From a candidate division WOR-3 bacterium (GTDB lineage Bacteria; Hydrothermota; Tepidihabitantia; SM23-42; JAOAFX01): a stretch of DNA of 46,347 nucleotides. Under the pieces are notes generated by a model. The model was not told the origin of the DNA and did no database searches. It worked only from the letters and a program-made list of their open reading frames with translations. Numbering within the stretch: the first letter of the stretch is position 1; every line of letters starts with the position of its first letter. The stretch spans positions 1 through 46,347 of the forward strand of contig JBDRVV010000022.1 of assembly GCA_039802005.1 (NCBI GenBank). The letters run 5' to 3'. The position numbers were made by a program, and so were the translations under genes. Positions 1-46,347 of the stretch are shown in pieces.

Positions 1-64
1 TATTCAGTTTGGAATTTTGAATTTGGAATTTGTTTCGGATTTCGAAATTCGTATTTCGGATTTT
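1..64 (-). repeat. Period-7 (heptamer) repeat, copy 1
   Basis: On the minus strand this stretch is a degenerate run of 7-nt units close to AAATCCG or AAATTCC. The same element recurs on the plus strand at 42487-42520 and 44808-44875. It is open in frame with the RHS gene, so it extends the protein rather than breaking it. Three 7-nt units encode seven residues, which explains the NPKSEI-like peptide seen in the other copies. Confidence 0.65.
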
Positions 65-218
65 ACTATACTGCTGGTGCGGATACAATGTGGTATCATT
101 GTGATGCATTGGGTTCGCCGAGAAAGATGACGAAGAAATCTGTAAATGTGGTCTGGACCGATGCCTATCAACCCTTTGGTGAGATGCTGGCAGGGAGTGG
201 CAATGTCCATGGATTTAC

Positions 219-248
219 CCCGTTAGAAAGAATATCGCTTCTAACGGG
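219..248. repeat. Small palindromic element inserted in the RHS gene
   Basis: A perfect 10-bp inverted repeat, CCCGTTAGAA and TTCTAACGGG, is separated by a 10-nt loop. It sits inside a 36-nt segment (220-255) that is extra relative to the RHS-core consensus GFT-GKE. The insert is a multiple of three but carries TAG at 250-252. Its size and form resemble mobile palindromic (REP/MITE-like) elements. Only one copy was recognised in the window, so mobility is inferred. Confidence 0.6.
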
Positions 249-330
249 TTAGGCAGGGAAGGAACTTGATTCAGAAAGCGATCTCAACTACTTCTGCCAG
301 CGGTATTATGATTCGCAAATTGGCAGGTTT

Positions 331-1104
331 ATGACATTAGATCCAATAGATGACAAAAATGGTAGCTCACCATATGCGTATTGTTCCAACAACCCACTAA
401 AATTCACCGACCCGACCGGAGAAAAATTTAGCGACATTGAAATGGAAGAGAAATATTGGTTTATGAAGGATTATGGTATATGGAAGGCAGGAATGACGCA
501 CTGTTATACTGGCTGGGTGCCAAAGAATTGGTTTTTAGGTTCATCCGCCGAATTAGACCCTGACTTCTGGGCCACTCCAGATCGGGAGATAATACCATTA
601 GGTGATGGTTTGTATAGATGCTGGGATCCATATAATAGGGAATGGATAGTGCTTAGCCCAGGTTCATTAGGTGAATTGATAGGTGGTTTATTGGGTTTTG
701 TTACTTATACTTCAACAATTCCATTCACTTATTTAGGTTTAGGGCTTGGTCTTTTGTCATTTGATTTACCGACAATTAAAAACGATGTAGCAATTATTGA
801 AAGTAAAAAAGGATTTGCCAGGCTTCTTGGCAAACTTGGATTTGGCGGGATTACCATAGGCCATACAATTATTGGTGTTGGTCAGTTAGATGCACGCACG
901 CTTGCACATGAAATGACTCATGTAGCACAATTTGATAAGTTTGGGGCTTTATTTCCTTTGCTCTACGGGAGTGCTGGTGGAATTAATCTTGGTGGTCATT
1001 TCTGGAGAGATCCTATTTTATCAAGTGGAGGAGGGTTTTGGTACTGGTTTTATTGGAACAATCCATTTGAAATTGAAGCGAGGAGAAGAGAGGATGGAGG
1101 TTAG
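331..1104 (+). CDS. RHS-core C-terminal fragment with metallopeptidase-like C-terminal domain
   Basis: Continues the RHS-core frame after the TAG at 250-252. Residues 1-35 hold the end of the core (TLDPIDDKNG, YAYCSNNPLKFTDPTG), the hallmark boundary between an RHS shell and its variable C-terminal tip. The tip contains a hydrophobic stretch around 110-140, then LAHEMTHVAQF (HExxH-type zinc site, H193, E194, H197) and a downstream NPFEIEARR. This HExxH plus NPFE pattern is shared with DUF4157-like zinc peptidase domains. By family logic it would be a polymorphic-toxin or surface effector tip, but no activity can be proven. The start is uncertain: ATG 331 has no clear ribosome site, and the fragment probably belongs to the gene beginning before base 1. 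The stop TAG precedes the next ATG by one base. Confidence 0.7.
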   Translation: MTLDPIDDKNGSSPYAYCSNNPLKFTDPTGEKFSDIEMEEKYWFMKDYGIWKAGMTHCYTGWVPKNWFLGSSAELDPDFWATPDREIIPLGDGLYRCWDPYNREWIVLSPGSLGELIGGLLGFVTYTSTIPFTYLGLGLGLLSFDLPTIKNDVAIIESKKGFARLLGKLGFGGITIGHTIIGVGQLDARTLAHEMTHVAQFDKFGALFPLLYGSAGGINLGGHFWRDPILSSGGGFWYWFYWNNPFEIEARRREDGG

Positions 1105-1105
1105 A

Positions 1106-1567
1106 ATGAATGGTAAATACAAAATAAAATGTCTAAGAAATTCCATTCTAATAATAATGGCTTTCTTGTCTATGGGAGTTGTAGAATGTCCCCCAAACCT
1201 GGGATCTATAGTTTTTGAAAATTATACCGATTCTTCCATTGTCTTATCTGTTGATACGTTGGTTGTAACGACATTGAAGCAAAACAGCATTGAGCGTTGG
1301 AGACTAGAATTCTGGAAAGAGCCGTATTTGACTCTTTATTCTTTTAATGAAGGTAGACGTTTCGGCTTAGCACCTTATTATGATAGTATTAGTCGTGATA
1401 CTATTTTCTATCATAGGTATCAAGTTACTGCTCGAATAAATGATTCTGTTATATATAAGCATGTCTTTCCGCCTCTTTGGAAAATTCCTTACCCCGGGAG
1501 ACCTCCTTTGGACATATTCCTACAGACGATTGACAGCGTTATAGTATTTAGAGATAAGGACAAGTGA
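1106..1567 (+). CDS. Small predicted lipoprotein, possible partner of the RHS tip
   Basis: ATG 1106 is preceded by GGAGG at about 1095-1100, and the frame encodes 153 residues. The N-terminus is basic (NGKYKIKCLR), followed by a hydrophobic core and a lipobox-like GVVEC, so it is probably a lipoprotein (lipidated Cys near residue 27). The rest looks beta-rich (SIVFENYTDSSIVLSVDTL), like small periplasmic beta-sandwich proteins. I do not recognise a family. Its position one base behind the RHS peptidase-like tip suggests an immunity or accessory role, which is inference from gene order only. The frame is also open upstream to 932, but that portion is antisense-like noise overlapping the RHS frame. 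Confidence 0.55.
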   Translation: MNGKYKIKCLRNSILIIMAFLSMGVVECPPNLGSIVFENYTDSSIVLSVDTLVVTTLKQNSIERWRLEFWKEPYLTLYSFNEGRRFGLAPYYDSISRDTIFYHRYQVTARINDSVIYKHVFPPLWKIPYPGRPPLDIFLQTIDSVIVFRDKDK

Positions 1568-1830
1568 AAGACAGCTGTAGGCGGGGGGTCAGATTTCTAC
1601 TTTCTACATAAATTTTACAGATGATACAGATTATTTAAGGTTGTGTTAGGTTTGCATTTTCTATTTTTGCAAGGCTAACCTCTGGTTCTGAAAGAACCAT
1701 CGGTTCTTGAAGAAAACCTCGCCCTACACTGGAATTATTTGGATACCTTTACCAATTTTGCCCATAGGTTTTATTGTCGCTAAATAAAACATTTTATAAA
1801 AATGTGGAGAGGACTCAGTGCAACTAATTC
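1568..1830. other. Intergenic spacer without a gene, with small hairpins
   Basis: No credible coding frame is seen. The spacer holds GTTAG..TTGCA paired with TGCAA..CTAAC (about 1644-1680), and GGTTCT-GAA-AGAACC at 1684-1698 followed by another GGTTCTT. It also holds CATTTT-ATA-AAAATG near 1789-1803. These may terminate the upstream transcripts or be remnants of small palindromic repeats; none has a convincing U-tract. Confidence 0.4.
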
Positions 1831-1858
1831 TTGACATTTTTCAAAAATTGAATATACT
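1831..1858 (+). promoter_or_regulatory. Promoter of the lysA operon
   Basis: TTGACA (1831-1836), a 16-nt spacer and TATACT (1853-1858). The predicted RNA start is near 1864, the first base of the leader-peptide ATG. The same box geometry recurs throughout the window. Confidence 0.8.
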
Positions 1859-1863
1859 CCACA

Positions 1864-1932
1864 ATGATGAAAAATTTTAAGAGATACTGGATGAAGAAGG
1901 TTATGAAGGGAAGGGGCTTTTCGTTCCCATGA
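1864..1932 (+). CDS. Lysine-rich leader peptide (22 aa) of the lysA operon, leaderless
   Basis: ATG ATG at 1864 opens a 22-codon frame closed by TGA at 1930-1932. The peptide starts MMKNFKRYWMKK and ends VMKGRGFSFP, with five lysines (positions 3, 6, 11, 12, 15). There is no ribosome binding site. The ATG lies 5 nt after the -10 box, exactly as in the leaderless genes elsewhere in the window. The following RNA can fold into two mutually exclusive stems (separate entry), and the next genes make lysine. The arrangement matches classical ribosome-mediated attenuation. Function is inferred from position, codon content and RNA folding by eye. Confidence 0.6.
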   Translation: MMKNFKRYWMKKVMKGRGFSFP

Positions 1933-1974
1933 ATAGATATTTAAATGGACGAGAAGCCCACCAGAAGGTGGGCT
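1914..1974 (+). promoter_or_regulatory. Transcription attenuator: antiterminator versus terminator
   Basis: Antiterminator: GGGCTTTTCG (1914-1923) pairs with CGAGAAGCCC (1950-1959), ten pairs including one U-G. Terminator: AGCCCACC (1955-1962) pairs with GGTGGGCT (1967-1974). Both need 1955-1959, so only one can form. A ribosome stalled at the Lys codons (last one 1906-1908) would leave 1914-1923 free, favouring antitermination. One reaching the stop at 1930-1932 would cover it, favouring termination. Predicted result: the operon is on when charged tRNA-Lys is scarce. Confidence 0.65.
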
Positions 1975-1979
1975 TTTTT
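1955..1979 (+). terminator. Intrinsic terminator of the lysA leader
   Basis: Perfect 8-bp stem AGCCCACC / GGTGGGCT with loop AGAA, running into six T residues (1974-1979). It stands 25 nt before the lysA ATG and within its transcript, so it acts as an attenuator terminator and not as the end of the upstream genes. Confidence 0.8.
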
Positions 1980-2003
1980 ATTCCCTGATTAAAAGGAGGT
2001 TTG

Positions 2004-3221
2004 ATGGAACAGAAATGGTTGGCGACATTGAAGCGATATCTGAAATTTGAAAGTAATATTGATACCCCCTGTTATATCTACGACAGGGAAAAGATAGAGG
2101 AGAATATTGAAATTCTTAAAAGAAATTTCAAGGGTATCGCCCGTTTGTTTTTTGCAGTAAAAGCAAATACTAATATAGCAATTCTGAGATTGATAAGAAG
2201 TAAAGGTATTGGCGCTGAAGTTGTGTCACCGGGTGAGATATATATCTGCAAAAAGGCAGGATTTAAGGGTGATGAGATACTCTACAATAATGTTGCAAGA
2301 AAAGAAGATGAGATACTTTATGCCCGTGAAAATGGAGTAAGATTCTTCAATTTTGAGAGTATAAACCAGGCAATTTTCCTTGAAAAAGTTGCTCAAAAAA
2401 TCGGGAAGAAAATAAAGGCGTTTGTCCGCATAAATCCCGGGATATTTCCCAAGACCCATCCCCATCTTTCAACAGGTTCAGAGGCGAGTAAATTTGGTAT
2501 CAGAATGGAGGAACTTCCCGAGGTTGTCAAAATCACAAAAAAATTCAGGTTTGTGGATTTGATCGGAATCCATTGTCACATTGGCTCACAGATTCTATCT
2601 CCCAAGCCTTTCATAGATGCAAGCAAAAAGGTCGTTGAGGCAATTCAATTTTTCAGAAAAAATGGATTTAATATTTCTGCGGTAAACCTCGGTGGCGGAT
2701 TTGGTGTCCCTTATACACCTGAAGAAAAACCATTGAATTTCAAACCAATAGTAGATTGTTATAAGGCGCTGAAACAAAAATATAATGTCGAGATACTGCT
2801 TGAACCAGGCAGATTTTTTGTGGCAAATGCTGGATATATACTGACAAGGTTAATTGACAAGAAACAAAGGAATCGTCTGCCTATCTATATGATTGATGCG
2901 GGTATGACTGAAAATCCAAGACCCGCCCTTTATGATGCATACCATCATATTAACCCTTTATTTGAGAAAAAAGGTAAACAATTTAAGGTGAGGGTTACGG
3001 GTCCATTATGTGAAAATGCAGATGAATTTGGGGTATTCAATCTTCCTGAACTTGATATAGGCGATTATCTCTTGATACATAATTCCGGTGCTTATACCAG
3101 GACAATGGCTTCTACATATAATGGCAGACCATTACCTGCAGAATTTTTCGTCGATAATAAAATAAGATTGATAAGAAAAAAACAAGCATTAAGGGGGTTG
3201 ATTGAGAATGAACAATATTAA
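2004..3221 (+). CDS. lysA: Diaminopimelate decarboxylase
   Basis: Removes CO2 from meso-diaminopimelate to make L-lysine in the cytoplasm, using pyridoxal phosphate. The protein is 405 aa, fold-type III. Seen: the PLP lysine K53 in FFAVKANTN, the barrel motif GIHCHIGSQI, the phosphate-binding LGGGFGVPY, EPGRFFVANAGYI, and the C-terminal active-site CENADEFG. ATG 2004 was chosen over TTG 2001 because AAAGGAGGT ends at 2000. First gene of an operon with aspartate kinase (14-nt overlap) and diaminopimelate dehydrogenase. Expression is probably set by the upstream lysine attenuator. Confidence 0.95.
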   Translation: MEQKWLATLKRYLKFESNIDTPCYIYDREKIEENIEILKRNFKGIARLFFAVKANTNIAILRLIRSKGIGAEVVSPGEIYICKKAGFKGDEILYNNVARKEDEILYARENGVRFFNFESINQAIFLEKVAQKIGKKIKAFVRINPGIFPKTHPHLSTGSEASKFGIRMEELPEVVKITKKFRFVDLIGIHCHIGSQILSPKPFIDASKKVVEAIQFFRKNGFNISAVNLGGGFGVPYTPEEKPLNFKPIVDCYKALKQKYNVEILLEPGRFFVANAGYILTRLIDKKQRNRLPIYMIDAGMTENPRPALYDAYHHINPLFEKKGKQFKVRVTGPLCENADEFGVFNLPELDIGDYLLIHNSGAYTRTMASTYNGRPLPAEFFVDNKIRLIRKKQALRGLIENEQY

Positions 3222-4452
3222 AGTATTTAAGGTTGGCGGATCGGTCCTTTCAAAGCCCGAGGACTTCTTAAAAATTGCCCAGTTGATTCTAAAATTTAAG
3301 AATACAAAAATTTGCCTTGTAACCTCAGCAATAAAAGGTAAGACCGATGAATTGATAAAGGTTTACACCACGGCTGTTCCTGAGCCTGATTTCTATAATT
3401 TTGAAAGGTTTGTAGGTATGGGCGAGATTCAAGCAGCAATGATATTTGAATCGGTCTTCAAATACCTTGGCGCTGAAGTAAAGGCAGTTATTCCAGGAAT
3501 GGATGAATGGCCCATACATATAAGACTCGAATCAAAATCTCAACTCAGTGCACAAAAAATAAATGAAAAAAGGGAATTTAAACTCCTGCCTAAATCAAAA
3601 AATATTGCTAAAAGATATCTAACTCCCCTGCTGAATAAAAATAAAATAGTTGTAATCCCGGGATTTATTGCCCAGGATGAAAAAAATAACACCGTGACCC
3701 TGGGCAGGGGCGGAAGCGATATCTCAGCATTAATCGTTGCTGAACTATTAGAGGCAAAAGAACTCATTTTAGTAAAGGATGTAGGAGGAATCTTGAGTGT
3801 AGACCCCAAGATTGTTTCAAATACCAAGATGATAAAAAGACTTTCCTGGGCAGAACTTGGTGCCCTTGCTGCATCCGGTGCCCAGGTCTTGAATCCAATC
3901 TCCTTAAAGCATAGAAAAAATCTTCCTAAATTGCGGGTAATTGCCAATGATAGTATAAATATAGAAAATGGTGGTACTGAGATTCTTTTTGATAAAGAAG
4001 TCTCTATCACCCTTTCTGAAAAAACTTTCGGTGTATTGACTTTTATTGGTGAAAAAATTCCAGAGACATTAGGGATTTTGAGCAATGTTTCAAATGCACT
4101 GACCGAAAAAAAGATTGCTATCCATTCAATTACTATTTCTGATAATCTCCTGGCAATTTATGTTGAGGAAGACAAGTCAGAAAAGGCTTACGAAATACTT
4201 TCCCCCCTCATTTTAAAGATCAAAAGTCTTAAGGCATTAAACCTGAAAAAGGGGATTGCAAAGATTGTGATAAGAAGTTTGAAATTTATCAATGAACCAG
4301 GTGCTATAAAAAAGATAGTTACACCGATTTCCCGTGAAAAGATCAATATCTGGGAAATTTTAACGGTCCATACCGATATTATGGTATTCGTTGAATCCCA
4401 GGATAAAGTTAAGGCATACAATTTTATCAACCAATTATTCAGGAAGGAGTAA
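3208..4452 (+). CDS. lysC: Aspartate kinase (two C-terminal ACT domains)
   Basis: Phosphorylates aspartate, the first step of the lysine/threonine/methionine family. 414 aa. The N-terminal amino-acid-kinase domain starts VFKVGGSVLSKPEDF (the common form is KFGGTSV) and carries TLGRGGSDISALIVAELL and KDVGGILSVDPKIV. From about residue 270 two ACT-like units follow (TFGVLTFIGEKIPETLGILS and IVIRSLKFINEPGAIKKIV), expected to bind a feedback amino acid. Start is ATG 3208 behind AAGGGGG; a TTG at 3202 in the same frame is an alternative. It overlaps the end of lysA and is followed one base later by diaminopimelate dehydrogenase, so lysine feedback is likely. Confidence 0.92.
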   Translation: MNNIKVFKVGGSVLSKPEDFLKIAQLILKFKNTKICLVTSAIKGKTDELIKVYTTAVPEPDFYNFERFVGMGEIQAAMIFESVFKYLGAEVKAVIPGMDEWPIHIRLESKSQLSAQKINEKREFKLLPKSKNIAKRYLTPLLNKNKIVVIPGFIAQDEKNNTVTLGRGGSDISALIVAELLEAKELILVKDVGGILSVDPKIVSNTKMIKRLSWAELGALAASGAQVLNPISLKHRKNLPKLRVIANDSINIENGGTEILFDKEVSITLSEKTFGVLTFIGEKIPETLGILSNVSNALTEKKIAIHSITISDNLLAIYVEEDKSEKAYEILSPLILKIKSLKALNLKKGIAKIVIRSLKFINEPGAIKKIVTPISREKINIWEILTVHTDIMVFVESQDKVKAYNFINQLFRKE

Positions 4453-4453
4453 A

Positions 4454-5488
4454 ATGGAAAAAAATAAAATAAAGATTGCAATAATTGGTTATGGGAACCT
4501 TGGCAAAAGTGTTAAACTGGCAATTGAAAAAAATCCAGATATGGAACTTGTTGAGATCATAACGCGCAGGCCTGAGGCAGTGAAAAAAATAGAAAAAGAT
4601 ATCCCGGTATTTTCATTTGAAAAATTTGATATTCTTGCCGATGTAGCAGTACTATGTGGGGGCTCAAAAGAGGATATCTTTGGTTCAGGCAATAATAAAG
4701 AGTTAAGCACGGTACGGATTTCAGACCCCTATTCACATGGACAGGGCTTATATTTCGCACAATTTTTCAATACGGTTGATAGTTTTGATACACACCGACG
4801 TATTCTTGATTATTATCAGCATATGAATAAGGTAGCCCGATTGAATCGCCATACATCAATCATTTCTGCAGGATGGGATCCGGGAACATTTTCCTTGGAA
4901 AGGGTAATGGCAGATACCTTTATTCCGGAATGCAAAATTTATACCTTTTGGGGACCTGGTGTTAGCCAGGGTCATTCCGACGCAGTCCGTCAGATTCCCG
5001 GTGTGCTTGATGCCCGCTCATACACAATCCCGATAAAAAGGGCGCTGGCAGAAGTCAGAAAAGGTAATAAACCTGAATTGAAACCCAAAATGATGCATAA
5101 AAGGGTTGTTTATGTTGTTGCCCACAAGGATGCCGATCAAAAAGAGATAGAAAGAAATATAAAACAGATGCCCAATTATTTTGCGGACTATGATACCAAA
5201 ATAATATTTATCTCCGAAAAAATCCTGAATAGAAAGCATAATGGTTTTCCACATTGTGGTTCAGTAATACTTTCGGGTAAGACAGGCAGAAATAATAAAG
5301 CAGTGATTGAATATCGTTGTATCTGGGATAGCAATCCTGAGGCAACCGCAAGCATCCTTATTGCCTGTGCCAGGGCTTGTTTTAGACTGAATAAAGAGAA
5401 AAGATACGGTGCACTTACTATGTTAGAAATTCCACCCTCTTATTATTCAGCGCATTCAATCTCCGAACTGCTTCAAAATTATATGTAA
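4454..5488 (+). CDS. ddh: meso-Diaminopimelate dehydrogenase
   Basis: Catalyses NADPH-dependent reductive amination of tetrahydrodipicolinate to meso-diaminopimelate in one step. 344 aa. Seen: Rossmann start KIAIIGYGNLGKSVKLAIEK, then ILADVAVLCGGSKED, NTVDSFDTH, ISAGWDPGTFSLERV, the substrate-region WGPGVSQGHSDAVRQIPGV, and HNGFPHCGSVILSG. These are family hallmarks. GGAAGGAGT ends at 4450, four bases before ATG 4454; the upstream in-frame extension to 4391 overlaps lysC and is rejected. Its place directly after lysA and lysC means this organism can use the short dehydrogenase branch for both peptidoglycan and lysine. Confidence 0.95.
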   Translation: MEKNKIKIAIIGYGNLGKSVKLAIEKNPDMELVEIITRRPEAVKKIEKDIPVFSFEKFDILADVAVLCGGSKEDIFGSGNNKELSTVRISDPYSHGQGLYFAQFFNTVDSFDTHRRILDYYQHMNKVARLNRHTSIISAGWDPGTFSLERVMADTFIPECKIYTFWGPGVSQGHSDAVRQIPGVLDARSYTIPIKRALAEVRKGNKPELKPKMMHKRVVYVVAHKDADQKEIERNIKQMPNYFADYDTKIIFISEKILNRKHNGFPHCGSVILSGKTGRNNKAVIEYRCIWDSNPEATASILIACARACFRLNKEKRYGALTMLEIPPSYYSAHSISELLQNYM

Positions 5489-5578
5489 AGAATAAATCGT
5501 TCGGATTTCAATAAAAATTATTTTAAGGTGGGAGATAAAAACGATTTCTTGGACAAAAGTAAAGAAAATAGATAATTA

Positions 5579-5606
5579 TTGACACCAGTATAAAATTGGA
5601 TATAAT
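5579..5606 (+). promoter_or_regulatory. Promoter of the DUF6485-like gene and gcvPB operon (leaderless)
   Basis: TTGACA (5579-5584), 16-nt spacer, TATAAT (5601-5606). The ATG at 5612 follows after 5 nt, so no ribosome site fits and the transcript should begin at or next to the start codon. Upstream, AAATCGTT and AACGATTT form a loose inverted repeat (about 5495 and 5550) that might end the ddh transcript. Confidence 0.75.
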
Positions 5607-5611
5607 TACCT

Positions 5612-5806
5612 ATGGATTGCAATTTAGATAAGAATAAGAAGGATTGCACCTGCACCTACGAACCCTGCTCAAGAAAGGGCAGGTGCTGTGATTGTTTGCG
5701 CTATCATTTAAAGCATAATGAACTCCCTGCATGCTGTTTTCCACCCGAAGTTGAAAGGACCTATGACCGGTCTTTTAAAAGATTTATTAAAACCGTGGAG
5801 TGTTAA
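5612..5806 (+). CDS. Small cysteine-rich protein, DUF6485-like
   Basis: 64 aa with ten cysteines: CTCTYEPCSRKGRCCDCLRYH in the first half, then PACCFPPEVERTYDRSF, and a C-terminal Cys. The spacing resembles the small DUF6485-type family; the family name is from memory and not checked. The cysteines suggest zinc or Fe-S binding, function unknown. Translation is probably leaderless. Its TAA overlaps the ATG of gcvPB by one base (TAATG), so the two genes are translationally coupled. Confidence 0.75.
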   Translation: MDCNLDKNKKDCTCTYEPCSRKGRCCDCLRYHLKHNELPACCFPPEVERTYDRSFKRFIKTVEC

Positions 5807-7233
5807 TGGAACTTATATTTGAGACTTCAAAATCAGGGAGAAAAGGTTATTCTTTACCATCCCTGGATGTTCCTGAGTATAAATTACCTGAAAAATATCA
5901 ACGCAGGGTATTTGCTGAATTACCCGAGGTTAGTGAACCGGAGATTATGCGACATTTTGTCAATCTATCAACCCTTAACCATCATGTTGACAAAGGATTT
6001 TACCCCCTCGGTTCCTGCACAATGAAATACAACCCAAAAATAAATGAAGAAACCTGCCGTTATCCTGGTTTTGCCCATCTCCATCCGTTACAGCCCGAAA
6101 AAACCGTCCAGGGTGCCTTGAAATTAATGTATGAACTCGGAGAGTATTTAAAAAAGATCGTAAATCTTGACGGGATTACACTACAGCCTGCCGCGGGCGC
6201 GCATGGTGAATTTACCGCAATCAGTATGTTCAAGGCATATTTTAATAAAAAAGGTGAGCCAAGAAAGTATATTCTGATTCCGGATTCTGCCCATGGCACC
6301 AATCCTGCCAGTGTCAATTTTTCGGGATTCAAACCTCTCACCCTAAGTTCTGATCAACAGGGGTTAGTTGATATCAAGAAACTTGATGAACTTATGACCC
6401 CCGAGGTTGCGGGGTTAATGCTTACAAACCCGAATACCCTTGGATTATTTGAAAAGAATATTAAAATAATTTCTGAGATCGTTCATTCTAAGGGAGGACT
6501 TTTATATCTTGACGGTGCTAACTTGAATGCACTCCTCGGTCTGGTGCGGGCTGGAGATTTAGGTTTTGATGCAGTCCATTTCAATCTACACAAGACATTT
6601 TCAACTCCACATGGTGGTGGTGGTCCTGGGTCAGGACCGGTAGCGGTTCGCACTCTACTTGAACCATTTTTACCGGTGCCGGTTATAAAAGAAAAAGACG
6701 GTTATTATTATTTTGACTATGACATTCCTGATACGATTGGTAAAGTCCAATCCTATTATGGTAATTTTCTTGTTATGGTGCGTGCCTATACTTTTATTAG
6801 AATGGTTGGTGAAAATGGATTAAATTCTATTTCCCGCTCTGCAATATTAAACGCAAATTATATAATTCAGAGTTTAAAAGATTATTACCATCTGCCTTAT
6901 CCAGGTTTCTGCATGCATGAAGGCGTGCTTTCAGGCAAAAATTTAAAAGACAATGGAATAAAAACCCTTGATGTTGCCAAGCGCCTTTTAGATTTTGGAT
7001 TTCATGCACCAACTGTATATTTTCCGTTAATTGTGAGTGAGGCATTGATGATTGAACCAACGGAGAGTGAATCACTGCAGACAATTGAAAAATTTATTGA
7101 AACAATGATACAGATAAGTAAAGAGGCAAAAGAAAATCCCGATATTCTAAAGTCTGCTCCCCATAATACACCGGTTCGCCGTCTTGATGAAGTTAAGGCA
7201 GTAAAGGATTTAAAATTAAAATGGCAGAAGTGA
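5806..7233 (+). CDS. gcvPB: Glycine dehydrogenase (decarboxylating) subunit 2, P-protein beta chain
   Basis: PLP-dependent half of the glycine cleavage P-protein, which decarboxylates glycine and passes the aminomethyl group to lipoyl-GcvH. 475 aa, the usual length of the split-type subunit. Seen: GFYPLGSCTMKYNPKINEE near residue 70, TLQPAAGAHGEFT, IPDSAHGTNPASV, MLTNPNTLGLFE, YLDGANLNALLG, and the PLP lysine K263 in NLHKTFSTPHGGGGPGSGPV. ATG 5806 overlaps the preceding stop; GTG 5800 is less likely. Neither gcvPA, gcvT nor gcvH is in the window, so its partner must be elsewhere. Downstream genes overlap it. Confidence 0.95.
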   Translation: MELIFETSKSGRKGYSLPSLDVPEYKLPEKYQRRVFAELPEVSEPEIMRHFVNLSTLNHHVDKGFYPLGSCTMKYNPKINEETCRYPGFAHLHPLQPEKTVQGALKLMYELGEYLKKIVNLDGITLQPAAGAHGEFTAISMFKAYFNKKGEPRKYILIPDSAHGTNPASVNFSGFKPLTLSSDQQGLVDIKKLDELMTPEVAGLMLTNPNTLGLFEKNIKIISEIVHSKGGLLYLDGANLNALLGLVRAGDLGFDAVHFNLHKTFSTPHGGGGPGSGPVAVRTLLEPFLPVPVIKEKDGYYYFDYDIPDTIGKVQSYYGNFLVMVRAYTFIRMVGENGLNSISRSAILNANYIIQSLKDYYHLPYPGFCMHEGVLSGKNLKDNGIKTLDVAKRLLDFGFHAPTVYFPLIVSEALMIEPTESESLQTIEKFIETMIQISKEAKENPDILKSAPHNTPVRRLDEVKAVKDLKLKWQK

Positions 7234-7541
7234 GATTTGAAATAACCGAGGAAAGAAAAATTTTTTTGATAAACAAAATTGCCCAGAAAGTTGTGGATTT
7301 ACGATTATCCCCGGTAGCTATTGTTTTTCTTGAGTCTTCAAAACCCCTAACCTTTTTGGGTAATCAGTTAATGATATTTATGCAACCATTTTATCGCGCA
7401 TTTTTTTCTTATCAGGAATATGAAGAGATTACTGCAATGCTTGAAGACCGAAATAATATTGAAAAATTGATATGTGCAATTGAACACCTTGAGGAGGAAC
7501 GACATGGAGATAAAAGAGCCAAAAAGAATTCTGGCAACTGA
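7221..7541 (+). CDS. Small conserved protein between gcvPB and the MutL-like gene
   Basis: 106 aa starting ATG 7221, overlapping the gcvPB end by 13 nt, and running 38 nt into the MutL-like gene. Seen: an amphipathic N-terminus (FEITEERKIFLINKIAQKVV), a central VAIVFLESSKPLTFLGNQLM, a hydrophobic FMQPFYRAFFSYQEYEEIT, and an acidic helix LEDRNNIEKLICAIEHLEEE. Domain unknown. The overlaps on both sides argue for one translationally coupled operon. The LESSKPLTFLG and LEDRNNIE segments look like a conserved small protein I associate with such clusters, but I cannot name a function. Confidence 0.7.
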   Translation: MAEVRFEITEERKIFLINKIAQKVVDLRLSPVAIVFLESSKPLTFLGNQLMIFMQPFYRAFFSYQEYEEITAMLEDRNNIEKLICAIEHLEEERHGDKRAKKNSGN

Positions 7542-9300
7542 TTGCGGAAGCACTACGACCAAGGCAATTTTAATTGAGAAAAGAGGAGATGAATATCGTC
7601 TCATTGTTCGTGGTGAGGCACCTACTACCGTTGAATCACCGTTTGAAGATGTAACAAAAGGAGTACTCAATGCAGTGCGTGAGGTTGAGGAACTTGCGAA
7701 TGTAAAGATTCTTGATGGCGAGAGAATAATAAAGGGTGTTAATGGTTCCGAGGGGGTGGATTTTTATGTCTCCACTTCCAGTGCTGGTGGTGGTCTTCAG
7801 ATGATGGTGGCGGGCGTAGTGCTGACAATGACCGCCGAGAGTGCGGCCCGAGCCGCACTCGGTGCCGGTGCAATTGTAATGGATGTAATTGCATCCAATG
7901 ATGGTAGGTTGCCTCATGAAAAGATTGAGCGGATTAGAAATTTAAGGCCCGATATGATTCTCCTTTCGGGCGGGGTTGATGGTGGAACGATATCCCATGT
8001 TGTTGAACTTGCTGAATTAATTAAAGCAGCAGACCCCAAGCCGCGCTTTGGTGTCGGTTATAGATTGCCTGTGATATATGCGGGGAATAAGGATGCGCGT
8101 CAGGCAATACTTGATATACTGAAAGAGAATACCGCACTGGTAATCGTTGAAAACATCAGACCGGTGCTGGAACGGGAAAACCTAAATCCAGCCCGTCATA
8201 AAATTCACGATCAGTTTATGGAACATGTGATGGCACATGCACCGGGATATAAAAAACTTATGGAAATGACCGATGTCCCAATTATGCCCACACCAGGTGC
8301 AGTTGGGCTCCTCGTTGAAACGGTTGCCCGAAAAGAAAATATTACAGTGATTGGTGTTGATATTGGTGGTGCAACGACTGATGTCTTTTCAGTTTTTCAA
8401 GGTGTCTTTAACAGAACGGTTAGTGCAAACCTCGGAATGTCTTATTCAATAAGCAATGTCCTCGCTGAGACTGGCATAGAGAATATAATACGCTGGCTTC
8501 CTTTTGAGATCGAGGAAAGAGATCTTAGAAATAGAATAAGAAATAAGATGATTAGACCAACAACTATTCCTCATACCCTTGATGATTTGAAGATTGAACA
8601 GGCAATCGCACGCGAGGCATTAAGGCTTGCCTTTGAACAACATAAGTCTATGGCTGTGGGATTAAAGGGAGTTCAGCAGGAAAGGACCATCTCTGATACA
8701 TTTGCCCAGACAATGACCGGTGAGACTTTGATTGACCTTATGGCACTGAATCTTTTGATCGGTTCTGGTGGTATACTTTCGCATGCACCAAGGAGAAATC
8801 AATCAGCATTGATGATGATTGATGCATTTTTGCCCCAGGGGATCACAAAACTTGCGGTTGATTCAATCTTTATGATGCCCCATCTCGGTGTGCTTTCCAC
8901 TGTCCATGAACGATCAGCAACTGAGGTTTTTAATAAAGATTGTCTTGTTCCATTAGGATATTGCATTGCCCCGGTTGGCGAGGGGCGCGAAGGTATAAAT
9001 GTTTTAAAAGTAAAGATTGAAGACGAGAAAGGAACGAGCGAAAAGACCATAAAATTCGGTGATATCGAACTCATTCCCGTGCCGGTTGATAAAAAAGTGA
9101 AAATTATTCTACATCCTGAACGTGGTTTTGATGTCGGTAATGGAAAAGGAAAGGTTGTGGAAACAGTCTTACAAGGTGGTGTGGTTGGCATTATTATTGA
9201 TTGTCGTGGCAGACCATTTATTCTTCCCGAGGATAAGAAAAAACGGATTGAACTTCTCAATAAATGGTTCAAGGCAGTCAATATGTATCCAGATAAATAG
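7504..9300 (+). CDS. MutL/GlmL-like ASKHA-family ATPase
   Basis: 598 aa. Member of the actin/Hsp70/hexokinase ATPase superfamily: phosphate-1 loop LATDCGSTTTKAILIEK near residue 10, and a second phosphate motif GVDIGGATTDVFSV around residue 285. The full-length pattern (STSSAGGGLQMMV, MILLSGGVDGG, MPTPGAVGLL, LLIGSGGILSHAP) is that of the glutamate-mutase MutL family, proteins found beside B12-dependent carbon-skeleton mutases and aminomutases, probably as reactivators. No mutase gene is present here. GAGGAGG precedes ATG 7504, and the upstream in-frame extension is inside the neighbour gene. Last gene of the gcvPB operon. Confidence 0.85.
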   Translation: MEIKEPKRILATDCGSTTTKAILIEKRGDEYRLIVRGEAPTTVESPFEDVTKGVLNAVREVEELANVKILDGERIIKGVNGSEGVDFYVSTSSAGGGLQMMVAGVVLTMTAESAARAALGAGAIVMDVIASNDGRLPHEKIERIRNLRPDMILLSGGVDGGTISHVVELAELIKAADPKPRFGVGYRLPVIYAGNKDARQAILDILKENTALVIVENIRPVLERENLNPARHKIHDQFMEHVMAHAPGYKKLMEMTDVPIMPTPGAVGLLVETVARKENITVIGVDIGGATTDVFSVFQGVFNRTVSANLGMSYSISNVLAETGIENIIRWLPFEIEERDLRNRIRNKMIRPTTIPHTLDDLKIEQAIAREALRLAFEQHKSMAVGLKGVQQERTISDTFAQTMTGETLIDLMALNLLIGSGGILSHAPRRNQSALMMIDAFLPQGITKLAVDSIFMMPHLGVLSTVHERSATEVFNKDCLVPLGYCIAPVGEGREGINVLKVKIEDEKGTSEKTIKFGDIELIPVPVDKKVKIILHPERGFDVGNGKGKVVETVLQGGVVGIIIDCRGRPFILPEDKKKRIELLNKWFKAVNMYPDK

Positions 9301-9315
9301 AAAGGAGTATATTTT

Positions 9316-9504
9316 ATGCCTGTACCCAAAAGACGACATTCGCATTCAAGGAAAAATAAAAGACGTTCTCAGTTCAAGATGAAGCCTTTGCAATATATCG
9401 AATGTCCAAAATGCCACAGTCCAAAACTACCCCACAGGGTATGCCCGGTCTGTGGCACATACAAAGACTCGTTGGTTGTAGCCCCCAAAGAAGAAAAAAC
9501 ATAA
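9316..9504 (+). CDS. rpmF: Ribosomal protein bL32
   Basis: 62 aa, part of the large ribosomal subunit. MPVPKRRHSHSRKNKRR is the diagnostic start. A zinc ribbon follows, CPKCHSPKLPHRVCPVCG, so this is the four-cysteine, zinc-binding type. Ribosome site AAAGGAG lies about 9 nt before ATG 9316. As in many bacteria, it precedes plsX and fabH. Confidence 0.97.
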   Translation: MPVPKRRHSHSRKNKRRSQFKMKPLQYIECPKCHSPKLPHRVCPVCGTYKDSLVVAPKEEKT

Positions 9505-9584
9505 GAAATTTACATTGTATTATGAAGGCGATAGATTATACATTCTACTCGGGGTATAGTTATGTTATCAAGACGGAGTGAAAA

Positions 9585-10553
9585 ATGAAGATTGGCTTTG
9601 ATTTAATGGGCTCTGATGGTTCACCAAAGGTTGAGATTGAAGCATTGAAACTTATTAAGGATGATATAAAACAGGAACTCGTTGTTGCCGGTAAAGGCGA
9701 TTATGAAATGGAAGTCCAAAATCTGGGATTTGAATATCGGATTGCTGAAGAAGTCATTGGCATGCATGAAATTCCTACGGTAGCAGTGAAGCAGAAAAAA
9801 AATTCTTCGTTAGGCTTACTTTTTTCTATGTTGAAAAACAAAGAGATCGACAGCATCGTGAGCGCAGGAAATACCGGCGCAATAATGGGATTCAGTTTCT
9901 TTGAATTGGGCACGATTGAAGAAAATGCGAAGCCCGGACTTGCTATAACCTTACCTACAGAATCGGGATATTCAGTTTTGATTGATGTTGGTGCAAATGT
10001 CAAACCAAGACCGGTTGATTTATTGTATTATGGTATTATGGGTTCAATTTTAGCACGAATTATTTTAGGAAAAGAAAATCCAAGAATAGGGTTATTAAAC
10101 ATTGGGTCAGAGAGCGTGAAGGGCGACGAGATTAGACAGAAGGCATATCAAATGTTGAAAGATGGTTGTGGAAATTTTGTGGGGAATATAGAAGGTAACA
10201 ATCTTATGAAGGGTTTCGTTGATGTAATTGTGACAGATGGTTTCACCGGCAATGTTTTATTAAAATACTCTGAAGGTATTATTGATGCATTGTGGCATAT
10301 GTTAAAAGAAACTGTGGATGCAGCAATGCGCAGAAAATTTGGTCAATTCCTTGTCAAACCAGCAATGAATGATTTAAAGGCAAAATTCAGTTATGAAGAA
10401 TACGGCGGTGGTATATTACTCGGTGTAAATGGCGTGGTAATAATCTGCCATGGTCATTCTTCACCACTTGCCTTAAAAAATGCCATAATTATGGCAAAGA
10501 AATGTGTAGAATTTAACATTACTGAAGAAATAAAAAAGGTGATAAAAAAATGA
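9585..10553 (+). CDS. plsX: Phosphate acyltransferase PlsX
   Basis: Makes acyl-phosphate from acyl-ACP for phospholipid synthesis at the inner membrane surface. 322 aa. Seen: IGFDLMGSDGSPKVEIEA at the start, AVKQKKNSSLGLLFSMLKN, SAGNTGAIMGFSF, VLIDVGANVKPRP, GLLNIGSESVKGDE, FVGNIEGNNLMKG, VTDGFTGNVLLKYSEG and YGGGILLGVNGVVIICHGHS, all classic PlsX signatures. ATG 9585 follows GGAG. The TGA overlaps the fabH ATG as ATGA, so the two are coupled. Confidence 0.96.
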   Translation: MKIGFDLMGSDGSPKVEIEALKLIKDDIKQELVVAGKGDYEMEVQNLGFEYRIAEEVIGMHEIPTVAVKQKKNSSLGLLFSMLKNKEIDSIVSAGNTGAIMGFSFFELGTIEENAKPGLAITLPTESGYSVLIDVGANVKPRPVDLLYYGIMGSILARIILGKENPRIGLLNIGSESVKGDEIRQKAYQMLKDGCGNFVGNIEGNNLMKGFVDVIVTDGFTGNVLLKYSEGIIDALWHMLKETVDAAMRRKFGQFLVKPAMNDLKAKFSYEEYGGGILLGVNGVVIICHGHSSPLALKNAIIMAKKCVEFNITEEIKKVIKK

Positions 10554-11527
10554 GAGCATATATTGCAGGAATTGGAATATATGTACCAGAAAAAGTTTTA
10601 ACCAATTTTGATCTTGAAAAAATTGTTGAAACTTCAGATGAGTGGATTAGAACCCGTTCAGGAATCAGGGAGAGACATATTGCTGACCAAAAAACAGCGA
10701 CGAGCGACCTTGCTGTCATTGCGGCGAAGAAGGCAATCGAAAATGCAGGCATTGATCCGAAAGAAATAGATGCGATAATCCTTGGTACCGCCACACCCGA
10801 TATGCTATTTCCATCCACTGCCTGCCTTGTGCAGAGTCAGATCGGTGCACGCCAGATTATGTCATTTGATATATCTGCGGGTTGTAGTGGATTTCTATAT
10901 GGCTTGGGTATTGCAGATTCTATGGTAAAAAACGGCTATGATAATGTCCTTGTGATTGGCGCCGAAACATTGAGTAAGGTGACTGATTTTACTGACCGTG
11001 CTACCTGTGTATTATTTGGTGACGGTGCCGGCGCGGTAATTGTAAAAAAGAATAACGACGACAGCCATGGAATAATTGCTTCATATTTCGCTGCGGATGG
11101 TTCAGATTGGAAATTACTCCATCAACCTGCTGGTGGTTCAAGAATTCCCGCCTCAGAGGATTCGGTAAAGAATAGATTGCACTATATAAAAATGGAAGGT
11201 AATGAGGTTTTCAAACTTGCCGTGCGTGCAATGATTGAATCAGCGGTAAATACGCTAAAAAAAGCCAATCTTTCATCAAAGGATGTTGCATTGCTAATTC
11301 CCCATCAGGCAAACATTAGAATTATTGAAGCAACGGCAAAAAGGCTTGATATACCAATGGAAAAAGTATATGTGAATCTTGATAAATACGGTAATACATC
11401 TGCCGCATCAATACCTATTGCCCTTGCTGAAGCCCTCCAGGAAGGTAGGATAAAGAAGAATGATTATGTACTTATGGTGGCATTTGGTGCTGGTTTCACC
11501 TGGGGCGGGGTTTTAATAAAAATATAA
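10550..11527 (+). CDS. fabH: 3-Oxoacyl-ACP synthase III
   Basis: Condenses acetyl-CoA with malonyl-ACP to start fatty acid synthesis. 325 aa. The catalytic triad is visible: C112 in ISAGCSGFLYGL, H252 in LIPHQANIRI, N282 in KYGNTSAASIP. The SDEWIRTRSGIRERH segment and the C-terminal VAFGAGFTWGG are typical. Overlaps plsX by four bases. Confidence 0.97.
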   Translation: MRAYIAGIGIYVPEKVLTNFDLEKIVETSDEWIRTRSGIRERHIADQKTATSDLAVIAAKKAIENAGIDPKEIDAIILGTATPDMLFPSTACLVQSQIGARQIMSFDISAGCSGFLYGLGIADSMVKNGYDNVLVIGAETLSKVTDFTDRATCVLFGDGAGAVIVKKNNDDSHGIIASYFAADGSDWKLLHQPAGGSRIPASEDSVKNRLHYIKMEGNEVFKLAVRAMIESAVNTLKKANLSSKDVALLIPHQANIRIIEATAKRLDIPMEKVYVNLDKYGNTSAASIPIALAEALQEGRIKKNDYVLMVAFGAGFTWGGVLIKI

Positions 11528-11617
11528 CCTATTTTTAATACACTTGCCCATAAAATATAATCTGTTGTCTGTTTGAACCCGTAATTCTTTATCAAAAAAA
11601 TTCTAATGCTCTATTTC

Positions 11618-11646
11618 TTGACTTTTCTGTGATTGTCTGCTATAAT
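11618..11646 (+). promoter_or_regulatory. Promoter of smpB (leaderless)
   Basis: TTGACT (11618-11623), 17-nt spacer, TATAAT (11641-11646), and then ATG at 11652 after 5 nt. No room for a ribosome site. The preceding 90 bases after fabH hold no gene. Confidence 0.8.
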
Positions 11647-11651
11647 ATTTA

Positions 11652-12101
11652 ATGAAAGTCGTTAGCACGAATCGCAAGGCCAGTCATTTATATGAAATAA
11701 TTGATACTTACGAAGCAGGTATGGTATTGAAAGGAAGCGAAGTCAAAGCATTACGTTTGGGCGAGGTCTCTTTGAGCGACGCCTATGCCGAGGTTAAAAA
11801 TGGTGAGGTATTTTTATACAATCTCCATATTACACCTTATCGCTTCAGCACCATTTCCACCCCTGACCCGCGGCGAAAGAGAAAGTTACTTTTAAATAAA
11901 GATGAAATCAAAAAATTATATGGTATTATCACTCAAAAAGGAAATCTTTTGATCCCTTTAAAAATTTATTTTAATGAACGAGGATATGCAAAAGTGACGA
12001 TTGGTGTATGTAAACGCAAAAGATTATATGATAAAAAAGAAAAAATCCTACGCGAAGAGGCAAAAAAGGATTTGAAGAAGATTAAAAGTTTGAACCGATG
12101 A
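11652..12101 (+). CDS. smpB: SsrA-binding protein SmpB
   Basis: Binds tmRNA and delivers it to stalled ribosomes (trans-translation). 149 aa, normal length. Seen: TNRKASHLYEIIDTYEAGMVLKGSEVKALR, cited in parts as HLYEIIDTYEAGM and LKGSEVKALR, then SLSDAYAEV, the GRAKV-equivalent ERGYAKVTIGVCKRKRLYDK and the basic tail. Its ATG lies 5 nt from the -10 box, so the mRNA is probably leaderless. Its TGA overlaps the amidase ATG. Confidence 0.96.
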   Translation: MKVVSTNRKASHLYEIIDTYEAGMVLKGSEVKALRLGEVSLSDAYAEVKNGEVFLYNLHITPYRFSTISTPDPRRKRKLLLNKDEIKKLYGIITQKGNLLIPLKIYFNERGYAKVTIGVCKRKRLYDKKEKILREEAKKDLKKIKSLNR

Positions 12102-13444
12102 ATATAATATTTTTATTATTATTTAATTTGTTCCAAAAATATGAAATTGTATATGAAAATAACTCCTCCATAATTCAAAGTGAGTTTATTGAAGGACAGG
12201 ATTATTTACCATTGAAGCCAATTGCTGAATTGTGTGAAATAAATTATGTCCTTGATAAAGTTCATCAACGATGTTTAATTTCCTCAGAAGAACACAGAAT
12301 TCAAATAACATCAGATATTTCGGTTATAAAGTATGATACAATATATTTCTCTATACCATTTCCACCCCACTATTTCAATGAAGATTTATATCTCCCTGCA
12401 TTTATGATAACAGACATAATCGGTTCAAAACTTAAAAAACTAATTTTTTTGAAAAAAATAGAAGAAATCCCATTGATTGATAAAATTGAACTAATCACCC
12501 GAGGTGATTCCACAATTCTAAAATTTTACTGGAAAACACCTGTGGAATTTGATGTCCAGTTTTCACCCCAACAGACGATTATTGAACTTGACGGAGAATA
12601 TAAAGAAAAGACAAAATTAAAACCAAAAGGTGCGATTAAATCTTTAAATCTACAGCCATTTAAGACATACACCAGAATAGAATTGGATTTAGTAGATATA
12701 AATGCCTGTCTGGAAAGGGAAAACGAGATTGTTTTTTATAAAAAGGTTGCAAAAAGGGTGGAATTAATTGTTCTTGACCCTGGGCATGGTGGAATTGATC
12801 CTGGGGCAGTTGGAAAGAATGGTTTGTACGAGAAGGATGCGAACCTTGATATTTCAAAGATATTGAAAAAATTTATTGAAGATAGTTTAAAAGTTAAAGT
12901 TTTATTGACAAGGGATAAGGATCAATATTTATCTTTAAAGGCAAGGACGAGTTTTGCCAACAGAAATGCGGCAGATATCTTTGTGAGCATCCATTGCAAT
13001 GCCTCACCAAAGAGCAGGCAGGCACGTGGATTTGAAACTTATTTTCTTTCGGAGGCAAGAACCAATGAGGAACGCGCGGTTGCTGCAATGGAGAATGCCT
13101 CTTTGATGTTCGATGAAGAAATGAAAATTTCAGGTGATATAAATTTTATTCTCTATGACCTTGCCCAGAGTTTATTTCTTGAGGAATCAAATAATCTTGC
13201 TGAGGCAATACAAACAAGTGCAGAAAAACTCCTCAATATTCCAGCACGAGGGGTAAATCAAGCAGGTTTTTATGTTTTAAGGGGTGCATTTATGCCTGCA
13301 GTATTGGTTGAATGTGCATTCATCTCTAATCCAGAAGAAGAAAAACTATTGAGACAGAAAGAATTTAAACAAAAAATTGCCTATGCAGTATTTTGTGGAT
13401 TAAAGGATTTTATCACAAGATATGAAAGGAGGCTAAACCATTGA
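12098..13444 (+). CDS. N-acetylmuramoyl-L-alanine amidase (Amidase_3), exported
   Basis: 448 aa zinc amidase that cuts the bond between muramic acid and the stem peptide of peptidoglycan. A short hydrophobic start (MNIIFLLLFNLF) is a possible signal peptide. Residues about 20-110 look like a copper-amine-oxidase-type domain (GQDYLPLKPIAELCEINYVL), and 115-200 like an AMIN-type beta domain. The catalytic domain from about 220 has VLDPGHGGIDPGAVGKNGLYEKD, cited as DPGHGGIDPGA and YEKD, plus FVSIHCNAS and AVLVECAFISNPEEE, giving the H, E, H zinc ligands and catalytic Glu. ATGA overlap with smpB, TTGA overlap with murI. Confidence 0.92.
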   Translation: MNIIFLLLFNLFQKYEIVYENNSSIIQSEFIEGQDYLPLKPIAELCEINYVLDKVHQRCLISSEEHRIQITSDISVIKYDTIYFSIPFPPHYFNEDLYLPAFMITDIIGSKLKKLIFLKKIEEIPLIDKIELITRGDSTILKFYWKTPVEFDVQFSPQQTIIELDGEYKEKTKLKPKGAIKSLNLQPFKTYTRIELDLVDINACLERENEIVFYKKVAKRVELIVLDPGHGGIDPGAVGKNGLYEKDANLDISKILKKFIEDSLKVKVLLTRDKDQYLSLKARTSFANRNAADIFVSIHCNASPKSRQARGFETYFLSEARTNEERAVAAMENASLMFDEEMKISGDINFILYDLAQSLFLEESNNLAEAIQTSAEKLLNIPARGVNQAGFYVLRGAFMPAVLVECAFISNPEEEKLLRQKEFKQKIAYAVFCGLKDFITRYERRLNH

Positions 13445-14241
13445 ATAACTCTCCAATTGGTGTATTTGATTCAGGGATAGGCGGACTCACCGTGGTTAGA
13501 GAAATTAGAAAAACACTTCCGAAAGAAGATATAATTTATCTCGGTGATACTGCTCGCCTTCCTTATGGCACAAAGTCATTTGATGCAATTATACAATTCT
13601 CACGCGAAAATACAAAATTCCTGCTGGCGCGGGGTGTAAAATTTATCGTTATTGCCTGTTATTCTTCTACCTCAGTTGCCCTTGAGGTACTCCAGAGAGA
13701 GTTTAATATTCCGATTATTGGAGTTGTAAAACCCGGTGCAAAAAGGGCACTTGAATTGACGAAAAATAAAAAGATTGGTGTCATTGGAACAACATTAACC
13801 ATTCAGAGCGGTGCTTATGAAAAGGCATTTCAGGAGTTGTCAACCGATATTGAGGTTATTGGTAGACCCTGTCCTTTATTCGTTCCTCTCGTAGAAGAGG
13901 GATTTATAGACCATCCAGTTACAGAAATGATCGCCCGGGAATATCTTGAACCACTAAAAAAAGATCGCATTGATACCTTACTACTTGGCTGTACACACTT
14001 TCCATTATTGTTAAATGTGATAAAAAGAATTTTAGGTGATATAAATTATGTTGACGCATCACAGGAATTAAGCAGGGAACTTGGTTCTTTACTTGCTGAA
14101 AAAAATTTATTAAATCCTTCAGGTGAAGGTAATATCACTGTATATTTAACTGACTTCTCAATGAACTTTAAAGAGATTGCCGAGAGGTTTTTGGGTGAGC
14201 CTTTGAAAAATTATTTTCGGGCTGGATTGAGTTCAACATAA
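13441..14241 (+). CDS. murI: Glutamate racemase
   Basis: Converts L- to D-glutamate for peptidoglycan. 266 aa. Seen: IGVFDSGIGGLTVVREI, YLGDTARLPYG, first catalytic cysteine C73 in IACYSSTSVAL, second C184 in LLGCTHFPLL. The usual ACNTA around the first cysteine is changed to ACYSS here, replacing the conserved Asn-Thr. Starts at TTG 13441, inside the amidase stop (TTGA), with AAAGGAGG about 7 nt upstream. The coupling and ribosome site support that unusual start. Confidence 0.92.
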   Translation: MNNSPIGVFDSGIGGLTVVREIRKTLPKEDIIYLGDTARLPYGTKSFDAIIQFSRENTKFLLARGVKFIVIACYSSTSVALEVLQREFNIPIIGVVKPGAKRALELTKNKKIGVIGTTLTIQSGAYEKAFQELSTDIEVIGRPCPLFVPLVEEGFIDHPVTEMIAREYLEPLKKDRIDTLLLGCTHFPLLLNVIKRILGDINYVDASQELSRELGSLLAEKNLLNPSGEGNITVYLTDFSMNFKEIAERFLGEPLKNYFRAGLSST

Positions 14242-14250
14242 AGGAGGCTT

Positions 14251-14967
14251 ATGAGGATTGATGGAAGACAAAATGACCAATTAAGAAAAATAGAGATTCA
14301 ACTTGATTATCTTGATTATCCCGCTGGTTCGTGTCTTTTCAAACTTGGTAAAACTGTAGTATTGTGTGCGGTTACAATTGAAAATCGTGTCCCCCCATTT
14401 CTTATAGGAAAAGGGCAGGGCTGGCTGACCGCAGAATACTCACTCCTTCCCGCGTCTACAAAAGAGCGGACCCAGCGTGAAGCAAATACTGGAAAGCTAA
14501 CCGGTAGAACCCAGGAAATAAGAAGATTCATTGGCAGGGCACTCAGACCTATTTTTGATCTTTCAGTTGTTGGAGAGCGGACCTTTATAATTGACTGTGA
14601 TGTTCTTCAAGCCGATGGTGGCACAAGGACCGCAGCAGTAAATGGTGCATTTCTGGCATTATACAGTGCGGTGAAGAAACTCTGGGTAAATAAAGAATTC
14701 TCGCAATTTCCTATTCTTGATTTCGTCGGTGCAATAAGTGCTGGTATCGTCAATGGTGAAATACTCCTTGACCTTTGTTATGAGGAAGATTCCAATGCCG
14801 AGGTTGATATGAATCTCGTGATGACCGGGCGTGAGAAGATAATTGAATTCGGTGCTACGGCAGAAAAGATTCCAATGACAAAACAAGAACTTGATAAATT
14901 GCTGGAGATTGCAAAGGCAGGAATAAAACAGATTATTGAAATGGAGAAGAAGGTTATTTCTGGATAA
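14251..14967 (+). CDS. rph: Ribonuclease PH
   Basis: Phosphorolytic 3' exonuclease that trims tRNA precursors. 238 aa. Seen: MRIDGRQNDQLRKIEI, GKGQGWLTAEYSLLPAST, RTQREANTGKLTGRTQEIRR (shown as RTQREA and GRTQEIRR), LIGRALR-like FIGRALRPIFD, IDCDVLQADGGTRTAAVNGA, and the LCYEEDSNAEVDMNLV metal-site region. AAAGGAGG stands just before ATG 14251. Confidence 0.95.
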   Translation: MRIDGRQNDQLRKIEIQLDYLDYPAGSCLFKLGKTVVLCAVTIENRVPPFLIGKGQGWLTAEYSLLPASTKERTQREANTGKLTGRTQEIRRFIGRALRPIFDLSVVGERTFIIDCDVLQADGGTRTAAVNGAFLALYSAVKKLWVNKEFSQFPILDFVGAISAGIVNGEILLDLCYEEDSNAEVDMNLVMTGREKIIEFGATAEKIPMTKQELDKLLEIAKAGIKQIIEMEKKVISG

Positions 14968-14970
14968 TAT

Positions 14971-15948
14971 ATGCCAACAATCCAGCAGGAATTCAGGCGC
15001 AAGGTATCAGAGAAACAATGGGGGACAAGACTTGACCAGTATCTTTATATTTCAGGGATAGGTTTATCAAGAAGTCTTATACAAAAACTAATAAAGCAGA
15101 AAAAAGTTTTGGTCAATAATAAACCTGTAAAATGCTCGTATCGGGTAAAAGAAGGAGACGAAATTTATGCAATATTTGAATTGCAAACATCGCCGGAGAT
15201 TAAACCAGAAAATATTCCGCTTGATATTATATACGAAGACGACGATATCATCATCGTAAATAAGCCAAAGGGTATAATCGTCCATCCGGCAAGGGGACAT
15301 TTTGAGCACACAATGGTCAACGCATTATTACATCACTGTGGAAGACTTCCCAGTTTGACTGATGAAGTGAGACCCGGCGTCCTGCATCGTCTTGATAAAG
15401 ATACAACCGGGCTTATTATCTTTGCCAAGACTGATGAGGCATTAAGCACTCTGGGAAAGGCAATTGCACGCCGGGAGATACAAAAAAAATATGATGTTTT
15501 ATGCTGGAATTTTCCTGGAATGAATGAAGGTATAATAGAAGCACCCATCGGCAGGAGCGCTGTGATGAGAACAAAGATGACCGTGACACCACTTTCAAGC
15601 AAATTGGCAACAACAAAATATCTTGTTTTAGAGAAATTTCCAATTGCAAGTTATTTGAAGGTCTGGCTCATCACCGGCAGGACACATCAGATTCGCGTCC
15701 ATTTAAATTATATCGGTTGTCCGGTAATCGGCGATAAAGATTATGGTGGTAGAAACCCAGGTGTTATAAAAAAGTCTGTATACTTATCAAACTTTCAAGA
15801 AATATTAAAATTGATTGACCGACAGGCATTACATGCATCCGAATTAGAATTCAAGCATCCGCGCACAAAACAAATCCTACACTTCTCTGCCCCATTGCCT
15901 GATGATATGAAAATTATATTAGAGTATCTAAGAAAAAGTTTTAACTAA
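14971..15948 (+). CDS. rluD: Large-subunit rRNA pseudouridine synthase, RluD type
   Basis: 325 aa. An N-terminal S4 RNA-binding domain (TRLDQYLYISGIGLSRSLIQ, shared KKVLVNNKPVK) is followed by the synthase domain with DDDIIIVNKPKGIIVHP and the catalytic D142 in HRLDKDTTGLIIFAK. The RTHQIRVHLNYIGCPVIGD segment is a further family mark. It starts three bases after rph. The synthase is probably the RluD enzyme for 23S rRNA helix 69, but RluC/A-type specificity cannot be excluded. Confidence 0.9.
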   Translation: MPTIQQEFRRKVSEKQWGTRLDQYLYISGIGLSRSLIQKLIKQKKVLVNNKPVKCSYRVKEGDEIYAIFELQTSPEIKPENIPLDIIYEDDDIIIVNKPKGIIVHPARGHFEHTMVNALLHHCGRLPSLTDEVRPGVLHRLDKDTTGLIIFAKTDEALSTLGKAIARREIQKKYDVLCWNFPGMNEGIIEAPIGRSAVMRTKMTVTPLSSKLATTKYLVLEKFPIASYLKVWLITGRTHQIRVHLNYIGCPVIGDKDYGGRNPGVIKKSVYLSNFQEILKLIDRQALHASELEFKHPRTKQILHFSAPLPDDMKIILEYLRKSFN

Positions 15949-15954
15949 TAGTCT

Positions 15955-17223
15955 TTATTCAATGTACTCAACCCCATCCATATAGGGTTTTAAGACATCA
16001 GGAATTTTTATCCTCCCATCTTCAGTCTGATAATTTTCTACAATTCCAATAAATGTTCTTGGTGTTGCGAGTCCTGAACCATTTATTGTATATACATAAT
16101 CAACACCACCTGTTGATTTACGATATCTTATCATCGCCCTTCTTGCCTGATACTGTTCATAACAACTGACCGAAGAAACCTCAAGCCATTCACCCATCCC
16201 TGGTGCGTATACTTCAATATCATAGGTTTTGGCAGAAGCAAAGGTCATATCACCGGTGCACAAAAGCAAAATCCGGTAGGGTAAATTAAGAAGTTTTACG
16301 ACTTCTTCAGCATCATTCAATAATTTCTCGAATTCTTCATATCCGGTTTCCGGTGTAGTATATTTAACAAGTTCCACTTTGTTGAATTGATGAACACGGG
16401 TTATTCCACGAACCTCTTTACCATAAGAACCTGCCTCACGCCGGAAACAAGGTGTGTATGCAGCATAACATATAGGAAGTTCTTTTTCTAAGATAATCTC
16501 TTCACGATGCATATTTGTTAAGGGGACCTCAGCCGTAGGAATAAGATAAAATTCATCGTCCTTGCACTTATACATTTCCGATTCTAATTTTGGCAATTGC
16601 CCGGTTCCATAAAAACAATCAGGGTTATTGAGAATCGGCGGAAATATCTCTTTATACCCATGTTTTTTTGTATGTAAATCAAGAAAGAAATTTATCAATG
16701 CCCGTTCTAATCTTGCACCCATACCTTTATATAGTATAAATCTTGAACCAGCAAGTTTCGGTGCCCTTTTTATATCAAGGATATCAAGAGCCTCACATAT
16801 CTCCCAATGGGGGAGTGGTTTAAATTTGTATTGTGGAGGTTCTTTTAAACCCCTGACAAATTTATTATCGGCACCTGTTTTTCCTGCAGGCACACTGGGA
16901 TGGGGGATATTGGGAAGTAATAACATCAATTCATCAAATTTCTTCTCTATTTGTTTTAGTTCTTCTTCCATTTCTTTTATCTTATCACCAATGACCCGTG
17001 CCTTTTCCATTAATTCGGAGGCATCTTTTTTCTCTCTCTTTAATCTTCCCACTTCTTCAGATAATCTATTCCGCTCTTTTCTTGAATTATCAATTTCAGT
17101 AATTATTGCCCTTCTGTTTTTATCTATCTCAAGTAATTCATCAAGATTGAATTCTATGCCACGATTCTGTAACGCCTGTCTGATTATTTCTGGATTTTCT
17201 CTTAATAATTTCAAATCCAACAT
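15955..17223 (-). CDS. serS: Seryl-tRNA synthetase
   Basis: Charges tRNA-Ser and also tRNA-Sec, so it serves selenocysteine synthesis too. 422 aa. An N-terminal coiled-coil arm (about 25-105, rich in K/E: SRKERNRLSEEVGRLKREKK) precedes the class II core. The core has motif 2 FRREAGSYGKEVRGITRVHQ, TAEVPLTNMHREE, LEVSSVSCYEQYQARR and the C-terminal motif 3 NGSGLATPRTFIGIVENYQ. ATG at 17223 lies 7 nt after its -10 box, so the transcript is nearly leaderless. Convergent with rluD, divergent from selD. Confidence 0.96.
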   Translation of the reverse strand: MLDLKLLRENPEIIRQALQNRGIEFNLDELLEIDKNRRAIITEIDNSRKERNRLSEEVGRLKREKKDASELMEKARVIGDKIKEMEEELKQIEKKFDELMLLLPNIPHPSVPAGKTGADNKFVRGLKEPPQYKFKPLPHWEICEALDILDIKRAPKLAGSRFILYKGMGARLERALINFFLDLHTKKHGYKEIFPPILNNPDCFYGTGQLPKLESEMYKCKDDEFYLIPTAEVPLTNMHREEIILEKELPICYAAYTPCFRREAGSYGKEVRGITRVHQFNKVELVKYTTPETGYEEFEKLLNDAEEVVKLLNLPYRILLLCTGDMTFASAKTYDIEVYAPGMGEWLEVSSVSCYEQYQARRAMIRYRKSTGGVDYVYTINGSGLATPRTFIGIVENYQTEDGRIKIPDVLKPYMDGVEYIE

Positions 17224-17230
17224 ATGAAAA

Positions 17231-17258
17231 AGTATACTCCAAAATCTTCAAAAGTCAA
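17231..17258 (-). promoter_or_regulatory. Promoter of serS (near-leaderless)
   Basis: On the minus strand TTGACT (17258-17253), 16-nt spacer, TATACT (17236-17231), then 7 nt to ATG 17223. Confidence 0.78.
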
Positions 17259-17335
17259 TTGTTGTATCTGTGGGTCCTTTCTTTATTACTTGCCATCACT
17301 ATATAATCGCTTTCAAATAATTGATTTGTTTTTTC

Positions 17336-17363
17336 TTGACTTAAAATACTAAATGTGTATAAT
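17336..17363 (+). promoter_or_regulatory. Promoter of selD
   Basis: TTGACT (17336-17341), 16-nt spacer, TATAAT (17358-17363). Here a 5' leader of about 20 nt remains and carries the ribosome site AAAGGGGGTG (17374-17382) before ATG 17389. Confidence 0.78.
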
Positions 17364-17388
17364 ATGAAAACGAAAGGGGGTGATTGCG

Positions 17389-18408
17389 ATGCCGAAAGGA
17401 TTATTATCCTTCATCAAGTGTGCGGGTTGAGCAAGCAAGATTTCTAAGGCGCAGTTAGCGAAAGCACTTTCACATTTACCGGGAATTGTAGACCCTAATT
17501 TACTCGTTGGGTTGAATACAGCTGATGATGCGGGTGTCTATAAAATAAGTGATAATTTTGCACTCGTTTATACGGTTGATGTTCTTGCTCCAGTCGTAGA
17601 CGACCCATATCTCTTCGGGATGGTTGCAGCAACGAATTGTATCTCAGATATCTACGCAATGGGCGGTGAGCCAAAACTGGCGCTCAATATCGTTGGATTC
17701 CCGGGTAATGGCGACCCCGAGATACTCGGTGAAATCTTAAGGGGTGGTCAAACAAAGGCAAAGGAGGCCGGTGTGACTATCTGCGGTGGCCATACTTTTA
17801 ATTCTGAAGGGATAATGTATGGACTTTCGGTCATCGGTTATATCAATCCCCAGAAGATTGTCACGAATGCAAATGCGAAACCAGGCGACGTAATCCTTCT
17901 TACCAAGCCAATCGGCGTGGGCACGATTATCCAAGCAACCCTTCTTGATAAAGCAGAGGGAATAGATCTGAAGCCCGTTTTTGAAGGAATGACCACTCTT
18001 AATAAAAATGCATCACAGGTAATGCAGGAAGTTGGTGTTGATGCCGCGACTGATATAACTGGTTATGGACTTGTTGGGCATTTAGTGGAAATGGCTGAGG
18101 CGAGCAATGCCGGTATTGAGCTGTATGCATCCAAAATACCCGTTTATCCCGGGGCTATTGAAATTTTAAAGAGTGGTATTGTTGAACCCGGTATCACAAT
18201 GAATATTAAATCTTTTTCAGACCGGGTTGTGAAAGGGAATATAAGCACGGAGATTGGCAATTTGGTTTTTGGTTCTGAGACCTCAGGCGGTCTGGCAATT
18301 GTTATGCCTGAGGAAAAAGTTAATTTATTTATTGAAAAATATCAAAGATCAGTCAGAGATATTGGTCGCATAACAAAAGAACATCCCGGAATATTAAAAA
18401 TCATTTAG
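17389..18408 (+). CDS. selD: Selenide, water dikinase (selenophosphate synthetase), selenoprotein
   Basis: Makes selenophosphate from selenide and ATP, the selenium donor for selenocysteine. 339 aa if the in-frame TGA at 17428-17430 is read as Sec. The N-terminus reads KCAGUASKIS: Sec14 sits where E. coli SelD has catalytic C17, and K17 matches its essential K20. The rest is canonical: LNTADDAGVYKI, YTVDVLAPVVDDPYLFG, CISDIYAMGGEPKLALN, GQTKAKEAGVTICGGHT, DITGYGLVGHLVEMAE. Ribosome site GGGGGTG precedes ATG 17389. A simple ORF finder would start at 17512 and lose the catalytic N-terminus. A hairpin follows the UGA at the right distance. Confidence 0.95.
17441..17463 (+). promoter_or_regulatory. 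Bacterial SECIS-like hairpin in selD
   Basis: CTAA (17444-17447) pairs with TTAG (17455-17458), extended by TTT/AAA across a two-base bulge. The loop GGCGCAG begins with GG, 17 nt after the UGA. Weaker than the other hairpins in this set but at a permitted distance. Confidence 0.5.
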
Positions 18409-18425
18409 TTCATACATTAAAATAA

Positions 18426-18453
18426 TTGACATTAACAAAATTTTTTATATACT
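18426..18453 (+). promoter_or_regulatory. Promoter of ndk (leaderless)
   Basis: TTGACA (18426-18431), 16-nt spacer, TATACT (18448-18453), 6 nt to ATG 18460. It lies just after the selD stop at 18408. Confidence 0.78.
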
Positions 18454-18459
18454 TAAGTT

Positions 18460-18879
18460 ATGGATAAAACATTATTAATCATAAAACCAGATGCAGTAAA
18501 AAGAAATTTGATTGGTAATATATTAAAACATATTATGGATGCTGGATTCAAGATTGTGGCGATGAAGATGGTATGGCTGACAAAAGAACAGGGCGGAAGA
18601 TTCTATGAGATACATAAGGGTAAAGATTTTTATAACTGGCTTGTGGATTTCATTTCATCAGGGCCCGTCGTCGTTGCCTGTTTGAAATATCCTGATGCAC
18701 CCAAAAAACTGCGCGAAGTCGTTGGTGCTACAGATCCAAAAAAGGCTGCACCCGGGACAATCAGAAATCTCTATGGTACATCAGTTGGTGAAAATGTTGT
18801 GCATGCATCAGCACCTGATGAGGACCCTCAACGTGAAATAAATTTCTTTTTCAGTCAACAAGAGATTTTTGATTTTTAA
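18460..18879 (+). CDS. ndk: Nucleoside diphosphate kinase
   Basis: Transfers phosphate from ATP to nucleoside diphosphates. 139 aa. Seen: MDKTLLIIKPDAVKRNLIG, the Kpn-loop region, PGTIRNLYG, and the phospho-histidine H115 in NVVHASAPDEDPQREINFFF (NxxHxSD in the commonest form). No ribosome site fits before ATG 18460. Its 3' end overlaps the start of the next gene by 11 nt. Confidence 0.96.
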   Translation: MDKTLLIIKPDAVKRNLIGNILKHIMDAGFKIVAMKMVWLTKEQGGRFYEIHKGKDFYNWLVDFISSGPVVVACLKYPDAPKKLREVVGATDPKKAAPGTIRNLYGTSVGENVVHASAPDEDPQREINFFFSQQEIFDF

Positions 18880-21031
18880 GCATTTAAAAAGCGTCCATTA
18901 TTTATTAGTATTTCTATTAACAATTATTTCCTGCCCGAGTCCGGGAACCAAAGAAATAATTATTGAGCGAATTCCCGAAAAAGAATTACTTATAGAAGCA
19001 GAACATAATATAAAGGAGAAGCCTCTATATTCTTTTGAACTCTTAAAAAAAGTTCATTCTTCCCAATACAGAATTGATAAAATAAAAATCCTTTTGAATA
19101 TTTATCTTGAACAAAGAGAATATTCAAGGGCATCTGCTTTATTAGATAGTCTGCAAAATGATAATGAAGTAGAAAGTGATTCTTTGTTAAAAAGTCTCTG
19201 CCTGCGGGTCTATCTCAATCAAAAAAATTGGGAGAAGGTTATCAACCTCACCGATGACACACTATTAAAAGGAATTGCATTATACAACCTTGAAAGATAC
19301 AGTGAGGCAATAGAATATTTATCTCAAGTTTCTGACCCGAATGAATATAGACTGATTTATTTATCCCGCTGTTATTATAAATTGAATGACTTTCAGAATG
19401 CCCTGAATATCGCCCTTAAGATTGATTCAATAAGTCCTGCTCTATCTTCGGAGTATCAAAACTTACTTTTTGACCTCTTACTGAGTACTGCAGATATCTC
19501 TTTGATAAAAAAAGAATTGCCTAAAATAAAAGAATCGGCTGCACGTAAATTTCTGTTTCTTAAATTATATGAGCGCGAAAAAGATAAAGTTAATTTTAAA
19601 AAACTTGCCTTTGATTTAATCATAAATAATCCTTCATCTCCAGGTGCAAAGTATTGTATAACAGTTTTGAAACCACAGAATAATAATGAATATAAATTAT
19701 TTGGCAAAGTCGCATTCATCCATAATGATTATCCACTGGCAACAAAGTTTCTAACTAAAGCAGTAAAAGACAGTGATGTAAATTATTATCTTGGTAAAAT
19801 TGCTTATGACCAGCAACAATATAATAGCGCACTGAGCTATTTTCGCAAAAGCAGTCGTATGGAGGCATATTATTACCGCGCGTTGATTTATGAAAATCGT
19901 CAGGATTACCGCTCTGCAATAATCATTTACGATTCATTAATAAATCAATATAAAAATTCTAAATATGCGACAAGGGCATTGAAACGGAAGGCGTTTTTAA
20001 TGGAAGATATGGGTGATACGCTCGGTGCAGTTGAAACATTTGTAAAAGTTAAAGAAAAAACAACGAATTTTCGTGCCGGATTTCAACTTTTTAGAATTGG
20101 AAAGTTAGACCGAGCACTTGAGATATTTTCAAATTATAAGGAACCAGATTTTATATACTGGCAGATTAAAATAAGAGAGAGATTGGACAAAGCCACAGAT
20201 AGTTTACGAAATTTCTTAATCCAGAATTATCCACTTTCTTATTATACATTAATAAAAATTAAAGATGCTGTTCCCTTAGATACTACATCTATTGTCAACT
20301 GGCTTGGACGACTTGGTGATACAATCACGACCTTTGACCAGAAAGATTCTTTACATATCAAAAGGGCAATCAGATATTTCTCTATTGGTGAAAAAAAGTA
20401 TGCTCTCGCTGAACTTGAGTCAATAGAAGATAGATCTTTTGCTGATTTGATTTATCTTAGCAGATTATGTGCTGAATATGGTTATGATTATGGTTCAATA
20501 AAATTCTCTCTTGAATTGAAAAAAAGATTTGAAAATAATATAGATTCAAAAATTTATCCTTTGGAATTCTTGAGATTGCTATATCCTGCACGGTATTTAT
20601 TTTCAATTAAAGAAAACAGTAATGATGTATGGCTCACCCTTGCAATCATCTGGCAGGAGAGTATGTTTGACCCCGGTGCCCGAAGTCGTGCTGATGCAAG
20701 GGGATTAATGCAGATAATTCCTAACACTGGAAGGCTGATTGCCGGTGAGCTCGGGTTGATCGATTACTCACTTTATGACCCATACATCTCAATAAAATTT
20801 GGAACCTATTATTTCAAAAAGATGGTAAATGAATTTAATTCAGTACCGCTTGCCCTTTCTGCCTATAATGCTGGCCCACTAAATTTAAAGAGATGGCTCA
20901 GAAAGAATTCCAATGCAGAACTTGATGAATTCATCGAATTGATTCCCTTCGGTGAGACCAGGGATTATGTAAGGCTTACATTAGCACGCCAGATGATATA
21001 TAAAATGATATGGGGAGATATCCTTGATTAA
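18869..21031 (+). CDS. Lytic transglycosylase lipoprotein with TPR-like repeats (Slt70-like)
   Basis: 720 aa. Signal peptide with lipobox (LLVFLLTIISC), so probably lipid-anchored in the envelope. Residues about 35-560 are helical TPR-like repeats (ALYNLERYSEAIEYLSQV, YYRALIYENRQDYRSAIIIY). The C-terminal SLT domain cleaves the peptidoglycan glycan strand with anhydro-sugar formation: catalytic E597 in IIWQESMFDPGARS, then GLMQIIPNTGRLIA and LALSAYNAGPLNLKRWL. This is the layout of the soluble lytic transglycosylase family. It starts inside the end of ndk (11-nt overlap) and is cotranscribed with it. Confidence 0.9.
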   Translation: MIFKHLKSVHYLLVFLLTIISCPSPGTKEIIIERIPEKELLIEAEHNIKEKPLYSFELLKKVHSSQYRIDKIKILLNIYLEQREYSRASALLDSLQNDNEVESDSLLKSLCLRVYLNQKNWEKVINLTDDTLLKGIALYNLERYSEAIEYLSQVSDPNEYRLIYLSRCYYKLNDFQNALNIALKIDSISPALSSEYQNLLFDLLLSTADISLIKKELPKIKESAARKFLFLKLYEREKDKVNFKKLAFDLIINNPSSPGAKYCITVLKPQNNNEYKLFGKVAFIHNDYPLATKFLTKAVKDSDVNYYLGKIAYDQQQYNSALSYFRKSSRMEAYYYRALIYENRQDYRSAIIIYDSLINQYKNSKYATRALKRKAFLMEDMGDTLGAVETFVKVKEKTTNFRAGFQLFRIGKLDRALEIFSNYKEPDFIYWQIKIRERLDKATDSLRNFLIQNYPLSYYTLIKIKDAVPLDTTSIVNWLGRLGDTITTFDQKDSLHIKRAIRYFSIGEKKYALAELESIEDRSFADLIYLSRLCAEYGYDYGSIKFSLELKKRFENNIDSKIYPLEFLRLLYPARYLFSIKENSNDVWLTLAIIWQESMFDPGARSRADARGLMQIIPNTGRLIAGELGLIDYSLYDPYISIKFGTYYFKKMVNEFNSVPLALSAYNAGPLNLKRWLRKNSNAELDEFIELIPFGETRDYVRLTLARQMIYKMIWGDILD

Positions 21032-21043
21032 AAAGGAGAATTT

Positions 21044-21286
21044 TTGCTGAAACGTGTTTATCTTGCCCAGGATGAATTTGGTGCAATAACAATAAAAGAA
21101 ATGTTAAAGGGACATAACATTGATGCATTAATACGGAGATTTGAAACGACCTGGCTTGATGGTCTACCCAAAATATTAGAAGGTGGCTGGGGTGAAGTTT
21201 TAGTTGATGAAAAAGACTATGAACCAGCCCTTGAATATGTTCAGGAATTTCTCTCACACCCTGCTTCAGATATTGACATTGATTGA
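21044..21286 (+). CDS. Small DUF2007-like protein
   Basis: 80 aa. KRVYLAQDEFGAITIKEMLK, then GHNIDALIRR and a C-terminal VLVDEKDYEPALEYVQEFL fit the small ferredoxin-like DUF2007 (putative signal-transducing) family. Family assignment is by pattern only. TTG 21044 is the start: AAAAGGAG lies 6 nt upstream and no ATG is available. Cotranscribed with the transglycosylase 13 nt upstream. The promoter of the next gene lies inside its 3' end. Confidence 0.72.
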   Translation: MLKRVYLAQDEFGAITIKEMLKGHNIDALIRRFETTWLDGLPKILEGGWGEVLVDEKDYEPALEYVQEFLSHPASDIDID

Positions 21287-21300
21287 GCAATAGTTATAAT
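21273..21300 (+). promoter_or_regulatory. Promoter of the lipoprotein gene at 21306 (leaderless)
   Basis: TTGACA (21273-21278), 16-nt spacer, TATAAT (21295-21300), 5 nt to ATG 21306. The -35 box is within the last codons of the DUF2007-like gene. Confidence 0.78.
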
Positions 21301-21305
21301 AAGTT

Positions 21306-22250
21306 ATGAAACTATTTTGTTCTGAAAAGAAAATTTTTATATTTATTTTTATATGTTTAATATTCCTCAATTGCCCAAAAAGGGTAAGCGTAAAAACAAC
21401 AAAGATTGAAGTTGTGTATCTATCCTCACTCATTGATGATATCAACAATCCTGAGCCCTATCTCTGTGGTGCCAAAAACTTTGAGGGTATTAAGGTCGGC
21501 TATCTCAATTTTGCAACTCCATTTATGTCCCGGATATTTCAGCGATTAGGATTTTATAATATCCTTGACGAAATCCCGCTTGATTTTCTTATTACCAATC
21601 AGCCAGTTTATGGAACAAAATTCTTATCAATTCCTGTTGACCTCGGTTATGGATTTAAAAATTATGAAGGAATTAGGTTTGCAATATTTACCAAATATCG
21701 TGATTCTCTGGGTATTTCAGACCAGGTAAAACTTGCAACGGTAAAAGAGCGGAGTGATGTACTATGGATTGTGGATAAGAAATTATTGAGCTCGCCTCCG
21801 ATCGCGATTGATTTTATTATTCGGGAAAGAACTCTGCAGGATACAATAGTAAAAAAGATAAAGATAAGTCCTGATACTACACTATTGAATACGATAAATA
21901 ACTTCCAACAATTATTATTAAAAACACTCCAGACTAAAATATTTACTGCAAATCAGCCGATAAGCGAATTCATATTTAATAAAATTAAACAGAAATACAA
22001 CACTAATCTGATGATTTACCCTGTAAATATGATAAAAGATAATCTATTAAAAGATTCGCTCACTGTTGCTGAATTTATGGATAAGGTCAATTGTGATACA
22101 AAATTCAAGGTTAAGGAATTGAGTAAATCTGAGGTTAATAAGATTCTGAATGATAAGATATATGCGGTTATTGGCAAAATCACTAAACAGAATATTGTTC
22201 TTATGCCTGACCCTGAAGGTGATTATCTTTTTGACTTGATATTCTATTAA
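21306..22250 (+). CDS. Predicted lipoprotein of unknown function
   Basis: 314 aa. Basic start, hydrophobic stretch and lipobox (IFIFICLIFLNC, Cys near residue 24). After it come several strand-like segments (IEVVYLSSLIDDI, KVGYLNFATPFMSRIFQRLG, DLGYGFKNYEGIRFAIFTKY) and two repeated SxxEVNKI/VAEFMDKV-type helices near the C-terminus. LNFATPFMS and ILWIVDKK-like text hint at a 5'-nucleotidase-like or metallophosphatase-like fold, but the catalytic signatures are missing, so I give no function. It heads a set with a membrane protein and a FecR-like protein. Confidence 0.7.
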   Translation: MKLFCSEKKIFIFIFICLIFLNCPKRVSVKTTKIEVVYLSSLIDDINNPEPYLCGAKNFEGIKVGYLNFATPFMSRIFQRLGFYNILDEIPLDFLITNQPVYGTKFLSIPVDLGYGFKNYEGIRFAIFTKYRDSLGISDQVKLATVKERSDVLWIVDKKLLSSPPIAIDFIIRERTLQDTIVKKIKISPDTTLLNTINNFQQLLLKTLQTKIFTANQPISEFIFNKIKQKYNTNLMIYPVNMIKDNLLKDSLTVAEFMDKVNCDTKFKVKELSKSEVNKILNDKIYAVIGKITKQNIVLMPDPEGDYLFDLIFY

Positions 22251-22253
22251 AAA

Positions 22254-22829
22254 ATGAAAATCAATTATAAAAGACTTCTCTGGGATATATTTATTCTGCT
22301 TTACTCTGCGCTGTTCTTTTATAACTGTCTGAGTCCTTATGAAAACTGGTTTTTCTCTTATTTATATACAATGTTTCTTGTCATCTGGCTCTGCAAAGAA
22401 TATTACCAGAAAAATCTTTTTTTCCAGCCGACTTACATTCCGAACGAAGCCCATAATTATCTATTGCGCGGATTGTTTGCACTATTCTTCTATTCTTCCT
22501 TTGTTTTCGGTATTATCACAATTGTTTGGTGGCATAGGTATAAAATTTTAAACAGTCCGGTCTTACCCATAATTGGAATAATACTTTTGTGTTATGGAAT
22601 ATATTTAAGAGAAAAGAACTTCCGAATGGTTGAAAAAGATAGGCAGACAGTTCTAAAATTTTATATAAGTATTGGGTTCATAATATTCTCAATGGCATTT
22701 GGATATGATTCATATTTTGTGTTTGTATACGCACTATTAATTGGACTCCCTTTGATAATTTTACAGGTTCAGCATTACACAAAAAAAGTTGCAGTTAAGG
22801 TAGGATTCGCTAAAAAGGAGGAAAAATGA
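22254..22829 (+). CDS. Predicted inner-membrane protein
   Basis: 191 aa with about five or six hydrophobic segments (LLWDIFILLYSALFFYNCL, LYTMFLVIWL, LLRGLFALFFYSSFVFGIIT, PVLPIIGIILLCYGIY, FYISIGFIIFSMAFGY, FVFVYALLIGLPLIIL). No catalytic motif is seen and no family is recognised. It starts 3 nt after the upstream lipoprotein gene and overlaps the FecR-like gene as ATGA, so it is part of a three-gene unit. Confidence 0.75.
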   Translation: MKINYKRLLWDIFILLYSALFFYNCLSPYENWFFSYLYTMFLVIWLCKEYYQKNLFFQPTYIPNEAHNYLLRGLFALFFYSSFVFGIITIVWWHRYKILNSPVLPIIGIILLCYGIYLREKNFRMVEKDRQTVLKFYISIGFIIFSMAFGYDSYFVFVYALLIGLPLIILQVQHYTKKVAVKVGFAKKEEK

Positions 22830-23536
22830 ATATCATTGCAGGAATTTTATTTTTATCATTGATTTCAGCAGAAGTGCCAGCAAAGATAACATACCTTGTT
22901 GGCAATGTAATTGTGGAAAGGGGTGGCAAGAAATATACCGGGGTTCTAAATGCCCAGTTGTATGTAAATGATATTATTACAACTTACAGCGAGTCAGTTT
23001 GTGAGATACAATTCTCTGATTATTCTCTGGTCAGAATTGAACCGAATTCAAGTATAAAGATTGAGAAGAAAGAAAAAGTAGACAAGAAATTTTACCAGCG
23101 GATATTCGCTTCAATTGGTGAAGTAATTACCAAGGTCGCAAAATTAAATAAAGGGGATGAGGTTGTTGTAAAGACCGATGCAGCACAGGCATATATAAGG
23201 GGAACGATATTCAAGACCAGTGTTGATAAAGAAGGGAAGAGTTCATTCAGTGTTTTTGCCGGAAAGATAAAGGTGAAAAGTTTAGTTGAAGGGGCAAAAG
23301 AAATATTGCTTGATAAAGACTTCAAGGCAAAGATTGGCAAGGGAGAATTAAAACCCATTGTTGATAAACTGCCCATTGAAGAAATCCAGGCATTTGCAGA
23401 TAAATACAAAGAATTCCTCAACCGCGGTGCAGTGCTTGATTCATTAAGAAAGAAGGCAGAGCAGGAGATAAAGGAGAAAAAAGAAGAACTGATAAAAGAA
23501 GGAAAGAAGAAAATAAAGGGTTGTATCTTCTGGTAA
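22826..23536 (+). CDS. FecR-domain exported protein
   Basis: 236 aa. A signal peptide (IIAGILFLSLISA) is followed by a FecR-type beta domain: ITYLVGNVIVERGGKKY, a VNDIITTYSESVCEIQFSD segment, SLVRIEPNSSIKI, and a VVKTDAAQAYIRGTIFKTSV core. The C-terminal 60 residues form a long charged helix (KKAEQEIKEKKEELIKEGKK). In many phyla single FecR-domain exported proteins have no iron role and bind or sense envelope ligands; the role here is unknown. Ribosome site AAAGGAGG lies before ATG 22826. It ends tail-to-tail with the next gene, with only 7 nt between. Confidence 0.85.
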   Translation: MNIIAGILFLSLISAEVPAKITYLVGNVIVERGGKKYTGVLNAQLYVNDIITTYSESVCEIQFSDYSLVRIEPNSSIKIEKKEKVDKKFYQRIFASIGEVITKVAKLNKGDEVVVKTDAAQAYIRGTIFKTSVDKEGKSSFSVFAGKIKVKSLVEGAKEILLDKDFKAKIGKGELKPIVDKLPIEEIQAFADKYKEFLNRGAVLDSLRKKAEQEIKEKKEELIKEGKKKIKGCIFW

Positions 23537-23543
23537 AGCGACT

Positions 23544-26228
23544 TTATCGCATTATAATAAACTTCTTTGTCTTAGAATAACCCTCGGTTTCAAATCTGCA
23601 GAAATAGACACCTGATGAAACTTTGCGATTGTTATCATCAAATCCATTCCAGAAGATTTTGTAATCACCACTCTTTTCAATACCATCCCTTAATCTCTTC
23701 ACCTGCCGACCCACGACATCATAAACAATAAGACTTATTTTTTGTGCCTTAGATAATGAGTAGGTAATAGTTAAATTATTTTTACTCGGCACAGGAAAGA
23801 TATTAAAACTTATTGATTTCAATGGAGATTTTATCTCTGCTACATAATTTATCGGCGCGAATCTATAAATATTTCCTTTTATCGGGGGCGAATACTGGGA
23901 AGGATAGACAATCCAGCGCTCACCCACCTGGGGAAATGTCCCGTGTGCCCTAAGTCTAATCACTTCACCACATAACATAATAACATTGTCGTATCCTGGA
24001 CGAAAGGTATCAGACGGTGGTGAATTGGTAGGTAGAAAACGAACGAAACACCAGCCATAGGCACTATCCGGATTTAAACCATAACGATTATATGGTTTAT
24101 ATGGGATTGTATCGTTGTAATTTAAGTCCGTAACCAGTAGTGTCAATCCACCACAAGGCTTAATAACCCAGTCAAGTTGTAAGGTAGAACCACGATATGC
24201 CCACCAGGTATAATTACTGGTACCGTAGAGATAAATAGAATCCTCAGGATAACTTCCAACTACAACCCTTACTGAATCATTATGGAAATTTGTCTGCCTT
24301 ATTACATTTGGGCTGGGTGTAAATGCCCTTATTGAAAAACCATCAACAATTGGAGAGTAATCATTGAAATAATAATATCGGAAATAGGCATTTTTTAACG
24401 AATAGGTATCAAGGACAACCTGACCGGTATTCAAATCCGTAAGTTTATAGATATATTCTGGATAGTGTAGGTAGGTTCCTTCTTTTATCCTTTGATATTG
24501 CAGGAACTCAAGTTCGTAATTATGCCCGGTGAGGTTTTCAGGCTGATGAACCAAACAGGCAAGATTAACAATATTATTTATCCCACTGATTTGATTTATC
24601 GGTCCACCCGAGATTTGATTTTTAAGATATACAGGAATAGTCTCCGCAACGGTAAATTCTTCATCATGTGTCTCAACAACCAGTAATCCTGAACCATTAC
24701 GATAGGATAGGGTATTCCAGATAAAATGGCTATCATTTGGCTCATTTAAGGCAATAGAAACAAAACTTGTATCATACTGGCTCTTGAAATAGATATTGAT
24801 GTAAAGTGAGTCCTGGAATTCCGGGTCGCGCGCAAACCAGTTAATATCAAGCTCACGAGCAAGCGTATCAACGGTATAAGAAGAATGATAATTTTTTGGT
24901 GAATAAACCTTAAAATATGGTGGAGCATTACCCGGATTGTTGATTATAAAATAATTATTAGAGCCATCAAATCCGAAAGTGATTGTATCATAAACCATAA
25001 TCAATATTTTCCCTAAAACACAATCTAAACATGAATCGGTATGCCAGAAAAAGTTTCCGGAATTTGGTTGGTTCAATGCAATGGTATCAAGTCCGTGTTC
25101 TGATTTAAAGAAAATATCAACAAGAAGGGGATTATTGGTTGAAGAATTTGCCGTATAATTAATTTGATAGATACCCGAGACGACTTCACCACCATTGGGA
25201 TTCACTACGGTGACATTATGCAGAGGTGTTTCAAAGAGTGTTTGTGCCTTATCTGCCTTATATTCCATCTCGGGGCTCGGTGGCACTGAATCATGACTCG
25301 CAATCAATGCCCAGTCAAGAATAATGCTATCACCGGGAGGTAGATTCCAGACACCTGCTGACATCAAAATCCTTTGGTCATCGGGTGGGAACCACACGGT
25401 ATCAAATGGCTCATAATTGCCATTCTGGAAATTATACCCAGCCATTACCATATACCTTTGCCAATCTATATTAGGCGCAAAGTTTAGTGTCAACCTTTTG
25501 AAACAAGAAAGGGAATAAGGGGAAAGTAATTTGAAGCCAATCATCCCTCTTGAGTCCCAGCCAGGTTCTGGTTGTTCCTGCCAGCCGAAAAACAATTTTC
25601 TTGGTAAGTCTATGCCCCCACGGTCATTGGCAGCCGGTCCAACTTCATCTCCAATATCATAGTCCATACAGATTCCTGCATATATATTGTTAATTGTATA
25701 ATTTGTATCATTCTTGATAATATATTTAAAAAACAGAATATCATTTGCCCAATCTTTGGGCCAGACAAAGGTCTTTAGAGTGACAGTACTACCAATCGGT
25801 CTTGTATCATTGGGTATATGCTGAGTCGGGTCAAAGTCATGAAAGACTGCATAGCCATCTTCCATTGAAACAGAAGTAAATGGATAATCATTATCAAAGG
25901 AAAAATATACTTTCCACCGAGGATCGATATAACTTGAATATGGAATACCGGGTGTAAATTCAGACACTCCCCCTGACGGATCATAACCAATAGTAACCAA
26001 TGTATCTCCATTGGGTGCAATCGCACCAATCCAGATTCCAGCACCAAAGATATAATTATGTCCTGAATTTCTGGGCCAGAAAGCACCTGTGTTTCCGGCC
26101 TTAGACTGCCCGAACTTGCCATAATTGGATATTGCTACCTCCCATTGGGCAATTGTGTTGTACCGAATATCCCAGTAAGAATAAATCAGGAGTGGGGATA
26201 TTATTGCAACTATAAAAATTCTTTTCAT
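23544..26228 (-). CDS. Large secreted protein with T9SS C-terminal sorting domain
   Basis: 894 aa. Signal peptide (KRIFIVAIISPLLIYSYW). No enzyme motif is visible. The N-terminal 330 residues look like a large beta domain, followed by Ig-like units beginning VTVVNPNGGEVVSGIYQINY, a common stress-bearing repeat in secreted proteins of such lineages. The last 80 residues form a type A sorting domain: FPVPSKNNLTITYSL, ISLIVYDVVGRQVK, GVYFCRFETEGYSKTKKFI. ATG 26228 is chosen because AAAGG sits properly in front of it; the upstream ATG at 26237 overlaps the ribosome site. It probably ends on the cell surface. Confidence 0.82.
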   Translation of the reverse strand: MKRIFIVAIISPLLIYSYWDIRYNTIAQWEVAISNYGKFGQSKAGNTGAFWPRNSGHNYIFGAGIWIGAIAPNGDTLVTIGYDPSGGVSEFTPGIPYSSYIDPRWKVYFSFDNDYPFTSVSMEDGYAVFHDFDPTQHIPNDTRPIGSTVTLKTFVWPKDWANDILFFKYIIKNDTNYTINNIYAGICMDYDIGDEVGPAANDRGGIDLPRKLFFGWQEQPEPGWDSRGMIGFKLLSPYSLSCFKRLTLNFAPNIDWQRYMVMAGYNFQNGNYEPFDTVWFPPDDQRILMSAGVWNLPPGDSIILDWALIASHDSVPPSPEMEYKADKAQTLFETPLHNVTVVNPNGGEVVSGIYQINYTANSSTNNPLLVDIFFKSEHGLDTIALNQPNSGNFFWHTDSCLDCVLGKILIMVYDTITFGFDGSNNYFIINNPGNAPPYFKVYSPKNYHSSYTVDTLARELDINWFARDPEFQDSLYINIYFKSQYDTSFVSIALNEPNDSHFIWNTLSYRNGSGLLVVETHDEEFTVAETIPVYLKNQISGGPINQISGINNIVNLACLVHQPENLTGHNYELEFLQYQRIKEGTYLHYPEYIYKLTDLNTGQVVLDTYSLKNAYFRYYYFNDYSPIVDGFSIRAFTPSPNVIRQTNFHNDSVRVVVGSYPEDSIYLYGTSNYTWWAYRGSTLQLDWVIKPCGGLTLLVTDLNYNDTIPYKPYNRYGLNPDSAYGWCFVRFLPTNSPPSDTFRPGYDNVIMLCGEVIRLRAHGTFPQVGERWIVYPSQYSPPIKGNIYRFAPINYVAEIKSPLKSISFNIFPVPSKNNLTITYSLSKAQKISLIVYDVVGRQVKRLRDGIEKSGDYKIFWNGFDDNNRKVSSGVYFCRFETEGYSKTKKFIIMR

Positions 26229-26237
26229 AATAAACAT

Positions 26238-26445
26238 CCTTTATTTCATTATATTTTTAATTTGTGAAATTTTTGTGAAATCTTCATTTTGGCCCAATGT
26301 TTCATAGTTAACTCTTTTCTACAGTTTAATTTTTTTTTATATTCCTACTTACTCTGCCATTACAAACTATAATATTGTAATTTGCTCTGTCAATAGTGAA
26401 AATCTTTCCTATTGATTTTTTTAGAATAATTGTTATAATCAATTT
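26238..26445. other. Divergent intergenic region with promoter
   Basis: No gene is seen in these 208 bases. The plus-strand promoter of the DUF2330-like gene lies at its right end. The left part is very T-rich and carries the start region of the large secreted protein on the minus strand, without a clear consensus promoter. Confidence 0.5.
26412..26439 (+). promoter_or_regulatory. Promoter of the DUF2330-like gene (leaderless)
   Basis: TTGATT (26412-26417), 16-nt spacer, TATAAT (26434-26439), 6 nt to ATG 26446. Confidence 0.7.
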
Positions 26446-27318
26446 ATGTTTAAAAATTTTTTTCTGACAGAAATTCTTTTATTATCAATGATTTTTGCTG
26501 ACCGCGGGTTGATTCCATTTAATCCTGATATCGCAATATTTGAACCCAATCAAAGGGCAATCATTGCCTGGAATGGAGAAGAAGAGATTCTTCTGTTATC
26601 TACTGATTTGAGTGCATCTGATTCCACGATGGTTCTGGAAGTCCTGCCTCTGCCATCAGAACCACAGGTAAAAAAAGGTGATATTGAAACATTCCGCAGG
26701 GCAACGAATCTTATAAATCAAAGAATCTATATCAGCAAGAAAAAGAATGGCGGTAGATTATCAGAAGGAACAATTCCACCACCCGCAGAGATAACATTTC
26801 ACGAGAAAATCGGCGCCCATGATATTTCGGTTGTCCATCTTAAAGAAGTAAATGGCTTTGTAGAGTGGGTGAAGAAATATATCGCATCGCTCGGATTTGA
26901 AGGAGAAATAATTTCCCAAGCCCATAAGGAATTGATTGAAGAATATATAAATGGAGGTTTTGTCTGGTTTGTCTTTGATATAATCAATCTCAATAAAGAA
27001 CAGAATACCCTTGAGCCCATTCAGTATAGATTTTCTACTGAAAAACTTTTTTATCCGTTGAAGATCACGCGCCTTGCATCAGGATTTACAACGGTTGAAC
27101 TCATCATACTCACACCCAGATTACTATCCAGATTTTCAGGAATATCTATTAAAAGAATAAATCTTGCTCACGAGCCAATTACGATTACAAAAGAAGATTT
27201 AAAAAGTATTGATGAGGATATTTATGAGTCATTAAAAAATTTCTCGGAAATGAAATTGAGGATCTGGAAGATTGACGGAGATTTAAATTCATTTGAACAA
27301 GATTTAATTGCTCAATAG
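26446..27318 (+). CDS. DUF2330-like exported protein
   Basis: 290 aa with a signal peptide (FFLTEILLLSMIFA). The start of the mature part, DRGLIPFNPDIAIFEPNQRA, and IIAWNGEEEILLLSTDL, VLEVLPLPSEP, plus VKKYIASLGFEGEI, are how I recall the DUF2330 family, whose function is unknown. Absence of a ribosome site and closeness of the promoter indicate a leaderless mRNA. An ODC-type gene follows 12 nt later with its own ribosome site, so this gene probably shares its transcript with the polyamine genes. Confidence 0.78.
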   Translation: MFKNFFLTEILLLSMIFADRGLIPFNPDIAIFEPNQRAIIAWNGEEEILLLSTDLSASDSTMVLEVLPLPSEPQVKKGDIETFRRATNLINQRIYISKKKNGGRLSEGTIPPPAEITFHEKIGAHDISVVHLKEVNGFVEWVKKYIASLGFEGEIISQAHKELIEEYINGGFVWFVFDIINLNKEQNTLEPIQYRFSTEKLFYPLKITRLASGFTTVELIILTPRLLSRFSGISIKRINLAHEPITITKEDLKSIDEDIYESLKNFSEMKLRIWKIDGDLNSFEQDLIAQ

Positions 27319-27330
27319 AAAAGGAGTAAG

Positions 27331-28458
27331 GTGAAGACAAAATCTGCAAATAATATAAAAAAACTCATTGAAGGTCTTGTGCGTAAGCACAATACACCAC
27401 TTTTTCTGATCAGCAAGAGCAAACTTCTCGGGCAATTAAAGAGATTCCAGATGCTCTTGCCGAGGGTAAAACCATTCTATGCAGTCAAGTCAAATTCCCA
27501 TCCCTTTATCTTAAAGACCTTTGCTGATGCAGGAACTGGCTTTGATGTGGCATCAGTCCAGGAAATGAAGACATTGCTTGATATGGGTGTGAGTCCGGAT
27601 AGAATGGTCTTTGCCAATACTGTTAAGACCCCTGAGGCATTAAAGTTTGCCGCAAATAATAAGATTAATCTAATGACATTTGATTCTGAATATGAATTAA
27701 ATAAGATTGCAAAATATGCACCAGGGGCGAAGGTACTGGTAAGAATAAAAGTCCCCAATGTTGGTTCCATGGTAGAACTATCACTAAAATTCGGTGCTGA
27801 ACCGCCCGATGCAATACCGTTTTTGATCAAAGCAATAAGACTGGGATTGAAACCCGCTGGCGTTAGTTTTCATGTGGGTTCTCAAAATATACATATAGAA
27901 AACTATCTTGATGCCTTAGAGATTGCATCAATTATTTTCAAAGATGCCCAGCTCAAACAGATTCCGCTTGAAATCCTTGACATTGGTGGTGGATTTCCGA
28001 TCAAACATTTTGATTATGAAAAAGACCTTTTTGCCCAGACCGCAGGTAGTATAAATAAAGAACTCAATCGTCTATTCCCGGATAATATAAAAATCATTGC
28101 TGAACCGGGAAGGGTTTTGTGTGGTCCCGCAGGTATTCTGGTGATGAAGGTCATAGGTAAATCAATCAGAAACAACAAACACTGGTATTATCTTGATGAT
28201 GGTGTTTATGGTTCGCTCTCAGGCCTTGTTTATGACCATTGTAAGTATCAATATAAAGTTCTAAAAAAAGGTGTCACCCAGATTACAACCCTCGCTGGCC
28301 CTACCTGTGATTCATTTGACATAATATCAACGAGTGAAGAACTTCCTGAGCTTGATATCGGAGATATTGTATATGTTGAAAATATTGGTGCCTATTCCTG
28401 GGCAACCGCCACAAATTTTAATGGACTTCCACCTGCAAAGGTGGTAATAATCCCATAG
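27331..28458 (+). CDS. Ornithine decarboxylase-type enzyme (fold-type III, PLP)
   Basis: 375 aa. Decarboxylates a basic amino acid (ornithine, or lysine) to a diamine. Seen: PLP lysine K53 in [56 protein letters not shown], and C326 in GPTCDSFD, the ODC signature that provides an active-site residue from the partner subunit. It ends with [19 protein letters not shown] 27331 is the start, with AAAAGGAG just upstream and no better ATG. It is followed 8 nt later by a deoxyhypusine-synthase-like gene; ODC product putrescine would be a substrate for that enzyme if it makes homospermidine. Confidence 0.9.
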
Positions 28459-28466
28459 GAGGTTTT

Positions 28467-29630
28467 ATGAAAAGAATGCATAGAGTAAAAAAGGATATTG
28501 ATGAAACACCCGATTGGTTAAAAAAGAAAAAATATCCACACAAGAAAAGATATTTATCAGGTCCGAGGATTTTTCCGCCGGCATTGACCGGCAAACAAAA
28601 ACTTGAAGATATAATTGAAAATGTATTCCTTGCTTATAATTCAGCCCGACTTCGTGAAGGGTGCAGATTATTTGTAGAAAAGATGCTGGAGCCGGATGTG
28701 ACAGTTGGAATGAGTTTAGCCGGTGCATTGATTCCCGCAGGATTGGGAAAATCTGTTATTGTTCCATTGATGAAGGCAGGTTTTATTGACTGGGTCGTTT
28801 CAACCGGTGCAAATTTGTATCATGATTTACACTTCGCTTTTAATTTTCCATTACACGTTGGCACACCGCTTGTTGATGATGCAGATTTGAGGAAGAATGA
28901 TGTGGTTCGCATTTATGATATTTTATTAGGTTATAGTGATTGTCTGATGGCAACGGATGAAATTTTAAGAAAGATTCTTAAACAACCCGAATTTCAAAAA
29001 GAGATGGGGACTGCTGAATTCCATCATTTACTGGGAAAATATGCGGCTGAATGGGAAGACAAAACCGGCAATAAAGATGCATCAGTTCTTGCGTGTGCTT
29101 ACAGACTTGGTATTCCACTTTATACAAGTTCTCCTGGAGATTCAACCTTAGGGATGAATATCGCTGAAGAAGAAATTATTGGGGGGCAATTGCGTATAAA
29201 TCCATCAATAGATGTTAATGAGACAACCGCGATAGTCCTTGCGGCAAAAAGGCAGGGTGGAAAATCTGCCGCACTTTTGATAGGTGGTGGAAGTCCAAAA
29301 AATTTCTTGCTACAGACTGAACCGCAGATTCAAGAAGTCCTAAGAATAAAAGAAGTCGGTCATGACTATTTCTTCCAGATTACTGATGCGAGACCTGATA
29401 CCGGTGGATTATCAGGTGCCACACCACATGAAGCAGTATCCTGGGGAAAAGTTGACCCGACGAGATTACCCGATGCAGTGGTATGCTATCTTGATGCGAC
29501 TGTTGGTTTCCCAATCATTGCCCATTATGCATTAGCAAGGCATAAAAAGAGAAAAGTAAAAAAACTATATTTCAAAAGACAGGAATATTTGCAAAACTTA
29601 ATTCGTGAATACTATGCACACCATAAGTAA
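28467..29630 (+). CDS. Deoxyhypusine synthase-like / homospermidine synthase-like enzyme
   Basis: 387 aa. NAD-dependent aminobutyl-transferase fold. Family marks: [32 protein letters not shown], and [16 protein letters not shown] (SPALTDGS-like in eukaryotes). Also seen are [17 protein letters not shown] and [18 protein letters not shown] with the catalytic lysine K328, equivalent to K329 of the human enzyme. Bacteria have no eIF5A, so the substrate is more likely a free diamine: putrescine giving homospermidine, as in related bacterial enzymes. Adjacent ODC-type gene supports polyamine synthesis. GGAGG precedes ATG 28467. It faces the tRNA operon tail to tail. Confidence 0.88.
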
Positions 29631-29635
29631 ACCCA

Positions 29636-29675
29636 TCACCCTTCCTCTCCCATGTTTGGGAGATGGATAGGGTGA
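29636..29675 (-). terminator. Terminator-like nested hairpin after the tRNA operon
   Basis: TCACCCT (29636-29642) pairs with AGGGTGA (29669-29675), and inside it CTCCCA-TGTT-TGGGAG forms a second stem (29647-29662). It lies directly after tRNA-His on the minus strand and after the DHS-like gene on the plus strand, so it may end both. No clear U-tract. Confidence 0.5.
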
Positions 29676-29676
29676 A

Positions 29677-29749
29677 GGTGGGTAACGGGACTTGAACCCG
29701 CAACGCCTGGAGCCACAGTCCAGTGCTCTACCATTGAGCTATACCCACC
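29677..29749 (-). tRNA. tRNA-His (anticodon GTG)
   Basis: 73 nt read on the minus strand. Anticodon stem CTGGA/TCCAG with loop CTGTGGC. An extra base pair, G-1 with C73, tops the acceptor stem, the identity mark of tRNA-His. D-stem GCTC/GAGC and T-loop TTCAAGT are regular. Third tRNA of the operon, 2 nt from tRNA-Lys. Confidence 0.95.
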
Positions 29750-29751
29750 AA

Positions 29752-29824
29752 TACCCCGCGCAGGACTCGAACCTGCAACCCGCGGATTAAGAATCCGCTG
29801 CTCTGCCAATTGAGCTAGCGAGGC
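29752..29824 (-). tRNA. tRNA-Lys (anticodon CTT)
   Basis: 73 nt on the minus strand. Anticodon stem GCGGA/TCCGC with loop TTCTTAA, anticodon CTT for AAG. Acceptor GCCTCGC pairs with GCGGGGT (some G-U), discriminator A. T-arm GCAGG-TTCGAGT-CCTGC. Confidence 0.93.
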
Positions 29825-29826
29825 AA

Positions 29827-29905
29827 GGCATCCCTCATTACATTCGGGATGCTCAACCCTACAACCACAGTCATTGGCATCCCTCATTACATTCGGGATG
29901 CTCAA
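29827..29905. repeat. Duplicated 30-bp palindromic repeat in the tRNA spacer
   Basis: Two identical 30-mers, 29827-29856 and 29876-29905 (49 nt apart). Each contains GCATCCC and GGGATGC as inverted arms around an 11-nt loop. They sit between tRNA-Arg and tRNA-Lys within the same transcript. They would form two small stem-loops in the precursor RNA. Confidence 0.75.
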
Positions 29906-29959
29906 TTTTGCAATGACATCCATCTGCGCTGCGCTTGATGGCTGTCAGCAAAATTGGCA

Positions 29960-30033
29960 CGCGCCTGGGGTGAATCGAACACCCAACCTACGGATTAGAA
30001 ATCCGTTGCTCTATCCTGTTGAGCTACAGGCGC
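29960..30033 (-). tRNA. tRNA-Arg (anticodon TCT)
   Basis: 74 nt on the minus strand. Acceptor GCGCCTG/CAGGCGC, anticodon stem ACGGA/TCCGT with loop TTTCTAA, anticodon TCT for AGA/AGG. T-arm GGGTG-TTCGATT-CACCC, discriminator G. First gene of the tRNA operon, followed by a 135-nt spacer containing two repeats. Confidence 0.95.
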
Positions 30034-30098
30034 ATAAGGGGGATGGGCTTCCCACTTCCCAACCTTAACCAACAAACCATCTTTCTCACTTTAAATAA

Positions 30099-30126
30099 AT
30101 TATATCCATTTTTTGATTTCAGTCAA
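30099..30126 (-). promoter_or_regulatory. Promoter of the tRNA Arg-Lys-His operon
   Basis: On the minus strand TTGACT (30126-30121), 16-nt spacer, TATAAT (30104-30099). About 65 nt separate the -10 box from the first tRNA. Confidence 0.8.
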
Positions 30127-30253
30127 TTATTTCGATTTGCATCAAAAGTAAATGTAAAGCAAACATTGGATTTACCTTATTTATTGGTTTACCATGGAGT
30201 TAAGGAGTGAGTAATACTTTTCAACTAATGAAGATAATAAAACGGTTAATGTC

Positions 30254-30281
30254 TTGACAATATATTGATTTTCTATATACT
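30254..30281 (+). promoter_or_regulatory. Promoter of tatA
   Basis: TTGACA (30254-30259), 16-nt spacer, TATACT (30276-30281), then the ribosome site AAGGAGG before ATG 30300. Confidence 0.8.
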
Positions 30282-30299
30282 TAATTCAAGGAGGCTTTA

Positions 30300-30482
30300 A
30301 TGAACTTAGGCTGGCAGGAGATTCTGCTGATTTTACTGATTGTGCTTCTACTTTTCGGTGCCCGAAAAATTCCTGAACTCGCACGGAGTCTGGGTAAGGG
30401 TGTCAAAGAATTCAAAAAAGGCTTGCACGATATAGAAAGTTCAGAAGAAGAAAAGGATAAAAAGGAAGAAAAACAAAATTGA
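30300..30482 (+). CDS. tatA: Sec-independent translocase protein TatA/E
   Basis: 60 aa pore-forming subunit of the twin-arginine translocase. Seen: a single N-terminal membrane helix ([17 protein letters not shown]), the [20 protein letters not shown] amphipathic helix and a charged E/K tail. AAGGAGG lies 7 nt before ATG 30300. No tatC is in the window. Confidence 0.93.
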
Positions 30483-30529
30483 TAAAATTTAACCAGCGTC
30501 CAAACCATATACCTATAAACTATCTTTAT

Positions 30530-30618
30530 GGAGAGGTGTCCGAGTGGCCCAAGGAGCACGACTGGAAATCGTGTTTCCGCCGAAAGGCGGAACGCGGGTT
30601 CAAATCCCGCCCTCTCCG
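30530..30618 (+). tRNA. tRNA-Ser (anticodon GGA)
   Basis: 89 nt with a long variable arm (CCGCC-GAAA-GGCGG). Acceptor GGAGAGG/CCTCTCC, discriminator G. Anticodon stem CACGA/TCGTG with loop CTGGAAA, anticodon GGA for TCC/TCT. Located between tatA and the PASTA genes. Confidence 0.96.
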
Positions 30619-30649
30619 TTTATATCGTTGAAAGAAAGAGAGGAGAATT

Positions 30650-31378
30650 ATGTATTACAATGGAACAAAGATTTTCTTGGTTTCTTTTCTTGTTTCTCTG
30701 ATAACTTCCATTGTGGTCTGTGTATTATTCTTTTTTGTTTTGCCGATTGGAAAATCAGGCGAAGTTGTTATTCCTGACCTTACTGGTTCAACACCTGAAC
30801 AGGCACGAGTCATTGCTGAAAATCGCGGTTTGTTGCTCGTAGTAGGCGGAGAAGAAGAAAATGATAAGTATGCCGATAATCAGATTTGTAGACAAACTCC
30901 TTTACCCGGTTCCATCGTTCGCAGCAAATCCAGTATCACGGTCTTTATTTCCAAAGGATCAAGTAGTGTGATAATTCCTGACTTAAAAGGTCTTGGTTTG
31001 AGCGAAGCAACTATAAGGCTAAATGAACTCGGTCTGCGTATCGGTGATATTAAGACTGAAGAGAATTCTACAGTTGAGAAGGATAAAATAGTAACGACTC
31101 TACCATCCTCTGGTTCTAAAGCAAAGAAAGGAGATGCCATAACAATCGTTTTGAGTGGTGGCGCTGAAATGATTGAGGTTCCAAGGGTCATTGGCAGGGC
31201 ATTATCCACTGCCAAGAGAATTATTGAAGAAAAAGGATTTGTTGTGGGTAGTGTATCTTATGAAGTGAGCACAGAGTTTGATGTGGGAATTGTGATGGCA
31301 CAGAATCCCCGTGCCGGGACAAAGGCAAGGAAGGGTTCAAAAGTAGATCTCACTGTTGCTACTGTCCTTGATCAATGA
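30650..31378 (+). CDS. Membrane-anchored protein with three PASTA domains (first of two)
   Basis: 242 aa. An N-terminal membrane helix (FLVSFLVSLITSIVVCVLFF) is followed by three PASTA units of about 66 residues starting VVIPDLTGSTPEQARVIAEN, VIIPDLKGLGLSEATIRLNE and IEVPRVIGRALSTAKRIIEE. PASTA domains bind muropeptides or beta-lactam-like ligands and are usually attached to Ser/Thr kinases or PBPs. Here they stand alone, with no kinase in the window. AGAGAGGAG precedes ATG 30650, and the stop overlaps the second PASTA gene as ATGA. Confidence 0.92.
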   Translation: MYYNGTKIFLVSFLVSLITSIVVCVLFFFVLPIGKSGEVVIPDLTGSTPEQARVIAENRGLLLVVGGEEENDKYADNQICRQTPLPGSIVRSKSSITVFISKGSSSVIIPDLKGLGLSEATIRLNELGLRIGDIKTEENSTVEKDKIVTTLPSSGSKAKKGDAITIVLSGGAEMIEVPRVIGRALSTAKRIIEEKGFVVGSVSYEVSTEFDVGIVMAQNPRAGTKARKGSKVDLTVATVLDQ

Positions 31379-32079
31379 AGAGATTTCTTAGTTATTTAAT
31401 TATTATTCTTATTTTTTTCATCATCGGACTTTTAACGGCGAATTTTTTATTAATGCCAATTTTTGTGCGCAAGGGCGAAGAAGTTATTGTTCCGAATGTC
31501 TGCAATCTGCCATTAGATTCCGCAACGATAATATTGAAAAAAGCTGGACTCCAATCTGTTGTTACGGAAAGAAGGTATGACCAGATAATTGAACAAGGTA
31601 GGATTATAATTCAAGAGCCACTACCCGATACAAAAGTTAAAAAAGGGAGGATAATCAATCTTTCAGTAAGCCTTGGTCCGGAAAAAATTGTAATACCTAC
31701 CCTCTCTGGATTAGAATTCACTAAGGCTAAGCAGATAATTGACCGCCTAGGACTTTCAATCAGCGATATTGATACGATATTTTCGGACTCAATCGGTGAA
31801 GGTAAGATTATACAGACAATACCTGAGCCCGAGACCGAAGTAAAAAAAGGCGATGCGATAAAAATCATCCTCAGCAAGGGGATTCTACTAAAGGCACCGA
31901 ATTTAATCGGTTTGAAAGTTGATTCAGCAAAGGTTCTTATAAAAAATGCAAATTTAGTCATTGGTTCTATCACTGAAGTGGAGGGAACCGGAGATAAAGG
32001 CACAATAATTGTCCAGAATCCACAGCCCGACCAGTTAGTAAATAAAGGTGATACGATAAATTTAATGGTGGTGAAGTGA
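31375..32079 (+). CDS. Membrane-anchored protein with three PASTA domains (second of two)
   Basis: 234 aa, same plan as its neighbour: an N-terminal helix (YLIIILIFFIIGLLTANFLL) and three PASTA units starting VIVPNVCNLPLDSATIILKK, IVIPTLSGLEFTKAKQIIDR and LKAPNLIGLKVDSAKVLIKN. It starts 4 nt inside the first PASTA gene and ends 4 nt inside rpe (GTGA). Probably a duplicate of the first gene that stayed in the same operon. Confidence 0.92.
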   Translation: MKRFLSYLIIILIFFIIGLLTANFLLMPIFVRKGEEVIVPNVCNLPLDSATIILKKAGLQSVVTERRYDQIIEQGRIIIQEPLPDTKVKKGRIINLSVSLGPEKIVIPTLSGLEFTKAKQIIDRLGLSISDIDTIFSDSIGEGKIIQTIPEPETEVKKGDAIKIILSKGILLKAPNLIGLKVDSAKVLIKNANLVIGSITEVEGTGDKGTIIVQNPQPDQLVNKGDTINLMVVK

Positions 32080-32726
32080 AGATTGCACCATCAATCATTG
32101 CTGCAGATTTTACCAAGTTAAAGCATGAAATAAAAATGATTGAACAGGCAGGAGCAGATTTAATCCACCTTGATATTATGGATGGGGTATTCGTTCCCAA
32201 CATTACTTTTGGTCCAATGATTGTTGAAGCAATAAACAAAATGACAAAACTTGAACTTGATGCCCACCTTATGATTGTCAATCCCGAAAAATATTATGAA
32301 AGATTTATTGAGTGTGGTACAAAATGGATTTCATTCCATATAGAAACAGTGCGTAATGTTAAAGAGAGTATAAATTTTTTGAAAAAGAAAAAATGCCATC
32401 CCGGCATTGCTATCAATCCTGAAACCCCATTGCAAAAGATATTTAAATATATCGATAGACTTGATTACCTATTGATAATGACCGTGCACCCCGGGTTCTA
32501 CGGTCAGAAATTCATTCCTGAGGTTTTGAAAAAGATTGAGCAAGCAAGAAGATTTATTGATAAAAATCATTTACGCTGTTTGATACAAGTTGATGGGGGG
32601 ATAAATGGAGAAAATGCCTCCATCGTTGCCCGCGCAGGTGCAGATATACTCGTTGCTGGTGCAGGTGTTTTTAAAACAAAAAACTACAAAAAGGCAATAA
32701 GGAATTTGAAGTGTTCCAGAATTTAA
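32076..32726 (+). CDS. rpe: Ribulose-phosphate 3-epimerase
   Basis: 216 aa TIM barrel of the pentose phosphate pathway. Seen: IAPSIIAADFTKLKHEI, LIHLDIMDGVFVPNITFGP, LDAHLMIVNPEKY, ISFHIE, GIAINPETPL, LLIMTVHPGFYGQKFIPEVL, LIQVDGGINGENA and AGADILVAGAGVFK, with the metal-binding His and Asp residues intact. GTG 32076 is the start, overlapping the PASTA stop. It overlaps ffh by 16 nt. Confidence 0.96.
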   Translation: MKIAPSIIAADFTKLKHEIKMIEQAGADLIHLDIMDGVFVPNITFGPMIVEAINKMTKLELDAHLMIVNPEKYYERFIECGTKWISFHIETVRNVKESINFLKKKKCHPGIAINPETPLQKIFKYIDRLDYLLIMTVHPGFYGQKFIPEVLKKIEQARRFIDKNHLRCLIQVDGGINGENASIVARAGADILVAGAGVFKTKNYKKAIRNLKCSRI

Positions 32727-34012
32727 CCGATAGATTCCAAATTTTTCGACGCAAAGTTCTTGGCTATGGTCGTATCACACGCACGGAAATAGATTTAATA
32801 TTAAAGGATTTGCGCATTACACTCCTTGAAGCAGATGTTCATTATCAGGTTGTGAAGGAGTTTATTGAAAATATCCAGAAAAAGTCATTGAATCAAAATC
32901 TTGATAAGAGATTGAATCCTGGCGAATTAGTGATGAAAATCGTATTTGATGAACTTGTCCAATTGTTAGGAAGCAAGCCACAGCATATCAATTTTAAAAA
33001 CACCGGTCCAACAATAATAAGCCTTCTTGGATTGCAGGGTGTTGGGAAAACAACCACTGCCGCAAAGATTGCGCATCGTTTTAATAATAAAAAGCCGCTC
33101 CTTGTTCCGGCAGATGCAAAAAGGCCAGCAGCAGTTGAGCAGCTTACCCAGTTGGGGAAGAGAAACAATATTCCCGTTTTCCCATTAAAAGATGGTGACC
33201 CGGTTCTGACCGCAAAACTCGCAAAAGAGACTGCAGAAAAACAGAATTATGGGCTTGTTATAATTGATACTGCAGGAAGACTGCATATTGATGAGGAACT
33301 TGTTGAGGAGTTGATAAAAATAAATAACACCGTAAAACCCGATTACAAAATTCTCGTAGCTGACGGTATGACCGGACAGGATGCGGTAAATCAGGCAAAA
33401 ACATTTAAAGAAAAAGTTGGACTTGATGGTGTAATTCTTACCAAACTTGATGGTGATGCAAGGGGTGGAGCAGCATTGTCAATTGCGAGGGTTTCGGGTG
33501 TGCCTTTATACTACATTGGTATAAGTGAAAATATTGATGGGCTTGAGGAATTCTATCCGGACAGAATTGCCCAAAGGATTCTGGGGATGGGAGATGTAGT
33601 AAGCCTTGTAGAAAAAGTAAAAACAATAGAAAAAGAAGTAGATCAGGCAAAACTACAGAAAAAGATTGCTAAGGGTGATTTGAATCTTGAAGATTTTATG
33701 GAACAAATGAAGGCAGTGAAAAAACTCGGGCCACTCTCCAAACTCGCGGGTATGCTTCCTGGTGTGAAAGAAGCAGATGTTGATGAAAAAGAATTCAAAA
33801 AGATTGAAGCAATAATAAACTCAATGACAAAAAAAGAACGGCAAAATCCAGAGATAATTGATGGTTCAAGGAGACGCAGAATTGCTTTAGGGAGTGGTAC
33901 GACCGTAGCAGATGTGAATCAGTTATTAAAGCAATTTTTTTATGCACGGGATTTATTGAAGAAATTGGCGCACAGTAAATTACCCGGAAAGAGTCCATTT
34001 AAGCTAAAATAA
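32711..34012 (+). CDS. ffh: Signal recognition particle GTPase Ffh
   Basis: 433 aa. Binds 4.5S/SRP RNA and signal sequences and targets membrane proteins to FtsY and SecYEG. N-domain helices at 1-90, then G domain with LGLQGVGKTTTAAKIAHRF, VPADAKRPAAVEQL, IIDTAGRLHIDEEL, TKLDGDARGGAALS and GISENIDGLEEFYPDR. The M domain has LEDFMEQMKAVKKLGPLSKL, the SRP-RNA motif GSRRRRIALGSGT and a short tail. GTG 32711 overlaps rpe. The tail after the RNA-binding motif has few methionines. Confidence 0.96.
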   Translation: MFQNLTDRFQIFRRKVLGYGRITRTEIDLILKDLRITLLEADVHYQVVKEFIENIQKKSLNQNLDKRLNPGELVMKIVFDELVQLLGSKPQHINFKNTGPTIISLLGLQGVGKTTTAAKIAHRFNNKKPLLVPADAKRPAAVEQLTQLGKRNNIPVFPLKDGDPVLTAKLAKETAEKQNYGLVIIDTAGRLHIDEELVEELIKINNTVKPDYKILVADGMTGQDAVNQAKTFKEKVGLDGVILTKLDGDARGGAALSIARVSGVPLYYIGISENIDGLEEFYPDRIAQRILGMGDVVSLVEKVKTIEKEVDQAKLQKKIAKGDLNLEDFMEQMKAVKKLGPLSKLAGMLPGVKEADVDEKEFKKIEAIINSMTKKERQNPEIIDGSRRRRIALGSGTTVADVNQLLKQFFYARDLLKKLAHSKLPGKSPFKLK

Positions 34013-34105
34013 ACTTTATAATATAAGTATCTACTATAGATACCGCGATAGGAAAATAAAATTGATATTTAAAACTAATGGCACATTATTTGCTTTTTAA
34101 GTCAA

Positions 34106-34133
34106 TTGACGAAATACTAAAAGTGGATAAAAT
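34106..34133 (+). promoter_or_regulatory. Promoter of the secreted hydrolase gene
   Basis: TTGACG (34106-34111), 16-nt spacer, TAAAAT (34128-34133). AAAGGGAG before ATG 34152. A small GTATCT-ACTAT-AGATAC hairpin near 34027-34043 may end the ffh transcript. Confidence 0.65.
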
Positions 34134-34151
34134 AAGAAAGGGAGTAGAACA

Positions 34152-36716
34152 ATGGGAATAATGTTGTTAATAATTATTGTATCGTTAGACAATAATTCAG
34201 TATTAAAAGATACAATCATAATAAACAACTGGTGGTATCTCGGTCCGTTTCCCGTTGGCGTCCGGGAAGGAATAACCGGCTTGGATATTGATTTTTTTAA
34301 TGAAAATTTTCAACCAGATACCATGATTAGTTACTTCAGCTTTCTTGCCCCAGAGGGATTTATTAAGTGGAGAAAATTAAATACCGAAAATGATAATGTA
34401 AACATTGAATATAACAATGTGTTCTGGGATGCAATCCAGGAATATTATGGTGTTGCAGGACTCGCCTGTGCAAGTATTTTATATGGAGAGTTTGAATCTA
34501 CTGATAGAATCTCCGCTTTAATAAGCGCCCGGGGATTGGGTTCGTTTATTTTGAATGGCAGAGCCTATCCTGGGGATGTATATAGCGATGGTTATGTCCA
34601 GATACCAGTCGTATTAAACAAGGGCAAAAATAAAATTATTATAAGACCCACTGGCTATGGCGGGAATTCATTTTCTTTTAAAATCATTACAAGCCCAGCA
34701 TCTTTAATGATAATTAGAGATATCACCAAACCTGATTTCATTTATGGAGAGAATTATTCTGGCTATATTGGTGTACCTGTTATAAATACAACCGAAAAGA
34801 CAATAGATAGATTGAAGATTGAGATTTATGGCGATGATATACAAAAGACCGAAAAAGAATTTTTAAGGATTATGCCCTTATCATTGGCAAAAATTCCTGT
34901 AGTATTGGAATCAAAAGATAAGATAAAAAGAGAAGATAGCACGCTAATCAGAATTCGTGCATATAATAGCATTTATGAAGCGAAAGACTCTGTGTGGATA
35001 AAGATTAAAAAACCTGGTGAGCCTTATATTAAGACATTTATCTCAAAGATAGATAATTCCTGCCAATATTATGCAATCCTTCCACCAAAAAATTTTGAGC
35101 CTGAATCTACCTATGCATTAATTATGTCCTGCCATGGTGCAAATGTAGAAGCGATAAACCAGGTTAAATCATATTCACAAAAAGACTGGGCTTACATTGT
35201 TGCACCGACAAATCGGAGAAGATATGGCTTTGACTGGCAAGACTGGGGAAGGCTTGATTTTCTTGAGGTCCTTGAAGATGTAAAAAGGAATTTTAAGATT
35301 GATGAAAATAGGGTTTATCTTACCGGGCATTCAATGGGTGGACATGGCGTCTGGCACATTGGATTATCACATTCTGATTTATTTGCCGCAATTGCACCGA
35401 GTGCGGGTTGGGCAAGTTTCCAATTATATTTTCCGTGGTTTTTACAGAGAAGCGAAATTTTTGCTGAACCTGAACAGATAAAATATCGTGATATGGTGTT
35501 GAGAGAAGATAATGCACCCGCATATTTAGAGAATGCTCTAAATTTACCAATATATATTTTACATGGTGAGGCAGATGATAATGTCCCACCGATTCAGGGA
35601 AGAATGATGGCTCAGTATCTGAAAGAATTAAACTATGATTTTATGTATAATGAAGTTGCGGGAAAAGAACACTGGTGGGATATTGATTCAACACCAGGAA
35701 TTGATTGTGTGGATTTAAAAGAAATGATGGATTTTTTGAAAGAGAAAAAGAGGAATCCATATCCCGAGAGTATTATTTTTAAAACTTCAAATATTGGACA
35801 TTCAAATAAAGGGTATTGGATAAGAATAGATGAACTGGATAATATTTATCAGGATGGAAAGATAATCGCTAAATTTGATTCCTTGGGTTGGGATGAAACA
35901 TCTGTGGGCCCCTGGCATAGTTTTATTCAATACAATATTCAAACTGAGAATATAAAAGTTTTCAATGTTTTACTTAAAAAATTTAAGTTTGTTCCTGGTT
36001 ATATTTTATTCAATATAAATGGTAAAGAGATAAAATGCAAATATGATTATCAGGATGAAATAACATTTATAAAATACAAAGACGGTTTTAAAATGATAAA
36101 ATACAGCAAAAAAGGATTGAAAAAGACCCCAGCACTTTATGGACCCATAAAACAGGCATATTTCAACCCATTTATTTTGGTTTATGGTACAATCGGCGAT
36201 TCAATTGATGTTGAAAATAATCTCCATTATGCAAGATTGCAGTCTTATACCTGGTGGATAAGGGCAAATGGATTCTGTGAGATTATTCCCGATACTGAAA
36301 TTGTTGAAAAACATATCAAGAATTTCAATCTTGTCCTTTTTGGGAATTCTCAAACCAATGCAATCATTAAGAAAATAAGCAAAAAACTGCCGATAAATTT
36401 TAAAAGTGTCGGTTCTTATGAAGATTGCATTGCAATAAAAAATAAGGTCCTGAGAAATCCCGATTTATGTCTGATGGAAATCTATCCCAATCCATTGAAT
36501 CGAGAAAAATTTGTTTTATTATATTCAGCAACATCAAAAAAAGCACAAAAATATCTTGGATTATTTCCGGTAATCTATTCTGGCTCAGGATTACCTGATT
36601 TTATTATATGGGATGAATCTGCGGCAAGATATGGTTGGACAGGTGTACTTTCTGCAGGGTTTTTTAATAAAAATTGGCAGATTGATTGGAATTTATTATA
36701 TCAATTTACCCCTTGA
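34152..36716 (+). CDS. Secreted serine hydrolase, prolyl-oligopeptidase/esterase type
   Basis: 854 aa. Short hydrophobic start (GIMLLIIIVSL), possibly a signal peptide. Residues about 20-290 are beta-rich (NWWYLGPFPVGVREG; a carbohydrate-binding-like unit around IIIRPTGYGGNSFSF). The alpha/beta-hydrolase domain follows, with VYLTGHSMGGHGVWHIGL (nucleophile S394), LHGEADDNVPP (acid D475 or D476) and AGKEHWWD (H507). This is the Ser-Asp-His arrangement of prolyl-oligopeptidase-like enzymes and feruloyl-type esterases. The C-terminal half is not recognised. Substrate unknown. No sorting domain is seen at the C-terminus. Confidence 0.8.
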   Translation: MGIMLLIIIVSLDNNSVLKDTIIINNWWYLGPFPVGVREGITGLDIDFFNENFQPDTMISYFSFLAPEGFIKWRKLNTENDNVNIEYNNVFWDAIQEYYGVAGLACASILYGEFESTDRISALISARGLGSFILNGRAYPGDVYSDGYVQIPVVLNKGKNKIIIRPTGYGGNSFSFKIITSPASLMIIRDITKPDFIYGENYSGYIGVPVINTTEKTIDRLKIEIYGDDIQKTEKEFLRIMPLSLAKIPVVLESKDKIKREDSTLIRIRAYNSIYEAKDSVWIKIKKPGEPYIKTFISKIDNSCQYYAILPPKNFEPESTYALIMSCHGANVEAINQVKSYSQKDWAYIVAPTNRRRYGFDWQDWGRLDFLEVLEDVKRNFKIDENRVYLTGHSMGGHGVWHIGLSHSDLFAAIAPSAGWASFQLYFPWFLQRSEIFAEPEQIKYRDMVLREDNAPAYLENALNLPIYILHGEADDNVPPIQGRMMAQYLKELNYDFMYNEVAGKEHWWDIDSTPGIDCVDLKEMMDFLKEKKRNPYPESIIFKTSNIGHSNKGYWIRIDELDNIYQDGKIIAKFDSLGWDETSVGPWHSFIQYNIQTENIKVFNVLLKKFKFVPGYILFNINGKEIKCKYDYQDEITFIKYKDGFKMIKYSKKGLKKTPALYGPIKQAYFNPFILVYGTIGDSIDVENNLHYARLQSYTWWIRANGFCEIIPDTEIVEKHIKNFNLVLFGNSQTNAIIKKISKKLPINFKSVGSYEDCIAIKNKVLRNPDLCLMEIYPNPLNREKFVLLYSATSKKAQKYLGLFPVIYSGSGLPDFIIWDESAARYGWTGVLSAGFFNKNWQIDWNLLYQFTP

Positions 36717-36740
36717 CAAAGTAGCGATAATAGATATAAT
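36713..36740 (+). promoter_or_regulatory. Promoter of the subtilase gene
   Basis: TTGACA (36713-36718, overlapping the stop of the hydrolase), 16-nt spacer, TATAAT (36735-36740). Confidence 0.78.
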
Positions 36741-36768
36741 ATAATATAGGGACTTAAGGGTCATAAAG

Positions 36769-36851
36769 AAGGAGGTGATCTTAATAAAAAATCAATAAGT
36801 AAATATTAGTAAAGAAATAAGGGAGTGAATAAAATAATGAAAGGGGGCTAA
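36769..36851 (+). other. Orphan full-length Shine-Dalgarno and four-codon mini-ORF before the subtilase
   Basis: AAGGAGGTGATC (36769-36780) is a 12-nt match to the complement of the conserved 16S rRNA 3' tail, but no reading frame follows it. Further on, ATG AAA GGG GGC TAA (36837-36851) is a four-codon frame whose stop directly abuts the subtilase ATG at 36852. It could be a translation-loading site, or a damaged signal-peptide start that once supplied the missing lysine. Confidence 0.4.
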
Positions 36852-39602
36852 ATGATAGGTTTGTGTTCAATAATGTTGTTGGCATTATTGCCACCCATTC
36901 CGGGTAAAATGACCCCGGAACTCGTAAAAATCTTAAATAACACACCACCACAGGAAAAAGTTTTTGTGATCGTCCATATGAATACAGAATATCCGTACGA
37001 TGCGATTGAAGGAATGACACCACAGGAAAAGTGCGATGTTTTTGAGTCCGTGGCAATGAATTCGCAGCGCGATGTAGTGAATTATCTCAATTCTTTATCG
37101 AAAGACAAGGCAGAAGTTGTTAGACAATTCTGGATTTTCAATGGATTTCATTTGAAGGCAACAAAGGATGTGATTGAAGAACTGGCAAAGAGGGATGATA
37201 TATGGTGCATTTCTCATAATGGAACGATTCAATTGGATGCTACCATGGGCGAAGAGGTCACTGAACCGAGGACTCCGGAATGGAATATTACTAAAATTAT
37301 GGCAGAATCATGCTGGGCAGCAGGATTCAATGGAACCGGAATAATAATCGGTCATATTGATACCGGGGTTTATACTGACCATCCCGCGCTCGCCGGCAAA
37401 TGGCTTTCACCATACTGGCACGATGGTGTCAGCGGTCAATCAACACCTTATGATGACCATAATCATGGAACCCATACAATGGGCACAATCTGTGGCGGTG
37501 ATGGTCCTGGTCCATTTACATATGATATTGGCGTTGCCTATGGTGCAAAATTCATTCCTACAAAAGCGTTTGATGCTAATGGCTCAGGTCAATTCTCCTG
37601 GATAGATGCCTGTATGCAGTATCTGGCAAATTTAAAACAGAGCGGCGTTGATATCCGGGTGATTGGAAATTCCTGGGGCAATAGTAATGGTTCATATACT
37701 GGCTTCTGGACCGCAGTCTTGAACTGGAAGAATCTTGGTGTATTCCCCGTATTTTCTAATGGTAATTCAGGACCTGGTGCAGGAACAGTTGGTTCACCGG
37801 CAAGTTATCCAATAACGATTGGTGTTGGTGCAACTGATAACGGCGACAATATCGCGTCTTTCTCATCGCGTGGACCATCACCGAATGTCAGTCCAATAAA
37901 TGACCCACAATACTGGTACTATTCAACCTGGAATTTCTTAAAACCCGATGTGTCAGCACCCGGTGTCAATGTCAATTCCTCATTGAGAACCGGTGGTTAC
38001 GGAACAATGAGCGGAACATCAATGGCGTCACCACATGTAACTGGTGGAACCGCAGTTTTATTGCAGAAGAATAACGGGCTTACTGTGGGTGACCTTTATG
38101 ATTTATTCCGCAACTACTGTGATCAACCTTCTGCTGGTGCACCATATCCGAATAATAATTATGGTTGGGGCAGAATAAACTTGTGGCGTTCATTACAGGC
38201 AGTTCCAACCAGCAACCGACCGAATGTAGTATTGAGCCGGACAAATATTGTTAATGACAACAATGGCAATGGAAAACTTGATCCGGGTGAAAATGCAGGT
38301 ATTGTGACCTATGTGAAGAATACAGGCGGTGTAGTAGCAACCAATGTGCAGGGAAGATTAAGGACAACATCGCCTTATATCACTATAACCGATTCAATGT
38401 ACACATATGGCACGATAAATTCTGGTGATAGTGCAAATAATGTCTCCGACCCGTATGATATAAGTGTCCATGCCTCAACACCACCCGGGCATATGGCGAA
38501 TTTCCAGCTGGTGCTCATTGCTGCAGAGACTACCTGGGTAAGAACTTTCTCATATCAGGTTGGTGTTGCACCTGGTGAAATTATATGGGGTCCAAAATCC
38601 CTACCCAATTTCCCAACAAACAATTTTATCTATGGTGTTGCCTATGACCGCACCGGTGATAGAATCTATGTGGTAGATTTCTTGTCTACCCAAATCCGTT
38701 ACTATTCCTCAGATAGTTTTGTAACATACTACGGTGCAATCACTGCACCACAGGATTCTGGAGTTGACCTGGCATACTCCCGGTATGATGACGCATTATA
38801 CTTCGCCAATTATCCGCAGAAACTGGTATGGAAGCTGAATAAAAATACAGGCGCTGTTCTTCGTCAGTTCAATAATCCCGCGAATGATTATCCGGTGGGT
38901 ATTGCCTTCCGTCCGCCTAATACAATGTGGTATGCAGATAGAAGAACCGCTCTTGGTGGTACTCAGTTAATTTATATTGGAGATACCCTTGGAACAGCAA
39001 CACAATATAACAGTCCGATTCAGGGATACTACAATACCCGCTGTCTGGCTTATGACTCTTTGGGCAATTCCTTTGTAAATGTCCAGACCTGGTTCAATTC
39101 AAGCCAGGCACTTGATAGTGTTGGTGTTGTTGAATTCACGGGCACACCACCTACATTTACTGGCAAGAAATTTCTTTTAAATCCTGGTTGGAATATCCGT
39201 GGTATTGAGGCAGACCCGAGAGACGGTAATTACTGGGTTACGATTGTGCAAATCAGTGGCTCCTATGTTAATCAAATTGTAAAGGTCAAAGGTTTCTACA
39301 CACCTCTCACCCCGGTTGAAGAATCCGAAAAAGAGAATGTTGCTAATTGGAAACTACTTAAGGTTGTTCCAAACCCAGCAAAGAGTAATCTTACATTTTA
39401 CATCAATCCTAACAATATAAAGCATAACTACTTGAGCATTTACGATATCAGCGGTCGTCTTGTAGCAAAAGTCAATTTTGATAAAGGAGCGAGTGTAATC
39501 AACTGGAATCCACGGAATTCTTCTCTTGCCGATGGAATATACTTTGCAATGCTGGAGAAGGACGATGGAATAATAACCGAAAAATTCGTCCTTACGCGCT
39601 AA
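36852..39602 (+). CDS. Secreted subtilisin-like serine protease (S8) with T9SS sorting domain
   Basis: 916 aa. Signal-like start (GLCSIMLLALLPPIPG) lacking basic residues. Residues about 30-125 resemble an inhibitor prodomain (EKVFVIVHMNTEYPYDAIEG). The catalytic domain has D170 in GHIDTGVYTDHP, H205 in NHGTHTMGTI and S390 in SGTSMASPHVTGG. Next are a CARDB-like module with a calcium-loop-like DNNGNGKLDPGEN (about 465-580), a beta-propeller-like region with repeated YDRTGDRIYVVD units, and a C-terminal sorting domain (VVPNPAKSNLTFYI, LSIYDISGRLVAK). ATG follows directly after an in-frame TAA, so no earlier start exists. Confidence 0.93.
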   Translation: MIGLCSIMLLALLPPIPGKMTPELVKILNNTPPQEKVFVIVHMNTEYPYDAIEGMTPQEKCDVFESVAMNSQRDVVNYLNSLSKDKAEVVRQFWIFNGFHLKATKDVIEELAKRDDIWCISHNGTIQLDATMGEEVTEPRTPEWNITKIMAESCWAAGFNGTGIIIGHIDTGVYTDHPALAGKWLSPYWHDGVSGQSTPYDDHNHGTHTMGTICGGDGPGPFTYDIGVAYGAKFIPTKAFDANGSGQFSWIDACMQYLANLKQSGVDIRVIGNSWGNSNGSYTGFWTAVLNWKNLGVFPVFSNGNSGPGAGTVGSPASYPITIGVGATDNGDNIASFSSRGPSPNVSPINDPQYWYYSTWNFLKPDVSAPGVNVNSSLRTGGYGTMSGTSMASPHVTGGTAVLLQKNNGLTVGDLYDLFRNYCDQPSAGAPYPNNNYGWGRINLWRSLQAVPTSNRPNVVLSRTNIVNDNNGNGKLDPGENAGIVTYVKNTGGVVATNVQGRLRTTSPYITITDSMYTYGTINSGDSANNVSDPYDISVHASTPPGHMANFQLVLIAAETTWVRTFSYQVGVAPGEIIWGPKSLPNFPTNNFIYGVAYDRTGDRIYVVDFLSTQIRYYSSDSFVTYYGAITAPQDSGVDLAYSRYDDALYFANYPQKLVWKLNKNTGAVLRQFNNPANDYPVGIAFRPPNTMWYADRRTALGGTQLIYIGDTLGTATQYNSPIQGYYNTRCLAYDSLGNSFVNVQTWFNSSQALDSVGVVEFTGTPPTFTGKKFLLNPGWNIRGIEADPRDGNYWVTIVQISGSYVNQIVKVKGFYTPLTPVEESEKENVANWKLLKVVPNPAKSNLTFYINPNNIKHNYLSIYDISGRLVAKVNFDKGASVINWNPRNSSLADGIYFAMLEKDDGIITEKFVLTR

Positions 39603-39613
39603 AAAGATGGATG

Positions 39614-39645
39614 AGCAGGGCCCTGGCTTTAGCCGGGGCTCTGCT
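39614..39645 (+). terminator. Terminator-like hairpin after the subtilase gene
   Basis: AGCAGGGCCC (39614-39623) pairs with GGGGCTCTGCT (39635-39645) with one G-T mismatch pair. The T-run after it is weak (TATCTCATT). Confidence 0.6.
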
Positions 39646-39655
39646 TATCTCATTG

Positions 39656-39683
39656 TTGACATTGTAAAAATAATGAATATACT
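39656..39683 (+). promoter_or_regulatory. Promoter of the first UxxC selenoprotein gene
   Basis: TTGACA (39656-39661), 16-nt spacer, TATACT (39678-39683), with AAAGGGG before ATG 39708. Confidence 0.8.
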
Positions 39684-39707
39684 ATAGAAAATACTGAAAG
39701 GGGTGCT

Positions 39708-40742
39708 ATGAAAATTGCTAAGTCAGTTGTAATACTATCGTTTTTTCTTATAATGCTCAATATTTCTTCTGGTGCACAAAGGGTTGTAGTTGCGGAGATG
39801 ATCGGCGACGAAACCTGAGGATCCTGTGCTGCGGCAAGCGGTGCGCTTGCTCAAATAGCTTTAAACTATCCCGGAAGGGTAGCAGCAATTGATGTTCACG
39901 ATAACCCAGCAGATTCTTTCTTCCTGCAAGAAGCATATAATAGAATCCGTTATTATCCACCACCATTTTACGGTATGTATATGCATCCCTGGCTCTGGTA
40001 TGATGGAAATCAACATGGCGGGACGAATTATTCTCAATGGGAATCTATGATTGTAAACCGTATGAACCAACCTGCACCGGTTACAATTTATCTTGATGGT
40101 GAATATTCACCGGGTAGTAATTCAGGGACTATTTATGCCACATATAAAAATGATTCTACCGCAACGATCAATGGAAGGGTAATCTTCGTTATAACTGAAG
40201 ATAGTCTATTTTATCCAGCACCCAATGGTGCATTATGGCATAGCAATGTACCCAGGGATTATATTCCCGACCATAATGGCACAACAGTCTCAATTCCACC
40301 GGGCGATTCAATTACAATAACTATGCCTTTTACCACCCATCCTAACTGGAATAAATCGCATTGCAAGATAAAAACATGGATTCAAAACGATGTAATGCAA
40401 CCTGATTCAACAAAGGAAATATGGCAGGGTGCGATAGTTAATCTACTTGAACTCGGTATTGAAGAAAATCCAGGCAAGAAGTGTGAAAAATTAAGTCTAC
40501 AGGTTTTCCCCAACCCCTGTCCGCGCACCGATGCCCTGCACTTCTATTTTCCATATCCAACCGACTACAAAATTTCAATATATGACTGCACCGGAAGGGA
40601 GATAAAGAATATTTCAGGTAATGCCAAATCGGTTAAATGGGATTTAAAAAACAACCAAGGGTATAAAGCTAAACCCGGTGTTTATTTTTACCGTTTTGTA
40701 GATAAAAAAATAATATTTTCTGGTAAATGTGTAATTGAGTAG
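39708..40742 (+). CDS. Omp28/thioredoxin-like secreted selenoprotein (UxxC), copy 1
   Basis: 344 aa with the in-frame TGA at 39816-39818 read as Sec37. A signal peptide (SVVILSFFLIMLNISSGA) is followed by RVVVAEMIGDETUGSCAAAS. Sec37 is in the place of the first cysteine of a CxxC redox motif, with C40 as partner. The thioredoxin-like part continues to about residue 120, and beta-sandwich segments follow (NDSTATINGRVIFVITEDS). The end is a T9SS sorting domain (QVFPNPCPRTDALHFYF, KISIYDCTGREIKN). The same layout occurs in copy 2 at 45128. It ends in TAG, not TGA. A hairpin with a GG-loop lies 15 nt after the UGA. Exact reaction unknown; a thiol-disulfide or peroxide-reducing role is inferred. 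Confidence 0.85.
39834..39850 (+). promoter_or_regulatory. Bacterial SECIS-like hairpin, UxxC copy 1
   Basis: GCAAGC (39834-39839), loop GGTGC, GCTTGC (39845-39850), a perfect 6-bp stem. The loop begins 21 nt after the UGA, with GG first. Confidence 0.75.
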
Positions 40743-40800
40743 AAGGAGGTGAAATACGAAAGACTCTATTAGAAAATTGATTATGAGCAAAGGGGGTATT

Positions 40801-42708
40801 ATGAAAATGTTGATTCCTATCTTTTTAATGATAGGTTTTGTTAGCGCTGGCAACTGGCTGATTAATGGCGATTTTGAGGAAGCACTCAACTCGGGCTGGA
40901 CTTCAACCCAGAGTGGCTCATATATCTACATTGACCGTGCAACAACCTATGAACCGGACCCGGATTATGAAGTGCGTGTGGAAAAAGGCTCAGGCAGTGG
41001 GTTTGCAACACTTTCTCAGACTATTGATATTACGACACCGAGTGAATTTACTTTTTCTACAAAGGCAAAGTTATATGCATATGATAATAATGCAGATACT
41101 CTGACTTACGCTGCCGCAGCAATAAGAATAATTTACCGTAATGCCACGGGTGCACTTCTTGGAGAAACCAGAATTTGCCAGTTCACTGCACCCTGTCCCT
41201 GGCAAAACACTTCAACAATCCATCTAATAACAGTTAGCGATTCACTCTGGCATAATTATTCATTCAATCTCCAGACTGAACTTGGAAATCTTCCCGGCGT
41301 CAATCCAGCAAATGTGAAAAAGGTAGAAATTGCGCTCTATGATACAACTGCCCACACTTGTTGAGGGGCTTCACAATTGGCGAAGGTCTTCGCCGATGAT
41401 GTAAAATTGAATTATTCTGGAACACAGCTCTATCTTACCTTCATTAAGTCTAAAGTCTATGACCCGAGCGGAAATAATAATGGTAGATTAGACCCAGGAG
41501 AGACAGCAAATATCACTGCTTTTCTAAAAAATATTGGTGGTGCGAATTTTACAAATCTAAATTCTACACTCTCAACAACGAGTCCTTATATTACAGTCAC
41601 GGATAATTCTGGCTATTTTGGCACGATTCTTATTGACAGCACAAAGGAGAATATCTCTGACCCCTATGTTGTGAATGTCAGTGCCTCAACCCCGCAGGGA
41701 CATATTGCTCAATTCCGCTTGATAACAACCCAAGGGGCTTTTGTTGATACCTTTTTCTTTAGTCTCACGGTTGGTTCATATCATTATCTGGTCTGGAATC
41801 CTGACCCGACTGCCACGCCGGGACAGACAATGCATAATATCTTGACATCCCTCGGCTACAGTGGTCTATATTCAACAACACTGCCTACGACCGACCTCAG
41901 TGTGTATCGCGCAATTTTGGTTTGTGTGGGAATCTACCCTAATAATTATGTAATTGGTGCATCAAGCCCCGAGGCAACAGCACTCGTCAACTATGTCAAT
42001 AGCGGTGGCAGACTCTATCTTGAGGGCGGTGACGTCTGGTATTATGACCCGTTGATAGGCGGCTATAACTTTTGCTCACTTTTTGGAATCAACGCAACTG
42101 CTGATGGAAGTTATAATTTAGGACCAATAGAAGGGCAGCCAGGAACATTTACAAACCAGATGTATTTTAATTATTCGGGTGAGAATAATTATATGGACTG
42201 GATTAGTCCGACTGGAACTGGTTCTTTCTTAATATTTAAAGATGTTGACCAGAGTTATGATTGTGGTGTTGCCCGCGATGCCGGAACATATAGGACTGTG
42301 GGAACTTCTTTTGAACTTGGTGCACTCGTAGATGGTGGGGGTGTCTCTACCCGTGCTGCCTTGCTTGACTCCATCCTCCATTTCTTCGGAATATTCCAAG
42401 TACCTGTTGAAGAGAATAAGCAAGAAGGGCTCCAAAAGATATCTTTCCAGGTAACACCGAATCCATTCCAGAATAACTGCGTGGTTAAATTCGAAATTCG
42501 AAATCCGAAATCCGAAATTTCACTCAAGATTTTTGATGCAACAGGACGGTTGATAAAATCATTTAACCATTTAACCAGTTACCAATTTAATAAAATCGTG
42601 TGGTCTGGTGACGATGAAATCGGCCGCAAGGTGCCCGCAGGTATTTATTTCGTGCGGTTGGAAACGGGCGGTCAAAAATATATTGAGAAGGTAATAAAGA
42701 TAGAATAG
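40801..42708 (+). CDS. Secreted multidomain selenoprotein with jelly-roll domain and Cys-Sec pair
   Basis: 635 aa with in-frame TGA at 41362-41364 read as Sec188. A signal peptide (MLIPIFLMIGFVSA) is followed by a CBM-like jelly-roll domain (NWLINGDFEEALNSGW; YDTTAHTCUGASQLAK; FADDVKL), in which the Sec follows a cysteine directly (TCUGA). Then come a CARDB-like module with a GNNNGRLDPGE loop, related to the one in the subtilase gene; a ThuA/glutaminase-like segment (LVWNPDPTATPGQ, VNYVNSGGRLYLEGGDVWYY); and a C-terminal sorting domain (FQVTPNPFQNNCVVKFEI, ISLKIFDATGRLIK). Start ATG 40801 has AAAGGGGG before it. It ends in TAG. A 6-bp GG-loop hairpin lies 20 nt after the UGA. Confidence 0.75.
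41379..41394 (+). promoter_or_regulatory. Bacterial SECIS-like hairpin, jelly-roll selenoprotein
   Basis: GGCGAA (41379-41384), loop GGTC, TTCGCC (41389-41394), a perfect 6-bp stem, loop beginning 20 nt after the UGA with GG. Confidence 0.72.
42487..42520 (+). repeat. Period-7 repeat, copy 2, inside a sorting domain
   Basis: Units near AAATTCG / AAATCCG repeat every 7 nt and are translated in frame as EIRNPKSEI between the first and second strands of the sorting domain. Related to 1-64 and 44808-44875. Confidence 0.75.
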
Positions 42709-42715
42709 TTAGAAA

Positions 42716-42747
42716 TCAGGAAGGGAGTATAAATACTCCCTTCCTGA
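42716..42747 (+). terminator. Terminator-like perfect inverted repeat
   Basis: TCAGGAAGGGAGTAT (42716-42730), AA, ATACTCCCTTCCTGA (42733-42747). A 15-bp perfect stem followed by AAAATCTTTT. It stands between two same-strand selenoprotein genes and may act on both strands. Confidence 0.75.
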
Positions 42748-42788
42748 AAATCTTTTATAATTGGACTTAAGTCTAAAAAGGGGGTTTT

Positions 42789-45077
42789 ATGGGCAGTAAG
42801 AAACTTATCTGGATTGTTTTAATTGTCGCCACTGCATCATTTGCCCAGTGGCAGACAATAGGTCCCTATGGTGGTTATGTCCGCTCAGTGGTTGTATCAC
42901 AAACCAATGACAATATTGTCTATGCTGCATCTTATGCTAATCCCACTGTAGTTGCAAAATCCACAAATGGTGGTTCAACCTGGACCACAGTTGGTTCAAT
43001 ACCAAATCAGGCATATTGTATGGCAATAGACCCAACGAATGATAATAAACTATATGCGGGGAGTGGACATGTAATGTATCGTTCAACTGATGGCGGTGTG
43101 AATTGGCTATCAACTACTATGAACAATAAATATATCTACGGCATAGCGGTCCATCCAACAACGCCTACAACAATTTGCGCCGCGGGTATGAGTTATACAG
43201 GAACAAAATGGGGGCTTGCATTTTTCAAAAGCACAGATTCCGGTGTAAACTGGACAACCACTGTAATGGATACTTCAGGCTCTTCAAACTATGGATATTG
43301 TCTCGCAATTGACCGTACGAATCCCAATACGATTTATGTGGGTGGCTATTCTTATACCACATCTTACATACCCAGAATTTACAAATCCACAAATGGAGGC
43401 ACTAACTGGATAGATGTGTCTACTGATACAGTATTTCAGAACGCTTATTATATTTACTCTATGGCTGTTCATCCAACGAATTCTAACATAGTCTATGCTG
43501 GTACTTATTTAAAAGGTATTATGCGTTCAACCAATGGCGGAAATTCCTGGACAAAAGTTTCTACTAATTACTACAACTATAGTATGGCAACGAGTATAGC
43601 ATCACCTGATATCGCTTACTCTGGTTGTTATGGTGAGGTTTACAAAACGACAAATGCCGGCTTGTCCTGGACATCTGTAAGCTCGGGTTTGAGTGGAACT
43701 TCCTTCTATGGCCTTGCCGCAAGTGCACAGAATGCTTCTAATGTATATGCTGGAAATAACAAAGGTATGTTTAAGACAACAACCGGCGGGACTTCCTGGG
43801 TAAGTATCAATAACAATTTGAATATGGGTTCTATCCTTTCTTTTGCAAATGCGCCTTCTTCACCTTCAACGATCTATACTTCCTTTGCTGAAGTTGGTGT
43901 ATATAAAACAACAAATTCAGGAACAGATTGGATTCAATTGCCGACACCGGTTGGCTGCGGAAATATCTGTGAATTTGCGGTTGCGTATAACAATCCTAAT
44001 ATCATATATGCCTTAGAAGGAAGTGGTTGAGGGAATGCCGAGCTCTACAAGAGCACAGACGGCGGGTCCGTCTGGTCAAATGCCCTTGATGCATTTTATA
44101 CCGATGGCGGGGCAATGGCAATTGATCCGAATAATAGTTCAATCCTTTATACCGGTGGCTATATATACAATGGTTCAACTTATGTAATGGCAGTCTCAAA
44201 ATCAACCGATGGTGGAACAACATGGGAAAGGGATACACTAACAACAGATTATTCTATGTGTTATGCACTCGCGATAGATAGAAGTAATTCTAATGTTGTT
44301 TATGCCGGCGGCTATAATGGTTATCTTTTCAAAACAACCAATGGTGGTGTTAACTGGACTCTTTCTAATACTGGATTGAGTGGAACAGTCTATGATATTA
44401 AGGTCGCTTCAACCAAGGCAAACACAGTCTATGCGGGAACCTCTTCGGGTGTTTACAAATCAACAAATGCGGGTGCCAGTTGGACAAGTACAGGTTTATC
44501 ACAAAATGTTCAGGCAGTCTTGATAAATCCTTCAAATGAAAACGAAATATATGCCGCAACAAGTAATGGTATCTACAAGAGCACTACTGGCGGTGGTGGA
44601 TGGACATTGATGAATACTGGACTATTAAATACAAATACAACTTCTTTAGGAATTTACCCAAATAACTGGTTGTTCTGCGGAACAAATGGCACAGGAATGT
44701 ATCGATGGAATATACAAGTTGGCGCGGAAGAATTTGAGGAGATTGGGAAGAGTATCTCCTTACAGATCACACCAAATCCATTCAGGAACTACTGCGTAGT
44801 TAAGTTCCAAATCCCAAGCACCAAATCCCGAATTCCAAACAAATACGCAATCCGCAATCCGAAATCCGAAATTTCTTTGAGGATCTATGATATTTCGGGT
44901 CGCGTTGTTAAGTCATTTAATCTTGAATCAGGTATCTTGAATCATGAATCCAGTATCACCTGGTTTGGCGATGATAATGAAGGTCATAAGGTTCCTACGG
45001 GTATCTACTTTGTAAAACTTGATTCTGGTGAGTCCACTAAAATTGAGAAAGTAATTCTACTTAAAGGAAACAATTAG
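42789..45077 (+). CDS. Secreted beta-propeller (BNR/sortilin-like repeat) selenoprotein with T9SS sorting domain
   Basis: 762 aa with in-frame TGA at 44028-44030 read as Sec414 in LEGSGUGNAELYKSTDGGS. Signal peptide (LIWIVLIVATASFA). About ten repeats of the form VYAG...GVYKSTNGG.SW give a beta-propeller of the sortilin/BNR type, as in many secreted proteins. The frame stays open before and after the UGA, and the repeats keep their phase, which supports readthrough. The end is a sorting domain (LQITPNPFRNYCVVKFQI; ISLRIYDISGRVVK) with a period-7 insert. The UGA could alternatively be a mutated GGA (Gly). The SECIS-like hairpin is somewhat farther away (32 nt) than for the other genes. Confidence 0.65.
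44056..44074 (+). promoter_or_regulatory. Bacterial SECIS-like hairpin, beta-propeller gene
   Basis: CAGACGG (44056-44062), loop CGGGT, CCGTCTG (44068-44074), a perfect 7-bp stem. The loop begins 32 nt after the UGA, near the upper end of accepted distances, with G in second position. A smaller GCTCT-ACA-AGAGC stem lies between them (44042-44054). Confidence 0.5.
44808..44875 (+). repeat. Period-7 repeat, copy 3, inside a sorting domain
   Basis: Units such as AAATCCC, AAATACG, CAATCCG and AAATCCG repeat every 7 nt, translated in frame as residues ending AIRNPKSEI. It lies at the same point of the sorting domain as copy 2, only longer. Confidence 0.72.
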
Positions 45078-45081
45078 TTAT

Positions 45082-45109
45082 TGACATAAACTAAAAAACA
45101 AGTAAAATT
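45082..45109 (+). promoter_or_regulatory. Promoter of the second UxxC selenoprotein gene
   Basis: TTGACA (45082-45087), 16-nt spacer, TAAAAT (45104-45109), with GAAAGGGGG before ATG 45128. Confidence 0.75.
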
Positions 45110-45127
45110 ATAGTGAAAGGGGGTTTC

Positions 45128-46126
45128 ATGTCAAAATACTTATTAATATTGCTGGGCATTTCGCTGCTCGGTTTTTCTGCCCAGCGGGTGGTTTTGTGTG
45201 AAGAGTTTTATCAGGAGAGCTGATCCTCCTGTGTTGCTGCCAGCGGTACGCTGGACAATATCTGTGTGCAATATCCCACACGCATTGCCGCAATTGAGAT
45301 GCATCTAAATAGCAGCTATCCGTTATATTGTCCAGAGGCATATGCCCGGATGCAATACTACCCAAGTTCAAATTGGTATACGCCCAACCTTATTCTTGAT
45401 GGCACGCCAAAAGGGAGCGGTTATACATCCTGGCAATCATACATTGTTACACGGATGAATCAACCTGCACCGATGCGTATCTCAATGTGGGGGACTTATG
45501 GCTCTGGTTCTGGCACAATCTATGCCCGATTTCGTAATGATTCAACAGCATCAGTCACTGCCTATGTATATTTTGTTATCACTGAAGATAGTATCTATTA
45601 TGTTACACCCTATGGTGACCAGTGGCATAATCATGTTGCACGCGATTATGTCCCAAACCAGATCGGCCAACAAGTGACAATTCCAGCGGGTGATTCAGTA
45701 ACGGTCTCGCAAAATTTCACAATCCAATCAGGCTGGAATGTCAATCGCTGCAACATTGTAACCTGGATACAGAATAATTCAACACGCGAAGTGTATCAGG
45801 CGGGATTTATTAAGGTAACCAACCTCACAGTAGTTGAAGAATTTAATAATGAAAATGTAGTATCAAAAATCTCTCCCACCCCGAATCCCTGTGTAAATGG
45901 AACGAGCTTTCAGTTTAACATCAATAAGGGTGTTGAATGGAAGATTGTGATTTTTGATGCTCTTGGTCGCGAGATGAAAAGGATTGAAGGAAATGGCACG
46001 GGTAAAACTCAAACTGTAGAATGGAATCTTCTGGATAATAATAACAATCGTGTTAAATCTGGTGTTTATTTCTACAGACTAATCAGTTCGGAACTGAATG
46101 CGAATGGAAAGATTGTAGTAAGGTAA
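45128..46126 (+). CDS. Omp28/thioredoxin-like secreted selenoprotein (UxxC), copy 2
   Basis: 332 aa with in-frame TGA at 45221-45223 read as Sec32. A signal peptide (YLLILLGISLLGFSA) is followed by VVLCEEFYQESUSSCVAASG: Sec32 and C35 form the UxxC motif. WYTPNLILDG supplies the expected cis-proline segment of a thioredoxin fold around residue 86, and a beta-sandwich (YVYFVITEDSIYYV) follows. The end is a T9SS sorting domain (PTPNPCVNGTSFQFNI; KIVIFDALGREMKR). Paralogue of the gene at 39708; the two share AASG after the motif, RVA(I)AI..H and the ITEDS strand. It ends in TAA. A finder ignoring UGA would start at 45266 and miss the active site. Confidence 0.87.
45240..45254 (+). promoter_or_regulatory. 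Bacterial SECIS-like hairpin, UxxC copy 2
   Basis: CCAGC (45240-45244), loop GGTAC, GCTGG (45250-45254). The loop begins 21 nt after the UGA, the same distance as in copy 1. Confidence 0.72.
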
Positions 46127-46145
46127 AGCTGAAAAAATATTATTA

Positions 46146-46340
46146 AATCCCCCTTAATCCCCCTTTTTTAAAGGGGGAGAGTGGGGGATTGCTCCTTCTC
46201 CCTTCTTTTAGAGGGAGACAGAGATGACAATTTGCGTCTATCACCTTTTATAGGAACTACTCTATCCCCCTTTTCTAAAGGGGGACATAGGGTGATTACT
46301 CCTTCTCCTTTTTAAAGGGGAATAGAAGGGGATTATTAGA
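46146..46340. repeat. Cluster of CCCCCTT/AAGGGGG palindromic repeats at the right edge
   Basis: No gene. Several hairpins follow each other: AATCCCCC (46146-46153) with GGGGGATT, enclosing CCCCCTT/AAGGGGG; then CTCCCTT-CTTTT-AGAGGGAG; then TATCCCCCTTTTCTAAAGGGGGACATA-like (46263-46289, shown as TATCCCCCTTTT and AAAGGGGGACATA). The motif CTCCTTCTCC occurs twice in nearly the same context. Dispersed repeats of this type are common in bacterial intergenic DNA; the first hairpin may also serve as terminator for the upstream gene. Confidence 0.7.
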
Positions 46341-46347
46341 AAAATAA

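What the first reader, a model, noticed from the sequence alone, without database searches (positions are those of the whole stretch)
1831..2003. Lysine attenuator with a leaderless Lys-rich leader peptide
A promoter 5 nt from ATG ATG, a 22-codon frame with five Lys codons, an antiterminator (1914-1923 with 1950-1959) and a terminator (1955-1962 with 1967-1974) that exclude each other, directly before lysA. The geometry fits stalling at the Lys codons (up to 1908). Lysine control in bacteria is usually by an L-box riboswitch or T-box, so peptide-based lysine attenuation started from a leaderless mRNA would be unusual.
Basis: partly seen in the sequence, partly recalled or inferred. Interest (0 to 1): 0.8.

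Follow-up and report, generated by a model that had tools for sequence, protein, structure and literature searches.

The report
Lysine attenuator with leaderless leader peptide
In front of its lysine-making genes this uncultured bacterium carries a tiny gene rich in lysine codons whose translation most likely decides whether an RNA stop signal forms, and sister species use the same device for lysine, asparagine and leucine genes.

Summary
In detail: a near-consensus promoter (TTGACA-16-TATACT) ends 5 nt before a 22-codon frame, MMKNFKRYWMKKVMKGRGFSFP; a 13-bp antiterminator and a GC-rich terminator with a U run exclude each other; then Shine-Dalgarno and lysA-lysC-ddh. The window lies in a WOR-3 (Stahlbacteria-type) genome. 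Both other held genomes of its genus carry the same 22-codon frame at the same place, with Lys11-Lys12-Lys15 (always AAG), an identical terminator stem and the antiterminator kept through two double compensatory changes. A model built from those two finds the window element at 94 bits. Weak hits with this model uncovered sister attenuators: Asn codons before asparagine synthetase A and its operon; Leu/Ile/Val codons, in tandem, before leuACDB. In all ten leaders arm 3 is predicted to be held when the ribosome waits at the cognate codons, and released at the stop. No lysine riboswitch or T box was found in 147 genomes of the phylum. I conclude ribosome-mediated, lysine-responsive transcription attenuation on a leaderless mRNA. 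The mechanism is classical; a lysine case in Thermus is recalled, not verified; leaderless attenuators are known for Trp and Cys. New are the lineage and the leaderless regulon. Nothing has been tested experimentally.

The parts
1831..1858 (+). sigma-70-type promoter TTGACA-16-TATACT
   Evidence: 11 of 12 consensus positions; equivalent promoters in G001 and G002 at the same distance
1864..1932 (+). leader peptide frame, 22 codons, MMKNFKRYWMKKVMKGRGFSFP, stop TGA 1930-1932; inferred leaderless (ATG 5 nt after the -10 box, no room for a Shine-Dalgarno)
   Evidence: frame of 22 codons conserved in 3 of 3 genomes of the genus
1894..1899 (+). control codons Lys11-Lys12 (AAG AAG); Lys15 at 1906-1908 also conserved
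   Evidence: invariant in 3 of 3; position relative to arm 2; switch point in masked folding
1908..1929 (+). possible anti-antiterminator hairpin, 1908-1912 with 1925-1929
   Evidence: partly conserved, 86.7% of cells, one-nt register slip in this genome
1914..1926 (+). antiterminator 5' arm (arm 2), inside the leader frame
1947..1959 (+). antiterminator 3' arm (arm 3), overlaps the terminator 5' arm
   Evidence: 11 aligned pairs, 33 of 33 cells paired in three genomes, 2 pairs with double change
1955..1979 (+). intrinsic terminator: 1955-1962 with 1967-1974, U run 1974-1979
   Evidence: 8 of 8 stem pairs invariant in three genomes
1991..1999 (+). Shine-Dalgarno AAAAGGAGG of lysA
   Evidence: read directly
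2004..3221 (+). lysA, diaminopimelate decarboxylase
   Evidence: TIGR01048, 395 bits over cut-off 298
3208..4452 (+). aspartate kinase (lysC-like), overlaps the lysA end
   Evidence: also follows lysA in G001 and G002
4454..5488 (+). ddh, meso-diaminopimelate dehydrogenase
   Evidence: TIGR01921, 339 bits over cut-off 181

Best explanation
This is a ribosome-mediated transcription attenuator of the lysA-lysC-ddh operon that senses charged tRNA-Lys. Transcription starts at or within a nucleotide or two of the leader ATG, so a ribosome loads on a leaderless mRNA 5' end (inferred). If Lys-tRNA is scarce, the ribosome waits with Lys11 or Lys12 in the A site; it covers RNA up to about 1909, leaves arm 2 (1914-1926) free, and arm 2 captures arm 3 (1947-1959) before arm 4 is made; no terminator forms and lysA is transcribed. 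If lysine is plentiful, the ribosome runs on to the stop at 1930-1932, covers arm 2, arm 3 pairs with arm 4 (1955-1974) and polymerase stops at the U run. Shown from sequence: the parts, their conservation, the covariation of the antiterminator, the geometry. Inferred: transcription start, translation, stalling, response to lysine.
For: Same 22-codon frame, same distance to promoter and terminator, Lys11-Lys12-Lys15 all AAG in 3 of 3 genomes of the genus. Model R1, built only from G001 and G002, hits the window at 94.1 bits, E 8.6e-16; across 147 phylum genomes only the three genus members score above 40 bits. Antiterminator: 33 of 33 cells paired, two pairs with compensated double changes; slid registers pair at most 54.5%. 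These changes alter residues 19-21 of the peptide (FSS to LLF) while keeping the pairing; residues 9-12 (WMKK) stay fixed. Arm2:arm3 duplex -24.6 to -27.3 kcal/mol, matched by 0, 0 and 2 of 500 shuffles. With the transcript cut before arm 4, arm 3 is sequestered 0.77-1.00 with Lys12 in the A site, 0.31-0.44 at Lys15 and 0.27-0.28 at the stop, in 3 of 3. Seven further leaders of the genus with the same layout carry Asn codons before asnA or its operon, or Leu/Ile/Val codons before leu genes; the terminator motif occurs 8 times in the three genomes, always at such a leader, 0 in controls. Leaderless starts look common: promoter then ATG within 3-9 nt, 219, 203 and 170 matches against 9, 1 and 2 for the reversed pattern and 97, 84 and 73 for ATG at 15-21 nt. 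No lysine riboswitch or T box in 147 genomes.
Against: Only three genomes, one genus, so covariation is slight (53 of 500 column shuffles reach it). At equilibrium on the full transcript the terminator is favoured even with Lys12 in the A site (0.61, 0.73, 0.87), so the decision must be kinetic. Without any ribosome arm 3 is sequestered (0.90-1.00), so read-through, not termination, is predicted for untranslated RNA. Arg, Tyr/Phe, Trp and Met at residues 7-10 are nearly as conserved as the Lys codons. No RNA, ribosome or expression data exist for this lineage in what I searched.
Confidence: 0.87

Rival explanations
1. The leader encodes an arrest peptide: the nascent RYWMKK segment stalls the ribosome in response to free lysine or another ligand, instead of slow decoding at Lys codons.
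For: Residues R-[YF]-W-M-K-K are conserved in 3 of 3 and their codons hardly vary.
Against: W and M have one codon each, so codon identity there is forced; the sister leaders have unrelated peptides but codons of the amino acid made by the operon at a similar distance from arm 2.
Confidence: 0.06
2. A metabolite-, tRNA- or protein-binding RNA switch (an unknown lysine riboswitch, a T box, or a protein-bound leader); the frame is incidental.
For: Strong alternative RNA pairing; the RNA is conserved as a whole.
Against: No Rfam match at gathering score in this region; the weak hits at 1600-2100 include Phe_leader and Trp_leader, themselves peptide attenuators, far below cut-off; 0 of 147 genomes with RF00168 or RF00230; about 117 nt against a 182-position lysine riboswitch model; the frame keeps its length, start and stop in 3 of 3.
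Confidence: 0.05
3. The attenuator is real but the leader initiates by other means, for example from a longer 5' UTR made by another promoter, so it is not leaderless.
For: No transcription start has been mapped; G002 has GTG ATG, so the true start could be the second ATG.
Against: The near-consensus promoter sits 5 nt (8 nt to the second ATG) upstream in all three; the same spacing precedes many genes in the genus.
Confidence: 0.1
4. Chance: an ordinary terminator of an upstream transcript and a spurious short frame.
For: Lys content alone is only P = 0.04.
Against: Conservation in two relatives and the sister leaders.
Confidence: 0.01

Closest known systems
Classical ribosome-mediated attenuators (trpL, hisL, leuL, ilvL, thrL, pheL types; recalled)
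   Same: Leader peptide with codons of the end product, competing antiterminator and intrinsic terminator, regulation of the biosynthetic operon
   Different: Amino acid is lysine; leader start lies directly after the promoter without Shine-Dalgarno; arm 2 lies inside the end of the leader frame; no Rfam leader family matches at its cut-off
Thermus thermophilus lysine leader-peptide attenuator (Tsubouchi et al. 2005; recalled only, not found)
   Same: Peptide-mediated attenuation of lysine biosynthesis genes
   Different: As recalled, aminoadipate pathway genes in Thermus; here lysA-lysC-ddh of the diaminopimelate pathway in WOR-3; no sequence comparison was made
Sinorhizobium meliloti trpL attenuator (PMC7298713, passages read)
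   Same: Attenuator RNA whose 5' end is the ATG of the leader peptide
   Different: Tryptophan; a 14-residue peptide of a rhizobium; no sequence comparison was made
Mycobacterial leaderless polycysteine short ORFs (Canestrari et al. 2020; seen only as described in PMC9031893)
   Same: Leaderless short frame with codons of the sensed amino acid acting as attenuator
   Different: Cysteine; the review describes control of translation of downstream genes, not a terminator switch
L-box lysine riboswitch (RF00168)
   Same: Controls lysine genes
   Different: No match in the window or in 147 phylum genomes

Membership tests
Ribosome-mediated transcription attenuator | Short translated leader frame upstream of the structural gene | tested here: inconclusive
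   Frame conserved in 3 of 3 genomes; translation not shown
Ribosome-mediated transcription attenuator | Codons of the pathway end product at the position that controls pairing | tested here: met
   Lys11 and Lys12 end 10-16 nt before arm 2; switch in masked folding falls there in 3 of 3
Ribosome-mediated transcription attenuator | Mutually exclusive antiterminator and intrinsic terminator | tested here: met
Ribosome-mediated transcription attenuator | Read-through rises when the cognate charged tRNA is scarce | not testable with these tools
   needs an experiment
Leaderless attenuator (trpL of S. meliloti, polycysteine sORFs) | mRNA 5' end at the leader start codon | tested here: inconclusive
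   promoter spacing only; no 5' end mapped
Lysine riboswitch RF00168 | Match to the covariance model | tested here: not met
   window; 0 of 147 genomes; controls ring in 4 of 14
T box RF00230 | Match to the covariance model | tested here: not met
   window; 0 of 147 genomes; controls ring in 5 of 14, over the cut-off in 2

The most novel reading that the evidence does not exclude
A genus of uncultured WOR-3 bacteria without detectable L boxes and T boxes runs its amino-acid operons by a set of leaderless-mRNA attenuators that share one build, with lysine, asparagine and (in tandem) leucine-type sensors, and a related leaderless leader before an aromatic-histidine operon whose conserved end reads Phe-Asn-His-Tyr-Trp-Tyr-Trp-His/Arg-Phe. 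Lysine and asparagine sensing by a leader peptide on leaderless mRNA would be new combinations.
Probability: 0.6. Interest if true: 0.65.

Novelty: new member of a known kind. Interest (0 to 1): 0.55.

Why it matters
It shows, by comparison of sister species, that peptide-based attenuation has been recruited for lysine and probably asparagine in a lineage for which I found no description of regulation, and that leaderless transcripts can carry the classical switch. How the first ribosome couples to polymerase at a leaderless 5' end is an open mechanistic question which this set of natural switches would make testable in a reporter strain.

Tried and rejected
Lysine riboswitch, T box and other Rfam families: none at cut-off here. 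Leader before lysA in other genera: not seen upstream of lysA in G008, G017, G024 or in L032 and L034; there lysA itself usually starts a few nt after the -10 box, so the attenuator looks like a genus-level acquisition. The lysA 5' region was not available in G023 (L007 begins inside the gene). R1 also gave hits with E up to 1 in 33 genomes outside the genus; I read two of them (L067, L068), which lack the layout; the others were not read. A His-leader pattern over the phylum gave hits in 87 of 147 genomes, mostly noise; the one candidate followed (G002:C123) is a gene for a cation-transporter-like protein (named by eye) starting MNNHHHH. A Trp-leader pattern in three genomes gave 24, 15 and 15 hits against 7, 7 and 7 in the reversed control and no evident Trp leader among the matched strings, which were not followed further. 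No separate leader was seen at hisD or homoserine dehydrogenase. ilvB was not found above its cut-off. The equilibrium fold of whole leaders did not reproduce the switch cleanly; the fold before arm 4 did. The conserved GGGNN/NNCCC hairpin is only partly supported. The aromatic leader was left out of the ten-leader analysis because it has a long hairpin without a U run. Searches for print on lysine, asparagine or WOR-3 leader peptides: (search listings only); no lysine or asparagine peptide attenuator was seen among the papers listed.

Full report
What is there. At 1831-1858 stands a promoter with 11 of 12 consensus positions. Five nt later begins a 22-codon frame, 1864-1932, coding MMKNFKRYWMKKVMKGRGFSFP. 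Its end, 1914-1926, can pair with 1947-1959 over 13 bp; the second of these overlaps the 5' arm of a terminator, 1955-1962 with 1967-1974, followed by a run of U. A Shine-Dalgarno AAAAGGAGG and lysA follow, then aspartate kinase and meso-diaminopimelate dehydrogenase.

Conservation. Two other genomes of the genus are held, G001 and G002, with LysA 72% and 76% identical. Both carry the promoter, a 22-codon frame, the terminator and lysA-lysC-ddh in the same order (in G001 only the first part of ddh lies in the fetched stretch). Their peptides are MMKLFKRFWMKKGYKGVGLLFP (G001) and VMRLFRRYWMKKVHKGVGFSSP (G002). Lys11, Lys12 and Lys15 are AAG in all three, although AAA is twice as common as AAG in five window genes (131 to 66 of 2237 codons). 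A tRNA-Lys with anticodon CTT lies in the window at 29751-29825; I did not look for other tRNA-Lys genes. A covariance model made from G001 and G002 alone finds the window element at 94.1 bits. In 147 genomes of the phylum only the three genus members score above 40 bits; 36 of 147 have some match with E up to 1, most near chance.

RNA pairing. On the structure-aware alignment of the three (A6) eleven aligned antiterminator pairs are formed in 33 of 33 cells; two pairs change on both sides and one on one side; sliding the partner by 1 to 3 columns drops pairing to 32-55%. The two inner columns on each side that do not pair in all three were left out of this count. With three sequences the support is modest: 53 of 500 column shuffles reach the same covariation. 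The eight terminator pairs never vary, so they say nothing by covariation. The changes that keep the antiterminator alter peptide residues 19-21, which speaks for RNA pairing as the constraint there, whereas residues 9-12 (WMKK) are fixed.

Sister attenuators. Weak R1 hits inside the genus led to further leaders. MRDNKNKxPGF-type peptides (24 to 27 codons) stand before asparagine synthetase A in G001 (NF005054, 386 bits over cut-off 309) and before the next genes of the same operon in G000 and G002, where asnA is not at this place. Peptides with LLVILIAI and IVLVILIAL stand before leu genes in G000 and G001, each followed by a second leader, this one with Shine-Dalgarno, whose 92- or 89-codon frame ends with a Leu/Ile/Val run and has its own terminator. 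In G001 leuA-leuC-leuD-leuB follow (leuD read by eye, not searched). In G000 only fused fragments remain. The terminator motif RGCCCRCC-loop-GGYGGGCYTTTT occurs 3, 3 and 2 times in G000, G001 and G002, each time at one of these leaders, and 0 times in the reversed control.

Geometry and folding. For ten leaders (Lys 3, Asn 3, first BCAA 2, second BCAA 2) the leader end pairs with arm 3 with -22.0 to -31.1 kcal/mol, reached by 0 to 3 of 500 shuffles each. Lys11 and Lys12 end 16 and 13 nt (G000) or 13 and 10 nt (G001, G002) before arm 2; the first Asn of the NKN motif ends 13 nt before it in G001 and G002 and 8 nt in G000; Ile and Leu codons end 15 and 12 nt before it in the first BCAA leaders. 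I assumed a ribosome covering about 15 nt beyond the first base of the P site (recalled rule). With the transcript cut before arm 4, arm 3 is sequestered with probability 0.77, 1.00 and 0.97 (G000, G002, G001) when Lys12 is in the A site, 0.31, 0.34 and 0.44 at Lys15, and 0.27 to 0.28 at the stop; in the other seven leaders the drop falls within or just after their Asn or Leu/Ile/Val codons. On the complete transcript at equilibrium the terminator is favoured in many states, also at Lys12 (0.61, 0.73, 0.87), so the scheme needs arm 2 to capture arm 3 before arm 4 is made. Without a ribosome arm 3 is also sequestered (0.90-1.00 for Lys): basal read-through is expected for untranslated RNA.

Leaderless start. 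No 5' end has been mapped. The spacing of 5 nt between the -10 box and the first ATG, or 8 nt to the second, places the predicted start of transcription at or next to the start codon (recalled rule of thumb). G002 has GTG at the first position, so the second ATG may be the true start. The pattern promoter-3 to 9 nt-ATG has 219, 203 and 170 matches in G000, G001 and G002 against 9, 1 and 2 for the reversed pattern and 97, 84 and 73 for ATG at 15-21 nt; among 30 loci read, many of these ATGs open long frames. In other genera of the order lysA itself starts this way without attenuator, whereas here lysA has a Shine-Dalgarno.

Known or new. The mechanism is that of the classical leader-peptide attenuators. 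Leaderless attenuator leaders are in print for S. meliloti trpL (PMC7298713, passages) and for mycobacterial polycysteine frames (as told in PMC9031893, passages), and PMC11857589 discusses leaderless initiation for ilvBNC of C. glutamicum (passages). A lysine leader-peptide attenuator in Thermus thermophilus (Tsubouchi et al. 2005) is recalled and could not be checked. I therefore file this as a new member of a known kind, unusual for lysine and for its lineage, and part of a small regulon that includes a likely asparagine attenuator. Lysine riboswitches and T boxes were not found in any of 147 genomes of the phylum, while the same searches ring in control genomes.

Noticed in passing
L188:3124 onward (G000:C6), L189:166 (G001:C24), L190 reverse strand (G002:C87): A leaderless-looking GTG frame of 45-46 codons ending FNHYWYW[RH]FRAQ, conserved in 3 of 3, before genes that read by eye as DAHP synthase, pheA, aroA, trpE and trpG, with hisD after them: perhaps one leader sensing Phe, Tyr, Trp and His. 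It is followed by a long conserved hairpin without a U run.
   Followed up: partly
L063/L109 (G000:C8), L064/L111 (G002:C86), L066/L110 (G001:C22): Likely asparagine attenuators (MRDNKNKxPGF leader) before asnA or the next genes of that operon (a GCS2-like ligase, an aminotransferase, an M20 peptidase of unknown joint function).
   Followed up: partly
L108:366-1211 (G000:C23) versus L107 (G001:C42): Tandem Leu/Ile/Val attenuators, the first leaderless, the second with Shine-Dalgarno and an 89-92-codon frame; in G000 the leu operon behind them is reduced to fused leuA/leuB fragments while both leaders are kept.
   Followed up: partly
window:5579-5803: A 12 of 12 consensus promoter with ATG 5 nt downstream opens a 64-codon Cys-rich small protein before gcvPB; a homologue starts the same way in G002 (L093).
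   Followed up: no
window:1-1100: Tail of an RHS/YD-repeat-like gene with an interrupted frame near 240-250 upstream of the lysine operon (by eye, not searched).
   Followed up: no

Follow-up and report, generated by a model that had tools for sequence, protein, structure and literature searches.

A cluster of four genes (A to D) in a candidate division WOR-3 bacterium very probably encodes selenoproteins that are exported to the cell surface by a T9SS-like route and serve thiol/selenol redox or related roles, a reading to which we assign a probability of about 0.88. The computational analysis supports it with coding sequence that is conserved across an in-frame UGA, an exchange between Sec and Cys among the homologues of A and D, covarying hairpins, the presence of the sel machinery and sorting domains; surface location, redox chemistry and partners of the four proteins are what we infer beyond this.

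Organization and conservation of the gene cluster

The window, i.e., the whole stretch of 46,347 nucleotides that was analysed, carries A to D on the same strand (Table 1). A preliminary description had noted a single UGA per gene, with the frame intact on both sides, and a terminal TAA or TAG. This was borne out: a single TGA interrupts the frame of every gene, TAA and TAG are absent before the terminal codon, the frames stay open for a further 307, 447, 348 and 300 codons in A, B, C and D, and they end with TAG, TAG, TAG and TAA, respectively. At the stop density of the window, frames this long would stay open by chance with a probability of 3e-8 to 6e-12 per gene. An AGGGG-type ribosome-binding site lies ahead of every gene, and the putative signal peptides that had been described were recognized by eye in all four proteins (K-rich start, hydrophobic core and cleavage-like site).

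Table 1. Coordinates and properties of features in the window
Feature	Position	Strand	Details
selD (selenide, water dikinase)	17389..18408	+	itself Sec-encoding: CAGUASK, UGA at 17428-17430
Sigma-70-like promoter site upstream of A	39656..39683	+	TTGACA-16-TATACT, by consensus match alone
Gene A	39708..40742	+	344 aa, motif ETUGSC (UxxC); predicted Omp28/HBP35-like selenoprotein with thioredoxin fold
Predicted Sec codon (UGA) of A	39816..39818	+	in Cys homologues, aligned to the first Cys of the CxxC
SECIS-like hairpin of A	39834..39850	+	GCAAGCG GUG CGCUUGC
T9SS type A sorting domain of A	40503..40736	+	TIGR04183, 33.1 bits
Gene B	40801..42708	+	635 aa, predicted selenoprotein family; CU motif in a CBM_4_9-like domain at the N-terminus, followed by a middle domain and a T9SS tail
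Predicted Sec codon (UGA) of B	41362..41364	+	context HTCUGAS
SECIS-like hairpin of B	41379..41394	+	GGCGAA GGUC UUCGCC; GGUC loop in 40/40 homologues
T9SS type A sorting domain of B	42451..42699	+	TIGR04183, 42.5 bits
Terminator-like hairpin, strong, between B and C	42716..42747	+	14 pairs, then U-rich
Gene C	42789..45077	+	762 aa; GH74/sortilin/Ycf48-type beta-propeller, GSGUG loop, T9SS tail
Predicted Sec codon (UGA) of C	44028..44030	+	candidate partner Cys 24 residues upstream
Small covarying hairpin, upstream of C main hairpin	44042..44054	+	covariation
SECIS-like hairpin of C	44056..44074	+	CAGACGG CGGGU CCGUCUG; loop 32 nt past UGA
T9SS type A sorting domain of C	44859..45056	+	TIGR04183, 30 bits
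Sigma-70-like promoter site upstream of D	45081..45108	+	TTGACA-16-TAAAAT, by consensus match alone
Gene D	45128..46126	+	predicted Omp28/HBP35-like selenoprotein, 332 aa, motif ESUSSC (UxxC); A paralogue
Predicted Sec codon (UGA) of D	45221..45223	+	one in-frame TGA in D
SECIS-like hairpin of D	45240..45254	+	CCAGCG GUA CGCUGG
T9SS type A sorting domain of D	45881..46120	+	TIGR04183, 38.4 bits

When the four genes were compared with those of a genome from the same genus, TGA was aligned with TGA in every case, and Ka/Ks past the UGA amounted to 0.062, 0.079, 0.079 and 0.157. Values in this range (0.06-0.16) point to purifying selection on the part of the proteins that follows the UGA. Further relatives were drawn from 147 genomes of WOR-3/Caldifarciminota, and the same three families (A/D, B and C) were found across the phylum.

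A and D resemble a surface thioredoxin

The homologues were examined for Sec or Cys versus random residues at the UGA position, and in the A/D family this column holds Sec in 58 and Cys in 16 homologues and no other residue, so that UxxC alternates with CxxC. Two of the Cys forms (L001 and L004) are paralogues encoded in the same genome as A and D. The Omp28 profile (PF11551, gathering cut-off 34.9) is matched by D with 55.5 bits, above the cut-off, and by A with 34.7 bits, just under it; Cys forms of Omp28 carry CxxC at the position of the UxxC and contain no Sec. The structure model of D (pLDDT 89.9) has its best PDB match in HBP35 (5y1a, TM 0.80, E 3.7e-13) at 16% sequence identity. In Porphyromonas gingivalis, HBP35 is exported as T9SS cargo to the surface and has a thioredoxin activity that depends on its CxxC (PMC2907840, PMC3120885). 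Going by the model, D would share with it the fold, the thioredoxin motif near the N-terminus and the T9SS C-terminal domain, and the difference is that HBP35 uses Cys48/Cys51 and no Sec. Most likely, A and D are surface thioredoxin-type oxidoreductases that represent Sec versions of HBP35. In their UxxC motif, the selenol would be the attacking residue and the Cys would resolve.

B and C probably carry selenocysteine on other scaffolds

In the B family, Sec is present in all 41 alignment rows that cover the site, one row (L162) being off by one column. A search with the B domain retrieved about 110 matches in 50 genomes, and TGA was found in every full-length match except one, L202, which has SCPPP there in an alignment that is ambiguous by one residue. 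The codon is conserved and the frames are intact, Sec often stands next to Cys, and no clear Cys homologue at the UGA position was found among the homologues. The structure model of B is poor (pLDDT 42.6) and its fold matches were set aside.

The profile of C matches solved structures of the GH74 type (PDB 2cn3, E 1.5e-36), i.e., the propeller fold of GH74 xyloglucanases, sortilin and Ycf48. Sec occupies the UGA column in 35 homologues with conserved codon and intact frames. For C, too, no clear Cys homologue at this position was seen, and the non-UGA paralogues lack the GUG loop altogether. A Cys 24 residues upstream is found in 35/35 UGA forms, and other residues take its place in the non-UGA paralogues. 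Loop and Cys are thus features of C that its non-UGA paralogues do not have, and the Sec of C probably pairs with this invariant Cys.

B, on a carbohydrate-binding-like scaffold, and C, on a propeller, are probably modules for thiol/selenol redox or for metal binding. It is conceivable, though on balance unlikely, that at the surface their Sec binds metals or metalloids (Hg, Cu, As, Te) and has no part in redox catalysis. The CU motif, the lack of a thioredoxin fold and the link to metals of other selenoproteins with a CU motif (SaoL, MbdU; PMC13188914 Table 1) would agree with such a role; on the other hand, no metal-resistance genes were seen beside B or C in the loci that were read, and the Cys/Sec pair of C also fits a redox dyad.

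Sorting domains and predicted export

That all four proteins carry a sorting domain, as had been proposed, was confirmed with scores of 30-42.5 bits against TIGR04183 (cut-off 23 bits). The tail was matched in 47/48 homologues scanned. A SprA homologue is present in the genome in four stretches (best E 1.3e-33), and SprA homologues occur in 145/147 genomes. Taken together, sorting domains and SprA homologue suggest that A to D are exported by a T9SS and would reside on the surface. We consider it improbable that the four selenoproteins are instead kept in the periplasm or outer membrane where the T9SS-like tail would act as another type of anchor. SprA is the only part of the T9SS that was looked for and we found no experimental test of WOR-3 type A tails, which leaves some room for such a location, but the near-universal conservation of both tail and SprA speaks against it, and HBP35 is displayed at the surface with the same arrangement (PMC3120885).

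According to the selenoprotein reading, SelB with Sec-tRNA(Sec) would bind the stem-loop 20-32 nt past each UGA, Sec would be inserted, and the ribosome would read 300-447 further codons until it stops at TAG or TAA. The protein would then reach the periplasm by its signal peptide, and from there the type A sorting domain at its C-terminus would guide it through a T9SS-like translocon onto the cell surface. As the sorting tag is encoded downstream of the UGA, only Sec-inserted protein would have it, and surface display would therefore be selenium-dependent.

SECIS-like hairpins, sel genes and the meaning of UGA

Hairpins with a GG loop 20-32 nt after each UGA had been part of the preliminary description, and indeed GG/GU loops are located at 22, 20, 32 and 22 nt in A to D. 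The published bacterial SECIS model was run with its loop range of 16-37 nt on all families and controls, and with the stem energy limit relaxed to -5 (published -7.5) for UGA forms and controls alike; a narrower range of 12-30 nt misses the hairpin of C. The model was fitted by 126 of the 133 UGA sequences across the three families versus 4-6% of the control codons. Within the A/D family, 56/58 UGA forms fit as opposed to 2/16 Cys forms, and the numbers for B and C are 40/40 and 30/35. Double-change cells, as a measure of covariation, number 38 in A/D, 21 in B and 16 in C (0/500 shuffles each), and covariation in all three families lies well above that of slid structures. MFE z-scores by themselves separate UGA from Cys forms only modestly (-1.26 vs -0.7). 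The hairpins not only fit the model but are also conserved and covary in all three families.

The selA, selB and selC genes were sought in the same genome and all three were found side by side, selC at C1:122518 (78 bits), selB at C1:122620 (640 aa) and selA at C1:124539. The selD gene lies in the window as had been described. It is itself a selenoprotein gene, a point absent from the preliminary description, and the scan detected no hairpin for its UGA that fits the simple SECIS model. At the level of the phylum, selA or selC is present in 57 of the 60 genomes with UGA forms and in 7 of the 87 without (p = 6e-29), the set of 60 having been fixed before the B-domain search added more genomes with UGA-bearing B domains. 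In three MAGs with UGA forms (G066, G072 and G075; 79-91% complete) the searches gave no selA and no clear selC, so that some UGA-bearing genomes have no visible machinery. In the loci L166-L168, genes of the cluster type sit a few kb from sel genes.

Could UGA stand for an amino acid other than Sec, for example Trp or Gly, by reassignment or through a suppressor tRNA? B and C have no clear Cys form, and the loop residue of C resembles, by eye, the WG of another propeller repeat; Trp at this site is nevertheless not supported, because homologues either keep UGA or lose the loop. Genome-wide reassignment was rejected, as TGA serves as normal stop in 7 of the 27 other genes of the window and only 3-15 open codons follow these seven stops. 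Given also the Sec machinery, the tracking of UGA forms with selA/selC, the covarying hairpins in all three families and the exchange solely with Cys in A/D, decoding as another amino acid is very improbable. MAGs contain errors, and on its own an in-frame UGA in a contig of this kind says little. Even so, the notion of ordinary stops or of sequencing errors at these codons, with pseudogene remnants downstream, can practically be dismissed: it is already contradicted by UGA at the same codon in 58 (A/D), about 100 (B) and 35 (C) homologues, many of them from independent assemblies, by low Ka/Ks and sorting domains downstream of the UGA, and by Cys at the UGA codon in the Omp28 family.

Relation to known selenoproteins

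The cluster had been thought to be undescribed, and this holds for B, C and the T9SS-tagged cluster as such, but not for an Omp28 selenoprotein, since Omp28-related UxxC selenoproteins are known as 'hypothetical protein GOS_C' (PMC2398784) and as the NCBIfam equivalog NF045500. A and D share with these the thioredoxin-like fold, the UxxC motif and the Omp28-like domain; unlike them, they bear a T9SS type A tail and belong to a multi-family cluster, and the papers cited for GOS_C do not mention it as T9SS cargo. All 20 homologues scanned give a score against NF045500, and its curated cut-off of 200 bits is not reached by A and D (43-57 bits; A 44, D 56.9). Judged by these profile scores, the two proteins form a separate, new branch of Omp28-related selenoproteins.

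B and C appear to be new selenoprotein families. Neither is among the 119 families of the current selenoprotein catalogue, and no selenoprotein is entered for the GH74-type propeller fold in PMC13188914 Table 1. Two families would thus be gained on folds unlisted there for Sec, a CBM-like sandwich and a GH74-type propeller. In our literature search, no paper was found that relevantly joins selenoproteins to Omp28, WOR-3 or T9SS. Several unrelated selenoprotein families per gene cluster are also a feature of the Sao and Tso operons (PMC13188914); these hold other families, whereas the proteins of the WOR-3 cluster bear T9SS sorting domains.

The general picture is one of Sec used at large scale, phylum-wide, in proteins tagged with sorting domains. 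A tentative extension, which we regard as somewhat more doubtful than probable, is that Caldifarciminota (WOR-3) possess a dedicated selenium-dependent surface redox system, with as many as about 17 selenoproteins of the T9SS type in a single genome (such counts being lower bounds, among the best matches listed), in which three families, two of them new and nearly Sec-only (CBM-like CU and propeller GUG), would act together outside the cell to pass electrons or to detoxify oxidants or metals, display being made selenium-dependent by the tag past the UGA. Natural Sec/Cys pairs and the Sec-linked Cys partner offer testable material, and the WOR-3 isolate on record, strain sy37 (PMC12285271), may make living cells available for such a test, provided that these genes are present in it. 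Standard gene calls cut or split many secreted proteins of WOR-3 at the UGA.

Gene organization and probable translation through UGA

As claimed in the preliminary description, four adjacent genes, A-D, each contain a single in-frame UGA with an open frame on both sides; their TAA or TAG ends were likewise confirmed, as were the sorting domains, which are of T9SS type A and score above the NCBIfam cut-off. Ribosome-binding sites of the AGGGG type precede all four genes, and putative signal peptides were recognized by eye. Past the TGA, the frame remains open for 307 (A), 447 (B), 348 (C) and 300 (D) codons; beyond the seven genuine TGA stops of the window it is open for only 3-15 codons, and the very existence of these stops shows that there is no general reassignment of TGA. 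When the genes were aligned with their counterparts on contig C7 of a genome of the same genus (G069), where all four occur in identical order, TGA stood opposite TGA in every case and Ka/Ks past the UGA was 0.062 (A), 0.079 (B), 0.079 (C) and 0.157 (D). We assign a probability of about 0.96 to A and D being selenoprotein genes, and B and C very probably belong in the same category.

Features of the cluster (39708-46126, forward strand), of its surroundings and of related contigs
Feature	Position	Remarks
Gene A	39708-40742	one in-frame TGA, no other internal stop, ends TAG
Gene B	40801-42708	one in-frame TGA, no other internal stop, ends TAG
Gene C	42789-45077	one in-frame TGA, no other internal stop, ends TAG
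Gene D	45128-46126	one in-frame TGA, no other internal stop, ends TAA
selD	17389-18408	UGA at 17428
Subtilase	36852-39602	T9SS type A tail
Second large protein	23544-26237	T9SS type A tail
UxxC protein, L024	9284-11746	LFTEDGUPYC
UxxC protein, L167	17182-17763	FFTEDGUIFC
UxxC protein, L168	16696-17277	LLTDDGUAFC
A/D Cys homologue, L033	861-1592	STSCDYC
selA match, G093:C59	75237-76658	two pieces
selA match, G094:C107	2815-4281	two pieces

The hairpins held up when compared with the published bacterial SECIS model (3-9 nt loop, G in the first two loop positions, 16-37 nt after the UGA; stem energy limit of -5 for every set). A fit was obtained for 56 of 58 A/D sequences, all 40 from B and 30 of the 35 from C; among Cys forms the figure is 2 of 16, and at control positions of the same genes, which follow Cys, Trp, Gly or Ala codons, it is 4-6%. 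The B loop reads GGUC in all 40 cases. Both sides have changed in 5 of 7 (A/D), 4 of 6 (B) and 8 of 11 (C) pairs, with 38, 21 and 16 double-change cells, respectively, counts reached in none of 500 shuffles; since shuffling leaves relatedness in, most weight falls on slid structures, which yield far fewer such cells, and on the contrast with the Cys forms.

The thioredoxin-like proteins A and D

A and D are paralogous to each other and to two further UGA genes of the same genome (contigs C4 and C13). D matches Omp28 (Pfam PF11551) with 55.5 bits, and A reaches 34.7 against a cut-off of 34.9. In an alignment with Cys paralogues encoded elsewhere in the genome (TWCTYC, ARCVYC), the UGA coincides with the first cysteine of CxxC; across the phylum this column holds Sec in 58 and Cys in 16 sequences and nothing else, and the second cysteine is kept in all 58 UGA forms. 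Modelled with AlphaFold2 (pLDDT 89.9), D has as its nearest PDB structure HBP35 of Porphyromonas gingivalis (TM 0.80, E 3.7e-13), reported to be a T9SS (Por) cargo at the cell surface (PMC3120885) whose thioredoxin activity requires its two cysteines (PMC2907840). On the basis of fold, motif and tail, we infer that A and D act in the manner of a surface thioredoxin whose attacking residue is Sec.

Additional UGA-bearing UxxC proteins next to related clusters (L024, L167, L168) look like another Omp28/thioredoxin-like Sec branch. One Cys homologue lies on a contig labelled Euryarchaeota (L033), through either transfer or a binning error.

The families of B and C

The N-terminal domain of B weakly resembles CBM_4_9, which is matched by 9 of 27 homologues with a best E of 8e-4. 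A search of 147 genomes of the phylum returned about 110 copies in 50 genomes, and among the matches listed all full-length copies but one have a TGA at the domain end; matches to the downstream domain alone contain none. Cysteine directly precedes Sec in 33 of 40 sequences. The sole non-UGA copy (L202) reads SCPPP at this point, its one cysteine being alignable to either the Cys or the Sec.

C is a propeller of the GH74/sortilin/Ycf48 type (PDB 2cn3, E 1.5e-36) with its UGA in a GSGUG loop, which is missing from paralogues without UGA. A cysteine 24 residues upstream is present in all 35 UGA forms and is replaced in non-UGA paralogues, mostly by Ser or Ala, except in one fragment that stops short of the UGA site. 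This joint conservation and loss suggests that Cys(-24) and Sec form a redox pair. The cluster as a whole probably serves redox work, with less certainty for B and C.

Probable surface targeting and relation to known selenoproteins

Among the homologues scanned, all 20 of A/D and 27 of the 28 of B and C have sorting domains, and SprA, the T9SS component searched for, has a homologue in the genome of the window and in 145 of the 147 genomes. The four proteins are thus probably sent to the surface. Similar tails occur on a subtilase and a second large protein nearby.

The cluster had been considered undescribed. This stands for B and C, which are absent from the 119 families listed in PMC13188914 Table 1, and not for the general type of A and D, as an Omp28-related UxxC selenoprotein, GOS_C/NF045500, is known (PMC2398784; PMC13188914 Table 1). 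A and D reach 44-57 bits with NF045500, whose cut-off is 200, and are therefore relatives rather than members. Known outer-membrane selenoproteins include a TonB-dependent receptor and an MtrB-like barrel (PMC13188914 Table 1). No paper dealing with WOR-3 selenoproteins, or with selenoproteins that carry T9SS sorting domains, came up in our literature search, which covered few subscription journals.

Sec machinery and distribution

In the genome of the window (2.54 Mb, 97.6% complete), contig C1 carries adjacent genes for tRNA-Sec (selC, 78 bits), SelB (640 aa, 344 bits) and SelA (541 bits), and selD indeed lies within the window. The table-11 open reading frame of selD lacks the N-terminus, and gene calling truncates it; read through its UGA, the protein begins MPKGLLSFIKCAGUASKIS, and with its motif CAGUASK looks like the Sec form that SelD usually takes. 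This UGA is followed by no hairpin that agrees with the simple SECIS model. Together with A-D, the window thus contains five Sec codons.

The named relatives are labelled candidate division WOR-3 (Caldifarciminota in current NCBI taxonomy). Across the phylum, selA or selC occurs in 57 of the 60 genomes with a UGA form among the matches listed versus 7 of the 87 without (Fisher p = 6e-29, an optimistic value because the genomes are related). The three exceptions, in which neither selA nor a clear selC turned up, are 79-91% complete MAGs. Among these, G066 has UGA in both the B and C families; four such genes lie on its contigs C11, C21 and C49. In G067, G084, G093 and G094, family genes share a contig with selC or selA and are no more than a few kb away from it. 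In both G093 and G094, selA matches as two separate segments of a single ~500-aa open frame, which suggests an insertion in mid-SelA.

Besides selD, UGA genes in the genome of the window number at least four of the A/D type, three of the B type and three of the C type; for G067 the counts are at least seven, five and five, respectively. On contig C1 of G105, the matches listed include eight B-type domains and seven C-type propellers with UGA.
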